Source: Hymenobacter cellulosilyticus (lineage in GTDB: Bacteria; Bacteroidota; Bacteroidia; Cytophagales; Hymenobacteraceae). Taken from it: a DNA stretch of 64,000 nt. Position numbers and translations under genes: made by a program. The DNA lies in assembly GCF_022919215.1 (NCBI RefSeq), contig NZ_CP095046.1:4330501-4394500 (forward strand), read 5' to 3'. Position 1 is the first letter of the stretch; every line of letters begins with the position of its first letter. Shown here piece after piece: positions 1-64,000 of the stretch. Under the pieces are notes generated by a model, which worked only from the letters and a program-made list of their open reading frames with translations, did not search any database and had not been told where the DNA came from.

Positions 1-1
1 A

Positions 2-202
<201 letters not shown>

Positions 203-519
203 GGCGGCCGGGGGCCGTTGCAAGTTGCCCCTGCGTTGAATACCGCTTCGGAAGTACTTACGTAGCCCTCGGGTTCACAAACAAAATCGAAACTCGGGCA
301 AGGCACTCTTTCATAGGCACTTCGTTCTACGCCTCCGCCGGTATCCTATCTAGGTTGGGCAGCCGCTCTAGTTGGTGCTCTTTCCTGATACTATTTTTTC
401 GATATGCCGTGGTACTATGGATGTGTGACTAATTGCCGCTCTTGTAACCCTATTAGCACCCAGTCAGTAAAGAGAGACACAACCTTTGTTTCTACTACAC
501 CTAATTTACTGACCCACTC
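203..519. other. Intergenic stretch with no recognised gene
   Basis: About 317 bases between the flavoprotein tail and the DUF2383 gene. No frame here looks protein-coding, and I see no RNA gene or strong hairpin. The bases AACCTTTG near 482-489 resemble a Bacteroidota -7 box but lack the leading T and have no partner -33 TTG at the right distance, so I do not call a promoter. Confidence 0.5.
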
Positions 520-975
520 ATGGAAGCCAAAGCAACCCAAGCCCTGCTCAACGAACTGCTCGAAACTCTGAAAGACGGCGAAAAAGGCTATTCTACCGCT
601 ACTGTCGATGTAGAAGATCATGACCTGAAGCAGGTATTTAAGAAATACGCCGTGCAGCGCGACGGTTTCCTGACCGAGCTGGAAGACCAGATGCACCAGC
701 TCAACCTGAAAGCCGATGAGGAAAGCTCTATTACGGGCACCGTACACCGCGCCTTCATCAACCTGAAAGCCGCCATTACCAGCAAAAGCCGGGAAAGCAT
801 TCTGAATGAGTGCGAGCGGGGTGAAGACTACGCCGTAAAAGCCTACCAGACGGCTCTGAAAGCCGAGGGACTGCCCGGTCAGCTGAAGACCATCATCGAA
901 AAGCAATACCAGGGCATCCAGGAAGCTCACAACGAAATTCGCTCCCTGCGCGACGCGGCTTCGGCCTCGAAGTAA
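520..975 (+). CDS. PA2169-type four-helix-bundle protein (DUF2383)
   Basis: A 151-residue soluble, charged, almost wholly alpha-helical protein. The N-terminal part (residues about 1-115) has the DUF2383/PA2169 pattern: a helix with LLNELLETLKDGEKGY, then VKKYAxQRDGFLTEL-like and RAFINLKAAI segments, and a late ECERGED element that carries ferritin-like acidic residues. The family adopts a ferritin-like fold and often goes with stress responses, but its biochemical role is not established. There is no signal peptide or membrane segment. The gene stands alone and ends 22 bases before a strong terminator it shares with the convergent helicase gene. Confidence 0.85.
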   Translation: MEAKATQALLNELLETLKDGEKGYSTATVDVEDHDLKQVFKKYAVQRDGFLTELEDQMHQLNLKADEESSITGTVHRAFINLKAAITSKSRESILNECERGEDYAVKAYQTALKAEGLPGQLKTIIEKQYQGIQEAHNEIRSLRDAASASK

Positions 976-996
976 TCCGATTAAACTTAAGTGCAT

Positions 997-1030
997 AAAA
1001 AAAGCCCCGCCAGTTTTGGCGGGCTTTTTT
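997..1030. terminator. Bidirectional intrinsic terminator
   Basis: An A-tract, the stem AGCCCCGCCA/TGGCGGGCT (imperfect at one base) around a short TTT-rich loop, and a T-tract. It lies between the stop codons of two convergent genes (DUF2383 on plus, helicase on minus) and can stop transcription from both sides. Confidence 0.85.
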
Positions 1031-1086
1031 GAGTTGAAGCTGAATGGTAGTCAGTACTGCCGACTACCATTCACTCATGCTTTAGT

Positions 1087-3060
1087 TTATTCGTCGAAGT
1101 CCTGACGCGGACGGGGAGCCGGACCTTCGCTGCGGTTGCCGCCACGGAAGCCGCCACCGTCGTTGTCGCGCTTGCCTTTGTAGCCGCCACCGTAGGAGCT
1201 GCCACCGTCACGGTTGCCTTTGTAGCCACCGCCGTAGGAGCTACCACCGCTGTTGCCGCCGCGGTAGCCACCTTCGCGGTTGCCGCCAAACGAGCCGCCA
1301 CCGCGGTTGAAGCCACCTTCGCGACGCTCACCGTACGAACCGCCCCGGTTGCCACCGAAGCCGCCTTCGCGACGCTCGCCGCCAAAGCCACCGCTGCGGC
1401 GCGGACGATCTTCGCCGCCACCAAATCCGCCGGGGCCGCGGGTGTTGCCTTCCTGCTGCGCATCGCCTTCCTGGCGGGGCGTAGCAATGTTGAACGACAC
1501 GGGACGACCCTGAATCGAGGTGCGGCCCAGCTTGGTGGTGATTTCCTCCGCAAACTCCGAAGGCACTTCCACAAAGCTAAACTTGTCGTAGAGGGCAATG
1601 TCACCGACTTTGCTGCCGGTCAGGGCCGTATTTTCGGCAATCAAGTCTACGATGTCGCGGGGATGAACCCGATCTTTCTTGCCCATGGTCACGAACAGAC
1701 GGGTGAAGCCCGGACGCACGGCGCCTTGCTGGCGGCCGGCTTCGAGGCTCTTCTCAGCCTGCTTGTCTTCCTTCATCGTCATGCGGAGCAGCGCGGCCGC
1801 CACGTCCAGCGACGTGATGTCCTCTTCCTGATCCAGCAGACGCTGCACGCGGGCAACGTACTTCTCCAGCTTGCCCTTCTCAATGATGTCCTTGATCTGA
1901 GCCAGGAACAGCGTGGTTTTAACCTCCGACACATCCTCAAACGAAGGAATACGCTCCTGCTTGATGTTGGCCTTGGTGAAGCGCATGATGTCGCGCAGCT
2001 TGTAGATGTCGCGGCCGCTCACGAAAGTGAAGGCCTTACCCAGCTTACCAGCGCGGCCGGTGCGGCCGATGCGGTGCACATAGTATTCTTCGTCGGCGGG
2101 CAGGTCGTAGTTTACTACGGCTTCCACGTTCTCCACGTCGATACCACGGGCAGCTACGTCGGTTGCTACCAGAATCTCGAGCGTACCCTTACGGAACTTG
2201 TCGAGCGTGTTCTGGCGCTGCTGCTGGCCCATGTCGCCGTGCAAGCCGTCGGCGAAGTAGCCGCGGGCCTGTAGTTCAGCTACGCACTCGTCTACCATGC
2301 GCTTCGTGTTGCAGAATACGATGGTCGACTTGAGGTTGTACATGTCGATGATGCGCGAGAGCACATCCTTCTTCATGGGGTTACGCACCTCGTAGTACAT
2401 CTGCTCGATGTTCGTAACGGTCAGCTCCTGGTGGTTGACTTTTACGATCTGCGGGTTGGTCTGGTACTTTTTGGTGAGCTCCATAATCGGCTTGCTCATC
2501 GTAGCCGAGAAGAACACCGTCTGGCGGTCTTCGGGCATCTTGCTCAGTACCACCTCGATGTCGTCGCGGAAGCCCATGTCGAGCATTTCGTCGGCCTCAT
2601 CGAGGATGATTTTCTTTACCTGGTCCAGCTTCAGCGTACCACGCTCCAGGTGGTCCATTACCCGGCCGGGCGTACCGATTACGATCTGCACACCGCGCTC
2701 CAGGGCCTGGAACTGACGGTCATAGCTCTGGCCACCGTAGATTGGCACTACGGCTAGACCACGCTTGTATTTGCCGAGCTTCTGAATTTCGCCCGATACC
2801 TGTACGGCCAGCTCACGCGTGGGGCACAGAATCAGAACTTGTACGGCTTTGCTGTTGGTGTCAACGCCTTCGATGGCGGGAATGCCAAAAGCAGCGGTTT
2901 TGCCGGTACCCGTCTGGGCCTGGCCAATAACATCCTGGCCGGCCAGCAGAACTGGAATGGCGGCCGTTTGAATGGGTGATGCTTCTTCGTAGCCGAGGTC
3001 GGCAATGGCGCGCATCAATTCCTCGGAGAGGTTTAGCTCTTCAAATTTTACTTTTTCCAT
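1087..3060 (-). CDS. deaD: DEAD-box ATP-dependent RNA helicase with DbpA domain and RGG-rich tail
   Basis: A 657-residue helicase that unwinds RNA duplexes, as in ribosome assembly or mRNA turnover, particularly at low temperature. In order: a Q-motif region (LGYEEASPIQ), Walker A AQTGTGKT, DEAD box LDEADEMLD, SAT motif, second RecA lobe with VATDVAARGIDVENV and HRIGRTGRAGK, a DbpA-type RNA-binding domain (about residues 470-550), and a tail of about 110 residues made of Gly, Arg, Ser and Tyr in repeated GGF/RREGGF/GGYKG units. I chose the ATG at 3060 (MEKVKFEEL) because it begins the conserved core; the open frame runs 28 codons further upstream with no homology. A TACCTTTG box lies about 180 bases upstream. 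Close linkage with a cold-shock gene fits a cold-response role. deaD/csdA-like; the exact subfamily is inferred. Confidence 0.93.
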   Translation of the reverse strand: MEKVKFEELNLSEELMRAIADLGYEEASPIQTAAIPVLLAGQDVIGQAQTGTGKTAAFGIPAIEGVDTNSKAVQVLILCPTRELAVQVSGEIQKLGKYKRGLAVVPIYGGQSYDRQFQALERGVQIVIGTPGRVMDHLERGTLKLDQVKKIILDEADEMLDMGFRDDIEVVLSKMPEDRQTVFFSATMSKPIMELTKKYQTNPQIVKVNHQELTVTNIEQMYYEVRNPMKKDVLSRIIDMYNLKSTIVFCNTKRMVDECVAELQARGYFADGLHGDMGQQQRQNTLDKFRKGTLEILVATDVAARGIDVENVEAVVNYDLPADEEYYVHRIGRTGRAGKLGKAFTFVSGRDIYKLRDIMRFTKANIKQERIPSFEDVSEVKTTLFLAQIKDIIEKGKLEKYVARVQRLLDQEEDITSLDVAAALLRMTMKEDKQAEKSLEAGRQQGAVRPGFTRLFVTMGKKDRVHPRDIVDLIAENTALTGSKVGDIALYDKFSFVEVPSEFAEEITTKLGRTSIQGRPVSFNIATPRQEGDAQQEGNTRGPGGFGGGEDRPRRSGGFGGERREGGFGGNRGGSYGERREGGFNRGGGSFGGNREGGYRGGNSGGSSYGGGYKGNRDGGSSYGGGYKGKRDNDGGGFRGGNRSEGPAPRPRQDFDE

Positions 3061-3238
3061 GTCTTGGTTAGATGGAATGAGAGACACTAGCTCTGAAAAC
3101 AGCGGATTCAGCGACGTTCCTCTCCCACTCAACAACAACGACAAGCGACGGAAGCAACGGACGGAAGACGAAGGCGGCCAGCCTATTAGATTACAGCAGC
3201 CTATGCTGCGCGGAACATGGCCGTTCTCAATGCGGCTG

Positions 3239-3246
3239 CAAAGGTA
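3239..3246 (-). promoter_or_regulatory. Candidate -7 box (TACCTTTG) of the helicase gene
   Basis: Read on the minus strand the site is TACCTTTG, an exact match to the Bacteroidota -7 consensus TAnnTTTG. No clear -33 TTG precedes it. It would give the helicase mRNA a 5' leader of about 170 bases, which is common for cold-regulated helicases. Confidence 0.5.
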
Positions 3247-3470
3247 CGTATTTTCTGCGAAAAAAGATACGTAGCAGGCATTTTAGCTAATTCTTATTCC
3301 TTTTAAAAGGGGATGATGTACCGGGACAGAGTGCAGTAGTAAAGCCTAAAGCCCTCACTCCTCCGTCTCGGCTAGCTGTAACCCAGGGCTCCCCATAGAA
3401 GTTCAGCAGTATAGCAATATAGCCGCTACCAGCTTGGCCCTCAGTGCGCTACTGATAGGGCCAGAAATGC

Positions 3471-3498
3471 AAAAAAGCCTGCGCAAGCAGGCTTTTTT
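3471..3498 (-). terminator. Intrinsic terminator of the cold-shock gene
   Basis: Perfect 12-base arms AAAAAAGCCTGC / GCAGGCTTTTTT around a GCAA tetraloop, 29 bases past the stop codon of the cold-shock gene. Confidence 0.9.
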
Positions 3499-3526
3499 GG
3501 TTCACTTGCGAGAAGTGAGACGGTAA

Positions 3527-3718
3527 TTAAACCAAAGATACCTTTACGGCATTCAGGCCTTTTTTACCTTGTGCAACGTCGAATTGCACTTTGTCGTTCT
3601 CACGAATTTCGTCGACCAGGTCACTTACGTGTACGAAGATGTCCTGACCATTTTCGTCAGATTTAATGAAACCAAAGCCCTTGGTGTCATTGAAGAATTT
3701 TACTGTTCCTGTTTGCAT
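3527..3718 (-). CDS. Cold-shock protein, CspA family
   Basis: A 63-residue single cold-shock domain, the usual length for the family. It binds single-stranded RNA/DNA as an RNA chaperone. Both nucleic-acid motifs are present: RNP1 as KGFGFIK and RNP2 as DIFVHVSDL, with the starting TGTVKFFN strand. The gene has its own terminator and a TATCTTTG box about 106 bases upstream of the ATG, leaving a leader long enough for RNA-based temperature control as in E. coli cspA, although I cannot show such a structure. The neighbouring DEAD-box helicase on the same strand is a common partner in cold adaptation. Confidence 0.95.
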   Translation of the reverse strand: MQTGTVKFFNDTKGFGFIKSDENGQDIFVHVSDLVDEIRENDKVQFDVAQGKKGLNAVKVSLV

Positions 3719-3824
3719 GAGGATATTGTATGGATGTCATTCAAGCAAAGTGGCCATGATATCTGTTGTAGCTCTTTGCAGAACGAATAGCAGAATAATG
3801 AAGCACATTATCTTAAACTTGAAC

Positions 3825-3832
3825 CAAAGATA
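3825..3832 (-). promoter_or_regulatory. Candidate -7 box (TATCTTTG) of the cold-shock gene
   Basis: On the minus strand this is TATCTTTG, an exact TAnnTTTG match, about 106 bases before the cold-shock start codon. No convincing -33 TTG was seen. The rest of 3833-4114 holds nothing I recognise. Confidence 0.5.
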
Positions 3833-4114
3833 CGCATTCTGACCGTAACGGTTCGTATTAGGCTGCATTATGGTTTTGCTTGCCCGACGGCCTTTGCTGA
3901 TAAAGTGCCCTTATCAGCCTGCAAACGCCACTTATTGACCGATGATTTTTAAAGATTTTTTTGTACAACTCGGCGGTCCTTCCCGTAAACAGGGCCTCTA
4001 CCCAGCAAAAAGCCGTCAAAAGGCCCAGCTGCAGCAAAGCTTCTTTCTAACGTATTACCTCACCCCTGCACCGCTGAGGTTACCTACTTACTTGCTCTAG
4101 TTTCCTCGCCTATT

Positions 4115-4534
4115 ATGACCGCCACGCCCGAGTCCTTCCGCTTTTCCCGTTTGCTTACCGTGGTTGAGGCTGATATTGATGAGCTGAATCACGTTAATAA
4201 TGTGCAGTACGTGCAGTTTGTGCAGGATACGGCCGCGGCCCACTGGCTCACGGCCTTTCCGGCGGGCGAGCGGGAGCAGTATATCTGGGTGGTGCTGGAA
4301 CACTGGGTGCGCTATCACAAGCCCGCCTTCCTGGGTGAGGAGCTGCGCTGCACTACCTGGATTGGGGAAGTGCGCGGGGCGCAGTCGCAGCGCTTCGTGC
4401 GCATCGAGCGGGCCACGGACGGAGTGCTGCTCTGCGAGGCCGAAACGCAGTGGGTGCTGTTGGACCCGGCCACCCAGCGCCCGAAGCGGGTGACGCCGGA
4501 GGTGGAAGAGCGGCTGCGGGTGGCAGTGGGGTAA
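4115..4534 (+). CDS. Hotdog-fold acyl-CoA thioesterase (4-hydroxybenzoyl-CoA thioesterase/YbgC-FadM type)
   Basis: A 139-residue cytosolic protein of the single-hotdog thioesterase family, which hydrolyses acyl-CoA thioesters. The N-terminal motif VVEADIDELNHVNNVQYVQF carries the catalytic Asp and the HVNN signature of the 4HBT/YbgC/FadM group; VVLEHWVRYHKPAFLGEEL is the next conserved strand-helix unit, followed by ERATDGVLLCEAET. The length is typical. The natural acyl substrate cannot be read from sequence. It has no operon partner: the next gene is convergent, with only six bases between the stop codons. Confidence 0.88.
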   Translation: MTATPESFRFSRLLTVVEADIDELNHVNNVQYVQFVQDTAAAHWLTAFPAGEREQYIWVVLEHWVRYHKPAFLGEELRCTTWIGEVRGAQSQRFVRIERATDGVLLCEAETQWVLLDPATQRPKRVTPEVEERLRVAVG

Positions 4535-4540
4535 GAGAGG

Positions 4541-5095
4541 CTAAAACAGATGCTGATTCACTTCCTTCCTGGTGCTGACTTGCAGAACTCCTTGGCGGAG
4601 CTCCAGCCGGACTTCTCTCCACATCATGTAGTCGAGCGCCGCTTTCTTGGGAAAGTCATTTTTAGCAGGGTCAATTTTGCGGTATACCCAGGCCGTAGCC
4701 GCACCATCATCCATTCCGCTTATGGATTCCAAGTAAGTGGTGCTGGATTGATAATAGTCGGATGCCTTCTGAATTAGCTCACAATTCGAAGCTAAGTCCA
4801 TATCAGTGACGCCAACTATCCGCTCATACTTTCCCGTTAGCCACGAATAGTGCATACCAACGGCGTAGGCGCTTTGGGGCCGGTAGCGTGTATGATTAAC
4901 CTCGGAGGCTTCCACATAGTCGAAGTTACAAGCGGCCTTCATATCGACTTCCCTGATGGAGGTGATATCCAAGTCCCGCATCTGTAGCTCACCAAATTTC
5001 CGCATAAGAAGGTATTTCCGATGCGTTTTTGCAGCGGCAGCTAAGAGTATTGCCGCGACCAGAAACAGAGCCAGGCGTTTTGCGGTGGTAGTCAT
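4541..5095 (-). CDS. Unknown secreted or membrane-anchored protein
   Basis: I do not recognise this 184-residue protein. It starts with a short basic stretch and a hydrophobic helix (LALFLVAAILLAAAA, residues about 8-22) that should be a signal peptide or membrane anchor without a lipobox cysteine. The remainder is a mixed-charge soluble domain with two cysteines and aromatic-rich segments (HYSWLTGKYERIVGV, WVYRKIDP). It is followed upstream on the same strand by two further small unknown genes, with gaps of 68 and 115 bases, so the three may be linked, but no shared promoter was found. Confidence 0.6.
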   Translation of the reverse strand: MTTTAKRLALFLVAAILLAAAAKTHRKYLLMRKFGELQMRDLDITSIREVDMKAACNFDYVEASEVNHTRYRPQSAYAVGMHYSWLTGKYERIVGVTDMDLASNCELIQKASDYYQSSTTYLESISGMDDGAATAWVYRKIDPAKNDFPKKAALDYMMWREVRLELRQGVLQVSTRKEVNQHLF

Positions 5096-5163
5096 TAAGT
5101 ACTAAAGCGTGGAAACCTTTCGAGGCCTGTTGAGAATGAGCAACGACTTATCGTGGACTAGGT

Positions 5164-5526
5164 TTAGCCCCCTACTTCTACCCCACCCAGGGTTTGCAAG
5201 GCCTCGGCAACTAGCTGCATCATGTCGGACTGACCGGGCGATGTAGTGAGCCAAAGCAGCTTTTGGCCTTCGTACTCCATCTTGACCAGCTGAATGGCTC
5301 GGTAGCGCGACCTTCTCAACCAGCCCACACCTATGTCCCGGGGATGAGTTAGCAAATAAGAATACTGCGGTGTAGTATTGGCCGGCGGTATTTCAGCAGG
5401 AGGGTTCAGTGGCCAGCCGACAATTAACTTAATTCTTATCTGGTGCCTTCTGAATACTGCTGCCAGAATTTCTTCTCCCGGAGGAAATTGCTCTGAAAAC
5501 GCAAATGCAAGTCTAGATATGCCCAT
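5164..5526 (-). CDS. Small unknown protein, probable paralogue of its upstream neighbour
   Basis: A 120-residue soluble protein with no recognised family. Its N-terminus (MGISRLAFAFSEQFPPGEEI, then VFRRHQIRIKL) and its C-terminus (ALQTLGGVE) line up with those of the gene at 5642-6037 (MGLFITKFEF, VFEKYHIHLEV, AILPDLGGVE), with similar spacing between. They look like diverged tandem duplicates. The middle contains an RRSRYRAIQLVKMEYEG segment. No signal peptide or membrane helix is seen. Function unknown. Confidence 0.6.
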   Translation of the reverse strand: MGISRLAFAFSEQFPPGEEILAAVFRRHQIRIKLIVGWPLNPPAEIPPANTTPQYSYLLTHPRDIGVGWLRRSRYRAIQLVKMEYEGQKLLWLTTSPGQSDMMQLVAEALQTLGGVEVGG

Positions 5527-5641
5527 TATAGTAAGCTCAGTTGCTACTGAAGAATTGGCTTGCGCCCCGCGTAATGTTGTGCACTATGAATTATTAAATT
5601 CGCTCACGCATACAGAGTAACAATAAGGTGCTCTATCAGCA

Positions 5642-6037
5642 TTATTTGATCTTTTTCTTTTCCCACCACTTGTACTCTACGCCACCTAAGTCTGGCAGAA
5701 TAGCAAACAGCATATTACGTATAATATGGCTTCTGTCGAAGGGTTCGAACCAGATATCAAGTAGTCTCCGGCCATCCGATTCACTTGTAAATACATTAAC
5801 CGAGCCGTAGCGCCGAAGCTTGCGGGTGGTAATGTCACAAATGGTTGGATATGACAATGACGCTCTGAAACTGTCTGTTTCAGTGGCTTCAATTAACTTA
5901 TCAGATTCTTCAGCCAGCGTGGCTTGCTCCTGATGCACCTCCAGGTGGATGTGATATTTCTCAAAAACCCTCGTCACCATATCCTCCAACGAAGGCCGGC
6001 GACCTGTAAATTCAAACTTGGTTATAAACAGGCCCAT
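5642..6037 (-). CDS. Small unknown protein, probable paralogue of its downstream neighbour
   Basis: A 131-residue soluble protein, unrecognised. It shares with the 5164-5526 product the opening MG-hydrophobic-F pattern, the VFEKYHIHLEV element at about residues 24-34 and the ending LGGVE motif. A block TRKLRRYGSVNVFTSESDGRRLLDI parallels the RRSRYRAIQLVKMEYEGQKLLWL block of the paralogue, so the similarity runs the whole length. The tail is very basic (EKKKIK). Base composition is visibly less GC-rich than in the flanking helicase genes, which may point to acquisition or weak selection. Confidence 0.6.
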   Translation of the reverse strand: MGLFITKFEFTGRRPSLEDMVTRVFEKYHIHLEVHQEQATLAEESDKLIEATETDSFRASLSYPTICDITTRKLRRYGSVNVFTSESDGRRLLDIWFEPFDRSHIIRNMLFAILPDLGGVEYKWWEKKKIK

Positions 6038-6171
6038 AGCGGAGTAACTTAAGCGAATACAGCAGTAGTTTAGGAGTCGACTATATAGTAGCTCACCAGC
6101 GGCAATCTAGGCATTAGGGCCGGTTTCCCGGAGCTTATCAAGTATCTTGCGGGCCGCTTTTCCCTCCCGCA

Positions 6172-9100
6172 ATGCCCGCCACGTTTCGCATCTACTCGTC
6201 CTCTGCCGGCTCCGGCAAAACCTACCAGCTGACCAAGGAATACCTGAAGCTGGCCCTGGGCTCCGAGGACCCGGCTTACTTCAAGAGCATTCTGGCGATT
6301 ACCTTCACCAACGACGCGGCGGGTGAGATGAAGGAGCGCATTATCAGCGCCCTACGCAGCTTTGCCTACCCCGACGATGCCCAGCAGCAGGACGCGCTGC
6401 TCGGCGACATTGCCCGGGAGCTGGCCGAGGAAGGCCTGCTGCCCAAGCGGGCCGAAACGCCTGAGGAGCAACGGCAGGAGCTGCGGCGGCGGGCGGCGGC
6501 CACCTTCCGGCTGGTGCTCTATCACTACGCCGACTTCGGGGTGAGCACCATCGACTCCTTCGTGCAGCGCATCGTGCAGGCCTTTACCCGGGAGCTGGGC
6601 TTGCCGGCCACGTTTGAGGTGGAGCTCGACGGCGACGCGGTGTTGCAAAGCGCGGTGGCTCTGCTGCTGGACCGCGTCAATCGGGACCCCAACGCGGCCC
6701 TGCTCAGCCGCTCCCTGGCCGACTACGCCCTGAGCAAGGCCGACGAGGGCCGCAGCTGGAATAACCTCTCAGACGAGCTGGTCCAGTTCGGGCGCTTTCT
6801 GCTGAGTGAGCCGGTGCACGAGGCCGTGACCCAGCTGCAGAAGATGTCGTTGCAGGACTACCGGCGGCTGCACGAGACCCTACGCAAGCGCAAGGAAGTT
6901 ATTGAGGGCAAGTTTCAGCTGGCAGCCCTACAAGCCATTGTGGCCCTAGAAACGGCCGGCGTGACCGAAGCGGACTTGTACCAGGGCAAAAACGGCATCA
7001 TCGGCTATTTCACCAAGTGGGAAGAGCGGCTGTTGCCCGACAAGGAAGCCAACAGCTACGTGCGGGCCACTTTCGAGCAGGATAAGTGGTACAGCGGCAA
7101 GGTAAAAACCGCCGCCGACAAGCAGCGCGTGGACGCGGTGAAAGAGGAAGTGACCCGCTACTACCTGGAGCTGGAAAACCTGCGGGCTACGCTGCTCTCC
7201 GACTACATTCTGGTCAACGGCATGCTGCCTTACCTGTTTCACGTGTCCTTGCTGAGCGAGCTGAGCAAAGCCGTAGACCAGCTCAGCCGGGAACGGGGCG
7301 TGGTGCTCATTGCCGAGTTTAACCGCCGCATTGCCAGCATCGTGCTGCGGGAGCCGGTGCCCTTCCTCTACGAGCGGATGGGGGAACGGTACCTGCACCT
7401 GCTCATCGACGAGTTTCAGGACACCTCCGTGCTGCAGTGGAACAACCTGCTGCCGCTGGTGGAAAACGCCGTGTCGACCGGCAACCTGTCCTTGGCCGTG
7501 GGCGACGCCAAGCAGGCTATTTACCGCTGGCGGGGCGGGGAAATGGAGCAGATTCTGCGTTTGCACAAAAACGAAACGCAGTACCTCTACGGCCGCGTGG
7601 CCGACGAAGAGCTGCGCGGGCTGCTGCAGGACCGCTACTACACCCTGGACCAGGCCCTGACGCCCGAGCACCTGAACACCAACTACCGCTCAGCCCCGGA
7701 AATCATCCAGTTCAACAACGACTTTTTCGGGCAGGTAAGCAGCACCCACCCGCAGCTGCCCCTGGTGCAAAGCATTTACGATGAACACTTTGGCCAGCAG
7801 ACGCCCGGCGGTGGGGAGGCCGGCCACGTGGAACTGCTCTTCACCGAGGACGAGGCCCCGGCCCGGCGCTACGACCCGGTAACGGGCGACTACACCACGG
7901 AAATTCTCCCCGGTGTGGGCCCCGACGAGGTATTCGACTACGAAGCCAGCACGCTCTACCTGACCCTGCAATTGGTGGAGCAGGCCATGCAGGATGGGTT
8001 TCGGCTCCAGGACATTGCCGTGCTCTGCCGCCGCCGCGACAGTAGCCGCCGGGTAGCTAAGTTCCTGAAAGAGCGGGGCTACCCCATTATTTCGGCCGAC
8101 TCCTTGTCTCTCGAGTTTGCCGAGGTGGTGAACCTGCTGGTGGCCTTGTTCCGGGTGCTGAACCGCCCCGCCGACACCCTGGCCCGGGCCGAAGCCCTGC
8201 TCCTGGTAGATAAAGTAGTGCGGCAGCTGGCTCCCACCCCGGCCCGGGCCCGCCACATTGCCACGCTGGCTAATGCTGAAAAAGCCCAGGACTTTTTCGA
8301 CGAGCTGCGCATGCTAGGCTACGACGTGCGGGAACGAGAAACCGGCAACCTGGGCCTCTACGAGCTGACCGAGCGGCTGATGGGCACCTTCGGGCTGCTG
8401 GGCCGCAACGAGGAAAGTGAGTACCTGTTCCGCTTTCTGGATTTGACGCTGGAATACAGCCTGCGCTTTGGCAACAACCTCAACAACTTTCTGGCTTACT
8501 GGGAACAGAAGAAAAGCGCGTTGAGCATCAACGCCCCGGCCGGGCGCGACGCCATTACTATTACCACGGTGCATAAGGCCAAGGGCCTGGCCTACGGGGT
8601 GGTCATCGTGCCCTTCGCCGACTGGAGCCTGACGCCCTACCGCGGCACTCTGCTCTGGGGGCAGCTGCCGGAGGATGCCAAGCCGGTGCCCGAAATGCCG
8701 CCCATTGCGGTAGTCAGCCAGACCCAGGCCTTGCTGCGCACTCCGCTGGCCCAGCAATACACCGAGGAGCTGGAAAAAACGTTTCTGGAAGGCCTCAACA
8801 TGCTTTATGTGGCCTTCACCAGGCCCCGGCACCGGCTCTACGTCATCAGCCGCCGGCCTAAGCTCACTAAGGCAGTTAAAGAACTGGAGCCAACAACCAG
8901 CGCGGAGCTGGCCAAAACCGTGGCCGAGCTGCTGCACCGCTACCTGCTGACTACCGGCCACTGGAACGACGAGCGCACGGCCTATACCCTGGCCGACAGC
9001 CACAACTTCGTGCCCCGGCTCAAGACCCGGGAGGTTACGGAAACTTACCCGCTGGCCAACCTTTCGAGCACGCCCTGGGAAGAGCGGCTCCGCCTGCGCC

Positions 9101-9585
9101 GGCACGCCAACACCATCTTCGACTTCGACGACCAGCAGGTGCAGCGCGAGTGGAACCGCAAGCTGCACTACGCTTTGCGCCGCCTTGAAGTAGCCAACGA
9201 CGTGGACCGGGTTACGGCCCAGCTCGTGGCCGAAGGCCTGGTGAGCAGCAAGGAAAAAGGCCAGCTGGTGAGCTTGCTGCGGCGCACGGTGGAAAATCCG
9301 CAGATGGCCCACTACTTCAGCCTGGCCGTGGCTGTGGAGACCGAGCGGGAAATCCTGGTGGGCGGCACCCGCCGCCAGGACTACAAGCCCGACCGAATCG
9401 TGTTTGAGTCCGATGTGAAGCCCGCGCCGGGCCGCGTCACGGTTATCGACTTCAAGATTCCGCCACCCGAGCCTCAGCACCGCCGCCAGCTGCAGCAATA
9501 CGCGGGCCTGTTTCGGCAGCTGGGCTACACTGACGTGCAGTGCGTGCTGTATTACTTCGACTCAGAAGAGGTAATCGTGTTTTAA
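6172..9585 (+). CDS. UvrD/AddA-like helicase-nuclease (RecB-type ATP-dependent exonuclease)
   Basis: A 1137-residue superfamily 1A helicase joined to a RecB-like nuclease; it would process double-strand DNA ends for recombination. Motifs in order: Walker A SSAGSGKT (residues about 10-17), DEFQDTS (about 412), GDAKQAIYRWRGG (about 442), NYRSAPEII (about 503), TVHKAKGLAYG (about 799), YVAFTRPRHRLY (about 877), and a C-terminal PD-(D/E)XK nuclease with DYKPDRIV, VTVIDFK and QLQQYAGLF (about 1070-1110). This is the AddA layout. The matching AddB-like gene starts 3 kb downstream at 12591 on the same strand, separated by three unrelated genes. Intact frame. The ATG at 6172 places Walker A at the usual distance from the N-terminus. 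Confidence 0.9.
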   Translation: MPATFRIYSSSAGSGKTYQLTKEYLKLALGSEDPAYFKSILAITFTNDAAGEMKERIISALRSFAYPDDAQQQDALLGDIARELAEEGLLPKRAETPEEQRQELRRRAAATFRLVLYHYADFGVSTIDSFVQRIVQAFTRELGLPATFEVELDGDAVLQSAVALLLDRVNRDPNAALLSRSLADYALSKADEGRSWNNLSDELVQFGRFLLSEPVHEAVTQLQKMSLQDYRRLHETLRKRKEVIEGKFQLAALQAIVALETAGVTEADLYQGKNGIIGYFTKWEERLLPDKEANSYVRATFEQDKWYSGKVKTAADKQRVDAVKEEVTRYYLELENLRATLLSDYILVNGMLPYLFHVSLLSELSKAVDQLSRERGVVLIAEFNRRIASIVLREPVPFLYERMGERYLHLLIDEFQDTSVLQWNNLLPLVENAVSTGNLSLAVGDAKQAIYRWRGGEMEQILRLHKNETQYLYGRVADEELRGLLQDRYYTLDQALTPEHLNTNYRSAPEIIQFNNDFFGQVSSTHPQLPLVQSIYDEHFGQQTPGGGEAGHVELLFTEDEAPARRYDPVTGDYTTEILPGVGPDEVFDYEASTLYLTLQLVEQAMQDGFRLQDIAVLCRRRDSSRRVAKFLKERGYPIISADSLSLEFAEVVNLLVALFRVLNRPADTLARAEALLLVDKVVRQLAPTPARARHIATLANAEKAQDFFDELRMLGYDVRERETGNLGLYELTERLMGTFGLLGRNEESEYLFRFLDLTLEYSLRFGNNLNNFLAYWEQKKSALSINAPAGRDAITITTVHKAKGLAYGVVIVPFADWSLTPYRGTLLWGQLPEDAKPVPEMPPIAVVSQTQALLRTPLAQQYTEELEKTFLEGLNMLYVAFTRPRHRLYVISRRPKLTKAVKELEPTTSAELAKTVAELLHRYLLTTGHWNDERTAYTLADSHNFVPRLKTREVTETYPLANLSSTPWEERLRLRRHANTIFDFDDQQVQREWNRKLHYALRRLEVANDVDRVTAQLVAEGLVSSKEKGQLVSLLRRTVENPQMAHYFSLAVAVETEREILVGGTRRQDYKPDRIVFESDVKPAPGRVTVIDFKIPPPEPQHRRQLQQYAGLFRQLGYTDVQCVLYYFDSEEVIVF

Positions 9586-9615
9586 ATTGCTCGAGGCCCT
9601 GCCTTCGGTCTGTGG

Positions 9616-10263
9616 CTAGCGCAGCCGCTTAAGCTTCTTGTTGTACTGCTGCACAATTTGCCACTGCTGCTTGCTGTAGCCTGTGGCCTGGTTGGCGGCG
9701 TGCACCGAGTCGCGCAGGGCGCTGGTGATAACGGCCTCGGAGGCGGGAGTAGCCAGCGGATCGGTGATGCGGAAATAGAGACTGTCGGGAGTAGCTTTGG
9801 TGACTTGCATGAGCGAATACTGGCCAGGGCCCATGGGCATGGAATACACAGCCCCAACGTTGGGCAGAGCTGACGCGTCTTCGGTGGCAGCCGGCGTAGC
9901 CTCGGCCTTGGCTTTCGAGGTTTTGTCGCCGAACAGGCCCACGCCCACAATAAACAGCACTGCTAGTCCCAGCAGAATGAGCACCAGATAGTTGGTAACC
10001 GGCAGCTTGGCCTGACTCTGGACGGCGGCTACCGGCGCTTGGTAGGCAGCGGGCATTTCCTTTTTTTCCAGCACCTGCTTGCAGTGCCCGCACTGGGTCA
10101 GGCTAAACTTGCCGATGGGAATTACCGGAATCCAGAAGAAGTGGAAGTAGCGCGAAAACACCGTGGCCGTGAGCGAATCCGGGGTGTGGCAGTGCGTACA
10201 CGTTACGCCAGAAAGGGCCGTTGTGGTAATGCGGGTTTGGCCGAGTCCAAAGAAAAACAACAT
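9616..10263 (-). CDS. Zinc-ribbon, single-pass membrane protein
   Basis: A 215-residue protein. The N-terminal 70 residues hold a zinc ribbon with one pair in CTHCHTPD and the other in CGHCKQVLEKKE, separated by a hydrophobic aromatic strand (SRYFHFFWIPVIPIGK), the arrangement seen in small zinc-ribbon membrane proteins of Bacteroidota. A membrane helix follows (YLVLILLGLAVLFIVGVGLF, about residues 92-111), then an extracytoplasmic domain of about 100 residues ending in a basic tail. No enzyme motif is visible and the function is unknown. It is convergent with the AddA-like gene and stands alone. Confidence 0.75.
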   Translation of the reverse strand: MLFFFGLGQTRITTTALSGVTCTHCHTPDSLTATVFSRYFHFFWIPVIPIGKFSLTQCGHCKQVLEKKEMPAAYQAPVAAVQSQAKLPVTNYLVLILLGLAVLFIVGVGLFGDKTSKAKAEATPAATEDASALPNVGAVYSMPMGPGQYSLMQVTKATPDSLYFRITDPLATPASEAVITSALRDSVHAANQATGYSKQQWQIVQQYNKKLKRLR

Positions 10264-10453
10264 GGAAAGAAAGAATAGGGAGTGGAGAATATAGCCGCAA
10301 GAAACCCAAAATATCCAGCTTACCCTCCTTTCCTAAGTGTTGCCGGGTGTAACGACACCAAGATTTTATAGCAACAATATTCCTGTCAGCTATAAAAATT
10401 GCGTAAATTTTTAGTATTTTGCCCCGCCAAAAAAATTAGCAACCCGTTTCGTT

Positions 10454-11713
10454 ATGTCAGATAAACGCCAGGCCGCCCTCGGCTTCATCTTCATCACGCT
10501 ACTGCTGGACGTCATCGGGTTCGGCATCATTATCCCCGTGATTCCCAAGCTCATCAGCGGCCTTACGGGCGGCACCATTAGCGACGCGTCGCGGTACGGG
10601 GGCTGGCTTATGTTTGCCTTTGCCAGCATGCAGTTCCTGTTTTCGCCGGTACTAGGCAACCTTTCCGACCAGTACGGGCGCCGGCCGGTGCTGCTGTTTG
10701 CTTTGCTGGGTTTCGGGCTGGATTATTTATTTGTGGCCTTTGCTCCTACCATTACTTGGCTGTTCGTAGGGCGAATTATTGCCGGTATTACCGGAGCCAG
10801 CTTTACCACGGCGTCGGCTTACATAGCCGACATCAGCACGCCGGAGAAACGGGCCCAGAATTTCGGCATGATTGGCGCCGCCTTCGGCCTGGGCTTTATC
10901 ATCGGGCCGGTAATCGGGGGCGTGCTGGGGCAATTCGGGCCGCGGGTGCCTTTCCTGGTAGCGGCGGCATTAACCATGATTAACTGGCTCTACGGCTTCT
11001 TTATCCTGCCCGAATCCTTGGATGAAGCCCACCGCCGCAAGTTTGACTGGCGCCGGGCCAACCCTATCGGGTCCCTGCGCCAGCTGCAGAAGTACCCGGT
11101 GATTCTGGGTATGGTCGGCTCCTTGGTACTGGTTTACATTGCGGCCCACTCTACCCAGAGCACTTGGTCGTACTACACCATGTATAAGTTTAAGTGGAAC
11201 GAGGCCTGGGTGGGTTACTCACTGGGCGCCATCGGGACGCTCACGGCCCTGGTGCAGGGCCTGCTGATCCGGCGGCTGAATCCGTGGCTGGGCGCCAAAC
11301 GCTCAGTATTTCTGGGGCTGGCGTTCTACGCCCTGGGCTTTTCGCTGTTTGCCTTTGCGCCCGTGGGTTGGATGATGTTCGTGTTCCTGATTCCTTACTG
11401 CCTGGGCGGTATTGCGGGGCCGGCCCTGCAGGGTATCATGTCGGGGCAGGTGCCGCCCAATGAGCAGGGCGAGCTGCAAGGCGCTTTAACCAGCCTGATT
11501 AGTCTTACTTCCATCATTGGCCCGCCGCTGATGACCAACTTGTTTTCCTTCTTCACCGGGCCTAAAGCGCCCGTTCATTTTCCCGGTGCTGCCTTTCTCA
11601 CCGGGGCGGTGCTCACCGTTATCAGCATGCTACTGGCCATGCGGTCCTTGCGCCACTACGTAGCGCCGGCAGTGCCTACGGCCGTACCAGAAGAGGCTAT
11701 GGCTAGCCACTAG
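10454..11713 (+). CDS. TCR/Tet-family major facilitator (drug:proton antiporter)
   Basis: A 419-residue inner-membrane transporter with about 12 hydrophobic helices. It carries MFS motif A between helices 2 and 3 ([14 protein letters not shown]) and the TetA-type pattern [11 protein letters not shown] with [27 protein letters not shown] in helices 4-5. Members export tetracyclines or other small drugs in exchange for protons, but many chromosomal Tet-like proteins in this phylum confer no known resistance, so the substrate is open. It is monocistronic, with an AT-rich upstream region (10370-10440) where TAGTATTTTG resembles, but does not match, a -7 box. Confidence 0.88.
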
Positions 11714-11720
11714 CGACTCC

Positions 11721-12479
11721 TTAGCAGCAGTCCCAATAGAAATAGGCTTTATCAAACTCTCCATTTTGCAGGGCTTGGGGCGCAATAAAGAAGTGAGCCA
11801 CGCCGGAGTCGCCGAACATAATCTGTTCGTCTATATCGATTTGGAGCAGCTGCACGTCATTGTCCCCTTCGGGAGCATAGTCGCGTGGGTCGCCCTGGGT
11901 AAACGTGGCGTAGCCACCGAGCTTATGCCCGTCGCTGTCGAAAAACTTTTCGAACTGCTTTTTTCGCTCCATCGGCAGCTTCTTTCGGAAGTCCTGGGCA
12001 TTGAGGCTGCCGAAGTCAATGGTGAAGCGCGAATCTTCCAGGCCGCCGTACTCCGTGGTTAGCTCAAACTGCAAGCTATGCTCACAATACACCGGACTTT
12101 CGTCGTAGTGATTGGCCGGAAAGAAGCTGAAATCCTGCTGCATTTCTTCTGCTAGCTGTGCCGGGTTGATATAAAGCACTTTCGCATCCTCCATATCAGC
12201 CAGCTCCTGGGCCGAAGCATAGAATTGCAGCATGCCCGCGGCCGCCAGCCAGTTTGTAGCCGGCAGCTCAGCCAGATTGATCTGGGCCAGCAGCAACAGC
12301 GGCAGGCCCTTTTCGTCCCGCGGATAAGCTATACTCTGGGGCAGAAACGGCAGGCCGCCAAACTTACTGCCTGCCGACGCCGGACCTTGTTTGTGGAGCG
12401 GGGTAGCCTTGATTTTAATACTGGGCAGCGCGTGGCGCTGAAGTTGCTCGGCGAAGGGCGCTAAGAATTCGGGAATCAT
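11721..12479 (-). CDS. YwqG-like DUF1963 protein
   Basis: A 252-residue cytosolic protein of the DUF1963 (YwqG) family. Recognisable elements are SKFGGLPFLPQSIAYP near residue 40, LLLLAQINLAEL, GMLQFYAS, HKLGGYATFTQGDPR near 190 and the ending VQLLQIDID-GDSGVAHFFI. The family has a duplicated beta-rich fold related to gelsolin-like and immunity proteins and has no established activity. It is convergent with the Tet-like gene, with only seven bases between the stop codons. No signal peptide. Confidence 0.85.
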   Translation of the reverse strand: MIPEFLAPFAEQLQRHALPSIKIKATPLHKQGPASAGSKFGGLPFLPQSIAYPRDEKGLPLLLLAQINLAELPATNWLAAAGMLQFYASAQELADMEDAKVLYINPAQLAEEMQQDFSFFPANHYDESPVYCEHSLQFELTTEYGGLEDSRFTIDFGSLNAQDFRKKLPMERKKQFEKFFDSDGHKLGGYATFTQGDPRDYAPEGDNDVQLLQIDIDEQIMFGDSGVAHFFIAPQALQNGEFDKAYFYWDCC

Positions 12480-12590
12480 GGAGTTAACGAAAAACGCTTG
12501 GTGTTGTAAGCTGATAAACTGACCTGCCTGCCCGTTGCGGGGCTAAATCATCCGCGGGATATCCTGGCCCGCAAGGTATCTTTACTTTCT

Positions 12591-15556
12591 ATGGAAACCA
12601 TTGCCTCCACCCTCCCCATCACCACCACCGACTCTTTCCTGAGCCAGGCGGCCCGCGACCTGCTCACGCGCTTTCCCGGACAGGATTTGTCGGACCTGGT
12701 GGTGGTGGTGCCCACGCGGCGGGCGGTGGTGTATCTGAAAAACGAGCTGAGTTTGGCGGCTGAGGTGGGCACGGCGGTGTGGAGCCCGCGGGTGGCGGCC
12801 ATGGAAGACTACATGGTGGAGCTTTCGGGCGTGCAGGTCGAGGAGCCCATTGCCCTGCAGCTGCTGCTCTTCGACATCCTGCGCGACATTGACCCCAAAC
12901 TCGATTTCGACCAGTTTGTGGGCTGGTCGGGGCTGCTGGTGCAGGACTTTTCTAACCTCGACCAGAACCTGGCCTCTCCGGCCAAGGTGTTTGAGTACCT
13001 GACCCAGGCCAAGGCCCTGGAACGCTGGGAACTGGCCGACACGCCCACGGAAGTCAGCACCACGGCGGCCTATTTCCGCTTCTGGGACGACCTGGAAAAG
13101 GTGTACTGGCGCCTGCGCCGCCGCATGGAGCAAAGCCATTTGGCTTACCCCGGCCTGGCCTACCGGCTGGCCGTGAACAAGGTGCAGAACCGCCTGGAGC
13201 ACGGCGACACCCTGCCCCGCCACGTGTTTCTGGGCTTGGGCTCCTTGTCCCGGGCCGAGCAGCGCCTGATTCAGCTGCTGCTTAAGGAAGGCCGGGCCGA
13301 GGTGCGCTTCGACGGCGACGCCTTTTATTTGGAAACTGACTCGCCCAACCGCGCCGGGCAGCACCTACGCCAGTACCGCAAAAACTGGGATTTGCCGGCC
13401 GAAGCCTTCGGCGACACCGGCACCGGCCTGCCTAACTTGCTGCGGACCCTGGAGCGGGAAATTCAGTTTGTGGGCGTGGCCAACGCCAGCATGCAGGGCA
13501 AGGTAGCCGGGCAGCTGCTGGCCGCCTCCCGCCGCGAAAACCCGCGGGCCAAGGTAGCCGTGGTGCTGCCCGACGAAACCCTGCTGCTGCCCGTACTGCA
13601 CGGCTTGCCACCGAAGGAAGTGCCCGAGTATAACGTAACCATGGGTCTGAGCTTCCAGAGTACGCCCTTGTTCAACCTGGTGGATCTGCTGTTTGAGGTG
13701 CACCTGACCGGCATCCGGGAAGGCAGCGCCGAAACCGGCTACGGGGTGCCGCGCTACCACCATCTGGCCGTAAGCAAGCTGCTGGGTCACCCGTTTTTGC
13801 GGCGCTACCAGCAGTGGCTCGACAAGCAGCCCCAGAAGCAGTACCACGGCCTGCTCGACAAGATCTGCAGCCAGATTATCAAGCGCAACGCCGTGCTGCT
13901 GCCGGCCTCGGAGCTGCTGGAACTGGGCCAGCAGCACCCGCTGGTGGAGGCCCTGTTTGCCACCTGGGACACCTGCGACGATATCATTGCGGCCTGCTAC
14001 ACGCTCATTGATCTGCTCAAAAAGGCCTACCAGGACCAGCATTCGGCTATCGAAGCCGAGTACCTATTCCTGTTCTTTACCCTGGTCAAGCGCCTCGATT
14101 CGGTGTTCGACTGCCGGGAGCAGCGGCTGTCGGTGCGCTCCTTTCGCCGGTTTTTGTACGAGCAGATGACCCGCACCCGCCTGCCCTTCAGCGGGGAGCC
14201 CATTGCCGACGTGCAGGTGATGGGCCTGCTCGAAACCCGGGCCCTGGACTTCGACCACGTCATTATTCTGAGCTGCAACGAGCGGGTGCTGCCGGCGCCC
14301 AAGAACAACTCCTCTCTGTTCCCTTACGACGTGCTCACGCAGTTCAAGATGCCAACCTACGCCGACCACGAGGCGGCCACGGCCCATCAGTTCTGGCGCC
14401 TGCTGCAGCGGGCCCGCCGCGTGGATTTGCTGCACGTGCTACCCGGCGCCGAAGGCACCCGCACCGGTGAACGGAGCCGATTTCTGCTCCAGATTCAGAA
14501 CGACTTGCTGCCCCAAAACCCCAACCTGACTCTGCGCGATTTAACGGCCAGCGTCCTGGACGACGCGCCCGATTCGGCCGCCCGGCGCGAGTACGGCGGG
14601 GATTTGGTGCTGGAAAAAGACCCCGAAATGCTGGCCGCCCTGCGCGGCGTGCTGGAGCGGGGCCTTTCGCCCTCGGCTCTGAATCAGTACCTGAACTGCT
14701 CCCTGCAATTCTATTTTGCCCGCCTGGCCAAGTTCAAGGAAAACGACGAAGTAGAAGAAAAGCTGGAAGCCGACAGCTTTGGCACCGTTGTTCACGAAAC
14801 GCTGGAAATGCTGTTTCAACCCTTTGTGAACAATCAGAAAGCCATAACGACCGAGGATATTCCGGTGCTGATCCGGCTGATTCCTAAGGAGCTGGAGCGG
14901 GCCCTGCGCCATGAGCAGGATGAGCGCCACGCCCGCCCCGACGAGGGTCTCAACCACGTACTGGGACAAGTGGCCGCCCAGCTGGTGCGGCGCTACCTCG
15001 AAGGCTTGACCGATACGCCCGGGCCCTGCCCCTGCGTATCGTGGCGCTGGAAAAAATCCTGGATTCGCGGGTGCCCGTGACGCTGGACAATGGGGAAACT
15101 TTCGACCTGATTGTATTTGGCTACACCGACCGGCTCGACGAACTGCCCGACGGCCGCCTGCGCGTAGTCGACTACAAGACCGGCCTGGTGCAGCCCTACG
15201 ACCTCAAGCTGCAGAAGCGCGGCGACGATGCTACGGCGGCCACCAACCGCCTGCTGAATGACGCCACTTCTTCGGCCGACAAAGTGCGGCAGCTCTGGCT
15301 GTACCGCTTCATGCTGGAACGGGCCGGTCAATCCGCTGCCGATGCTGCCATCATTTCCTTGCGCAACCTGGCAGCCGGCCCCATGACGGCCGACATGGCG
15401 TTTCTGACCGAAGACGGTACCTCCTTCGTCCAGAAAGGCGAAGAACTGCTCACCCAGTTTGCCAGCAAAATCATGGACCCCAAAGAGCCCATTCGCAAAA
15501 CCGACGACTTGGAGCGGTGTCAGTTCTGTCCCTACCGCGGCATCTGCGCCCGGTAA
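12591..15556 (+). CDS. AddB-like inactive helicase/PD-(D/E)XK nuclease, frameshifted
   Basis: About 988 residues if one base is restored. The first frame (12591-15080) covers the helicase-like part, without a Walker A motif, which is normal for AddB, and the start of the nuclease domain (LNQYLNCSLQFYFARL). Near 15005 the protein continues in another frame (LDRYARALPLRIVALEKIL) through the nuclease core GYTDRLDEL...LRVVDYKTG to CQFCPYRGIC at the C-terminus. The cysteine in LNCSLQ and the three in CQFCPYRGIC are the four expected ligands of the AddB-type 4Fe-4S staple. The break is explained by one missing C in GGCTTGAC. It should partner the AddA-like protein at 6172 in double-strand-break processing. 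A TATCTTTA element, near the -7 consensus, sits just before the ATG. Confidence 0.85.
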
Positions 15557-15571
15557 GCACTCAGTTTATAG

Positions 15572-15730
15572 CGTCTGTCATCCTGAGCCTGCGAAGGACC
15601 TTCCTCTCCTACCCCACCAAAGCTCTTATCAACGTGCTTGAAAGTCGCTTACTAATAAGAGCTTCGAACGTTAAATAAGCCTTATTAGAACATGGAGCTA
15701 GGTCCTTCGCAGGGCTCAGGATGACAGACG
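15572..15730. repeat. Inverted-repeat element, copy 1 (GTCATCCTGAGCC/GCGAAGGACC type)
   Basis: Terminal arms at 15572-15600 and 15701-15730 are reverse complements except for one extra C. An inner pair (GCTCTTAT / ATAAGAGC) nests within. The whole unit, including CCTTCCTCTCCTACC after the left arm and TTAGAACATGGAG before the right arm, reappears with changes at 50148-50296, so it is a mobile or mobilised sequence family and not only a terminator. It carries no coding frame. Confidence 0.85.
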
Positions 15731-15815
15731 TTTTTCGGTTGAGTCCCAAGAAAACCTGTTTAGGAGCCCTACCTTTACTCTCTTTACCCTCTACTTCCCA
15801 CAAAAAAGAAATATC

Positions 15816-16250
15816 ATGGACGAATTCATGCAAGCTGCCATCGACGAGGCGCGCCAGGGCCGCCAAGAAGGCGGTATTCCGATTGGCTCGGTACTCGTGC
15901 GCGACGGTAAAATCGTGGCCCGTGGGCGCAACAAGCGCGTGCAGGAAGACAACCCCATCAAGCACGGCGAAATGGACTGCCTCTTCAATGCCGGCCGCCA
16001 GCGCAGCTACCGCGACACGGTGATTTATACCACCCTGATGCCCTGCTACATGTGCGCCGGCACCATCGTGCAGTTCAAAATCCCGAAGGTAATGGTGGGC
16101 GAGTCGCGCACGTTCGGCGAGTCGCGGGCCTTTCTGGAAAGCCACGGCGTGGAAGTCGTGGACCTGGACCTGCAGGAGTGCGTCGACATGATGAATGAGT
16201 TTGTCGAAGCCGAGCCCACGCTCTGGAACGAGGACATTATGGAGCTGTAG
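15816..16250 (+). CDS. Nucleoside/cytosine deaminase related to yeast Fcy1
   Basis: A 144-residue zinc-dependent deaminase of the CDA superfamily. The zinc site reads HGEMD (His ligand and catalytic Glu, residues about 50-54) and PCYMC (two Cys ligands, about 79-83). From memory, the whole chain resembles fungal cytosine deaminase Fcy1: a GGIPIGSVLVRDG-like strand, the RDTVIYTTLMPCYMCAG block, GESRTF, and above all the ending (ERP-x-x-W-x-EDI in yeast, AEPTLWNEDIMEL here), whose Trp/Glu-Asp-Ile closes the active site in that group. This suggests cytosine or a related pyrimidine as substrate rather than guanine or tRNA adenosine. It is a single gene; TACCTTTA lies about 40 bases before the start. 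Confidence 0.82.
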   Translation: MDEFMQAAIDEARQGRQEGGIPIGSVLVRDGKIVARGRNKRVQEDNPIKHGEMDCLFNAGRQRSYRDTVIYTTLMPCYMCAGTIVQFKIPKVMVGESRTFGESRAFLESHGVEVVDLDLQECVDMMNEFVEAEPTLWNEDIMEL

Positions 16251-16274
16251 ACCAGCTTTCAGACGACGAAATGG

Positions 16275-16309
16275 AACGTCATGTGGAGGGCAGCCCTCTG
16301 CATGACGTT
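16275..16309. repeat. Short hairpin, possible terminator
   Basis: Arms of 17 bases (16275-16291 and 16293-16309), matching at about 15 positions, flank a single base; a TTTTGCTTTT stretch follows. The outer AACGTCATG/CATGACGTT ends resemble the arms of the larger repeats of this window. It lies 25 bases after the deaminase stop codon and could end its transcript. Confidence 0.6.
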
Positions 16310-16446
16310 TTGCTTTTCGGCCCTTGCTCACACGGCTGGCCGGCAGAAAGATTCGAGTTTTATTCCTGCCCCATTGTTGCTTTCCTAGTGGTTGCGTGCG
16401 TGGTTAGCAGAGAACTTCACCTGGCCTTGCGCCTTGTATTCCGCCC

Positions 16447-17040
16447 ATGAGCTTTTCTGACGCCCGCTTCCCTGCTGCCCTGGCACAGTTTGATGCTGCC
16501 AACGCCGAAGACCCCAATCAGGAAACCGACGCCGACGGCCGCACGTGGCCCAAGGAACTACTCTACGGCCACCGCATGAGTGCCTGCCTGACCCGGGTGG
16601 CACCCGAGGCGCCCGAAGCCGTGCAGCTGGCCGCCCGCTGCCAGCACATCCGCCGCTGGGCCATTCCGCGCCAGGATTTTTCGATGGACCGCGTCGGCTA
16701 CCACCAGTGGCGCAATACACTCAAAAAATACCACGCCGAGGTAGCCGGGCAAATCCTGACCGGGGTAGGCTACGACGCCGAAACGATAGCCCGGGTGCAG
16801 GCCCTGCTGCAGAAGCAGCAGCTCACCCGCGACCCCGACGTGCAACTGCTGGAAGACGTGATTTGCCTGGTGTTTCTGGAGTACTACTTCCTCGACTTTG
16901 CCCGCCAGCATCCCGAAGAGAAAGTCATCGACATCGTGCAGAAAACCTGGGGCAAGATGACACCCAGCGGGCACCAACTGGCCCTGCAGCTCCCGCTGCC
17001 TAAGGAGGCGCTAACCCTGATAACCAAGGCCCTGGCGTAG
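16447..17040 (+). CDS. DUF4202 family protein
   Basis: A 197-residue soluble helical protein matching the DUF4202 pattern: FDAANAEDPNQE near the N-terminus, WPKELLYGHRMS, AARCQHIRRWAIPRQDFSMDRVGYHQWR, LEDVICLVFLEYYF, and a late KVIDIVQKTWGKMTPSGH. The conserved His/Asp set looks like an HD-type metal site, but no activity is published to my knowledge. In this phylum and in proteobacteria DUF4202 genes often sit with nitrate/sulfate assimilation and siroheme genes, and here it lies convergent with cobA with six bases between stops, at the end of the nitrate operon. Confidence 0.8.
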   Translation: MSFSDARFPAALAQFDAANAEDPNQETDADGRTWPKELLYGHRMSACLTRVAPEAPEAVQLAARCQHIRRWAIPRQDFSMDRVGYHQWRNTLKKYHAEVAGQILTGVGYDAETIARVQALLQKQQLTRDPDVQLLEDVICLVFLEYYFLDFARQHPEEKVIDIVQKTWGKMTPSGHQLALQLPLPKEALTLITKALA

Positions 17041-17046
17041 AAAATA

Positions 17047-17790
17047 CTAGTCGGCGGGCACGCTATGGCCTAGGCCCACCACCCCGCCAATGACGATGAG
17101 AGCCGGGTAGGTAATACCTTGGGTGGCGACCAGCGCCGGCAGGTTGCGCACCTGCCCGATGGCCAGCTTGCGCTGGGGCAGCGTGAGGTGCTGTACCACG
17201 GCGGCCGGGGTGTCGCCGCGGCCCATGGCGCAGTAGGCGGCGGCAATTTCGGCGGCTTTTTTCAGCCCCATGTAAATCACGACCGTCGAGTTGCTTTGCA
17301 TGGCCAGCCGCAGATCGGCCGACAGGGAGCCGTCCTTTTTGGTGCCGGTCACCATCCAGACGCCCTCACTGACGATGCGGTGCGTCAGGGGCACGTCCTC
17401 GAAGCCCAGGGCCTGCATGCTTGAAATGCCCGGAATGTAGTGCGTGGCAATGCCGTGGGCGCGGGCAAACAGAATTTCTTCGAAGCCCCGCCCAAAAATG
17501 AACGGGTCGCCGCCCTTAAGCCGGATAACCCGGCCGCGGGCCCGGGCCTTTTCCAGGATAAGCTCGTGAATCGTTTCCTGGGGAGTATACTCGCCGTATG
17601 GCTTTTTGCCTACGTACACGCACTCGCAGGCAGCCGGCGCCAACGCCAGCAACTCCTGGTTGGCCAGGTTGTCGTAAAGAATCACCTCGGCCGTTTGCAA
17701 CACCTTGTGCGCCTTGAGCGTGAGCAGCTCTGGGTCGCCGGGACCCGCGCCTACCACATACAGTTCCGGGATAATACTGCTGCTACGCAT
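17047..17790 (-). CDS. cobA: Uroporphyrinogen-III C-methyltransferase (siroheme synthesis)
   Basis: A 247-residue SAM-dependent methyltransferase that methylates uroporphyrinogen III at C2 and C7 to precorrin-2, the first step to siroheme. Family motifs: VVGAGPGDPELLTLKA (residues about 10-25), LYDNL, VYVGKKPYGEYTPQETI, RVIRLKGGDPFIFGRGFEE (SAM site), YIPGISS and EGVWMVTGTKKDG. It is the single-domain form without the CysG oxidase/chelatase part, so ferrochelation must come from elsewhere. As last gene of the nitrate operon it supplies the siroheme needed by NirB. The start at 17790 has the conserved core 10 residues in. Confidence 0.93.
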   Translation of the reverse strand: MRSSSIIPELYVVGAGPGDPELLTLKAHKVLQTAEVILYDNLANQELLALAPAACECVYVGKKPYGEYTPQETIHELILEKARARGRVIRLKGGDPFIFGRGFEEILFARAHGIATHYIPGISSMQALGFEDVPLTHRIVSEGVWMVTGTKKDGSLSADLRLAMQSNSTVVIYMGLKKAAEIAAAYCAMGRGDTPAAVVQHLTLPQRKLAIGQVRNLPALVATQGITYPALIVIGGVVGLGHSVPAD

Positions 17791-17918
17791 ATACCCGAAG
17801 TGCTGCAGTAGTGGTTGCGGACTCCGGGCGCCGCGGTTGAGGTTTTTGCGAACGAACAGGCAAAGTACGGGGCATGAAAGCGGGGTTGAAAAATCAAGCT
17901 ACTGGCGTCACACAGGAT

Positions 17919-19409
17919 TCAGGCGGAGACGCTCAGGACGCCATGCCGCGGGGCCGGCTCTTCCCACAGCTCAAACTCGCCACCGGGTGCCCCACAGGTT
18001 GGGCACTGATATGAGGGCAATTTCGCCCAGGGTGTACTGGGGACAATACCTTGCGTGACATCTCCGTAGGCTTGGTCATAGACGGTGAGACAGCGCCGGC
18101 ACCGCGGCACGAGAGAAGCCGCGGCCACGGGCGCTTCCGGCGGGGCAACTATATCGGGTGCGGCAGGCGGGGCGCTGAGCTGGCCGTAGAACTGGTGGCA
18201 GAGCTCGGCCAGATACCAGCCCAGCATATCGGCGCGTATCTGCTGGCGGAAGGCGACAAAGTCCCGGGAGTTGGGGTTGAAGTCGCGGGTATGCAGGATT
18301 TCGTACTGCTCGGCCCCATTACGCGCCGGCTGGGTCCGGATGATGATGGAGCCAAACAGGCCGGTTTGGGGCCGGGTTTTGACGGCAAAGCACAGCTGAT
18401 AGGTGCGCACGTCTTCCTCGTTGAGGTAGCGCACCAGCTCGTGCTTAAGGGTCAGCCCCTGGGGGCAGCTGTCTTCCACCTGCCAGTTCAGCTCATTGGC
18501 CGCGTGCCGCACGTTGATGCGGTGGCGGCACAGCACGGCGTCCCACTGACTACGCACATCGGGAGCAATACCTTTTATAATCAACGACTTCCAGGGCGTG
18601 GTGCACAGCTGACCCACCCGCGTGAGCAGGCACACGCGGCACACGTCCTGCAGAAAAGCCACCGAAAAAAGCTCGTTGCGCCGGTAAATGCCCAGCCACA
18701 GCTGCTGCCCGCTGCGGTTGAAGCCCTCATAGTAAGGCAGCATAAACGGGGGCAGCACCAGCGCCCCGGCTACCACGCGCTGCATTAGGGGCTGGGCGGC
18801 ACTTACCTGGGCATACAGCCGCGCTCCGGCCGCTTCGGCAGAGTCGGTTATGGGTGCTGGCCCCGCCAATACCACCCGCTCTACCGCCGCACTGAGCACG
18901 GGTACATCCTCCGAATACACGAGGTGGGGCCAGGCATAGAGCTGCCCCGTGCGGGGAAAGCGCACATACAGATGCCAGTAGTTGCTCGTGTCGGAGGCAA
19001 TAAAGTTGAGGTGGCCGGTGAAAAACGGTACGAAGGTCTGGCGGCTGTCGACCAGGTTAATCTTGAGCCGGGGCCGGTAGTCGAACAGGTCCAGCACGTC
19101 CTTGTACACGCCTTCCCGCAGCCAGGCCGCCTGGTAAAACACCTCCTCGCCCACGTAGGAGCTTACGATATTGGGATACGCTTCCGGGTCGGACTCGGCC
19201 TGCACCCCGGCCGCGGCCAGGGCCTGGAGCAAAGCCCGCCGCCGGGCAGGCTCCACGGCCAATAGCAGCTGCTGGCGGTGCCCGAGCTGCACCTGTTCGA
19301 TGCCCGCGGCTTCAGCAGCGCTGAGCAGGGCCAGCAGGTCGCCGGCCGGCACGATGCCGCCCGGCAAGTTTACGGCAACAACAGCAAGAGCAGAGTCGGA
19401 CGGCTTCAT
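17919..19409 (-). CDS. Nitrite/sulfite-reductase-like half domain with C-terminal rubredoxin
   Basis: A 496-residue protein. Residues about 5-75 (VNLPGGIVPAGDLLALLSAA, then GHRQQLLLAVEPARRRALLQAL) match the ferredoxin-like half domain of siroheme nitrite/sulfite reductases. The middle has scattered cysteines (CRVCLLTRVGQLC) but not the full siroheme-cluster CxxxxxC...CxxxC pair. The C-terminus (about 440-490) is a rubredoxin with CRRCLTVYD and CPTCGAPG, a one-iron electron carrier. Its ATG overlaps the restored stop of the fused nitrate reductase in an ATGA arrangement, so the two are probably co-translated. A role in passing electrons to nitrate or nitrite reductase is an inference from context; no enzyme activity can be assigned. 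Confidence 0.75.
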   Translation of the reverse strand: MKPSDSALAVVAVNLPGGIVPAGDLLALLSAAEAAGIEQVQLGHRQQLLLAVEPARRRALLQALAAAGVQAESDPEAYPNIVSSYVGEEVFYQAAWLREGVYKDVLDLFDYRPRLKINLVDSRQTFVPFFTGHLNFIASDTSNYWHLYVRFPRTGQLYAWPHLVYSEDVPVLSAAVERVVLAGPAPITDSAEAAGARLYAQVSAAQPLMQRVVAGALVLPPFMLPYYEGFNRSGQQLWLGIYRRNELFSVAFLQDVCRVCLLTRVGQLCTTPWKSLIIKGIAPDVRSQWDAVLCRHRINVRHAANELNWQVEDSCPQGLTLKHELVRYLNEEDVRTYQLCFAVKTRPQTGLFGSIIIRTQPARNGAEQYEILHTRDFNPNSRDFVAFRQQIRADMLGWYLAELCHQFYGQLSAPPAAPDIVAPPEAPVAAASLVPRCRRCLTVYDQAYGDVTQGIVPSTPWAKLPSYQCPTCGAPGGEFELWEEPAPRHGVLSVSA

Positions 19410-22400
19410 TCGGGCGCGGCGTAAGTGGCGGTGATGAGCTCCTGGGCAGGGACGGCTAAGGCTACCACCTGGGCAATTTCCGTGGCCAACAACTGCTGCA
19501 CTTCGGGCCGGCAGGAGCCGCAGCCGGTGCCGGCGCCGGTGGTGGCACAGAGCTCCTGAAGCGTGGTGCAGCCCCGGCTATAGCCTGACGCAGGTTGTCC
19601 CGGCCCACATTGTTGCAGCTACAGACCAGCTTGCCCAGGACCGGAGTGACCGTCCGGCCGCTGCGCAACAGCTGCAGACGTTTGTCGCTGAGCTCGATTT
19701 TGCCTTCAATCAGCGCCCGAAACTCCTGCAACTCGGCTTTGTCGCCGATGAGAATGGCGCCCACCAGCCGGTCCTGGTGCACGATGCACTTCTTATAGTA
19801 GCGGCGGGCCTTGTCGATAAACACAATTTCCTCGTAGCTGCCATCATTTGTGGGGCACTCGGGCAGGCCGATGCTGCACAAATCGAAGCCATGAATCTTG
19901 ATGATGTTCATAAACGTGCTGCCCCGGTAGAGGCTGCCCACGTCGCCGCTCAGGTAGCGGGCCACTACGGCCGCCTGCTGCTCGGCCGCGGCCGTAATCC
20001 CGTAGAGCGTGCCTTCGAACTCGGCAATTTCGCCCACGGCAAACACGCTGGGGTCTGAGGTTTGCAGGCGCTGGTTGACCACCACGCCGCGGCCGCACGC
20101 CAGGCCGCTGGCCCGGGCCAGCTCCAGGTTGGGCACCGTGCCAATGGCCAGAATCAGCGCGTCACAGTCGAGGCGGCGGCCGCTTTTCAGGCCCACGCCG
20201 GTAAGCTGAGCCCGGCCGTAAAACAGCTCTACTTCGTCGTTGAAATACAGCTCGCAACCCTGGTCCACCATTTCTTCCTGCAACAGCTGGCTGCCCAAGG
20301 CGTCGAGCTGCCGGTCCAGGAAGCGGGAAATACGCTGAATGATGGATACCCGCACCCCGGTTTCGCGCAGGGAAGCGGCCATTTCCAACCCCAGCAGCCC
20401 GCCGCCCACAATCACGACGTGGGCGTTCTGAGCTGGCAGGTGGCTTTTGAACTGGTCGGCGTCGAGGCGGCTGCGCATGGTGAAGATGCCGGGCAGGGCG
20501 GGCACGTGGCGGGGCACGGCGGCCCGGCTGCCGGTAGCCAGCAGTAGCACGTCGTAGTGGGTGCGCTGCCCGCGGGAGTCCACCACGTATTTCTCCGCCC
20601 GGTTGATTTCCTCCACGCTCACCCCCGGAGCAGCGCAATGTTATAGCCGGGCTCTTCCTCGTCGCGCATCTTAACCAGCTGCTCCCAACTCTGGTGGCCG
20701 CTAATGTAGTCGGGCAGCATCACCCGGTTGTAGAACGGGAAATCTTCCTTGCTGAAAATCGTGATGTCGTCGTTCGGATTCAGCTCCCGGTACGTCTTCA
20801 CGAAGCCAAAGGCCCCGGCCCCGGCCCCCACTACCACGATGCGCTGCCGGGGTTTGCGGTACTTTTCGAGCTGCACGGCGCAGAACTTAAAGTCGGGCTC
20901 TTTGGAAATAGGGTCCACGGCGCCGGAGGTCAGGTTGTTGGCCCGGTGCAAATCAGAGCCCAGGAGCTTGCCCCAGTGCATAGGCAAAAACACCACACCC
21001 GGCCGGATACCCGAACTCAAGCGCGCCGCTACCCGCACCTCTCCCCGCCGTGAGCTGACCGTGACCAGCTCGCCTTCCGCCACGTGCAGGGCTGCCGCGT
21101 CTTGGGGTGCAGCTCTACAAAGGCCTGGGGAATGTGCTGGCGAAGCTTGCTGACTTTGCCCGTCTTGGTCATCGTGTGCCACTGGTCCCGGATGCGGCCG
21201 GTGGTCAGGATGAAGGGGAACTCCTCATCGGGAGCTTCGCTGCGGAACACGGCGGCCACGGGGTGAATCCGGGCCCGGCCCGAGGGCGTGTAAAACTGGT
21301 GGTCGGTGAAGAGCCGGGCCGTATCCGGGGCGGCCTGCCCGGGGCGGTAGGGCCACTGCACCGAGCCGCGCTGGCGCAGCACCTCGTAGGTCAGGCCCGA
21401 AATATCGAGGGTGGTGCCGGCCGTCAGGCGGGTGTGCTCCTGGTAGATGGCTTCAGTCGTGGGGAAATTGAAGCCGGCAAAACCCATTTTTTGGGCGAAG
21501 CGGCAGATGATTTCCGCGTCGGGAAGGGCTTCGCCGGGGGCGGCCACCACCCGGGGCAGGTAGCTGATGCGCCGCTCGGAGTTAGTCATGGTGCCTTCCT
21601 TCTCGGCCCAGGCGGCGGCGGGCAGGATGACGTCGGCATAGGCCAGGGTTTCGGGCTTCGAGCTGATGTCTTGCACTACCACGAACTTGGCTTTGGCCAA
21701 AGCCGCCTCGGCCTGGCGCACGTTGGGCAAGCTGGTCAGCGGGTTGGTGCAGACAATCCAGATGGCCTTAAGGCGTCCGTCTTCCAGGGCTTCAAACATT
21801 TCAGTAGCCGTAAAGCCAGGCGTTGAAGCCAGCGGGCCACTGCCCCAGAACTGCTGCACCTCGGCCAGGTGGGCGGGGTTAGTCAGGTTGCGGTGGGCCG
21901 GCAGCAGGTTCGATAAGCCCCCAACTTCCCGCCCACCCATGGCGTTGGGCTGGCCGGTCAGGGACAAAGGACCCGCGCCCGGCTTGCCAATTTGCCCGGT
22001 TATCAAATGCAGGTTCAGCAAGCTCAGGTTTTTGTCGACGCCCACCACGCTCTGGTTCAGGCCCATGGTCCACATCGACAGGAAGCCCCGGGCCGAGCCA
22101 ATGTAGCTGGCCGCCAACCGGATATCCGCCTCCGCCACCCCGCACAGCGCGGCCGATTCGGCTACGGTGCGCTCCAACACCACTTGTTTGTAGTCTTCAA
22201 ACCCTTCGGCGTGCTGCTCAATAAAGGACAGGTTGATGTCGCCGTTTTCAATCAGCACCCGGGCCAGGGCCTGGTGCAGCACCACGTCGGTGCCGGGAAT
22301 GAGCTGCAGGTGCACGTCGGCCAGGGCGCAGGTGTCCGTTACGCGCGGGTCGACGACAATGATTTTGGTGGCTGGGTTGGCCGCTTTATGGGCTTCCACG

Positions 22401-22963
22401 CGCCGCCACAGAATGGGGTGACACCAGGCCGGGTTGGCCCCGGTGACCAGCAGGCAATCAGAGAGTTCAATGTCGTCGTAGCACACCGGCACGCTGTCCT
22501 CGCCCAGGGCCATTTTATAGCCCACCACCGCGCTGCTCATGCACAGGCGGGAGTTGGTGTCGAGGTTGTTGGAGCCGATAAAGCCCTTCATGAGCTTGTT
22601 GAGCACGTAGTACTCCTCCGTCAGGCACTGGCCCGAGGCGTAGAAAGCCACCGAATCGGGGCCGTACTGCTCGATGAAAGTATTGAACACGGCGGCCGTG
22701 CGCTCCAGGGCCTCGTCCCAGCTTACCCGCTGCAACGGGCGGCTGCGGCTGTAGCGCATCTGCGGAAACAGCAGCCGGTCGGTCCGGTCATTGACGGTGT
22801 ACTGCAGATTCAGGCCCTTGCTGCACAGCGCCCCACGGTTGACGGGGTAGTCGGGGTTGCCCGTCACGGTCACGTCGCCGTTCTTCTCGGGCCTGACCAG
22901 CACGCCACAGCCCACGCCGCAGTAGCAACACGTGGAAGGAAGAGCGGTGGAAGGCAGGGCCAT
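19406..22963 (-). CDS. nasA: Fused assimilatory nitrate reductase: molybdopterin subunit + FAD reductase + BFD [2Fe-2S] domain, three frameshifts
   Basis: About 1186 residues once three single-base losses are allowed for (near 21101, at 20622-20626 and at 19572-19575, the last two in C runs). Part 1 is a NasA-type Mo-bisMGD enzyme with an N-terminal 4Fe-4S motif (CCYCGVGC, later CSKG), reducing nitrate to nitrite in the cytoplasm. Part 2 is a NAD(P)H:FAD reductase (VVVGAGAGAFGFV; VVIVGGGLLGLEMAASL) resembling the N-terminus of NirB. Part 3 is a BFD-like [2Fe-2S] domain (LVCSCNNVG, GCTTLQELC, GTGCGSC when reframed). As the gene reads, it gives fragments 21029-22963, 20619-21182 and 19462-20622. 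The fusion would let one polypeptide take electrons from NAD(P)H directly. It lies between narK and the rubredoxin gene in the operon. Confidence 0.88.
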
Positions 22964-22999
22964 AGTTACCAGGGAATGAGTAAGAAAATAACTTCCGGC

Positions 23000-24328
23000 C
23001 TAAGCACCGGCCAGCGTCAGGGGCGCTTCGGTAGCGGCTTCGGCGGCCGGCTCACTTATTTCCCGGCGCACCAACCGCACCAGCAGCACCAGGCCGCCCA
23101 CAGCCGCCACGCCGATACCGATGTAGAGAAAAGCCGTGCTGTAGCTGATGGAAGCCGATTTGAACAGGAAGCCCACCAGCATGGCACCCAGATTACCGCC
23201 TGCGCCCACTACGCCGCTCACGCTGCCCAGGGCCTGCTTATTCACGAAGGGTACAATGGAATAGGTGCAGCCGTTGGCCATTTTCAAAAACAAGGCAAAC
23301 CCTAACATAGCAGCTATAGCCAGCGGCAGGCTGGGCGCTAGAGCAAACAAGGCAATACCCACGCCTTCGAGCACCAGCAGCCCACTCAGCAGCAGCCACT
23401 TGCCCTGCATGCCGTAAGTCCGGCCGGCCTTGTCGCTTACCCAGCCGCCCAGGCCGCGGGCGAAGATGTTCATGAACCCGAAGATGCCAGCCAGCATACC
23501 GGCCATGACCATCGTGGCGCCGAAGTGGTCGACAAAATACACGGCGGCCACGTTGTCGATGGTGATTTCAATACCGAAGCAGGCTCCGTAGGCCAAAGCC
23601 AATACCCAGGTGCGGTAGTCGCGCAGAGCCAGCAGAAACGTGCCTTTGGGCTGTTGGGCTGACTCGCGCTGAATATCAGCATAGTTGCCGCGGGGCGTAT
23701 CCTGGGTGTATTTGTAATACAGCCAAGCCATAACGAGCAGAATCAGGCCGGGCACGACCATGGCCAGGCGCCAGGAGTTGGCCCGGTCTACGTAGCCCAG
23801 CGACACAAATCCGGCGGCCACCAGGGGCATGACCATGTTGGCAATGCCGCCGCCGAGGTTGCCCCAGCCGCCGGCCACGGCGTTGGCCGTACCCACCACG
23901 TTGGGCGCAAACATCATCGAGGTGTGAAACTGGGTGATGACGAAGGACGCCCCGATGATGCCGATGGCCAGCCGAAACAGCAGAAAGCTTTGGTAACTGT
24001 TGCTCAGGCCAATTAGCATGACCGGCACGGCCCCCACCACGAGCAGCAGCGTGTAGGTCAGGCGGGGCCCCAGCGTGTCGCAAAGCTTGCCGATAACCAG
24101 GCGGGCCAGAATGGTAGCCGACACCGAGGCAATGACGATGTTGCCAATCTGACCTTTGTCGAGGTGGAGCTGCTCGCGCACCAGGGGCATGAGGGGCGCA
24201 ATGCCGAACCAGCCGAAAAAGCAGAAGAAAAACGTGAGCCAAGTCAGGTGAAAGGTGCGCATCTGCACGCCTTTCCCGGAGAAAATGGCGAGCTTATCCA
24301 GCGGCCGGGCACTCAGCAAATCGTCCAT
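23000..24328 (-). CDS. narK: Nitrate/nitrite transporter, NarK/NasA family MFS
   Basis: A 442-residue inner-membrane protein with about 12 helices. The nitrate-porter signatures are present: GIIGASFVITQFHTSMMFA in helix 5 and GGWGNLGGGIANMVMP directly after, with a second glycine-rich GVVGAGGNLGAMLVG in helix 11. NarK-type proteins import nitrate with protons or exchange nitrate for nitrite. It sits 36 bases upstream of nasA on the same strand and downstream of the porin gene, so outer-membrane entry, inner-membrane import and reduction are encoded together. Frame intact; start ATG at 24328. Confidence 0.92.
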   Translation of the reverse strand: MDDLLSARPLDKLAIFSGKGVQMRTFHLTWLTFFFCFFGWFGIAPLMPLVREQLHLDKGQIGNIVIASVSATILARLVIGKLCDTLGPRLTYTLLLVVGAVPVMLIGLSNSYQSFLLFRLAIGIIGASFVITQFHTSMMFAPNVVGTANAVAGGWGNLGGGIANMVMPLVAAGFVSLGYVDRANSWRLAMVVPGLILLVMAWLYYKYTQDTPRGNYADIQRESAQQPKGTFLLALRDYRTWVLALAYGACFGIEITIDNVAAVYFVDHFGATMVMAGMLAGIFGFMNIFARGLGGWVSDKAGRTYGMQGKWLLLSGLLVLEGVGIALFALAPSLPLAIAAMLGFALFLKMANGCTYSIVPFVNKQALGSVSGVVGAGGNLGAMLVGFLFKSASISYSTAFLYIGIGVAAVGGLVLLVRLVRREISEPAAEAATEAPLTLAGA

Positions 24329-24381
24329 GTCAACAGAGGGTTAGAGGTGAAGTTGGCGTAGCAAGGGCGCTGATTTCGCGC

Positions 24382-25670
24382 TTAGTTTTTGAAGAGCACC
24401 GGCTTGAAGGTGAGCATGGCCCAGGCCCACTGGTTGTGGGCCTGCCCGGCGCGCCCCTTCAGTGCATCGAGCGAAGCGGTGGCCAGAAAGTGCGAGTAGC
24501 CCAGCTTGAAGTTGAAGTCCGGACTCACGTTGGCATTGAGCACCAGGTCCAGCTCCTCTCCCAGCCGGCTGCTCAGCGCTTGGTCCGTCGTGCCCGGCGA
24601 GTACACCGCGGCCGGCGACTCGAAGTGGTGCAGGTGGGCCATCAAACTGGTTTTGGGCGTCAGCTTGAAGTTGGTTTTCAAATAGAAGTCGGCCAGGCCG
24701 GCGGTGCGGCCATTCTGCCCGTGGTTGTTGCCCACGTAGAAGTAATCCATGTGCCCGTAAAAGGCGTGGTTGGTGCCGTAGAGCGGCACGAAGGCGTGGT
24801 TGCGGGAGTCGGTAGCGTCGGAGCCCGAGAGGTAGTCGGCGCCCAGCGTGAGGGGCGTGAGCTTGGTAGTGAGCGTCACGCTGCTCGCCGCCAGATAGGC
24901 CCGCACGGCACGACTGGCGGCATCGTAGCCGGTCTGGTAATAGGCTTCGGCCGTCAGGGTTGCCCGGCCGGCAGTGGCCTCGCCGGTCAGGCCGTAGGTC
25001 TGCCGGTAGTAGGTGGTGGAGTCAGTATGCTGCCGGCCGTCGTTGAAAAACAGGGCTGAGAGCTTGCCACGGGTCAAGTCCTTGTGCAGCCACAGGTACT
25101 CCATGGACTTGTAGTTGTCCACGCCGCCGTAGTAGGTGTCAGTCAGCTTGGCGGGCTCCAGGGAAAACGACTGGTTGAACCCCGCCCCGCCGTGCACAGC
25201 GAAGCCCGAGCTGTCGGCGTACATCAGCTTCAGGGCATCGTGGCTGCGGCCCTGCTGGGCCCAGTCCAGCCCGCCCAGAAACCGGGCGTTGTCATAGTCG
25301 AGCACCTGCCGACCCACCCGCACGGCCAGCCGAGGCGTGAGGTGGTACTGCCCGTAAGCCTCAAAGACGTTGAACAGGTTGGGGTCGGTTTTATATACCT
25401 GGCTGGTGCTGCCCAGATGCGCACGTCCTGCACCGAAAGCCGCACGCTCACCTTCTGGCGTCCGTAGTCCAGGTTGAGGCGGGAGCGTTGCTCGACGAAG
25501 AAAGCCGGCTGTTCCCGGGGCGTATTCACCGTCCGGAATCCGTCCCGTAATTCAGTCCGCGGCCGAATCTCCGCCGACACTATTACTTGCGCTACCGCCG
25601 CCGAGCCATGCAACGAGGCTGCCAACATCACCGCCCCAAAAAGCCTATTCGCAGTATAATTCTCGGGCAT
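24382..25670 (-). CDS. Alginate-export-family outer-membrane porin, frameshifted
   Basis: About 430 residues if one C is restored in the CCC at 25412-25414. The first fragment (25230-25670 frame) gives a signal peptide (FGAVMLAASLHGSAAVAQ) and the first strands (VSAEIRPRTELRDGFR, FFVEQRSRLNLDYG). The second (to 24382) gives alternating hydrophobic/aromatic beta-strands and ends in FKPVLFKN. This is the alginate_exp type of beta-barrel. The name is historical: between nirD and narK it is better seen as a channel for nitrate or another small anion across the outer membrane, which is an inference from context. Translated separately, neither piece would make a barrel. Confidence 0.8.
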
Positions 25671-25720
25671 AAACAGTGGTTACCGGTGAGTAGACAGAGG
25701 TTTTAGCGGCGGGAGAAGTC

Positions 25721-26076
25721 CTACCCAGCTTCCAGGCCAATGAACACCAGGCCGTCTTCCACCTTAATCGGGTAGGTCCGGATGCTACACTCGTCGCCGT
25801 TGAGGCACTCGCCCGTTAGCAGGGAAAACGTGCGCTTGTGAAACGGGCAGGCCACTTTGGGCTCACAGGCTTCGCCGGTGCTGCCAATCATGCCCGGGCC
25901 AGGGCCATCTGCTGCTTGTGCGGGCACAGGTTCTGGGTGGCATACCACTCGCCGCGGCGGGCGAAGTTGAAAATGGCCACCTGCTCACCTTCTACCAGGG
26001 CGCAGGCCCCGCCGTCGGCCGGAATGTCGGTGGCGCGGCACACGGCCACCCACGTTACGTCAATGACAGTTTCCAT
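25721..26076 (-). CDS. nirD: Nitrite reductase small subunit NirD (Rieske-type), frameshifted
   Basis: About 118 residues when one base is restored at the CCC near 25892. Starting at ATG 26076 (METVIDVTWVAVCRATDIP), the frame runs to NLCPHKQQMALAR and then continues in the other frame as GMIGSTGEACEPKVACPFHKRTFSL. The Rieske-like motifs CPH and CPFHK thus fall on opposite sides of the break, and neither fragment alone would be complete. NirD assists NirB in the six-electron reduction of nitrite to ammonium with NADH. It lies 158 bases downstream of nirB. A longer open frame upstream of 26076 has no homology. Confidence 0.85.
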
Positions 26077-26234
26077 CGTTTTCGGATCTGTTTGAAAGAA
26101 TTTGGGCGGCGAATGAGCGGCGCTGCAACACCACCCACCGCGCCCGTGTTGCTCGTTGGTATTCCGGGCCGCCCCGGGGTGGGGCGGCAACGTATCCATT
26201 TTAAAAAGTGCTTTGGGGCCCTGTTACCAGGCTT

Positions 26235-28727
26235 TTACAATCTTCTGCCCCGTACCGGCTCAAACTCAATCGAGGGGTCTTTGAGCTCCGGGGCATTCAC
26301 GAAGTGTGTGAACTGCCGGCGCAGCTCGGGGTTTTCGACCACCTCCCGCCACTCGCAGTGGTAATTTTGGATCAGCAGAGCCATTTCCGCTTCCAGCTCG
26401 GCGCAGATGCCCAGGCTGTCGTTGACCACCACGTTTTTGAGGTAAGCCAAGCCCCCATCCATCTTGTTGAGCCAGGTGGCAGTGCGCATCAGTGGGTCGG
26501 CGGTTTTGATGTAGAACATCAGGAACCGGTCGAGGTAGCGCACTAGGGTTTCCTTGTCGATGTCGGTGGCCAGGAGCTGGGCGTGCTGGGGCTTGGCTCC
26601 GCCGTTGCCGCACACGTAGAGGTTCCAGCCTTTCTCGGTGGCAATGATGCCGAAGTCCTTGGCCTGGGCCTCGGCACACTCCCGCACGCAACCGCTCACG
26701 CCGCTTTTGAGCTTGTGGGGCGAGCGAATTCCCTTGTAGCGGTTCTCAATTTCGATGGCCAACGACACGCTGTCGTGCAAGCCAAACCGGCACCAGGTGC
26801 TGCCCACGCAGCTTTTCACCGTGCGCAGGGACTTCCCGTAGGCGTGCCCGCTCTCGAAGCCGGCGTTGATGAGCTCCTCCCAGATGGCGGGCAAATCGCT
26901 CACGTGGGCCCCGAACATGTCGATGCGCTGCCCGCCGGTAATTTTGGTGTAGAGGCCGTACTTCTGGGCCACGCGGCCAATGACCATGAGCTGCTCGGGC
27001 GTGACTTCACCGGCGGCAATACGGGGCACGACCGAGTAGCTGCCGCCCTTCTGGATGTTGGCCAGGTACCGGTCGTTGGTGTCCTGAATCGTGTTTTGCT
27101 TGACAATCAGATCATTCCACAAACCCGACAAAATGCTGCCGATGGCCGGCTTGCAGGTTTCGCAACCGTCGCCCCGACCGAAGTGGTCCAGCGCGGCGTC
27201 GTAAGTGCGGATGTCGTTGATTTTGAGCAGGTCGAAGAGCTCCTGCCGGGAATACTCGAAATGCTCACACAGCACGTTCTTGATGTAGGCGCCCTGGGCC
27301 AGCAGCGTACCGTTGATCAAGTCCTTGACCATGGGCACGCAGCCCCCGCAGCCGGTGCCGGCCTTGTTGCACTTCTTCATGCTGTCCACCGTCGTGACGC
27401 CCAGCTCGGTGACGGCCCCGCAGATGGCACCTTTGGTGATGGCCTCGCAGGAGCAAACCAGAGCCTCGTCGGGCAAGCTCATCACGCCGGCGCCTTCAGT
27501 GGCTTCTCCGCCCCGGGCCCCCAGAATCAGGTCTTCGGGGTGGGGCGGCAGCACGATTTCGTTGTTGACGGTCTGCAGCAGCATGTTATAAGCCTCCGCG
27601 TCGCCGATGAGCACGCCGCCGAGCAGGTACTTGCCGTCGGAGCTGATGTTGATGCGCTTATAGACCCCGCTATGGGCGTCCTCGAACACGATGGAGCGGC
27701 TGTGGGGCTCGGCAATGAAGGGGTCGCCGAAGCTAGCCACGTCCACGCCGATGAGCTTGAGCTTGCTGCTCATGTCGTAACCCGTGAAGGCCCGGGCACC
27801 CTGGGTAAGCTGGCTGGCTACTACCTCGGCCATGTCGTAGCCGGGCGCCACGAGGCCGTAGATCATGCCCCCGTGCAGGGCGCACTCGCCAATAGCGAAG
27901 ATGCGCGGGTCACTGGTTTGCATCTCGTCGTTGACGACGATGCCGCCGCGCAACCCTACTTCCAGGCCAGCCAGCTTGGCTAGCTCGTCGCGGGGGCGGA
28001 TGCCGGCGGAAATCACCAGCATGTCGACTTCCAGCACGGAGCCGTCGCCGAAGTGCAGGGCTTCAATCTTGCTTTCCCCGACGATGCTGCTGGTGGCTTT
28101 GCTCAGGTGAATTTGCAGGCCTAGGGCTTCGAGCTTGGTTTGCAGCATCTGGCTGCCGGCCGCATCGATCTGCCGGGGCATGAGGCGGGGCGCAAACTCA
28201 ATGACGTGGGTTTGGGGCACGCCCAAATCGAGTAAGGCTTTGGCCGCTTCCAGCCCCAACAAACCGCCGCCGAGGACGGCGCCGCGCTTGGCGGTGGTAG
28301 CATAGGCCTTGATTTCCTCCAGGTCCTCAATGGTGCGGTATACCATGACCCCGGCTTTTTCTACGCCGGGAATGTCGGGCACGAAGGCCGAGGAGCCGGT
28401 GGCCAGCACTAGGTAGTCGTAGGGCTGCACCAGGCCGCTGCGGGCGTGTACCGTTTGGCTGGCCCGGTCAATTTCCTGCACCGCGTCGCCCAGGTGCAGG
28501 GTGATATTATGGTCGTGGTACCACTGCAGGGGAGCCATGAGCAGGTCATCGGCCGTCTTGCCCGCGAAGTATTCGCTCAAGTGAACCCGGTCGTAGGCAA
28601 CGCGGGGCTCTTCCCCGAAGACGACCAGATTGAAGGCCGAGGTTTTGGCAAGAAGCTTCTCGCAAAACTTATAGCCCACCATGCCATTGCCGATAACAAC
28701 GACGGTAGGAAGCGGCTGCAGTACCAT
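26235..28727 (-). CDS. nirB: NADH-dependent assimilatory nitrite reductase, large subunit
   Basis: An intact 830-residue cytoplasmic enzyme reducing nitrite to ammonium. Domains in order: FAD/NAD-binding reductase (VVVIGNGMVGYKFCEKLL; GAVLGGGLLGLEAAKALL), a BFD-like [2Fe-2S] domain (CSCEAITKG, GTGCGGC), a second cysteine block (CEHFEY, GCETCKP), the ferredoxin-like half domain (about 560-620), and the siroheme/4Fe-4S domain with CVGSTWC and CVRECAEA. Length and order are those of NirB. It is the first gene of the operon; a TAGTTTTG box lies about 86 bases upstream, in an AT-rich stretch. Confidence 0.95.
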   Translation of the reverse strand: MVLQPLPTVVVIGNGMVGYKFCEKLLAKTSAFNLVVFGEEPRVAYDRVHLSEYFAGKTADDLLMAPLQWYHDHNITLHLGDAVQEIDRASQTVHARSGLVQPYDYLVLATGSSAFVPDIPGVEKAGVMVYRTIEDLEEIKAYATTAKRGAVLGGGLLGLEAAKALLDLGVPQTHVIEFAPRLMPRQIDAAGSQMLQTKLEALGLQIHLSKATSSIVGESKIEALHFGDGSVLEVDMLVISAGIRPRDELAKLAGLEVGLRGGIVVNDEMQTSDPRIFAIGECALHGGMIYGLVAPGYDMAEVVASQLTQGARAFTGYDMSSKLKLIGVDVASFGDPFIAEPHSRSIVFEDAHSGVYKRINISSDGKYLLGGVLIGDAEAYNMLLQTVNNEIVLPPHPEDLILGARGGEATEGAGVMSLPDEALVCSCEAITKGAICGAVTELGVTTVDSMKKCNKAGTGCGGCVPMVKDLINGTLLAQGAYIKNVLCEHFEYSRQELFDLLKINDIRTYDAALDHFGRGDGCETCKPAIGSILSGLWNDLIVKQNTIQDTNDRYLANIQKGGSYSVVPRIAAGEVTPEQLMVIGRVAQKYGLYTKITGGQRIDMFGAHVSDLPAIWEELINAGFESGHAYGKSLRTVKSCVGSTWCRFGLHDSVSLAIEIENRYKGIRSPHKLKSGVSGCVRECAEAQAKDFGIIATEKGWNLYVCGNGGAKPQHAQLLATDIDKETLVRYLDRFLMFYIKTADPLMRTATWLNKMDGGLAYLKNVVVNDSLGICAELEAEMALLIQNYHCEWREVVENPELRRQFTHFVNAPELKDPSIEFEPVRGRRL

Positions 28728-28813
28728 ATGCCTAAGGAATTAGGACGACGAAGAGAGACGGTTTTACGAGTGGGTGGGATAGGAAAAGCGGAGCGGGCAA
28801 TCAAACAAGGGCG

Positions 28814-28821
28814 CAAAACTA
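28814..28821 (-). promoter_or_regulatory. Candidate -7 box (TAGTTTTG) of the nitrate assimilation operon
   Basis: On the minus strand the site reads TAGTTTTG, matching TAnnTTTG. There is no clear -33 TTG at 19-21 bases. Upstream, 28835-28980 is markedly AT-rich compared with the rest of the window, as expected of a regulated promoter; no known operator was recognised. Confidence 0.45.
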
Positions 28822-29015
28822 CACACCCTTCAAATTTTACAGTCCTTTCAGCTGCATTCATACAAGTATAGCCAAATACACTCTTAATCAAAAGGTATGT
28901 ATCAATATATTTTATATCATTTTAGAAAATACACCCCAAATCCTAAGGTCATATCTACACAATCAATGATTTTATCTTTCACCCGCCATAAGATAATTCA
29001 AGGGTATAGCAGACG

Positions 29016-29057
29016 CAGCAAGGCCCCGTAGAGACGCTGCTCCACGGGGCCTTGCTG
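29016..29057. repeat. Perfect 14-bp inverted repeat, probable transcript end hairpin
   Basis: CAGCAAGGCCCCGT (29016-29029) and its exact reverse complement (29044-29057) enclose a 14-base loop. It lies 24 bases past the ADP-ribosylglycohydrolase stop codon. No U-tract follows on either strand, so it may be a repeat-type hairpin that stabilises the mRNA end rather than a classical terminator. Confidence 0.7.
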
Positions 29058-29080
29058 TATCCGTAACCGATTCTTGTTCT

Positions 29081-30022
29081 TTAAAAAAGCAGCCGGTCAG
29101 CCAGGGCCTCGATTTCGGCTCGCTGCACCAGCCCCTGTCGCCACTCAGCCGGGATTTGGTCGGCGCCAAAATACAGCCCGGCCAACCCACCAGCTACGGC
29201 CCCCGTCGTGTCGGCATCGTCGCCGAGGTTGACAGCCGTAAGTACCGTATCCGCATACGACTTCCCGCGCAACAAGCACCACAGCCCCGCCTCCAGCGTG
29301 TGCACCACGTAGCCCGACGACTGGATGTCAGCTTCCGGAATCAAAGCCAACTGCTCATCGAGCACTCGGGCGTAGCGGTCTACTTCCTTGGCCAGCTTAG
29401 GCAGCAGGCCCAAGGGTACCTCCCGTAGCAGCCGCTGGTGCGCCTGGGCCGGACTTAGGCCCTGTAACAGCCCCCAGGCCATTTCCAGGTAGAGGTAGCA
29501 GCCCAGCGTGGAGCGGTAATGGCCGTGGGTGAGGCTGCACACGCGGTGCGTAAGGCGCTGCCGCTCGGCGGCGTCGGCTTGCTGCCAGAGCGGATGAAAC
29601 ACCAGGGGCAAAATGCGCATTAAGGCCCCGTTGCCATTATCAAACTCCCGGGTGCCACCGGCCTTTTCGGGAGCTATGCCTTCCCGCAGGCGAAAAATAG
29701 CCTCGCGCGTAGCTATACCTACATCGAACACCTGGCCGTGGGGCGTCCAGTAGCCCATATCCAGCCAGTTGATAAAGCGGCGGCTCAGGTCCTGCACGTC
29801 GATGGCATAGGCTCCCACGTGGGTCAGGGAAGCCGCCAGGCAGAACGTTAGGGAGGCATCATCCGACCAGGTGCCGACGGGCTGGTTATGCGTGCCATAG
29901 GCCCGCATGCTGACCACCGGGTCGAGGCGGCGCCGACTGCGGCCTTCAAATTCTACGGGCACGCCCAAAGCATCCCCCACGGCTAATCCGAGCAAGGCTC
30001 CCCGGCACTGAGCAATAGTCAT
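29081..30022 (-). CDS. ADP-ribosylglycohydrolase family protein
   Basis: A 313-residue all-helical enzyme of the DraG/ARH family, which removes ADP-ribose from protein or nucleotide targets using two Mg ions. The metal-binding motifs are present: GLAVGDALGVPVEF (residues 11-24), GTWSDDASLT (about 50-59) and the C-terminal NLGDDADTTGAVAGGLAGLYFG (about 266-287). The target is unknown: DraG acts on dinitrogenase reductase, but no nitrogen-fixation gene is present here and most homologues act elsewhere. It starts 11 bases downstream of the zinc-peptidase gene on the same strand, so the two are probably co-transcribed. Confidence 0.9.
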   Translation of the reverse strand: MTIAQCRGALLGLAVGDALGVPVEFEGRSRRRLDPVVSMRAYGTHNQPVGTWSDDASLTFCLAASLTHVGAYAIDVQDLSRRFINWLDMGYWTPHGQVFDVGIATREAIFRLREGIAPEKAGGTREFDNGNGALMRILPLVFHPLWQQADAAERQRLTHRVCSLTHGHYRSTLGCYLYLEMAWGLLQGLSPAQAHQRLLREVPLGLLPKLAKEVDRYARVLDEQLALIPEADIQSSGYVVHTLEAGLWCLLRGKSYADTVLTAVNLGDDADTTGAVAGGLAGLYFGADQIPAEWRQGLVQRAEIEALADRLLF

Positions 30023-30033
30023 AGCAGCAATTT

Positions 30034-31134
30034 TTACTGCAAAGTAGGCTGAACCGGGGAAAGCTGGGGCTGATGGCAGACCCGGTGCACAAAGTCGAGC
30101 TTGCGGCGCACATCGGGGTTAATGATAAAGGGGTACGGGTCGGGCAGGCCCATACTGCGGTTCAGGCTGTTCAGGGCAAAGGTGAGCGGCACCCACAAAT
30201 CCAGTATCGTGTCGAGCTTGTCGAGGTGGTAAGGGTCCAGGCAGATGTCGGCGCTCATCTGGGCACTGGCCGGCGCCACGCCGGGGTTTATTTCCAGGCC
30301 GAAGGCGTGCGCCGTTTCCAGCGTATCCACAATATGCAGGTAGTGCGCCCAGGTTTCGGCCCAGTCTTCCCAGGGGTGGGTAGTGGCATACTCGCTGATG
30401 AAGTGCTCCTGCCAGTCGGTGGGCGCGCCTTGGTCGTAGTGCACCTTCAGCGCTTCGCCATAGTCCTGCCGGTCGTCGCCAAAGAGTTGCCGAAACTCCT
30501 CCAGCCAGGCCGTATTGTCCACGAGCCGGTCCCAATAGTAGTGGCCTACTTCGTGGCGAAAATGGCCCAGCACGGTGCGGTACACTTCGTGCATAGCCTT
30601 GCGGGCCATTTCGCGCTCTATATCGTCGGCCTCGGCAATGTTGATGGTAATCAACCCGTTGTCGTGCCCGGTCATTACCTTCTGGCCGCCTTCTTCCGGC
30701 TTGTCGGCTAAGAAGTCGAAGGCCAGGCCGGTATCGGGGTTTTCCGTTTTGCTGACCAGCGGCAGGCCCAGGCGGAGCAGAGTATACACCAGCCGGTGCT
30801 TAGCCTTTTCCAGGGTCAGCCACCGCTGTCGGTGCTCGGGCTTGCTGAGCTTGGGAATGGTGCTGTTCAGGGCGCAGGCCCGGCAGAATTCCTCGGGGCT
30901 GGCCGCGGGCACCAGCCAGTTGCAGGCCTGCTCGGCGTGGTTGGCGCAGTAGCGGTAGGTTTGCTGCTGTTGCTGCGGGTTGCCGACTTGCTGAAAGGAC
31001 TGGTCCGCGTGCTCCTGCAGGGCCACGATGCGCAACTGGGTCGGATCGAAGCCCAGCGGGTACTGGCACTGCTCGCACCGGTCGTTTTCAAAATAGACGA
31101 GTTGCTGGCAGTGGGTGCACTTAAAGAGTTTCAT
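30034..31134 (-). CDS. Putative zinc-binding metallopeptidase (COG4307 family)
   Basis: A 366-residue protein with an N-terminal zinc ribbon (CTHCQQLVYFENDRCEQC), a second cysteine cluster (YCANHAEQACNWL, FCRAC), a Gln-rich linker (NPQQQQQTY), and a gluzincin-like site HEVGHYYWDRL at about residue 194, with a downstream EDWAETWAHYLHI helix likely giving the third ligand. No proteolytic activity has been shown for the family, as far as I know. Genes of this type commonly sit with the ATP-grasp/alpha-E/transglutaminase trio, and here it is divergent from exactly that trio, with a 490-base gap. Confidence 0.82.
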   Translation of the reverse strand: MKLFKCTHCQQLVYFENDRCEQCQYPLGFDPTQLRIVALQEHADQSFQQVGNPQQQQQTYRYCANHAEQACNWLVPAASPEEFCRACALNSTIPKLSKPEHRQRWLTLEKAKHRLVYTLLRLGLPLVSKTENPDTGLAFDFLADKPEEGGQKVMTGHDNGLITINIAEADDIEREMARKAMHEVYRTVLGHFRHEVGHYYWDRLVDNTAWLEEFRQLFGDDRQDYGEALKVHYDQGAPTDWQEHFISEYATTHPWEDWAETWAHYLHIVDTLETAHAFGLEINPGVAPASAQMSADICLDPYHLDKLDTILDLWVPLTFALNSLNRSMGLPDPYPFIINPDVRRKLDFVHRVCHQPQLSPVQPTLQ

Positions 31135-31623
31135 AGCGGACAGGAATGCAAGAGTAAGTTGCCTACTTCGAACGGGCGACTGTCTGATTGGTTGGGGTTT
31201 GCTGACTACCCTACCGCTTCCCGGCTCATACAGAAGCTTTTGATAATAAAAAACTTGCTATAATTACATTTTATACCACACAATCCCTAGCCACCCTGCC
31301 TACGTCCTCGACGGTGCTACCCCGCCTACACCCTGACGCAGCCCAGCCGACCCGACCAGTCCAAAACGCCCTTACTGCCCAGCTAGCCGGTTTACCATAA
31401 GCTCAACCATAGCAGCGACTTTCTAGTAACTGGCCTTTTACCCAACGTAAACTTACGGATTGAGAATGAGGGGCCAAGCAGCAAAACCATTGCCATTATT
31501 ATAAAAGTACAACATTACCCAAAATTCGTACGTAAGTACCAGCCTTACCGCGGAGTGGCAGTTGTAATTGCCCGGAGCCTGGCTCCCGGCCCCGTGTTGG
31601 CGCCGCCCGCTTGCCGTAGACTA
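31135..31623. other. Divergent intergenic region between zinc peptidase and ATP-grasp genes
   Basis: About 489 bases. It holds AT-rich patches near 31235-31280 and 31495-31530 that could be the two divergent promoters, but no exact TAnnTTTG box or terminator was found. The open frame that runs upstream of 31624 from a GTG at 31555 shows no family similarity. Confidence 0.5.
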
Positions 31624-33071
31624 ATGAAAGAAACTTCCTTATTACACGCCTACCAGGAACAGCCCGGGGTGTGGGACGAAATGTTTCACGCCAACCAGAT
31701 TCGGCCCGAATACCAGCACTTTGTGTCGGCCATCGAAAACCTGCCGGGCTCGGAAATGACCCGCAAGGATGAGCTGGCCAAAAAGCTCTTCATGAGCCAG
31801 GGCATCACCTTTACGGTGTACAGCAGCGGAGAAGGCATTGAGAAAATCTTTCCCTTCGACATCATTCCGCGCATCATTCAGCACCAGGAGTGGAAGCACA
31901 TTGAGGCCGGCATCAAGCAGCGGCTGCTGGCGTTGAACATCTTTCTCAAAGACGTGTACCACCAGCAGTTCATCATCAAGGACGGGCTGATTCCGGCTGC
32001 CCTGGTGTACTCCTGCCCCCAGTTTCTGCGGGAGATGATGAACGTGCAGGTGCCCTACGACATCTACACCCACGTGGCCGGCGTGGACCTGATCCGGGAC
32101 GCGGACGGGCAGTTCTACGTGCTGGAAGACAACCTGCGCACCCCCTCGGGCGTGTCGTACATGCTCGAAAACCGCAGCATTACCTCGCGCATCTACCCCG
32201 ACTTGCTGCCCAAGAACAACGTGCTGCCCGTGCGCGACTACCCCGACCTGCTGCTGCGCAACCTGCAGGCCCTGGGCAACCGCCACATCAGCGACCCGAC
32301 GGTGGTGCTACTCTCCCCGGGCATTTACAACTCGGCCTATTTTGAACACACCACCCTGGCCCGCCTCATGGGCATCGAGCTGGTGGAAGGCCGGGACCTG
32401 ATTGTGCACAACCACCACGTGTTCATGAAAACCACCAAGGGCCTGAAGCAGGTGGACGTGATTTACCGGCGCGTGGACGACGAGTTTCTGGACCCACTGG
32501 TGTTCCGGCCCGACAGCGCCCTGGGCGTGCCCGGCATCTATGCGGCTTACCGCAAGGGCAACGTGGCCATCGTCAATGCCATGGGCAACGGCGTGGCCGA
32601 CGACAAGGCCGTGTACTCCTACGTGCCCGACATGATTCGCTACTACCTGAACGAGGAGCCGATTCTCAAGACGGTGCCGACCTACCAGATGAGCAACCCC
32701 GACCAGCGCCAGATGGTGTTTGAGCGCATGGACAAGATGGTCATTAAGCGTACCAACGAGTCGGGGGCTACGGCATGCTCATTGGCAGCAGCGCCACCGA
32801 GGAGCAGATGCAGGCTTTCCGCCAGGCCATTCTGGATGACCCCCGCTCCTTTATTGCCCAGCCCATCATCAGTTTGTCGTCGACGCCCTGCTACCTGAAC
32901 GGCGTGCTCCAGCCCCGCCGCGTGGATCTGCGACCCTACGCCCTTTATGGCCCCGGCGGCATCGACATCGTGCCCGGCGGCCTCACGCGCGTGGCGTTGC
33001 AGGAAGGCTCCCTGGTAGTAAACTCCTCGCAGGGCGGCGGCAGCAAAGACACCTGGGTGCTGGGCGAGTAG
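31624..33071 (+). CDS. Circularly permuted ATP-grasp type 2 protein (COG2308), frameshifted
   Basis: About 483 residues when one G is restored in the GGGGG at 32763-32767. The first frame gives the N-terminal part: FMSQGITFTVYSSGEGIEKIFPFD, RLLALNIFLKDVYHQQ, DLIRDADGQFYVLEDNLRTPSG and VDVIYRRVDDEFLDP, all typical of the permuted ATP-grasp family. The second frame continues GYGMLIGS and ends with LRPYALYG, GGLTRVALQEGS and SSQGGGSKDTWVL. The family is predicted to form amide or peptide-like bonds with ATP, but its product is unknown. I chose ATG 31624 (MKETSLLHAY). First gene of a three-gene operon with the alpha-E and transglutaminase genes. Confidence 0.88.
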
Positions 33072-33155
33072 CGCCAATGCTGCACCGGTTCCGGTAGACA
33101 TTTCGCCTTTTTCTTCCTCCCTACTTCCCTATCCCACCCTTTCTTTTCTTCCCGG

Positions 33156-34091
33156 ATGCTAAGCCGCGTTGCTGATACAATTTACTGGCTGGCCCGCTAC
33201 ATGGAACGCACCCAGGCCATGCTGCAGGTTATCCGTACTCATTACCAGGCCTCCCAGGACAGCCTGCAGGACTTCAGCTGGCGCCCCTTGCTTTACAGCT
33301 ACGGCGACCTGAGCCTGGACGACATAGCCGCCGCTGAGCGCGACACCACCCGGGTACTCGACCACCTCATTCTGGATCGGGAAAACGGAGCCTCGGTGTA
33401 TAATAACGTGTATCAGGCCCGCGAAAATGCCCGCGCTGCCCAGGACCACATTGCCCGGGAAGTGTGGCAGTGCCTGAACGACTTTTACCACACCATGCGC
33501 GACGCCGAAGTAGCCCAGCAGCTGCGCCACGGCGACCCGCTCTCGGCCATCGACGGGCTGATGCGCAACTGCCTGGTGTTTGCCGGGGCCATCAAAAGCG
33601 CCATGCCCCGCGACGAAAGCTACAGCTACCTAGCCCTGGGCAAGCTGCTGGAACGGGCCCTGCAAACCACCGACACCCTGCGCGTGAAGTGGGCCGGCGT
33701 GGCCACCGAGCTGCAGTACGCGCCCGAAGCGCCCGAGCTGCGCTACCTGCTGCACGCCCTGTTTGGCCACGACCTCTACCTGAAAACCTACCGCGGCCAC
33801 TTCAAGCCCGACAGCGTGCTGCAGTTCGTGCTGCACAACTGCACCTACACCCACTCCCTGATTGCGTGCCTGAACCAGCTGAGTCGCTATTTTGAGCAGC
33901 TCCAGCCCAACAGTCTGCCCGAAAGCTACGAGAAGCTGAACTTCCTGATCGGACGGCTGGCTAACCTGGTCAAGTACCGGCACGTGGAGGCCGCCAACCC
34001 GGAAACTCTCAACGAGTTTTTGCTGGAAACCCGCCAGGAGCTGCTGGGCATAGCCGGCGCCTTTGGCAAATATTATTTCGGACGAAGCTAA
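33156..34091 (+). CDS. Alpha-E domain-containing protein (COG2307)
   Basis: A 311-residue, entirely helical cytosolic protein. It begins MLSRVADTIYWLARYMERTQ, the hallmark opening of the alpha-E family, and has the conserved NAREAARA-like block (here ENARAAQDHIAREVWQCLND, about residue 90), SYSYLALGKLLERA and a late SLIACLNQLSRYF. The role is unknown; members nearly always accompany the permuted ATP-grasp protein and a transglutaminase, sometimes as fusions, so it is thought to be part of the same complex or pathway. Gaps of 84 bases to the upstream gene and 11 to the downstream gene. Confidence 0.92.
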   Translation: MLSRVADTIYWLARYMERTQAMLQVIRTHYQASQDSLQDFSWRPLLYSYGDLSLDDIAAAERDTTRVLDHLILDRENGASVYNNVYQARENARAAQDHIAREVWQCLNDFYHTMRDAEVAQQLRHGDPLSAIDGLMRNCLVFAGAIKSAMPRDESYSYLALGKLLERALQTTDTLRVKWAGVATELQYAPEAPELRYLLHALFGHDLYLKTYRGHFKPDSVLQFVLHNCTYTHSLIACLNQLSRYFEQLQPNSLPESYEKLNFLIGRLANLVKYRHVEAANPETLNEFLLETRQELLGIAGAFGKYYFGRS

Positions 34092-34102
34092 CTCTGCCTC
34101 GG

Positions 34103-35088
34103 ATGCCTGCCTATACCATCAAGCACATTACGCGCTACACCTACGCGGCCGAGGTCATCGACTGCGCCAACCAGATCATGCTCTACCCCGTGGAGGATGA
34201 GCGCCTCGACGTCGAAAGCCACGACATCACCATTTCCCACGATGCGGGCCTGGTGCAGGAATCGAACATCGACACCTTCGTGGATTATTTCGGTAACACA
34301 GTGGGCGTCTTCACGGTGCTGCAGCCCCATACCGTGCTCGTGATTACCTCCACCAAGGACGTGGTAACCCATCCCATCCAGTTTCCGATGGACGAGCAGC
34401 CGGCCGAGCAGCAGTGGCAACACCTGCGCGGGCTGCGGCACGAGGTCGGCTTTATCGACTTTCTGACCCAGGAAGCCTTGGCCTCCTGCCACGACATGAA
34501 AGCCACGCTCAGTCAGCACGTGAACTTGGCCGAGAAGCCCCTGAAAAACGCGCTGGTACTCTCCGAATACGTGTTCGACAACTTCCACTACCAGCAGGGC
34601 GTGACCAACGTGGAAACGCCGGCCGAGGAAATCTGGCGCCTCAAGGCCGGTGTCTGCCAGGACTTTGCCCACATTCTGCTGGAAATGCTGCGGATGTTTG
34701 GCATTCCGGCCCGCTACGTGAGCGGCTACGTGTGCCCCAAAACCGAGGGCGTGCGCGGGGCCGGGGCCACCCACGCCTGGGTCGAGGCCTACATACCCGA
34801 CTACGGCTGGCTGGGCCTGGACCCGACCAACAACTGCATCGTCAACGACGGGCACGTGCGCCTGGCCATCGGCCGTAATTTCTCGGATTGTACCCCGTGA
34901 AAGGCACCTACAAAGGCACCGGCTCGCACCGGCTGGACGTGACAGTGCATATCGAGAACGGCAAATCCGACGAGCCCCAACCCGAGCTCTACCACACCCC
35001 CAGCTACAGCTACGAGGTCAAAGACGCGGCCCAGCCCCAGAACTCCTACCGCCGCTTCCTGGAAATGCAGCAACAGCAGCAACAGTAG
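34103..35088 (+). CDS. Transglutaminase-family protein with BTLCP-type N-terminus, frameshifted
   Basis: About 328 residues if one C is restored at CCCC 34893-34896. Residues 1-90 are the bacterial transglutaminase-like N-terminal beta domain (IKHITRYTYAAEVIDCANQIML). The catalytic triad of the papain-like fold is visible: Cys in LKAGVCQDFAHILLEMLR, His in GAGATHAWVEAYIPDYGW and Asp in LGLDPTNN. The family either cleaves amides or forms isopeptides. The break falls after the catalytic core (NFSDCTP); the other frame adds VKGTYKGTGSHRLDVTVHI and a Gln-rich tail (EMQQQQQQ). Third gene of the ATP-grasp operon. Confidence 0.88.
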
Positions 35089-35148
35089 CAGCGGACCGCC
35101 TACATGATTGTGTGACCCGCCGGCAGAACATATTCATGGCCCGTCGCC

Positions 35149-35156
35149 TACCTTTG
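35149..35156 (+). promoter_or_regulatory. -7 box (TACCTTTG) immediately before a start codon
   Basis: An exact TAnnTTTG match ending four bases before the ATG at 35161. The same box-CCGC-start layout occurs at 58940. Transcription would begin at or next to the start codon, giving a leaderless mRNA. No -33 TTG at the usual distance. Confidence 0.5.
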
Positions 35157-35160
35157 CCGC

Positions 35161-35469
35161 ATGAACGATGCTGCCCCGCTTTCCGCCTCCAAGAAATGTC
35201 CCCACTGTGGTTTCTGGTCGCCGTGGCAGCAGAAAGTAGACGACACCTGCCAGCGGTGCGGGCAACTGCTGGATCCGGTGCGCAACCGCAGCGAGCAAGC
35301 CCGCGAAGACAAGGCCAATGAGCCCTTGCCGCAGTTCATGCTCATTGAGATAAAGCCCGAGGACAAGGGCGCGGTGCGGTTTTTCAAGCAGATCATCCGG
35401 AGTGGGCAGGTGGCGTTTGCCGCTACCATCTCCTTTATTCTGTGGTTTCTCACGCTGGCGGCCGGTTAA
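35161..35469 (+). CDS. Small zinc-ribbon, tail-anchored membrane protein
   Basis: A 102-residue protein with an N-terminal zinc ribbon (CPHCGFWSPW at about 13 and CQRCGQLLD at about 30), a charged linker rich in Glu, Lys and Asp, and one C-terminal membrane helix (VAFAATISFILWFLTLAA). The family is unknown to me. Its stop codon TAA is followed at once by the ATG of the next gene, so the two should be translationally coupled. The upstream TACCTTTG box supports the start chosen. Confidence 0.7.
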   Translation: MNDAAPLSASKKCPHCGFWSPWQQKVDDTCQRCGQLLDPVRNRSEQAREDKANEPLPQFMLIEIKPEDKGAVRFFKQIIRSGQVAFAATISFILWFLTLAAG

Positions 35470-35837
35470 ATGGCCCTGCCCCGCGAACTGCGCAACCCGG
35501 CTTTCTGGCTGCCCCTGGGCCTGTACCTGCTCTATTACGCCAACAGCCACTTTCTGCACTGGCCGGTACCGCCGCTCATAGCCTCTTACTTTTCCGACCT
35601 GCTGGCCATGCCCGTCATTCTGACCCTGGCCTTGGCCGTGCAGCGGCGCTGGGTGCAGCGCACCCCGGCCTTTACCCTGCCTGATTCCTGGCTGCTGGGG
35701 CCTTGCTTTACGTGTCGGTCTGGTTTGAGCTGGTCATGCCCTGGCTGTCGGGCCGCTTTTTCGGCGACCCGCTCGATGTGGCGGCCTATGCCGTCGGCAC
35801 GCTGTTTTTCCGGCAGCTGCTGAACCGCCCGGCTTAA
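35470..35837 (+). CDS. Small multi-pass membrane protein, frameshifted
   Basis: About 122 residues with one G restored at GGGG 35697-35700. The first frame reads through two or three hydrophobic helices (FWLPLGLYLLYYANSHFL; SYFSDLLAMPVILTLALAV) and then runs into a Cys/Ser-rich artefact. The other frame continues ALLYVSVWFELVMPWLSG and ends FFRQLLNRPA at a TAA. The pattern resembles short Bacteroidota proteins that databases sometimes label magnesium citrate secondary transporter, a name I would not trust for so small a protein. It abuts the preceding zinc-ribbon gene with no gap. Confidence 0.6.
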
Positions 35838-35939
35838 GAAGGCGGGAATCTTCTCCCGGGCAGTGCTCGTACAAGCGGGCTTGGAACCGACCCGGGCCTT
35901 GACCGGGCCGATTCCGGATTGTGAATTTAACTCAAGAGC

Positions 35940-36767
35940 ATGTTTTCTGATCTGCAGCGCGTTCTGAACACCTACTGGCAACAGTTTCTCTACATTTCTC
36001 CCAAGCTTCTTATTGCCTTTATCGTGCTGGTGCTGGCCATTTTTGTGGCCAACCGCCTGAGTGGACTAATTGGCGGCAAACTGCGGGCCAAGGCCCACGA
36101 CCCGCTGATGGCCGACTTTCTGACGCGCTTCAGCAAGTGGGCCCTGATTCTGGCCGGCGCCGTGCTGGCCATGGAAGTTGTGGGCCTCTACGCCATTGTG
36201 GGTGGCCTGGTAGCCGGGGCGGGCCTGTCGGCTTTTATCGTGGGCTTTGCGCTCAAGGACATTGCTGAAAACTTCCTGGCCGGGGTGGTGCTGGCCTTCA
36301 ACCGACCCTTCCGTATTCACGACACGGTGCAAATCAAAGACCTGGTGGGCAAGGTGGAAGACCTCAGCCTGCGCGTCACCCTGATTAAAACCTTCGACGG
36401 CAAGCACATCTTTCTGCCCAACGCCATGGTGCTGCGGGAGCCCCTCATCAACTTTACCCGCGACGGATACATCCGCCAGGACTTTCTGGTCACCATTGAA
36501 TACGGCGCCGAAGGTTCTAGCCAGGAAGCCAGTGACTTGCTGCTCAACTACGTGCGCTCCAATAAGGATGTGGACGAGAAAGAGCCGCACACGCCCTATG
36601 TCATCCTGGAAAAAGCCACGCCTACCACGGCCGACCTGCGCGCCTACTTTTGGACCTTTTCCGAAGATTACCGGCGCGGTACGCTGGAACTGAAAAGTGC
36701 GCTCATGCGCGGTGTTAAAGGCGGCCTGACCCGGGAAGGCTACACCGTAGCCAACGTGGTGCAGTAG
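35940..36767 (+). CDS. Small-conductance mechanosensitive channel, MscS family
   Basis: A 275-residue inner-membrane protein. Two N-terminal helices are followed by a pore-lining TM3 with the Gly/Ala pattern GGLVAGAGLSAFIVGFALKDIAENFLAGV (about residues 82-110), then the beta domain (AFNRPFRIHDTVQIKDLVGKVEDLSLRVTLIKTFDG) and a C-terminal alpha/beta domain. This is the minimal three-helix MscS layout, about the size of E. coli MscS. It opens under membrane tension to release solutes in osmotic down-shock. The ClC channel gene 111 bases downstream on the same strand may be linked to ion homeostasis. Confidence 0.93.
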   Translation: MFSDLQRVLNTYWQQFLYISPKLLIAFIVLVLAIFVANRLSGLIGGKLRAKAHDPLMADFLTRFSKWALILAGAVLAMEVVGLYAIVGGLVAGAGLSAFIVGFALKDIAENFLAGVVLAFNRPFRIHDTVQIKDLVGKVEDLSLRVTLIKTFDGKHIFLPNAMVLREPLINFTRDGYIRQDFLVTIEYGAEGSSQEASDLLLNYVRSNKDVDEKEPHTPYVILEKATPTTADLRAYFWTFSEDYRRGTLELKSALMRGVKGGLTREGYTVANVVQ

Positions 36768-36878
36768 TTTTTTCGGGGAATGCCGGGCGGGCTACACCCG
36801 TTTTTCACTATCATGCGTTGAGATACTGCAGCTGAGCGGCGGCATGCTCGGCCTTCTTCCGCTCCGCCTTCCCTGCCG

Positions 36879-38657
<1,779 letters not shown>

Positions 38658-38715
38658 ACAGTCACGTCGCCTCATAGTCTGCTCAACACAGTCTAAAACC
38701 CTGATGCACAACGCG

Positions 38716-38881
38716 TGTCATTGCGAGGAAGCATGACGAAGCAATCCGTCCTCTGCTAGTGACCAACGCCCTTTTACTAGAAAGCCTTTTACTCCATGTG
38801 GTAGTAAAGGGCTTTTCACTTTAGAAAACTCAGCACATTTCAGAGGACGGATTGCTTCGCATTGCATGCAAGGACTTAGTC
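38716..38881. repeat. Inverted-repeat element, copy 2 (GTCATTGCGAGG/GAAGCAATCC type)
   Basis: A 19-base perfect inverted repeat (38737-38755 and 38841-38859; CGAAGCAATCCGTCCTCTG) bounds about 85 bases that contain a second, inner hairpin (AAAGCCTTTTACT / AGTAAAGGGCTTT). The left arm starts with TGTCATTGCGAGGA. It has the same two-hairpin plan as copies at 15572 and 58721 but different arm sequence. The remaining bases up to 39147 show nothing recognisable. Confidence 0.8.
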
Positions 38882-39147
38882 CTTAGGTCACAGGCATTTA
38901 GCTAGTACTCGCCAGATCAGGTGCTTTGCAGGCGAACAGCAAACCAACCATTATAAGGACGCCGGTGAGCAGAATGGTCACAAAGAGCCGGCCGCCTGAC
39001 GTAGGGCAATCAGCTCAGCTTTACGGCGCTTCGGCAGGCCATCTGGTGGGGCTTCTGTCAGCCTGGCTAGCTGCTTCGGCCGAAAGTAGCCCCTTCGCCA
39101 AGCAGAACTAGGGCAGCACACAGCTGCTCGTTGTACCTTGCGGCTGC

Positions 39148-40391
39148 ATGGCACCTATTTCTACTGCGCCTTTTATTGCTGTGGTCGGCGGCGGACCAGC
39201 GGGCTTGCTTTCCGCCCAGCGCTTGGCCGAGGCCGGCTACTCCGTCACCGTTTTCGAAGCCCAGCCTACCGTAGGCCGTAAGTTTCTGGTGGCCGGGCAC
39301 GGGGGCTTCAACCTGACTAATGCTGAGCCGCTACCCACTTTTACCCAGCGCTATGGCAGCAGGCAGACGGAATTCGGACGCTTCCTAGACCACTTCACGC
39401 CCACCGACCTGCGCCAGTGGCTCAGCAGTTTGGGCATCGAAACCTTCGTGGGCACCAGTGGCCGGATATTTCCCCTTGAAGCCCACAAGCCGGCTCAGGT
39501 GCTGCGGGCTTGGTTACAGCATTTGCAAACGCTGGGCGTGCAGCTGCACGTGCGCCACCGCTGGCTGGGCTTTACGCCCGAACGGGCGCTGCGCCTGCGC
39601 GACGAATCCACTGGCCAGGAATTCAGGGTGCAGCCTGCCGCCACAGTGCTGGCCCTGGGCGGGGCTAGTTGGGCTAAAACTGGCTCCGATGGGCAGTGGC
39701 CCGCTCTGCTCAGGCCCTGGGGCGTCGAAACCGTGCCGTTTGCACCCTCCAACTGCGGCGCGGAAGTAGCCTGGTCGGAATTTTTCCGGGCCAAAGTAGG
39801 CCGCGCGCCGCTGAAGAATATTGCCCTAGAATGTGGCGGGCAAACCGTGCGCGGGGAGTTGCTACTCACCGAGTACGGGGTGGAGGGCACCCCGGTCTAT
39901 GCTCTGACACCACCTCTGCGCGCCGCCCTGCAGGCATCGGCACCGGCCAACCTCTTCCTCAACCTCAAGCCGGACCTAACGGCCGAGCAGCTTCAGCAAA
40001 AGATGCAGGCGCCCCGCAATGGCAAGTCATTGGCCGTTTACCTGGAAAAAACGCTGCGTCTGGGCCCGCCCGTTCCCACGCTGCTGCGGGAGCTGGCGCC
40101 GGCGGAGGCGGGTACTTCGCCGGCGGCCCTAGCCTCGCTGCTGCAGCGGCTGCCCATTCCCGTCACCGGCCTGCGCCCCTGGACGAAGCCATTTCCACCG
40201 CCGGCGGCGTGGCCTGGCCGGAAGTAGACGAGCATCTGATGCTGCAGCGGCTGCCGGGCGTATTTGTGGCCGGCGAAATGCTGGACTGGGAAGCCCCCAC
40301 CGGGGGCTACCTGCTGCAGGGTTGCCTGAGCACCGGGGCCTGGGTGGCACGCGGAGTGCAGCAGTGGCTGGGTAGCAGCGCCCCGGCGTAG
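39148..40391 (+). CDS. HI0933/TIGR03862-type NAD(P)/FAD-dependent oxidoreductase, frameshifted
   Basis: About 414 residues with one C restored at CCCC 40176-40179. The N-terminal Rossmann motif is [20 protein letters not shown], followed by [23 protein letters not shown], the HI0933-group signature. The frame breaks after PIPVTGLRP; the other frame adds [37 protein letters not shown], the conserved C-terminal FAD-binding end, and stops at 40391. The group resembles BaiN/RdsA flavoproteins; the substrate is unknown. The window's first bases encode the end of another HI0933 protein, from a different subgroup (NFQ versus YLL after GG). Confidence 0.85.
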
Positions 40392-40400
40392 AGCAAATCC

Positions 40401-40667
40401 TTAGTCCTGATCAGGAATTTCAACGCCCCGGGCCCGGGCTTCGGCGGCGGCCAGCAACGCTTTGGCTTCGGCCAGCAGCTGCTCTCCCCGGTCCATTTCC
40501 TTGCGGTAGAGTAAGGCAAACAGGATAAAAAACGACACGATGGGTAGCACGCAGCCCAGGGCAAACCACAGCCAGAACGAGCGGCCGTAGCTGTAGGCGC
40601 AGTAGCCCGTGGTGAGTGGCAGGAAGGACAAGGCACAGAAAAACGCCAGCAGTATATCAATAAACAT
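40401..40667 (-). CDS. Small two-helix membrane protein
   Basis: An 88-residue protein with two hydrophobic helices (MFIDILLAFFCALSFLPL and FWLWFALGCVLPIVSFFILF) followed by a charged, Ala/Glu-rich cytoplasmic helix that may form a coiled coil (EQLLAEAKALLAAAEARA). No family recognised. It is convergent with the flavoprotein gene; the stops are nine bases apart. The frame has the amino-acid pattern of a real membrane protein rather than an antisense shadow. Confidence 0.6.
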   Translation of the reverse strand: MFIDILLAFFCALSFLPLTTGYCAYSYGRSFWLWFALGCVLPIVSFFILFALLYRKEMDRGEQLLAEAKALLAAAEARARGVEIPDQD

Positions 40668-40910
40668 AACGGGAGCCGCTAAATGCTGACAGAAGAAGAG
40701 CCGGGGGCACCAGGCAACAGTAACCTAAGTTACGCTTCTTCCCGGCCATTGGCAAAGAAAAGCGCAGCTTTTGCAGCACTGTAACCGCCCGACGGCCCGG
40801 ATGTTGGCCGGCTCGCGTAGAATCTAAGCCGGGCAAATACCACCTTCCCGCCTGTTTTCCCGTACCTTCCGCAGTACGCCCCTTCCTCTCGTTCGTTTGC
40901 CCGCCCCTGA

Positions 40911-42368
40911 ATGCCCATGTGGGACCATCAAAGCCTATTCCGTGTTACGGCTCAACTCTTCGCCGACGGCATTTTCAATCTGCTTGACCGCAACCTAAAA
41001 CCCGAAGTTTTTCTGCTTGGCCTTGCCTCGGCCCGCGAAACGGACGAGCCTCAGGCTGTTGTCATTGAGCCTGCCAACCACCGCTACTCTCCGGCCGATT
41101 TTGCCGAAGTAAAAGCCCAGGCCGCCGCCTTGGAGCCCGATGGTCCCCGCGACGTGGTGTACCACTTGTATTCTTCCGACCAGGACCGCTACGAAAAGCT
41201 GCGCTGGTACGATTTGATGCGCCGCTCAGCTTTGCATATCCTGACCGACCTGACAGAAGAGCGGGGGGAAGACCGGATCAGCTTCTGCTCCCTGCCGGTG
41301 AGCTTGCACGGCTATTTGGTGGTAGTGGTGCTGCAGCTTTCCAGCGAAGCTTACCATAGCTACTACTCCCTGCCCGTGCAGCAGCGCGGCACCCGCTCCC
41401 CTTCCCTGCTCAACGCGGCCGTGTATGAGTTTCTGCAGGACTGCTCCCGGGCCCTGCGCGAGTCGGATACGGACGAGGACCGCCCCGTGCTCGACCGCGA
41501 CTACAACGAAGTGCTGCGCGCCGCCGGGCGCCGGTTTATGCTCCGCGCCGCCGCTGGTAGTCACGGCCTCTACGATGCCTGCAATGGCGTGGCGGCCCTG
41601 CGCCACGAGGGCGACGAAGGCGTGGGCACCATGCTGGTGGCCCGCCGCCACCATCCGGCCGTGGTGCCCGTGCTGACCCTGGAAACACCTATCCCCCTGC
41701 GCGACCACCGCTCGATTCGCAAGCTTCTGGAAATCAGCGAAGGCCGCACCTCCCTGATTACCGACGCTTCCGACGTATTTGGCCTAGGCCACGTGGTAGA
41801 ACCCAGCGACCCGCATTACGAGCCCTTATTCACGGTGCATTTTACCAAGCACTACAGCTGGGAGCTCAGCCACGCGGGTCATGTGATGATGAAAGTGGTG
41901 TCCAATACGCCCCGCCTGCCCCAGGGCCGGGTAGATGCCGAAAACTTTGCCCGGGCCGTGCACCGCGTCTTTCCCCAGGTAGATGAACCCGGTATTTCTT
42001 ACCTCTGGGAGCTTACCCAGAACGCCACCAAGCAAACCAACGGCACCATTCTGGTTATATCCGAGGGTGCCGCTCAAGAAGCCGTGCGCCTTACCCGGCA
42101 GTGCTTCCGCGTAACGCCCCGCATCATGACGCCTTCGGTTTTGCGCCTGGTCACCAACATCGACGGTGCGGTTTTTATTGATCCAACTGGCGTGTGCTAC
42201 GCCATCGGAGCTATTCTCGACGGCCTGGCCACCGAGAAGGGCGATTCTTCCCGCGGCTCCCGCTACAACTCGGCCGTGCGCTACGTGGAAAGCAGCCGCT
42301 ACGCCTGCCTGGCCGTGGTAGTAAGTGAAGACGGCTTAATCGACCTGTTACCGCCGGTGAAAAGGTAG
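40911..42368 (+). CDS. DisA_N/DAC-domain protein with large N-terminal sensor region
   Basis: A 485-residue soluble protein whose C-terminal 120 residues form a diadenylate-cyclase (DAC, DisA_N) domain: DGAVFIDPTGVCYAIGAIL at about 417 carries the DGA motif, and RGSRYNSAVRYVES at about 447 stands where classical enzymes have GTRHRAA; VVVSEDGLIDLLPPV closes the fold. DAC domains make c-di-AMP from two ATP, but the RHR change to SRY leaves catalysis uncertain. The N-terminal about 350 residues (MWDHQSLFRVTAQLFADGIF) match no domain I can name with certainty; they may be a DACNV-type predicted sensor region. No membrane helix. Monocistronic. Length far exceeds CdaA or the minimal DAC proteins. 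Confidence 0.78.
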   Translation: MPMWDHQSLFRVTAQLFADGIFNLLDRNLKPEVFLLGLASARETDEPQAVVIEPANHRYSPADFAEVKAQAAALEPDGPRDVVYHLYSSDQDRYEKLRWYDLMRRSALHILTDLTEERGEDRISFCSLPVSLHGYLVVVVLQLSSEAYHSYYSLPVQQRGTRSPSLLNAAVYEFLQDCSRALRESDTDEDRPVLDRDYNEVLRAAGRRFMLRAAAGSHGLYDACNGVAALRHEGDEGVGTMLVARRHHPAVVPVLTLETPIPLRDHRSIRKLLEISEGRTSLITDASDVFGLGHVVEPSDPHYEPLFTVHFTKHYSWELSHAGHVMMKVVSNTPRLPQGRVDAENFARAVHRVFPQVDEPGISYLWELTQNATKQTNGTILVISEGAAQEAVRLTRQCFRVTPRIMTPSVLRLVTNIDGAVFIDPTGVCYAIGAILDGLATEKGDSSRGSRYNSAVRYVESSRYACLAVVVSEDGLIDLLPPVKR

Positions 42369-42795
42369 GCTATACAGAGTAGCGCCATAACCCGTCCTTG
42401 CACCGGTTTTCCGAAAATGAAAGCCAACCGCCAGTAAGGGGCACTGGTTCTTTAACCAGGAGCTTGGTGCATAAGGCGTTGAGCATAGGAAATTTACGGA
42501 CGCAGATTCAAAAGCAGCGGGATCAAGAAAATATTTTATTACTATTTTCATATTAATTTTAATTAAAAGCACAAAGCATTTCTTTTATCAACCTCATGAT
42601 ATCCCATTGAAATTTTAGACCACTGATCTCATTAGTTTGACTATTAACGATTTAATTAAAAACTATCACGCTTTTTGGCTTACTATGGAACATAGAAATA
42701 ACTTAATTTAAACAAGAATATCTATAAACAATTGTAACTCTATTATGTACTTTTAGTAAAGGAACCTCTCTTTTACATTCACTCTCCATTACCAC
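42369..42795. other. AT-rich intergenic region before the CHRD lipoprotein gene
   Basis: About 427 bases; from 42510 on, A+T is far above the window average, with runs such as TTAATTTTAATTAAAAG. No coding frame is credible. It presumably contains the promoter of the downstream gene, but no exact TAnnTTTG box is present. Confidence 0.55.
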
Positions 42796-43275
42796 ATGAA
42801 GCATTCCTACATCTACTTAGCAATGGCCGCCGCCAGCTTTATGACTGCTTGCAGCGAAAAAGAGGAGGATCAAACTCCTGCTCCAGTTACTACCACCGAG
42901 CTGGTTGCTACCATCAACAGCGCTCAGCAGGTACCTACAAACAACTCAACTGCTACGGGCACTTTCGCCGGCACCTACGACAGCAGCACCGATCAGATGA
43001 AGTATACGATTACCTATCAGGGCATTACTCCCACGAGTATGCACATCCACGTAGGTGGTCCGGGCACCGGAGAAGGCCAAGTGGCCATACCGCTGCCCAA
43101 AACGGCTTCTCCCATCACCGGAACGGTTCCCGTTACGAAAGACCAGGCCACCAAGCTGCTCTCGAATGGCATGTATGTGAACATCCACTCTTCCACCTAT
43201 GGCCTCGGTGAAATCCGCGGGATATCCGCAAAAAGTAAGCGTATGAGGGTTGGCGGGTTCGGTAGTGAGCAGTAA
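42796..43275 (+). CDS. CHRD-domain lipoprotein (probable frameshift near its end)
   Basis: A signal peptide with a lipobox-like end (AAASFMTAC, Cys 19) is followed by a CHRD domain (about residues 35-145): STATGTFAGTYDSSTDQMKYTITYQG, MHIHVGGPGTGEGQ, NGMYVNIHSSTYGLGEIRG. CHRD domains are beta-sandwiches of unknown function, named after chordin, and in bacteria are usually exported. As read, the gene ends at 43275 with SAKSKRMRVGG, an unusual tail. Restoring one G at GGG 43219-43221 gives GEIRGDIRKK and a stop at 43238, the normal end for the family, so the last 16 residues as read are probably false. A strong terminator follows. Confidence 0.85.
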   Translation: MKHSYIYLAMAAASFMTACSEKEEDQTPAPVTTTELVATINSAQQVPTNNSTATGTFAGTYDSSTDQMKYTITYQGITPTSMHIHVGGPGTGEGQVAIPLPKTASPITGTVPVTKDQATKLLSNGMYVNIHSSTYGLGEIRGISAKSKRMRVGGFGSEQ

Positions 43276-43311
43276 TGCTGCTGCCTTATCCGGCTTCCTG
43301 TTCTTACGCTC

Positions 43312-43350
43312 AAAACGGCCTGCACCTCGTAGTGCAGGCCGTTTTGTTTT
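43312..43350 (+). terminator. Intrinsic terminator of the CHRD gene
   Basis: Fourteen-base perfect arms (AAAACGGCCTGCAC / GTGCAGGCCGTTTT) around CTCGTA, followed by GTTTTG. Confidence 0.9.
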
Positions 43351-43507
43351 GTTCAACTGTGGCTGTGGCCTTTTCCTATTGCTTACGCGCTTTTCTAAGC
43401 TGCTCAAGGCATAACATCCGCAAATCGTTACAAGGTAGAGTCGTTACAGGCTGCAGAAACTCATTTAAAATAGGTCCGCAAGGCACTTTCCGTTGCTTAA
43501 TAGTCCT

Positions 43508-43542
43508 AAAAAAGGCTGCTCCACTCGGGGCAGCCTTTTTTT
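43508..43542 (-). terminator. Intrinsic terminator of the di-heme protein gene
   Basis: AAAAAAGGCTGC and GCAGCCTTTTTT arms around a ten-base loop. It lies 25 bases beyond the stop codon of the minus-strand di-heme gene. Between this and the CHRD terminator, 43351-43507 shows nothing recognisable. Confidence 0.85.
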
Positions 43543-43566
43543 AGAGTTTGAGGACGGTGCCTACGT

Positions 43567-45074
43567 TTACAGCGAATTGACAAACGCCACCAGGGCGTCG
43601 CGGTCGGTCTGCGAGAGTTTTTCTACATACTGGCGCGACGCGTCGCCTTCGCCACCATGCCACATAATGGCTTCCAGCACGTTGCGGGCGCGACCATCGT
43701 GCAGGTAGTTGGTGTGCCGGCTAGTAATGGCACTCAGGCCGATGCCCCAGAGAGGAGCCGTGCGCCATTCACTGCCGCTAGCCTTAAAGTCGGGGCGGCC
43801 ATCAGCCAGGCCCGGACCCATGTCGTGCAGCAGCAGGTCGGTGTAGGGATGTATTTTCTGGTTGCCCAGGCCGAAAGGAGCATTGCCGACCGTTTCGAGC
43901 ACGGGCTGGTGGCAGGCCGCGCATTTGGCCGCTACGAACAGCGCCTGTCCGCGCAGTACCTGCGGGTCGTTGGCATTGCGGGCGGCCGGCACAGCCAGCG
44001 TACCGGTGTAGAAGGCAGTAGCAAACAGCTTGTCGACATCAATATCGGTGACGGTCGAAGAGGCGCTGGGATCCTTAAGGATGGCGGCTGCCGTCGATAA
44101 GCTGGACAAGCCGGAAGTCGTCATCGCAATGCCGGGACCTCTCTTGTTCCGGCCACCACCGGGCACGTTCGACTCGAGGGGGAAAAGCGGGCTGGTGATA
44201 CCCAAGTCACCATTGAAGGCCGCGGCGGCCTGCTGCAACAGGTTGGGCTGGTTGGCCTTCCAGCCAAAACGGCCCAGCACTTCTTTTTGCAAGGCAACAT
44301 CCCACACCATGTTGGGCCGGCCCGAAATACCGTCATTATTGCGGTCAGTGGGGTCGGCCAGTTCGAGAATATCCCTGGCTTCTACAGCTTCCAGCAGGCC
44401 CAGACCGGCCATCTGCTGCCCGATACGCGGCGAAATCATTACGTCGGCCGGCAGGCTTACCGAGGGCGTGTAGGTAGGCTTGCGCAGGCTGTAAGCCTGA
44501 CCATCGACAAAGGCGCGCAACTCTTCCACGTACGTGGTGCTTACCGTGCCTTCCTCTCCTACCACTCTCACCCCATCTTTCACGATGAAAGGCTGGATCT
44601 GGTCGCCGATGCCGGGTACGGGGTTAGGACCACCGTCGGGGTTGGTGCCGGGAATACTCACCCGGAACAGCAGCTGCGGAATCAGCGGGTTGCTACCCAG
44701 CTTGCTACGGCCGCCGTTTACGTGGCATCCGCTGCAGCTTTCATTGTTCCAGAGCGGGGCCAGCTCTTCGAGGGAAAACACCTGGTCGAAGCCCTCACGC
44801 CCGGCCAGGTGCAGCTGCAAGTCGGCGCCGGCAATGGCGGGCGAAGGGGTGCCAAACGACATCGGGCCCGTCAGATCGAGCGTGTTGCTTCCGCCGGCCG
44901 GGCCAGCAAAGTCGGCCGGACCGAAGGTGCGCTCTTCCTCGTCTCTGGCTTTACCATTCTGGCTGCTGGAGGCGCCCAGAGGTGCAGCGTCTTCTAAGGT
45001 GGTTTCGCAAGCGGTCAGCGCCGATGCGCACAAAAATGCCAGGACCCCCGGCGTAGGGTAAAGGATTGCGTCAT
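43567..45074 (-). CDS. Di-heme oxidoreductase-family (DUF1111) lipoprotein, frameshift in signal peptide
   Basis: About 502 residues. Two c-type heme motifs are present: CSGCHVNGGRS (about residue 112 of the restored chain) and CAACHQPVLETVG (about 395), with a GLGLLEAVEARDIL segment and the late LWGIGLSAITSRHTNYLHDGRA typical of DUF1111 (thiol-oxidoreductase-like, related to di-heme peroxidases). As read, the frame can only start near 45033. From ATG 45074, restoring one C/G in the CCCCC at 45045-45049 yields MTQSFTLRRGVLAFLCASALTAC, a lipoprotein signal with lipobox LTAC, so I take 45074 as the true start. It would be an exported periplasmic or outer-membrane redox protein; the substrate is unknown. 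Confidence 0.87.
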
Positions 45075-45490
45075 ACTAAGTACAGCGATGTAAAGGTTGG
45101 GAATAGGAGAAGGGTGAGTGACAGCAAACGATACGCTAGATGCGAGCAGTGGTTTATCGAGGATTATAGGAACTATTAAATTAGTTGATATATCATTAAA
45201 AATATGACTGTAACGCAGGCGAAATTCAATGAATAGGGAAAATATTTCTAAGTGCTACAGAGCTACTTATTGCAATCCACAAATCTGCAGCTAGCATATA
45301 GTTGGGTTTTAAATTATTTCTATGTAACGGTTTAAATATATTATATAAAATGTCTTATAAAAAAGAGGCCGTGAAAATAAATCCGCACATTTAATATTAG
45401 ATATTCAATATACTAAAACTAAAAAGCCGCCGTCGCACCGCTTCTTTTACCGGACCTTCGTACTCCCATCATCCTTCCAAGTGGGGCAAA
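45075..45490. other. AT-rich intergenic region
   Basis: About 416 bases; 45160-45430 is one of the most AT-rich parts of the window. TATCGTTTG at 45125-45133 (minus) resembles a -7 box with one extra base and could serve the di-heme gene. No coding frame, hairpin or known RNA was recognised. Confidence 0.5.
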
Positions 45491-45492
45491 CA

Positions 45493-45524
45493 AAAAGAGC
45501 CTCCCGGTAACAGGAGGCTCTTTT
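45493..45524 (-). terminator. Intrinsic terminator of the aldo/keto reductase gene
   Basis: AAAAGAGCCTCC / GGAGGCTCTTTT arms around CGGTAACA, 27 bases beyond the stop codon of the minus-strand gene. Confidence 0.9.
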
Positions 45525-45550
45525 CAATGTGCGGCGAGGCGCTGTTGGGC

Positions 45551-46540
45551 TTACCCGTTTACGCTGCGCATCATCTGCTCGGGGTAGCGCTGGCCGGCTG
45601 CCACGCCTTTGGGCGCAATTTCATCGAGTTGGCGAAGCTCTTCCGACGAGAGCTGCACCTGCAGGGCTCCCAGATTTTCTTCCAGATAGCTGATGCGCTT
45701 GGTACCCGGGATTGGGACGACATCCTGCCCCTGGGCCAGTACCCAGGCCAGGGCCAGTTGACTGGCCGAGCAGCCTTTCTGGCCCGCCAGGTCTTTAATG
45801 CGGGCTACGAGGTCCAGGTTTTTCTGAAAATTCTCTCCTTGAAAACGCGGCGTGTGGCGGCGGTAATCGTCCTGGTCGAGGTCTTCGAACTTCTGAATCT
45901 GACCGGTAAGGAAGCCCCGGCCCAGCGGACTGTAGGGCACAAAGCCGATGCCTAGCTCCTTCACCGTGGGCAGAATCTCATCTTCCGGGTCCCGGCTCCA
46001 AAGCGAATACTCGGTTTGTAAAGCCGAAATCGGGTGCACGGCATTGGCCCGGCGCACGGTGTCGGCAGCAGCTTCGGAAAGGCCCAGAAAGCGCACTTTG
46101 CCTTCTTCCACCAAGCGGCTCATGGCGCCTACGGTTTCCTCAATGGGCGTGTTAGGGTCGACGCGGTGCTGGTAGTAAAGGTCGATATAATCAGTGCCCA
46201 GGCGCTTGAGGCTGCCTTCGCAGGCCTGGCGCACGTACTCAGGTCGGCCGTTGACCCCGCGCTTGGCCGGGTCGTTGGGGTCGCGCTGAATGCCAAACTT
46301 GGTAGCCAGCACAATTTGCTGCCGCCGGCCCTGGAAGGCGCGGCCAACGAGTTCTTCGTTGAGGTAAGGGCCGTACATATCGGCCGTGTCGAAAAAAGTG
46401 ACGCCCAGCTCCTGAGCCCGGTGCAGAGTGCGGGTGCTTTCGGCGTCGTCGCGCTGGCCGTAGAAGTCGGACATGCCCATACAGCCCAGGCCCAGGTCCG
46501 AGACGCGCAGGCCCTGCTGGCCCAAATTGCGAGTTTCCAT
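45551..46540 (-). CDS. Aldo/keto reductase
   Basis: A 329-residue NADPH-dependent (alpha/beta)8-barrel oxidoreductase that interconverts carbonyls and alcohols. The catalytic set is visible: Asp and Tyr in [10 protein letters not shown] (about residues 50-59), Lys in IVLATKFGI (about 81) and His in DLYYQHRVD (about 124), with the NADP-phosphate site near [18 protein letters not shown] (about 285). The family group ([38 protein letters not shown]) is the YakC/AKR13-like one. It is single, with its own terminator; the physiological substrate is unknown. Confidence 0.93.
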
Positions 46541-46671
46541 GTAGTGTGTGGTTGTGGTTAGAAAGTATCGAGCAGGTATAACCTACGAGTCGCGGGTTTG
46601 ATTGGCTGCGCGCCAGGATTTGACTTCGCCATTTTGGCTGCTTGTGCGTTAAAGGCAGAAAACCCTTCGCC

Positions 46672-47186
46672 ATGGCTGCCCCGACCCGTCCTAGCATTCC
46701 GCCTTCTTCCCCACCTTCGACCAGGACGAGCGGCTGCGCTGGGTGGAGCGCGTGGCCCGCCTGCTCGACAGCCAGTTTAAGCTCCCAGGCACCAACTTCC
46801 GCTTCGGCCTGGACCCCATCCTGGGGCTATTGCCCGTGGTGGGCGGGCTGCCGACCTTGGCCGTATCAAGTGTGCTGGTAATGACCATGATGCGGCACGG
46901 AGCCAGCGGGGCGCTGGTGGTGCGCATGGTGCTCAACATCCTGCTCGACACCATTATAGGCGCCATTCCTATCTTGGGCAACATCTTCGATTTCGCCTAC
47001 AAAAGCAACGACCGGAACGTAGCTTTGCTGCGGGCCCACTACGCCGAGGGCAAGCATCAGGGCAGCGGCCGGGGCCTGCTTACGGTAGTGCTCATTGGCT
47101 TTTTTATCTTTCTGGCAGCTCTCGTTTGGGGCCTCTGGACGCTGACGGCCTGGTTCTGGCAGTACGGCAGTGAGAACTGGTGGTAA
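46672..47186 (+). CDS. DUF4112 membrane protein, probable frameshift near its N-terminus
   Basis: The core (RLRWVERVARLLDSQFKLPGTN, FRFGLDPILGLLPVVGGLP, LLDTIIGAIPILGNIFDFAYKSN) is a clear DUF4112 domain of two to three membrane helices, plus a final helix (LLTVVLIGFFIFLAALVWGLW). The ATG at 46672 gives MAAPTRPSIPP and then leaves the frame; the core frame has no ATG of its own, only a GTG at 46743 within RWVERV. One missing base around 46704-46716 joins the two. If there is no error, translation would have to start inside the conserved motif. Function unknown; in some genomes the domain accompanies transport or stress genes. Confidence 0.75.
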
Positions 47187-47270
47187 AAGCTGGCTCCGAT
47201 TGCCAAGCCAGGTGCTGAAACCTGGCTATTAGTTGTACTTCTATTTGGAGTACTTGTAGCGCTTATAACA

Positions 47271-47360
47271 CGTCATGCTGAGCTTGTCGAAGCATCTCTA
47301 CTGCTAAAGTAATTTGATTACTGCTGCGGGAGAGATGCTTCGACAAGCTCAGCATGGCGT
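47271..47360. repeat. Inverted-repeat element, copy 3 (GTCATGCTGAGCTTGTCGAAGC type)
   Basis: Arms of 28 bases (47272-47299 and 47331-47358) match at 27 positions and enclose about 31 bases with a small inner AGTAAT/ATTACT hairpin. The same left arm and the same inner hairpin occur at 51812-51862, and single arms at 50311-50352 and 58653. It is placed 15 bases past the stop of the M14 peptidase gene and may also act as an mRNA end. Confidence 0.85.
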
Positions 47361-47375
47361 TCTTTTTGTGCCGGC

Positions 47376-50030
47376 CTACTCCTGCTCTTCCTCGGCCGAA
47401 ATAGCCGCGGGGCCTTCGGGCAGGTTCAGGAGCGGCCCGAGCAGCAGGGCGTTGGCAAACAGCCGGGACGTGCCGTGCCAGTAGTGGCGGAAGTTGGGGT
47501 CATCGGCGAAAAGCACGACGCGGCCCGAACCTACCTTGCTCACTACCACGGCCGCCGAGCTGCTGATTTGCTTCAGGTTGCCCTTCGACACGTAGCCGCT
47601 TACCAGGGGCTGGGCCGTGTACTGGGCCACGGTGGCGTAGGGGTTTCGGCTAGGCTTGAGAAAGGTGGTGCCGTTGCGGAAAACGTAGAGCCGGCGGCTG
47701 GTCAAACCGAAGCCGATGGGGTTAGTAATGTCGATGTCGGCCGAGTAGATGGAGCCGGCAATGGCCCGGGTGCCCTCCTGCTCCTGCTGCACGAAATCGG
47801 CGCGGCCAGGAGCACCCGCTTTGCCTTTCGCGCTGGTCGTGGCGGTGGTATCGGCCCAGCCGCCGTTGGCCGGAATCAGCAGTTTCTCCTTGACGATGCC
47901 CTGCCTGATGGCCCACTCCGAGGCGTTTTTCAGGGTAATGAGCGTACCGCCATCCTGCACCCACTGCCGCAGCTTGGCCACAGCAGCCTTATCCAGAGCC
48001 GAGTACGAGCCGCCCACCAGCACAATGCTGGAGTAGCGTCCCAGCGGGGCCCGGCCGAAGTTGCCGACCTCAATCCGGCTCAAGGGTACACCCAGCTGCT
48101 GGCTGGCTACAAACCACGCCTCGCCTACTTCCGAGGAGTTGGTGCCCTGCCCCACCAGAATGGCCGCCTTGGTTTCGGGGGCCGTGCGCACGTTGTTGGA
48201 ACCCAGGTCAATACCCTTAGCGCTGAAGCCCGTGCCGACGCTGGTAAAGGTGACCTGGTTCTGGCGGCTGATGCGGCTCACAATCTGAAACACTGAATCG
48301 GCGGGCAGCTTCTGGGCCGCTACGGGAATGACGAGCGTGCCGTAGCCGAAGTCGGTGGAGCTTTGAGCAGTGCCGGCGCTGAAGGGTTTAAAGCTGACTT
48401 TGGCTACTAAGCCGGCCCGCTGCAACGCGGTGAGGCTGCGCGGGGCATTGTAGTCGGACCAGGACAGCAGGTAGGCGTAGCTGCTTTGGCCCCCGCGCAC
48501 GGTGCCGTTCAGGGTTTTGACGGCCTGCACCGGGGCACCTTGTACTAAGCTGGTATTCTTTTGCTTGGCCACCGCCAGGCCGTAGGCGTGGGCCTGGCTC
48601 CAGCCGGTTACGTCGTAGAACACACTGTCGTGAAAGGTGGTCAGCTCCTCAAACAGGGAGTTGACGATGCGGTACTGGGGCTGGGCGGTGGGTACCACGT
48701 AGGCCTTGCCCTTTTCAAATTGCTGCTTGTCGAGCGTGACGGTTTTGCCCAGCTCGTGCACCTCGATTTTGTGTTGGAGCAGCAGGTTTAGAAACTTGTT
48801 GGTCAGCGTTTCATCCTGGGCGTTGCCGAAGACGTAGGCCTTGGTCGGAAACTTGCGGGCGTCGGTGAGGGCCGAGGCAAAAAACTCGCGCTGGTGCTTC
48901 AGATACAGCTCTTTTTCCTCTACGGCGCCCCGCACCGTAGCCAGGCCGGTAGCCACGTGGTTGCGGATGGTAAAGGGGAACGTAACCACGCCGTTGGTGC
49001 CTTCCTGGGCCAGGCCCCGGGAGCTGCCTACTTCGAAGGTGATGCCCACGCCGCCCTGAAAATCGGGATAAGTCGAGCCGTAGATGGGTGACAGGTTGTC
49101 GAACTGCTCCTTGGTCCAGTACAAAGAGCCCAGGTTGTCCAGAGCCTTGGCAAAGTACTTGGCCAGATGCACGTTGAGCACTTCGTAGGTAGCCCGGGGA
49201 ATCAGGTCGTTTTCGGTACTGAAGGGCTTGGACGGCTCGAAATAGTACGTGCCGTTGGTGCCCATTTCGTGAAAGTCTATCATCACGTTGGGGTACCACT
49301 CGTGGAAAAACGCCATCCGGGCCCGGCTTTCGGGCTGGGTCAGCGCCAGCCAGTCGCGGTTCAAATCGGTGTAGAAGTGGTTGGTGCGGCCCCCCGGCCA
49401 GGCTTCGGTGTGTTCCCGATCGAGCGGGTCCGTGGGGTTAGGCCACGACTTATTCTAGTCAAACCAGTGTGAGGCCCGGTCGCGCCCGTCGGGGTTTTCC
49501 AGCGGGTCAATGGTTATAACCGATTGTTCCAGCCACTGCTGGGTTTCGGGGCTGGTGGAGGCCGTCAGGTAGTAAGCCAGCAGCAGGGCCGCTTCCGACG
49601 AGGAGCTTTCGTTGCCATGCACGCCGAAGTTGAGGCTGACTACCACCGGCAGCTTGCGGTAGTCGGGCGCCGGCTGCGCGGGGTCGACCAGGGCCCGGCG
49701 GGCCTGCTGCAAGCCGGCCAGGTTTTGCTGGTTCTGGGGCGCGGTGATGGTGGCTACTACCTGAGGCCGCTCCTCGAAGGTCGTCCCGATGGTGCGCAGA
49801 CTCACCCGGTCCGACACCCGGTCCAGCTCCCGCAGGTAGGCCACAATCTGGTCGGTGCGGGTGTAGTGCGTGCCGATGGCGTAGCCCAGAAACTGCTCGG
49901 GCGTCGGGATTTTAGAGTCGAAGGTGCTAGCCTGGGCGGCGGGGAAAAAGTAGCTGTTTTGAGCCGCGGCGGGTTGGGCTAGTGTCAAGCCCAGGGAAAG
50001 CAGGGCAGCGGAAAAGGATGATTTCAACAT
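47376..50030 (-). pseudogene. M14 zinc carboxypeptidase with C-terminal amidotransferase-like domain, interrupted by an in-frame amber codon
   Basis: An 884-codon frame with one TAG at 49455-49457 (codon 192); both sides are in the same frame and are homologous parts of one protein. Before the stop: a signal peptide (FSAALLSLGLTLAQPAAAQ) and the first M14 zinc motif (NFGVHGNESSSSEA, with NPDGRDR following). After it: HTEAWPGGRTNHFYTDLNRDW, the third zinc ligand in MIDFHEMG, the presumed catalytic Glu in ITFEVGSSRG, then a GATase1-like domain (ILVGQG, VGGSYSALDKAAVAKLRQWVQDGG). Homologues usually have a sense codon here; CAG to TAG would suffice. As read, the product would lack its active site. 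Third gene after susC and susD, so it probably trims peptides for that importer. Confidence 0.82.
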
Positions 50031-50100
50031 GGGTATAGCAGGCTATGATAGCCCGGTTAAGTTGTCAGTTAGTAGTTGGCAGGCAAGGGCAACCCAGCCC

Positions 50101-50352
50101 GTCATTCCGAGCCCTGTGAGGAATCTTGCGTGCTGATGTTGTTTATCCTGTCATCATGAGCAGAGCGAAGGACCTTCCTCACCTACCCAACCGAAGCTCC
50201 TGCCAACGCTCCTACTTATTTCGATAAAAGTTAGGCGTTGGTATCAGGCTTTGTTAGAACATGGAGGAAGGTCCTTCGCAAGGCTCAGGATGACAGATGA
50301 AATAGGTGTGTCAGCGGTAGAGATACTTCGACAAGCTCAGCATGACGGCCTA
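50101..50352. repeat. Inverted-repeat cluster between susD and the peptidase gene (copy 4 plus single arms)
   Basis: The main unit has arms at 50148-50180 and 50264-50296 and is a diverged copy of the 15572-15730 element over its whole length. Before it is a lone left arm (GTCATTCCGAGCCC...GAGGAATCTTGCG, 50101-50133) and after it a lone right arm of the 47271 type (50311-50352). This fills nearly the whole gap between the susD stop and the peptidase start. Confidence 0.8.
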
Positions 50353-50370
50353 TAGAGTTTTGCGCAGAGT

Positions 50371-51729
50371 TTAGTACCCCGGGTTCTGCTCCAGGCTCCG
50401 GTCGGCGACCAGGTCGTTGAAGGGAATCGGGAAGAGCCAGCGGCGCTGGTCGGTGACGCCGAGCACGGTGGCGGCGCGGCCGGTGCGCACGAGGTCAAAC
50501 CACCGGTCGGCTTCGAAGGCGAATTCCACGCGCCGCTCGTTTTCGATGGCCAGCAACAGAGCTTCGGCGGTGGCGGCTTTGCTGGGCTCTACCCCGGCGC
50601 GGGCGCGTACGGCGTTCAGGTCGGCCAGGGCATCGGTGAGCTTGTTTTGCTTGGCGCGGGCTTCGGCCCGGATGAGGTACTGCTCGGCCAGGCGCAGCAC
50701 ATAGCTCGGGTCGTCGCGCTGGGCCGAGCGGCTGTAGAGGTTGCCGTAGGTCACGCTGCTGCCGTTGATGGTAGTAGAAGCCAGCAGGGCCGAGCGGCTG
50801 CCGCCGGTAGCCGGGTCGTTGAGCAGGGTAATGGCAGCGGGCAGGGGCTGGAAGTTGAACTGTCCGCCCAGGGCGCTGGGAAACCAGTTGTTCCACATGC
50901 TATTGGCGTCGGAGTTGCTGAAGGTCAGCTCAAACACCGATTCCTGGCTCAGGAAAGGGGCCGTGGAAATTGCGCGGTAGGGCGTCACGAGCCGGTAGTT
51001 GCTGCTGCTGCTAATCACCTGGGTGGCGTAGGTTTCGGCCTCGCTCCACTGCTGGCGGTAGAGGTGCAGGCGGGCCCGCAGGGCCCGGGCAGCGGCTTTA
51101 ACGGCGCGGTTGCGGGTAGCAGTTTCGGGCAAGAGGCTCTCGGCCTGGATCAGGTCGGCCAGCACCTGCTCGTAGGTCTGGGCCAGGGTGCTGCGGCCCT
51201 GGCCGGCGCCGTTTTCCTTGGAGCGCGTGGGCGTCAGCACCAATGGTACTCCGCCCCAGCCCCGGCCCAGGTCGAAGTAGACCAGCGCCCGCAGAAAATA
51301 AGCCTCGCCGAGCAGCTGGTTTTTCTCGGCGGCGGGCAGCAGCGGGTCGTTGATGCCGGGCAGGGCGGCCAGCACGTTGTTGGCCCCGTTCACAGCCTGA
51401 TACATCTGGGTCCAGGCCTCGGTAATCAGCACGTTGTCGGCGCTGAGCTGGTTTTGGTCGATTTGCAGAAACTGGTTGAGCGTGCCGTTGAAGCGCACAT
51501 TGTCGCCGGGCAGAAAGCCCAGCACCGGCCAGTTGAGCTGGTAGTAAGCCTGCACCCGGTCATACACGCCGATGGTGGCCGAGCGGGCACTACCGGCATC
51601 GGTTATGGCCTTGTCATCAGCGAGTTGCTGCACCGGCGTGGGCTCCAGCAAATCATTGCAGGCCGTGATGCTGAGCGTAGTAGCGCCGAGCCAAGCCGCA
51701 AAAAACAGGTGGTGTATCGTGGATTTCAT
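50371..51729 (-). CDS. susD: SusD/RagB-family outer-membrane lipoprotein
   Basis: A 452-residue surface lipoprotein that covers its SusC partner and binds the imported substrate. The signal peptide ends at a lipobox (LSITAC, Cys 24), after which NDLLEPTPVQQL is the usual SusD opening. TPR-like helices follow (AYFLRALVYFDLGRGWGGVPLVL; YEQVLADLIQAESLL; AAARALRARLHLYRQQWSEAETYATQVI), and the conserved ending LIRAEARA-LADLNAVRARAG, ERRVEFAFEADRWFDLVRTG, LFPIP, LEQNPGY is intact. I chose ATG 51729; the frame runs further upstream into repeat DNA. Substrate class cannot be read from sequence, but the M14 peptidase downstream favours peptides. Confidence 0.93.
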   Translation of the reverse strand: MKSTIHHLFFAAWLGATTLSITACNDLLEPTPVQQLADDKAITDAGSARSATIGVYDRVQAYYQLNWPVLGFLPGDNVRFNGTLNQFLQIDQNQLSADNVLITEAWTQMYQAVNGANNVLAALPGINDPLLPAAEKNQLLGEAYFLRALVYFDLGRGWGGVPLVLTPTRSKENGAGQGRSTLAQTYEQVLADLIQAESLLPETATRNRAVKAAARALRARLHLYRQQWSEAETYATQVISSSSNYRLVTPYRAISTAPFLSQESVFELTFSNSDANSMWNNWFPSALGGQFNFQPLPAAITLLNDPATGGSRSALLASTTINGSSVTYGNLYSRSAQRDDPSYVLRLAEQYLIRAEARAKQNKLTDALADLNAVRARAGVEPSKAATAEALLLAIENERRVEFAFEADRWFDLVRTGRAATVLGVTDQRRWLFPIPFNDLVADRSLEQNPGY

Positions 51730-51759
51730 GGAAGTTAAAATCGTTGTGGGATAATGGCC

Positions 51760-51957
51760 GTCATGTCGAGCAAAGCGAGATATCTCGCGTGCTGATGTTG
51801 CCAAACTAACTGTCATGCTGAGCTTGTCGAAGCATCTCTCCCGCCATAGTAATTCTGATTACTACTGCACGCGAGATGTCTCCCGCGGGTCGACATGACG
51901 TTCTTTATGGCGCAGTCGAAGCGGCAGAGATGCTTCGACTGCGCTCAGCATGACGTT
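51760..51957. repeat. Interleaved inverted repeats between susC and susD (copy 5)
   Basis: Arm A (51760-51792) pairs imperfectly with A' (51867-51899), and arm B (51812-51839) pairs with B' (51927-51955). Because the order is A-B-A'-B', the two pairs interlock rather than nest. B carries the same inner AGTAAT/ATTACT hairpin as the 47271 element. The structure fills the gap between the susC stop and susD start within one operon. Confidence 0.8.
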
Positions 51958-51970
51958 CTGGTTGTCTTTT

Positions 51971-54900
51971 CTACAAGCCGACCGTGATGCCCACCTGGAA
52001 AGTGCGGGGCTGGGGCACGGTGGCCCAGTCGAAGTTTTTGGTGTTGCTCACCCCGCTCTGGGAGTTGACCTCGGGGTCGAGGCCGGAGTAAGGCGTGAGG
52101 GTGAACAGGTTAGCGGCCTGCACGTAGACGCGCACCGAGTTCAGGCGGGCTTTGGCCAGGGTTTCCTTCGGGATGGTGTAGCCCAGCGTCAGGGTGCGCA
52201 GGCGCAGGAAGGAGCCGTCTTCGAGGTACCGGTCACTGAGGTTTTGCACCACCCCGCCGTAGTTGTTGCTGGCCGCATTGGTCGTCAGGCGCGGAATGTC
52301 GGTCTGGTCGCCGGGGCTCTGCCACCGGTCGAGCTGCTCGCGCAGGTAGCCGATGTTGCTCTGGGTACCGCCGTGCACGAGGAAGAAGCGGTTCATGTTC
52401 ATGATTTTGGCGCCCTGCTCGAAGTTGAGCGAGAAGCCAAAATCCACTCCCTTATAAGTAACCGAGTTGGTGAGGCCGCCGAAGTAGGCGGGCCAGGCGT
52501 TGCCCACCAACTGCCGGTCGACCACAGTGAGCTGCCCGTCGCCGTTCACGTCCTCGTACTGGGCGTCGCCGCTTTCGGGGTTCACGCCAGTTTGGTGGTA
52601 GAGCCAGAACGAGTAGAGCGGGGCACCTTCCTCGAGGCGGAAAATGTCGCGGGAGCCGGTGGTAATGGGCGCGGCCAGCTTCTGAATCTTGTTCACGTTG
52701 CGGGCCAAGTTCACCGTCGTGCTCCACTGCAGGGGGCCTTTGGTCAGCCAGTTCACCGTGGCCTGGGCCTCGAAACCCTTGTTGCTGACGGCCCCGTAGT
52801 TTTCAACGACTGAGGCGAAGCCGGTTTTGCGCGGCACCGGCACGTTCAGCAATAAACCCGAGGTGTACTTGTCGTAGTAGTTCAGCTCCAGCAGCACCCG
52901 GTTGTCGAGCACGGCCGCGTCGAGGCCCACGTTCCACTGCCGGGTGCTTTCCCAGCTCAGGTTGGGGTTGGCCAGCTGCAGCGGGGCCGTGCCGGGCAAA
53001 TCGAGGTAGTTGGCTCCACCCTGCACCAGGCCCAGGGCGGCAAAGTCGCTGATGCCGGCCTGGTTACCAGTTTTGCCGATACTGGCCCGGAGCTTAAGCT
53101 CCTGGAACACGTTGAGGTTCTGGATAAAGCCTTCCTCGCCCAGGCGCCAGCCCAGCCCTACGGCCGGGAAGTAACCCCAGCGGTTGTCGCGCCCGAAGCG
53201 CGACGAGGCGTCGGCCCGCACGCTCACGTCGGCGGTGTAGCGGCTCTTATAGGAGTAGGTGGCCTTGCCAAAGAACGACACCAGCCCGGCCTGGGAGCGG
53301 GACGAGGAACCAGTTTGGGTAGCAGCCGAGGCAATGGTGGTCAGGTCGTTGCCGGGAAACTGCTGCCCCAGCAAGCTGGTCCGCTGGAAGGTGTTGCGCT
53401 GCAACGTATTGCCCACCAACGCCTGCAGGGAGTGGTTTTCGCCCAGCTCGACATTGTAGTTCAGGGTCTGTTCGTTGAGCAGGGTAATGTCGCGCGAGAG
53501 GTAGGACGAAGCCGTGCCCCGGGGCTGGCCGGCCAGAATCAGGGTGTTGTTGAAGTTGTTTTCGTACATGTCGTTGAAGTCGATGCTCCAACTGCTGCGC
53601 AACGTCAGGTTTTTGAGGAAACGGTACTCGCCATAGACGTTGGAAATGACCCGGGTGCCTACCGCGTCGTTGTTGAGGTGGTCAATCAGGGCCTGGTGGT
53701 TGTCGAAGGAGCCGTACTTGGCGTAGGAGCCGTCGGGGTTGTAGACCGGCAGGTTGGTGCGCGGAAACAGGGCCGAGTTGATGACGCCCACCGGGTTGTT
53801 GTCGTTGCTGCTTACGTTGCGGTGGGTGCGGGCCAGGGCCGTGCTGGTGCCGATGCGCAGCTTGTCGGTGACGGAGTTGTCGAGGTTGACCCGCAGGGAA
53901 AACCGGTCGAAGGCGCTGGGCCGGGCAATAGACTCCTGCTGGAAATAGCCCGCCCCGATGTAGAACTGGGTTTTATCCGAGCCTCCCGCGGCCGACAGCT
54001 CGTAGCTCTGGGTCTGGGCCGTGCGAAACACGTCGGAGAGCCGGTCGTAGGTGGGCTGCTCCTCCGGCAGGCCCCGCCCACCCGAGGCTACCGAGCGGTA
54101 GGGTAACTGGCTGGGGTTACCCCCGTCGTTCAAAAACCGCTCGTTTTCCAGCTCCGCCAGTTCGGGTCCAGTTACCAAATCGTACTGCTTGGCCGCCTTC
54201 GACCAGCCGTGGTAGGTGTTGAAGGTGATGCGGGTTTTGTCGCCGGCCTTGCCCCGCTTGGTCTGAATCAAGACCACCCCGTTGGCTCCACGGGAGCCGT
54301 AAATGGCCGTGGCGTTGGCGTCCTTCAGAATCTCGATGCTCTCAATGTCCTGCGGGTTCAAATCGGCCAGCGGGTTCGACGATACCTGGTTACCCAGGCC
54401 CGTAGCAATCAGGTTGGTGTTGTTGATAAACACCCCGTCGACTACGTAGAGCGGGTCGTTGCTGGCATTCACCGAGTTGCTGCCCCGGATGCGGATGAAA
54501 ATACCGCCGCCCGGCACACCCGAGTTGGCCGACACCTGCACGCCGGGCGCCTTGCCCTGCAAGAGCTGGTCGGGGCTGGCGGCCGGAATGTCCTTCAGCG
54601 CGTCGCCTTTCACGGAGTTGATGGCGCTGGTCAGGGTCTTGCGGTTCTGCTCACTGTAGCCCGTCACGACTACTTCTGAAAGCTGCTTGACGTCGGCTTT
54701 CAACCGGACGCGCACCGCGCCGCCCGTAGCCGCCACGGTCTGGCTTTCGTAGCCTACGGCGCTAACGACCAGCGTATTGCTACCCGCTGGCAAGTTCAGC
54801 GAGAATTGTCCGCTGGGGTCGGTGGAGGCGCCTACCGTAGTGCCTTTGACCACAACGGTAACGCCCGGCAAGGGGCTGCCGTCGGCGGCATCGGTAATGG

Positions 54901-55021
54901 TACCGGTAATGGGTTGCGGGGCAGTTTGAACTGACGGGGCGGTTTGGGCCCAGGCCGGACTAGCTACGCACACGATGCCAGCTAATGCGGCCGGCACCGC
55001 CAAAAGAGTAGAGGATTTCAT
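51971..55021 (-). CDS. susC: SusC/RagA-family TonB-dependent outer-membrane transporter
   Basis: A 1016-residue intact transporter. Signal peptide (residues 1-25, ending AWA-QTAP), carboxypeptidase-D regulatory-like domain (about 38-110: ITGTITDAADGSPLPGVTVVVKGT), TonB box region (LSEVVVTGYSEQNRKTLTSAI), plug with the SusC signature (QLLQGKAPGVQVSANSGVPG, IRIRGSNSVNASNDPLYVVDGV, ILKDANATAIYGSRGANGVVLI), then a 22-strand barrel ending in a short hydrophobic strand (FQVGITVGL). It imports a bound ligand using TonB energy. Its mRNA starts with a SAM-I riboswitch 570 bases upstream, so expression is expected to rise when S-adenosylmethionine is scarce. This points to a sulfur amino acid, sulfur-containing peptide or related ligand; the inference rests on regulation, not on the transporter sequence. 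Confidence 0.94.
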   Translation of the reverse strand: MKSSTLLAVPAALAGIVCVASPAWAQTAPSVQTAPQPITGTITDAADGSPLPGVTVVVKGTTVGASTDPSGQFSLNLPAGSNTLVVSAVGYESQTVAATGGAVRVRLKADVKQLSEVVVTGYSEQNRKTLTSAINSVKGDALKDIPAASPDQLLQGKAPGVQVSANSGVPGGGIFIRIRGSNSVNASNDPLYVVDGVFINNTNLIATGLGNQVSSNPLADLNPQDIESIEILKDANATAIYGSRGANGVVLIQTKRGKAGDKTRITFNTYHGWSKAAKQYDLVTGPELAELENERFLNDGGNPSQLPYRSVASGGRGLPEEQPTYDRLSDVFRTAQTQSYELSAAGGSDKTQFYIGAGYFQQESIARPSAFDRFSLRVNLDNSVTDKLRIGTSTALARTHRNVSSNDNNPVGVINSALFPRTNLPVYNPDGSYAKYGSFDNHQALIDHLNNDAVGTRVISNVYGEYRFLKNLTLRSSWSIDFNDMYENNFNNTLILAGQPRGTASSYLSRDITLLNEQTLNYNVELGENHSLQALVGNTLQRNTFQRTSLLGQQFPGNDLTTIASAATQTGSSSRSQAGLVSFFGKATYSYKSRYTADVSVRADASSRFGRDNRWGYFPAVGLGWRLGEEGFIQNLNVFQELKLRASIGKTGNQAGISDFAALGLVQGGANYLDLPGTAPLQLANPNLSWESTRQWNVGLDAAVLDNRVLLELNYYDKYTSGLLLNVPVPRKTGFASVVENYGAVSNKGFEAQATVNWLTKGPLQWSTTVNLARNVNKIQKLAAPITTGSRDIFRLEEGAPLYSFWLYHQTGVNPESGDAQYEDVNGDGQLTVVDRQLVGNAWPAYFGGLTNSVTYKGVDFGFSLNFEQGAKIMNMNRFFLVHGGTQSNIGYLREQLDRWQSPGDQTDIPRLTTNAASNNYGGVVQNLSDRYLEDGSFLRLRTLTLGYTIPKETLAKARLNSVRVYVQAANLFTLTPYSGLDPEVNSQSGVSNTKNFDWATVPQPRTFQVGITVGL

Positions 55022-55589
55022 AGAAAAAGTTGGCTACCTGTGGAGCAAAAGCTCCCGGCCAATCCTTCCCTGTTTTGACTTTTCTTCACCTGTAGTTACA
55101 GCGAGGCAGGCAGTTACCTACTAAGCTCAGCGTGCCAGAAAGGCCGCAGCTTACCCAGCGTAACGGTGCCAGCAGCGCCGAACGGGAAGAAGAAAATCTG
55201 AAAACAGAGGCTGCTCTGCTCCGGCCCCGACTCGTGCACAGCCGGGCCTGATTCAGCCACCAAGGCAGCCGAAATAGGATTATAAGCAGGGAAAGCTGAT
55301 CGGCCAGAAAGAAAATCTGACGACTTCGGCCGCCGAACCGCCGGAAACGGCCGCGGCCTGAACCCGCCCGGCGCAAACGTGGCCCGGCGAGGGTGCAGCA
55401 AGCCAACGTGCTAAGTCAGCCGGCTACGTGAGCAAACAAGAAGGAAAACAAGGAAGTACCTGATCCTTAGCAGCTCTAGCCCAACGCGGGCATACAGACC
55501 GCGCAACACAGCATACCACAACAGCCAAATACTTGGGCGGCGCGGGGTGCGAGATGAGCGGAGGAGCTGGTGAAGGCTTTCACGGCGTT
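55022..55589 (-). other. Long leader between riboswitch aptamer and susC
   Basis: About 568 bases that should be transcribed as part of the susC mRNA. Directly after the aptamer only a weak GTGAA/TTCAC hairpin without a U-tract is seen, so no classical terminator-type expression platform is evident. A 95-codon frame (55114-55401, minus) exists, but its composition (Arg/Pro/Phe-rich, no domain) does not convince me. What this leader does is unknown. Confidence 0.55.
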
Positions 55590-55688
55590 GTTGTTTTTAT
55601 ATGGTCAGGACTTGGCACCGTTCCGGATGTTCCGGGGTTGTCGGCGTTTCATAGAGCCTGTCTCTCCACGCCTCTGTATAAAAACAAT
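55590..55688 (-). promoter_or_regulatory. SAM-I (S-box) riboswitch aptamer upstream of susC
   Basis: Read on the minus strand, an 11-bp P1 helix (TTGTTTTTATA with TATAAAAACAA) closes an aptamer with the S-box core: AGAGGCGTGGAGAGACAGG, CTCTATGAAACGCCGACAACC, a P3 stem CCGG-AACAT-CCGG, and GGTGCCAAGTCC in P4. Compared with the consensus (GAGGGAC...GGCCC, GATGAAGCC, GCAACC, GGTGCCAAxTCC), the P2b pair GGG/CCC is replaced by GAG/CUC, a compensatory change. It starts about 22 bases after the expected transcription start of the promoter at 55717-55749. SAM-I riboswitches usually turn expression off when SAM is abundant. Confidence 0.93.
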
Positions 55689-55716
55689 CCTTTGATGGGA
55701 TCAAGAATTGGTGTTC

Positions 55717-55749
55717 CAAAGGTAAAGCGGCGAAATTCAGAAACGCAAA
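55717..55749 (-). promoter_or_regulatory. Bacteroidota-type promoter of the riboswitch-susC transcript
   Basis: On the minus strand: TTTG (-33), 21 bases, TACCTTTG (-7), the full Bacteroidota consensus. The start would fall near 55710, just before the SAM-I aptamer, which supports both calls. Confidence 0.8.
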
Positions 55750-55811
55750 TATTATTTTTCGTCTGAGTAAAATCCTGGGTTCCTACCGCCCAGCTCAACC
55801 CGGACAAAAAC

Positions 55812-55841
55812 TTGCACTGCGGGCCGCGCTGTCTATATTTG
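55812..55841 (+). promoter_or_regulatory. Bacteroidota-type promoter of the amino-acid permease gene
   Basis: TTG at 55812-55814, 19 bases, then TATATTTG at 55834-55841: a match to the -33/-7 consensus. It is divergent from the susC promoter, about 60 bases away, and would give the permease mRNA a leader of roughly 180 bases. Confidence 0.75.
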
Positions 55842-56029
55842 CCGCCATCTGGGGCGGTTGTCATCTTGAAAAATCGGGTGATTCCGTTCGCTCCCTTTCC
55901 TGCTTTTACCCCGCATGCCTGCCATTAAGTTGTTCGAAAACCGCTGTTGTTGTTGCCCCGCAACTACCTGACTTCCGCGTCGTGGGGGCCGTGTGCGCCG
56001 CCCGTTTTCTGCAGCTTTTCGCTTTTTGC

Positions 56030-57346
56030 ATGACTTCCACTTCCGTTGCCGCCCCGCGGCCCGACCTGGTTCGTGGCATCCGCCGCTGGGACTTTGTGGC
56101 CCTTATTGTCAACATCACCATCGGCGCCGGCATCCTGGGTTTGCCGGCCAAGATTTACGCCCTGGTGGGCGCCTATAGCCTGGTAGCCTACGGGGCCGCC
56201 GCCCTCATCGTGACCCTGATAATTCTGTGCTTTGCCGAAGTCAGCAGCCGCTTCAGCGGGGCCGGCGGGCCCTATCTCTACGCCCGGGAAGCCTTCGGGC
56301 CCCTGGTTGGCTTTGAGGTCGGCTGGCTGTTGTGGGTGTCGCGCTTGGCCAGTTTTGCGGCCCTCTGCAACCTGTTCGTGGATTACGCCGCCTACTTCTG
56401 GCCCGCCGCGGGCGCTGGTCTGGGCCGCGGCTTGCTCATGGCAGGGTTGATTACGGCCCTGACCCTACTGAACCTGGTGGGCGTGCGGCGGGCTTCGGCG
56501 GCCAATAACGTGTTTACCGTCAGCAAAGTCCTGCTGCTCGTTCTGTTCACCGTGGTGGGCTTGTTTTTCGTGGACTGGCGGGCGTTTTCCTTTGCCGTGG
56601 CGCCCACCTACACCGGGTTTTCAAGCGCCGTGCTACTGCTGATTTTCACCTTTTCGGGCTTCGACGTGGCCGCCATTCCGGCCGCCGAAATCCAGCAACC
56701 CCAGCGCAACGTGCCCTTTGCGTTGTTCACGGCCATTGCCACCGTGGCCGTGCTGTTTCTGCTGGTCCAGGTGGTCTGCATCGGTACCTTGCCCGATCTG
56801 GCTTCGGCCGAGCGGCCCCTGGCCAGTGCCACCCAGCAGTTTCTGGGCCCTATTGGGGCGGCTTTTGTAGCCGCGGCAGCCATGCTGACGGCCCTGGGTA
56901 CGCTCAATGCCCTGATGCTCACCGGGCCCCGCCTGCTGTTTGCCTTGGCCGAGCAGAAGCAGATTCCGGCCTTTTTCGGCGCCACTCACCCGCGCTTCCG
57001 CACGCCCTACGTGGCTATTCTAGTGTCGGCGGTGCTGAAGCTAGCACTGGCCATTTCCGGCACGTTTATCTACGCCCTGACGCTGAGCACCATAATTCGC
57101 CTAGCTTACTTTGCTTTGACCTGCGCGGCGTTGCCGGTCTTGCGCCGCCGTCACCCGGAGCGGCCGGCGCCCTTTCGGGTATGGGGCGGAGCGGCAGTGG
57201 CGGCTTTGTGCGTAGGGCTCTGTTTGTGGCTTTTGTCGAACAGCGCGGCCCATGAAGCCCGCGACGTGGCCATCGTGGCCGGCGCCGGTCTGGTCTTATA
57301 TGTTCTTTACAACCAGCGCCGTTCCCCTGCCCCACGGCAGCTGTAG
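56030..57346 (+). CDS. APC-superfamily amino-acid permease
   Basis: A 438-residue inner-membrane transporter with about 12 helices. The APC substrate-binding pattern is in helix 1 (IVNITIGAGILGLPAKIYALVG) and the family block in helix 6 (LLLIFTFSGFDVAAIPAAEIQQPQRNVPFALF), followed by LNALMLTGPRLLFALAEQKQIPAFFG. It moves amino acids or polyamines with protons or by exchange; the exact substrate is not evident. I chose the ATG at 56030 (MTSTSVAAPRPDLVRGIRRWD); the open frame from 55982 adds an unconserved lead. It is divergent from the SAM-riboswitch-controlled susC and followed by an SsuD-like gene, so a role in sulfur amino acid uptake is possible. Confidence 0.88.
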   Translation: MTSTSVAAPRPDLVRGIRRWDFVALIVNITIGAGILGLPAKIYALVGAYSLVAYGAAALIVTLIILCFAEVSSRFSGAGGPYLYAREAFGPLVGFEVGWLLWVSRLASFAALCNLFVDYAAYFWPAAGAGLGRGLLMAGLITALTLLNLVGVRRASAANNVFTVSKVLLLVLFTVVGLFFVDWRAFSFAVAPTYTGFSSAVLLLIFTFSGFDVAAIPAAEIQQPQRNVPFALFTAIATVAVLFLLVQVVCIGTLPDLASAERPLASATQQFLGPIGAAFVAAAAMLTALGTLNALMLTGPRLLFALAEQKQIPAFFGATHPRFRTPYVAILVSAVLKLALAISGTFIYALTLSTIIRLAYFALTCAALPVLRRRHPERPAPFRVWGGAAVAALCVGLCLWLLSNSAAHEARDVAIVAGAGLVLYVLYNQRRSPAPRQL

Positions 57347-57409
57347 TTTGGCTGCTTCGTCAACTCTTCTTCTGTCCTTATCCGGTTTTGCCGGCTCTGA
57401 TTCTTCCCG

Positions 57410-58576
<1,167 letters not shown>

Positions 58577-58601
58577 GTTGGGAATGCTGAAAATAAGAAC
58601 G

Positions 58602-58878
58602 TCATTCCGAGCAGAGCGAGGAATCTCGCGTGGCGTCGTTGTTGGGAATTAGACGTCATGCTGAGCGAAGCAAAGCGAAGTCGAAACATCTCTACCGCTT
58701 CGTTGTGTCGCTTTCTTTCGGCTGTTATCCTAAGCCCAGCGAAGGACCTACCTCTCCTATCCCACTACCGGTGGCATCAACGCACCAAAGTTCTTTTGCT
58801 AGTGGCAAAGGGCTTTGGTGCGTTGAAAAGCTCGTCACCTAGGGAAGCAAGGTCCTTCGCTGGGCTCAGGATGACAGC
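58602..58878. repeat. Inverted-repeat cluster, copy 6
   Basis: The main unit has arms at 58721-58749 and 58850-58878 (imperfect; GCTGTTATCCTAAGCCC versus the reverse complement of GGGCTCAGGATGACAGC) and a 13-base perfect inner inverted repeat (CAACGCACCAAAG, 58779-58791, and its complement, 58813-58825). Two lone left arms precede it: GTCATTCCGAGCAGAGCGAGG at 58602 and GTCATGCTGAGCGAAG at 58653. It fills the gap between the SsuD-like gene and the lipoprotein operon. Confidence 0.8.
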
Positions 58879-58939
58879 ATAAAATTATACCGCGTAGCCG
58901 GCAACCACACGCAACCCTTCTACTCCGGGCCGCGTGACT

Positions 58940-58947
58940 TACCTTTG
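58940..58947 (+). promoter_or_regulatory. -7 box (TACCTTTG) immediately before a GTG start
   Basis: Exact TAnnTTTG match, followed by CCGC and a GTG at 58952, the same spacing as at 35149. It suggests a leaderless transcript and decides in favour of the GTG at 58952 over the one at 58934. Confidence 0.5.
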
Positions 58948-58951
58948 CCGC

Positions 58952-59386
58952 GTGTTTACCTTCCGTCCTTCCCTGCTGCTGGCCGTGGGCTGCGCAGCCC
59001 TGGTAGCTGCCTGCAGCTCCGGCCCCAATGAGCAGCAGCAAGTTGAGGCTGCCGAAAAAGCCGTGCTGGCCAGCCACGATACCCTCATGGCCCAGATGGG
59101 CCAGCTCTACGACCTGCGCCAGCAGCTGCAAAAGGCGCCCGGGCCCGACACCGTGCTAGCCGGCCGGCAGCGCCGCAGCCTGCTCCGGGCCGATGCGGCC
59201 ATGATGGGCTGGATGCACCAGTACCGCAAGCCCGCCGACTCGGTAGCCACCGAGGCCAAGCTGCGCTACTTTGCCGGGCAGCAGCAGAAAATAGATTCGG
59301 TGGGCCGGCTCATGCGCCAGAACCTTGACTCGGCCAAGCTGGTTTTACAACTGGCTACTCCGGCCGCTAACTCTTCCGCTCAATGA
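58952..59386 (+). CDS. Small coiled-coil lipoprotein in a SCO1/cytochrome c operon
   Basis: A 144-residue lipoprotein starting at GTG 58952 (MFTFRPSLLLAVGCAALVAAC), with a lipobox at Cys 21. The mature part is helical and Gln/Ala/Leu-rich with heptad-like repeats (LMAQMGQLYDLRQQLQ; LRADAAMMGWMHQYRKPADS). Such proteins are sometimes labelled viral A-type inclusion protein in Bacteroidota, a meaningless name for this case. It overlaps the SCO1 gene by four bases (ATGA), so it is co-translated with it; a role in copper or cytochrome assembly is guessed from this context only. Confidence 0.75.
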   Translation: MFTFRPSLLLAVGCAALVAACSSGPNEQQQVEAAEKAVLASHDTLMAQMGQLYDLRQQLQKAPGPDTVLAGRQRRSLLRADAAMMGWMHQYRKPADSVATEAKLRYFAGQQQKIDSVGRLMRQNLDSAKLVLQLATPAANSSAQ

Positions 59387-60059
59387 TTTCCATTTCTTTC
59401 CGCCGCGCTTTCCAAGTAGGCCTGCTGGCCGCGGGCAGCGCCCTGGCTTTTTCTTCCTGTTCTGAGAAACCCGAGTCCCTGCCCTACTACGGGAGCGGGA
59501 CGTGCGCCCCCGCGCCGATGGCCGTCCGGCCGATACCATTTTCGCCGCCATTCCCACCTTCACCCTGACCAACCAGGAAGGCAAAACCATTACCAACCAA
59601 ACCTTTGCCGGCAAGGTCTACATTGCCGACTTCTTCTTTGCCTCCTGCCCCAGTATCTGCCCCAAGATGCAGAGCGAGATGCTGCGCGTGTACGAGCAGT
59701 TCAAGGATAACCCCCAGGTGGTGTTTCTGTCGCACACCATCGACCCGGCCCACGACTCCATTCCGGTACTGCGCGACTATGCCGAGCGCCTGGGCATCAA
59801 GGATGCCAGCCGCTGGCACTTTGCTACGGCACCCCACGACACGATTTTCCGCCTGGCTCCGCGCTACTTTGCCGCGGCCCAGAAAGACAGCACCGTGGCC
59901 GGCGGCTATGCCCACAGCGGCGCCTTCGCCCTGGTTGATTCCGACCGCCACATCCGCGGTGTGTACGACGGGATGGTGAAAGAGAAAGTCGACCAGCTCA
60001 TCAAAGACCTGCCCGTGCTGCTGCAGGAAGAGGCTGCCAAGCAGAAAAAAGCCCAATGA
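59383..60059 (+). CDS. SCO1/SenC-family copper chaperone lipoprotein, frameshifted
   Basis: About 225 residues when one G is restored at GGG 59491-59493. The first frame gives a lipoprotein signal (LLAAGSALAFSSC) and PESLPYYG; the other frame continues ERDVRPRADGRPADTIFAAIP into the thioredoxin-like fold. The copper-binding pair is CPSIC in ADFFFASCPSICPKM, and the third ligand is the His in AGGYAHSGAFALVD. SCO proteins deliver copper or keep thiols reduced for cytochrome c oxidase assembly. It overlaps both neighbours by four bases (ATGA), so the three genes form a tight operon. Confidence 0.88.
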
Positions 60060-60490
60060 AGACGCTGAGGCGGCCCCTGCTACTGTTGCGCGCCCTGGCC
60101 GTACTGGCCGGGGCCGTGAGCGTTATGAGCTGCTTTTCCAACCGGCAGAACGAGGGCGCCACGCTCTACGGCACGCACTGCGCCAATTGCCACGGTGCAC
60201 AGGGCGAAGGCCTCAAGCGCCTAATTCCGCCCCTGGCCCAGTCTGACTATCTGACCAAAAACCGCAATGGACTGGCCTGCCTGGTGCGCAAGGGCATGAA
60301 GGGTCCACTGGTCGTCAACGGGGTGGAATTCAACCAGGTAATGCCTCCGGCCGACACCCACCTGACCGACTCACAGATTACCAATATCCTGAACTTCGTG
60401 CAGACCTCCTGGGGCAATAAAGGCGAGATTTTCACGATTCGGGAAGTATCGGAGCAGCTCCGGGGTTGCGGGGCCAGCGACGGCCGGTAG
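60056..60490 (+). CDS. Exported c-type cytochrome
   Basis: A 144-residue protein with an N-terminal hydrophobic signal (LLLLRALAVLAGAVSVMSC; the Cys in VMSC could be a lipobox). One class I heme site: CANCHGAQGEG (about residue 41) and a likely axial Met in FNQVMPPADTHLTDSQITNILNFV. It is a periplasm-side electron carrier. It overlaps the SCO1 gene by four bases; linkage of SCO1 and a small cytochrome c is common near respiratory oxidase functions, although no oxidase gene lies in the window. Confidence 0.9.
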   Translation: MKTLRRPLLLLRALAVLAGAVSVMSCFSNRQNEGATLYGTHCANCHGAQGEGLKRLIPPLAQSDYLTKNRNGLACLVRKGMKGPLVVNGVEFNQVMPPADTHLTDSQITNILNFVQTSWGNKGEIFTIREVSEQLRGCGASDGR

Positions 60491-60607
60491 GAAGCCGGCA
60501 AATCCGCTGGGAACCAAATTGCTACCATAAAAGTCATACGAAGGAGCATTTTTGGCGGCATTCTTCCGCAAACCTCCTTAGCTTGCGTATCCAATCCACT
60601 ATGTCCT

Positions 60608-61590
60608 ATGGGTCTCTTCGACTTTCTGAAATCCAACAAACCGGCTCCTCAGACGCCGGAAACGCCGGCTCCCACTACGCCCGGCGCCGCTTCTTCGTCG
60701 CCCGCTGAAACGCCGGCGCCCGCCGGACCCCGCTACAAAGGCTCCAGCTATACCTCGCCCACTCCGGCGGCTCCGGCTCCGATGCCACAGATGCCGATGC
60801 CGCAAATGAATATCCCGGAGATGCCGATTCCGGAGCTGCCCAGCATGCCGCACTTCGAGCCCGTCAACGTGCTGGAGCAGCTGCTGTTCAACGCTGCCAC
60901 CATGCCCGAGTTCCGCCCCGGCTTCTACCAGGCGTTGCTCAACGAGGAAGTTTTCGTGGTAACCATCCCGAAGGAAGGCGAGCCGCTGGGCGAAGTAACG
61001 CCGGTGGAAGGCATGGAAATCCAGCTGCAGGTGCTCAACGACGGCAAAATTCCCGTTTTCACCTCCAAGGAGCGGATTTTTGAGAGCAACACCGAGGAAG
61101 GCTCCCTGCCCTACATGCGCCTGCGCGGCCTCGACTTCTTCCAGATGGTGCAAGGAGCCGACTGTGCTCTGAACCCCTTCTCGACCGTGGGCAAAATGCT
61201 GATGGCCGATGAAATTGCCGAGCTTCTGAGCAGCAGCATCATGCAGGGCCCTCCCGGCGGCAACATGCAAGTAACGCTGGGCCCCGTAACGGAGGCACAC
61301 GTCCCGCTGGTAGAGGCCGTGCAGGAGTTTGCCCAAAGCAAGCCTCAGATTGAAACCGCCCACGTAGCCATGGTGCGCTTCCAGGACGAAACCACGCCCC
61401 GCGCCTGCTGCTGGCTTTCTACACCGATGATAACGACCCGTCCTTCTTGGAAGAAATGGGCCCCGTGGTGCAAGGCAAGCTTAAGGAAGACGACCTAGTC
61501 GACGTGATGGTGCTCGACAAGAACTCTGACGAGCCTCTCAACCAGTATTTCCTGCAGGCCGCACCTGTCTACAAGCGCGCTGATGCCTAA
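60608..61590 (+). CDS. SseB-family protein with Pro-rich N-terminus, frameshifted
   Basis: About 327 residues with one C restored at CCCC 61397-61400. Residues 1-85 are low-complexity: Pro/Ala/Thr-rich, then repeated Met-Pro units (PMPQMPMPQMNIPEMPIPELPSMP). The rest has the SseB N-terminal domain (MPEFRPGFYQALLNEEVFVVTIP, VPVFTSKERIF-like IPVFTSKERIF) and, in the other frame, the SseB C-terminal domain (LLLAFYTDDNDPSFLEEMG, AAPVYKRADA). SseB was named for enhanced serine sensitivity in E. coli; its biochemical role is unknown. The ATG at 60608 begins MGLFDFLK; a strong terminator follows the restored stop. Confidence 0.83.
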
Positions 61591-61612
61591 GCAGCAAAGC
61601 TTCTTACAAAGC

Positions 61613-61643
61613 AAAAGCCCCGACCTGCGTCGGGGCTTTTTTT
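61613..61643 (+). terminator. Intrinsic terminator of the SseB-like gene
   Basis: AAAAGCCCCGAC / GTCGGGGCTTTT with a four-base loop and a T-run; it can also stop the convergent DUF2062 transcript. Confidence 0.9.
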
Positions 61644-61656
61644 GGGTCTGACTAAG

Positions 61657-62250
61657 TTAAGAAACAACGGCCGCTGTAGTCTGCCGGGCTAGCAGGCGCC
61701 GGAATACGGGCCGCAGCCCGAAGTACAGCAGCAGCCCCAGCGGCACCGACACTACCGCCCACAGCAGCACGGCCCCGGCCCCGGCCCGCCACAACAACGA
61801 CAGGCCGCTGCTCCAGTCGGTGGCAAACAGATGGCGCAGCTGGCCGATACTCAGCTCCGGGCCCTGCCCGTTGCCGAGCAGACGAGCTCCGTACCGCAGC
61901 AGGGGAATAAGTACCACCAGCTGCAACGGGCTCATTAGGTGACTGATAATGAGCATGGCGGCCACGTTCAGGCGCAGGCGCACGGCGGCAAACGTGGCCA
62001 GCAGCGTGGTAATACCCAGCACCGGCACCAGGCCCATCGGCACGGCCAGGGCCACGGTGAGGGCCAGCTGGGGCGGGGTAAGGCCCTGCTTGAGAATGTT
62101 GCGTAGCGGGTCTACCACTCGGCGGCGCCACCAGGTGTCGGGGCGCGGGGCAGTGGGCCGGGCAGCACGGAGGGAGCAGAAGAAGACACGGGCAACAGCA
62201 AAAAGAGACAGGACAGTACGACGCCGGCACCTTACCTTCGTTGTTCGCAC
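61657..62250 (-). CDS. DUF2062 membrane protein (start uncertain)
   Basis: The C-terminal 150 residues are a clear DUF2062 domain: WWRRRVVDPLRNILKQGLTPPQLALTVALAVPMGLVPVLGITTLLATFAAVRLRLN, then ISHLMSPLQLVVLIPLLRYGARLLG and a last pair of helices. Two to four membrane segments are expected; the function is unknown. The open frame continues far upstream opposite YihY, but that part is a shadow. No ATG lies at a sensible place; the GTG at 62250 is the best start and lies 40 bases after a TACCTTTG box. The Arg/Cys-rich opening it yields is odd, and a frameshift there is possible. Confidence 0.7.
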   Translation of the reverse strand: MRTTKVRCRRRTVLSLFAVARVFFCSLRAARPTAPRPDTWWRRRVVDPLRNILKQGLTPPQLALTVALAVPMGLVPVLGITTLLATFAAVRLRLNVAAMLIISHLMSPLQLVVLIPLLRYGARLLGNGQGPELSIGQLRHLFATDWSSGLSLLWRAGAGAVLLWAVVSVPLGLLLYFGLRPVFRRLLARQTTAAVVS

Positions 62251-62286
62251 CAAACGGCTTAACCCCGAAGTTCGTACGAGAAGCCG

Positions 62287-63255
62287 ATGACAAAGGTACG
62301 CCAGCCGGGCCAGCCCCGCCGAAAAGTCTGGACAGATTTCTTCCTGCTCATGAAGCGGGCCGCCAAGGAGTTTGCTCTCAACGACCCGCTGCGGCTGGGG
62401 GCGGCCACGGCATTTTTCACCACGTTTGCCCTGCCGCCCATCCTGATTATCCTGATTCAGTTGCTGGGCTCGGTGTATTCCACCACGGGGATACAACAGT
62501 TGCTCCTGCGCAAGCTTTCGGCCCTGCTGGGCACTTCGGCGGCCGAGCTGGTCGAGCAGATTCTGCTCAACGTGAGCAACATCGAGCGTAGCCGCCTGCT
62601 TACCTGGCTTGGATTTGGCTTTCTGCTGTTCATCTCCACTACGCTGTTCGTGGTCATTCAGAACTCCCTGAACCAGCTCTGGCAAGTGCGTCCCAACCGG
62701 GCCACGGGCCGCTTCAGCAAGATTGTCAAGGAGCGCAGCCGCTCCCTGGGACTGCTCCTGACCACGGGGCTGCTCTCGTTGGTGGCCTTTCTGAGCGACG
62801 CACTGCTGGCCGTGTTCGGCGACTACATGCGCGACTTCGACCTGACCTTCGGCTATTATTTGATTCAGATTCTCAACCAGCTGGTGTCCCTGCTGATTCT
62901 GGCCGTGTGGTTTGGCGTCACGTTTCGTAACCTGAGCAGCGCCAAAGTACCCTGGAAAGCCGTGCTGCGCGGGGCCGTACTCACGGCTGTGCTCATCGAC
63001 CTGGGCGAGTTTGCCCTGGGCTACCTGCTGGTGCCGCGCAATCTGGGCCCGATTTACGGCCACGCCTCCAGCATCGTGCTGGTACTGCTGTTCGTTTTCT
63101 ACTCGGCCATGATTTTCTACTTTGGCGCCTGCTTTACCAAAGTGTATGCGCACTACGTGGGTATGGACATTCGCCCCAAGAAAAACGCCGTGCGCTACCG
63201 CCTGGTTGATTTGCCCGACGAGCCCCGGCACCGCGGCGCCTCCGGCAGCTGGTGA
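62287..63255 (+). CDS. YihY/BrkB-family inner-membrane protein
   Basis: A 322-residue protein with about six membrane helices. Family pattern: FFLLMKRAAKEFALNDPLRLGAATAFFTTFALPPILIILIQLLG in the first helices, NSLNQLWQVRP near residue 130, and the late YGHASSIVLVLLFVFYSAMIFYFGACFTKVYA helix pair. It was once thought to be ribonuclease BN, an assignment since withdrawn; in other bacteria YihY-like proteins are implicated in lipid transport between the membranes. Divergent from DUF2062. Confidence 0.9.
   Translation: MTKVRQPGQPRRKVWTDFFLLMKRAAKEFALNDPLRLGAATAFFTTFALPPILIILIQLLGSVYSTTGIQQLLLRKLSALLGTSAAELVEQILLNVSNIERSRLLTWLGFGFLLFISTTLFVVIQNSLNQLWQVRPNRATGRFSKIVKERSRSLGLLLTTGLLSLVAFLSDALLAVFGDYMRDFDLTFGYYLIQILNQLVSLLILAVWFGVTFRNLSSAKVPWKAVLRGAVLTAVLIDLGEFALGYLLVPRNLGPIYGHASSIVLVLLFVFYSAMIFYFGACFTKVYAHYVGMDIRPKKNAVRYRLVDLPDEPRHRGASGSW
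62290..62297 (-). promoter_or_regulatory. Candidate -7 box (TACCTTTG) of the DUF2062 gene
   Basis: Exact TAnnTTTG on the minus strand. It begins at the second codon of the divergent YihY gene, so the promoter of one gene lies inside the start of the other. On the plus strand TACCTTCG at 62233-62240 may be the weaker counterpart. Confidence 0.45.
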
Positions 63256-63326
63256 GGCGGGAAAGGAAGTCTCAAGGTTCTACTGAGGCTGGAAGCAGGC
63301 TCCCGAACATTGCCGCAGGCTTTTTC

Positions 63327-63809
63327 TTACCGGTCTTCCCTCCCCGTTGCTGGAGAAATATCCAGGTCTTTTTGCAGGCACACGCTGTTTTCAACCCCAA
63401 TATAGGGCCCGTAGTTAGGCACGAAGCGGTAGCCGCTCTGCTGGTACAGGCTGATGGCTTCCGGTTGCCTTTTGCCGGTCTCCAGCACGCAGCCCGTGTA
63501 GTGCAGCTCCTGGGCCCAGACCTCTAATTCGCGCAGAATTTTGGCCGCCACTCCCTTTCTTCGGCTGCTGGCTTGCACAAACATGCGCTTGATTTCCACT
63601 AGGTCAGAAGCATACTCTTTAAACGCCCCGCAGCCGACCGGGAAGTCCTGCTCATAGGCCACGACAACGTGTTGGAGCGAGGTGCTGCTGTTGAACGCCG
63701 CGTAAAAGGTGTGCTCGGTCCCGTCACGCAAGGCTAAGTCCTGGTCAAGAAGGGCAACCAGGGTTTGAAAATCAGGGTGAGTGCCAATGGTCCGCAGAAG
63801 GTGAAGCAT
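63327..63809 (-). CDS. GNAT-family N-acetyltransferase
   Basis: A 160-residue acyltransferase using acetyl-CoA. Motif A, which binds the pyrophosphate of CoA, is VEIKRMFVQASSRRKGVAAKILRELE (about residues 82-107), with the Arg-Arg-Lys-Gly-Val-Ala loop; CVLETGKRQPEAISLYQQSGYR is motif B. The substrate (small amine or protein terminus) is not evident. I chose ATG 63809 (MLHLLRTIGTHPDF); upstream residues of the open frame are unconserved. CACCTTTG at 63849-63856 (minus), one mismatch from the -7 consensus, fits this start. Confidence 0.87.
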   Translation of the reverse strand: MLHLLRTIGTHPDFQTLVALLDQDLALRDGTEHTFYAAFNSSTSLQHVVVAYEQDFPVGCGAFKEYASDLVEIKRMFVQASSRRKGVAAKILRELEVWAQELHYTGCVLETGKRQPEAISLYQQSGYRFVPNYGPYIGVENSVCLQKDLDISPATGREDR

Positions 63810-63958
63810 CAGAGAGGAAGAAATGGATGATTGATTATTTGGGGAAGGCAAAGGTGGCGGAATAGGCGGCCCGACCAACTGCCTACCCAAGACCAAGCTG
63901 TAAGGACGATTGGCAAGATTACAAAGCAGACTCGGGGTTTGCCATAGCACCCACGGTC

Positions 63959-64000
63959 ATGGACGAGCAATTCAATACCTCCCCGGCCTGCAGCAGATGC
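63959..64000 (+). CDS. Possible first codons of a gene running off the window
   Basis: An ATG at 63959 opens a frame (MDEQFNTSPACSRC) with no stop before the edge. Divergent orientation from the acetyltransferase is plausible and the CSRC pair might begin a zinc ribbon, but 14 codons are too few to judge. Confidence 0.25.
   Translation, partial: MDEQFNTSPACSRC

Follow-up and report, generated by a model that had tools for sequence, protein, structure and literature searches.

The susC/susD operon in the window, by which we mean the whole 64-kb stretch of DNA analysed here, is preceded by a SAM-I aptamer and, directly behind it, by a small leader ORF (uORF) that carries a cluster of Cys and Met codons near its end. 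We consider it fairly probable that the two form a composite leader in which two sensors act in series, first the SAM-I aptamer and then the Cys/Met leader ORF, with an output that would most likely be of the Rho type. The aptamer, the spacing from P1 to the start codon, the uORF, its codon enrichment and its conservation can be read directly from the DNA.

In a cmscan of the 64-kb window, a single match of any kind reached the gathering threshold. This match, to RF00162 at 55594-55684 on the minus strand, is full-length (model positions 1-108) and scored 67.8 bits (E 1.2e-13; gathering score 44.4). The original prediction of a full S-box aptamer on the minus strand is thus borne out, and the covariance-model check that it called for was passed. 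P1 has the predicted 11 bp once the outer three pairs are included (55687-55677 with 55601-55591), i.e. all 11 bases of its 5' strand, TTGTTTTTATA (55677-55687), pair with its 3' strand, TATAAAAACAA (55591-55601), the end of which lies 7 bases upstream of the uORF start codon. GGTGCCAA and GAG/CTC in P2b were also found as described; by contrast, the core is TATGAA and not GATGAA as had been stated. Upstream of the aptamer, a candidate promoter is present on the minus strand at 55717-55749, i.e. TTTG (55749-55746), N21 and TACCTTTG (55724-55717). Promoters of the form TTTG/TAnnTTTG are used by this phylum. Among 10 aligned Hymenobacter leaders, 8 keep TTTG and all 10 keep TAC(A/C)TTT. A sigma-70 scan of the window leader gave no match. 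The proposed promoter is plausible.

Adjacent genes with both importer models above cut-off follow on the minus strand. susC (51971-55021) encodes a SusC/RagA TonB-linked outer membrane protein (TIGR04056, 844.5 bits), and susD (50371-51816) a SusD/RagB lipoprotein (PF07980 and PF14322 above cut-off, NCBIfam below cut-off only). Further along this strand, a gene for an M14 zinc-carboxypeptidase (47376-50030; Pfam) is broken into the ORFs 49455-50030 and 47376-49364 by a single in-frame stop. Behind three other S-boxes of this genome (L001, L002 and L005), the genes for the permease, the PAPS reductase and the PLP enzyme look fragmented, with short ORFs and partial Pfam matches; thus, the assembly may carry indel errors, and the in-frame stop in the M14 gene may be one of them. 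A related M14 gene lies directly after an S-box with a Cys uORF at another locus, L055. Divergent from the window S-box are genes for an amino-acid permease and a luciferase-like monooxygenase (55982-58576, plus strand), and one of the other S-box operons of the genome (L009) contains a further luciferase-like monooxygenase gene.

By its SusC, the window genome is a Hymenobacter close to H. metallicola. We compared 51 SusC relatives among named genomes. An S-box was present upstream of susC in all 28 Hymenobacter orthologues (80-97% identity), in none of the three relatives at 69-73% identity (two Spirosoma and one Chryseolinea), and in one of the 20 relatives at 41-46% identity; this lone S-box (L376) is of the GAT type defined below and lacks a Cys cluster. 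Similarly, in 40 other genomes of the genus, an S-box lies ahead of susC in 9/9 orthologues of at least 81% identity. The synteny that the original prediction had asked about therefore recurs, and the SAM-I aptamer that it placed at the head of the SusC/SusD operon is conserved among these Hymenobacter orthologues. Among five SusC matches at 48-50% identity from the genus search, the examined flank contained an S-box in L319, L320 and L321 and not in L317 and L318. In L321, two divergent back-to-back S-boxes (281-373, minus strand, and 740-852, plus strand), each with a Cys-rich uORF, lie upstream of a SusC relative at 48% identity.

The original prediction was right that the aptamer heads the operon but overlooked the Cys-rich uORF that lies at 55476-55583 within the 572 bases between aptamer and susC. 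This ORF (MKAFTSSSAHLAPRAAQVFGCCGMLCCAVCMPALG, minus strand) opens with GTG at 55583, 7 bases past the 11-bp P1, has 35 codons, and ends with TAG. Its five Cys codons fall in a Cys/Met cluster at codons 21-31 (C C G M L C C A V C M; 55491-55523, minus strand), four positions of which (Cys21, Cys22, Cys30 and Met31) are kept in 20-21 of 22 compared sequences. A uORF with at least three Cys, starting at +6 to +10, was found in 28/28 Hymenobacter susC leaders, and in two of these (L346 and L347) the CC pair is replaced by CY.

The genome contains six S-boxes in all, and they lie upstream of sulfur and methionine genes, as is typical of RF00162. Five of the six share a Cys-rich ORF of 30-54 residues with a start codon at +7 to +10, i.e. 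7-10 bases past the aptamer. Besides susC, the genes downstream of these ORFs are an amino-acid permease (peptide end GCCCCC), PAPS-reductase-type genes of sulfate assimilation (CCGMMCCRCC), a RimK-like gene with a luciferase-like monooxygenase (GCCC), and a Cys/Met PLP enzyme with an acyltransferase and homoserine dehydrogenase (hom) (CCWTTCCCCC). The sixth S-box precedes methionine synthase and MTHFR, has a different P1, and is not followed by a Cys-rich ORF. A pattern of four Cys plus stop, which does not catch the uORFs of the susC, PAPS-reductase and RimK types, gave 23 matches in this genome compared with 7 for a control pattern; 10 of the 23 end in a stop, and among nine that were translated, two are uORFs behind S-boxes and seven are other open frames.

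To describe the distribution of the uORF, we read 136 of the 138 S-box matches in 41 family genomes, leaving out one match above and one below cut-off. A Cys-cluster uORF was defined as an ORF starting at +2 to +15 with at least 3 Cys in 8 residues, and S-boxes were typed by the P1 3' strand as TATA/AAT or GAT. With these types, which were defined after the first loci had been inspected, the Cys-cluster uORF was present at 86/89 TATA/AAT-type compared with 1/47 GAT-type S-boxes, and ATG or GTG at +6 to +12 at 88/89 compared with 3/47. Two of the three TATA/AAT-type exceptions (L138 and L144) have Cys uORFs that fail the 3-in-8 rule, and the third (L145) lacks a uORF. For the rest of the order, where 87 of 91 matches were covered (L202 was dropped because its aptamer end could not be placed), the numbers were 25/51 and 1/36, and the uORF of L221 failed the rule. 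Many of the 26 TATA/AAT-type S-boxes without a Cys cluster in these other families (e.g. L231, L245 and L258) still have a short ORF in this position. Beyond the order, 49 matches were read as an uneven sample (the best 29 plus 20 hand-picked from genomes with several S-boxes), and in these the Cys-cluster uORF was found at 2/4 TATA/AAT-type and 1/45 GAT-type S-boxes and in two families. Finally, among 28 extra loci of the genus, which were the top-scoring ones, the rule identified a Cys cluster in 4/4 of the TATA type and 0/24 of the GAT type. Read from these samples, nearly every TATA/AAT-type S-box of the family carries the Cys uORF, as do about half of those elsewhere in the order.

Two kinds of candidates among the GAT-type loci were rejected. 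In L013, L017, L020 and L024, at least three Cys occur together with the shared string CCSSDLS, which was taken as platform sequence and not as a Cys run, and the main genes at the place of the uORF in L028 and L172 were taken for upstream frame extensions. Downstream of some GAT-type S-boxes (e.g. L042 and L080) lies CTCTTCTGACTTATC or a similar strand that is complementary to the P1 3' strand and looks like a classical competing strand.

The presence of the Cys uORF also varied with the downstream gene, where clusters are named by Pfam matches of single members and each locus is represented by its longest ORF, possibly a shadow frame of the true gene where GC content is high. In the census loci, the uORF was found with 17/19 PAPS reductase, 14/15 permease, 11/11 RimK-like, 5/5 sulfite reductase, 54/79 PLP Cys/Met enzyme and 5/8 SusC/TonB genes (L138 narrowly fails the rule), and with none of the 95 in the metH cluster or the eight in an acyltransferase-like cluster. 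This split by gene is not clean, because GAT-type S-boxes without a uORF also precede PLP enzymes and hom: the 24 such extra loci of the genus comprise 12 with a PLP enzyme, six with another cluster, four with hom and two with metH.

The direct target of P1 is likely the small ORF and not susC, 572 bases away. In 60 of 113 uORF loci, the gap from the end of the P1 pairing to the uORF start has its modal value of 6-7 bases. The passages on initiation in PMC6847099 report that Bacteroidetes mRNAs lack Shine-Dalgarno sites and that in Flavobacterium structure from -20 to +20 tunes initiation; because P1 most often ends 6-7 bases before the uORF start and therefore within this zone, a SAM-stabilised P1 should block the small ORF. 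SAM-I aptamers with a ribosome site in P1 are known (described in part of PMC2258182). L145, the one such TATA-type case in 300 loci, fits P1 gating of initiation: it lacks a uORF, and a PLP-enzyme ORF itself starts at +7, an assignment made by BLAST cluster, as the first 50 residues had no Pfam match. Two points count against the composite leader: at 25/113 uORF loci the Rfam P1 has non-standard pairs at its outer end, and 26 of the 51 TATA/AAT-type S-boxes in other families of the order are without a Cys cluster. Since five of the six S-boxes of the genome share the Cys-rich ORF and the small ORF is the likely target of P1, the tie of the importer to sulfur amino acids is stronger than the original prediction had claimed; that prediction is partly supported and was incomplete in that it missed the second element, and the tie of the window leader probably involves more than one signal.

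We suggest that the leader would work as follows. Sensor 1 would be the SAM-I aptamer, the P1 3' strand of which lies inside the putative translation initiation region of the small ORF; with SAM bound, P1 would hold and the small ORF would not be translated. Sensor 2 would be the Cys (and Met) codon cluster near the end of the small ORF, on which the ribosome would stall when charged tRNA is short. By this AND logic, expression of the operon would require both low SAM and a shortage of sulfur amino acids. In any other state, the leader would turn expression off at a point past the small ORF; the most likely means would be Rho-dependent termination within the pyrimidine-rich leader, and a stalled ribosome would prevent it. 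That SAM is bound, that the small ORF is translated, that ribosomes stall on it, and that AND logic and Rho operate in the leader, we infer from its arrangement.

In the window, the proposed output site is the 454 bases from the uORF stop to the susC start (55022-55475, minus strand). Terminator-like sites are hardly more frequent than in shuffles, both in the window (2 in 54950-55800 compared with 1.5) and in general (21/113 loci compared with 15.4). Therefore, an intrinsic terminator as the general output was rejected, and the loci were not classed as trp-type attenuators, which are marked by an intrinsic terminator/antiterminator past the codon run. Pairing of the P1 3' strand with a downstream competitor gave no signal (-4.1 compared with -4.0 kcal/mol in shuffles for the family and -3.1 compared with -3.3 kcal/mol for the others), and pairing of the Cys run with downstream sequence exceeded shuffles by too little (-18.6 compared with -17.6 for the family and -12.0 compared with -11.1 for the others).

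A different output would be translation attenuation, in which the main gene's start is masked by a hairpin until a ribosome stalls on the Cys cluster and opens it. This has a precedent in that C-terminal Cys-cluster uORFs of mycobacteria are cysteine-responsive attenuators, according to sections of PMC4633059 and PMC13236596, and folding past the uORF stop is above that of shuffles, most in loci outside the family (z -1.7, compared with -0.7 in the family). However, pairing between the Cys run and the main start, which we rejected as a candidate, was hardly above shuffles (0.194 compared with 0.164 in 51 PLP-enzyme loci), and in the window 454 bases separate the uORF stop from susC; we regard this alternative as rather unlikely, though the strongest of those considered. 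When three sets of PLP-enzyme leaders were folded to a consensus, possible hairpins appeared past the stop, with no form common to them.

The output that we tentatively prefer is Rho-dependent termination against which a stalled ribosome protects, as at tna, where the leader ORF would be followed by C-rich, G-poor sequence. It is compatible with the lack of a common fold, because Rho-dependent termination needs no conserved fold. The stretch past the stop in uORF loci is 61% pyrimidine with a C/G ratio of 1.35, compared with 52% and 1.08 in the main gene; where family loci lack a Cys uORF, the leaders reach 55% and 1.39. With the C/G ratio so similar in both kinds of leader, the pyrimidine excess is at most a faint hint of Rho.

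To describe the constraint on the uORF, we compared 22 susC uORFs, i.e. 21 of 117 bases and that of the window, with no gaps allowed. Changes were alike at the three codon positions (3430/3123/3104), and nonsynonymous differences numbered 4695 compared with 674 synonymous ones, a comparison that is a description and not a test because pairs are non-independent, gaps are absent and many positions are saturated. While the body of the peptide drifts, Cys21 (21/22), Cys22 (20/22), Cys30 (21/22) and Met31 (21/22) are kept, and seven closer susC orthologues agree with this pattern. Judged from these alignments, the susC uORFs conserve codons and not a peptide; as Cys codons 21, 22 and 30 are nearly all TGT, the constraint may lie on the RNA rather than on the codons. 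Over all 113 uORFs, the effective number of which is lower because many loci are related, Met beside the Cys cluster was counted 130 times compared with 21.5 expected from shuffled windows, and in the body 33 times compared with 22.7. Cys is encoded by 405 TGT and 218 TGC codons and is the last codon in 73/113. The peptides of different genera are unlike, and the end cluster is their common feature. Thus, the uORF resembles the leader ORF of an attenuator in that it is short and conserved at a fixed start, is enriched in codons for the regulated amino acids, and is loosely constrained over the rest of the peptide.

Cys clusters can bind metals, and the ORF is kept across many genomes, as would be expected if its product were a working small Cys-rich peptide, such as a metal or redox sensor or a signal, and not a leader peptide. 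The drift of the residues outside the cluster, with three codon positions changing alike, and the frequent position of Cys at the very end argue against this, and none of four uORF peptides tried had an NCBIfam match; we consider a working peptide highly improbable. Slightly less probable still is a plain SAM-I riboswitch with the Cys-rich ORF as a chance frame or a by-product of RNA constraint, which must by itself account for the ORF-less loci such as those of the metH cluster, but which is at odds with the fixed start distance, with Cys positions that persist while the rest of the peptide drifts, with the recurrence of the feature in several genera and families whose peptides are unlike, and with a Cys-cluster uORF at 113/144 pooled TATA/AAT-type S-boxes of the three samples, where dinucleotide shuffling gives 2.9%, or 5.1% if the start codon is left in place.

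On balance, we lean towards the composite leader being a lineage-wide RNA logic gate, in which the output of the SAM riboswitch would be initiation of a leader peptide that reads the charging of Cys- and Met-tRNA, so that SAM, Cys and Met would all be tested before sulfur assimilation, Met synthesis and the SusC/SusD importer are expressed, and metH would respond to SAM alone. If so, this would be a natural multi-input gate and would give Bacteroidota, with mRNAs lacking Shine-Dalgarno sites, a route to use a SAM-I switch on translation. Moreover, with the importer in the sulfur regulon, its predicted substrate would be sulfur-bearing or a peptide.

Riboswitches and amino-acid leader peptides are, each alone, textbook devices. 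In the open-access literature, for part of which the best 10-20 entries out of several hundred or more matches were covered, we did not find a SAM-I aptamer and a Cys/Met leader ORF in series. Canestrari 2020 reportedly deals with polycysteine uORFs of mycobacteria. Those described in the sections on them in Shell 2015 (PMC4633059) are, like ours, short ORFs with a C-terminal Cys cluster ahead of sulfur genes; theirs are leaderless, whereas here a SAM aptamer lies upstream and Met stands beside the Cys codons. The uORFC-8-2 motif of Rhodobacterales cysS likewise has tandem Cys codons in a leader ORF but, in the part of PMC8632094 devoted to it, comes with an intrinsic terminator and no riboswitch is named. 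The B12 riboswitches of M. tuberculosis metE and ppe2 share with the leaders described here the combination of riboswitch and uORF, translation of which alters expression, and the ppe2 uORF acts by reinitiation; they differ in the aptamer, and amino-acid codon sensing is not among the features described in the corresponding sections of PMC11260477 and PMC12713380. The window leader shares with other members of RF00162 a full-length match above threshold at the head of sulfur genes; it differs in that P1 abuts a small leader ORF and in that one target is a SusC/SusD operon. Finally, contiguous riboswitches, as outlined in part of PMC12452182, also place two sensors in one leader, but in the leaders described here a translating ribosome, and not an aptamer, would serve as the second of them.
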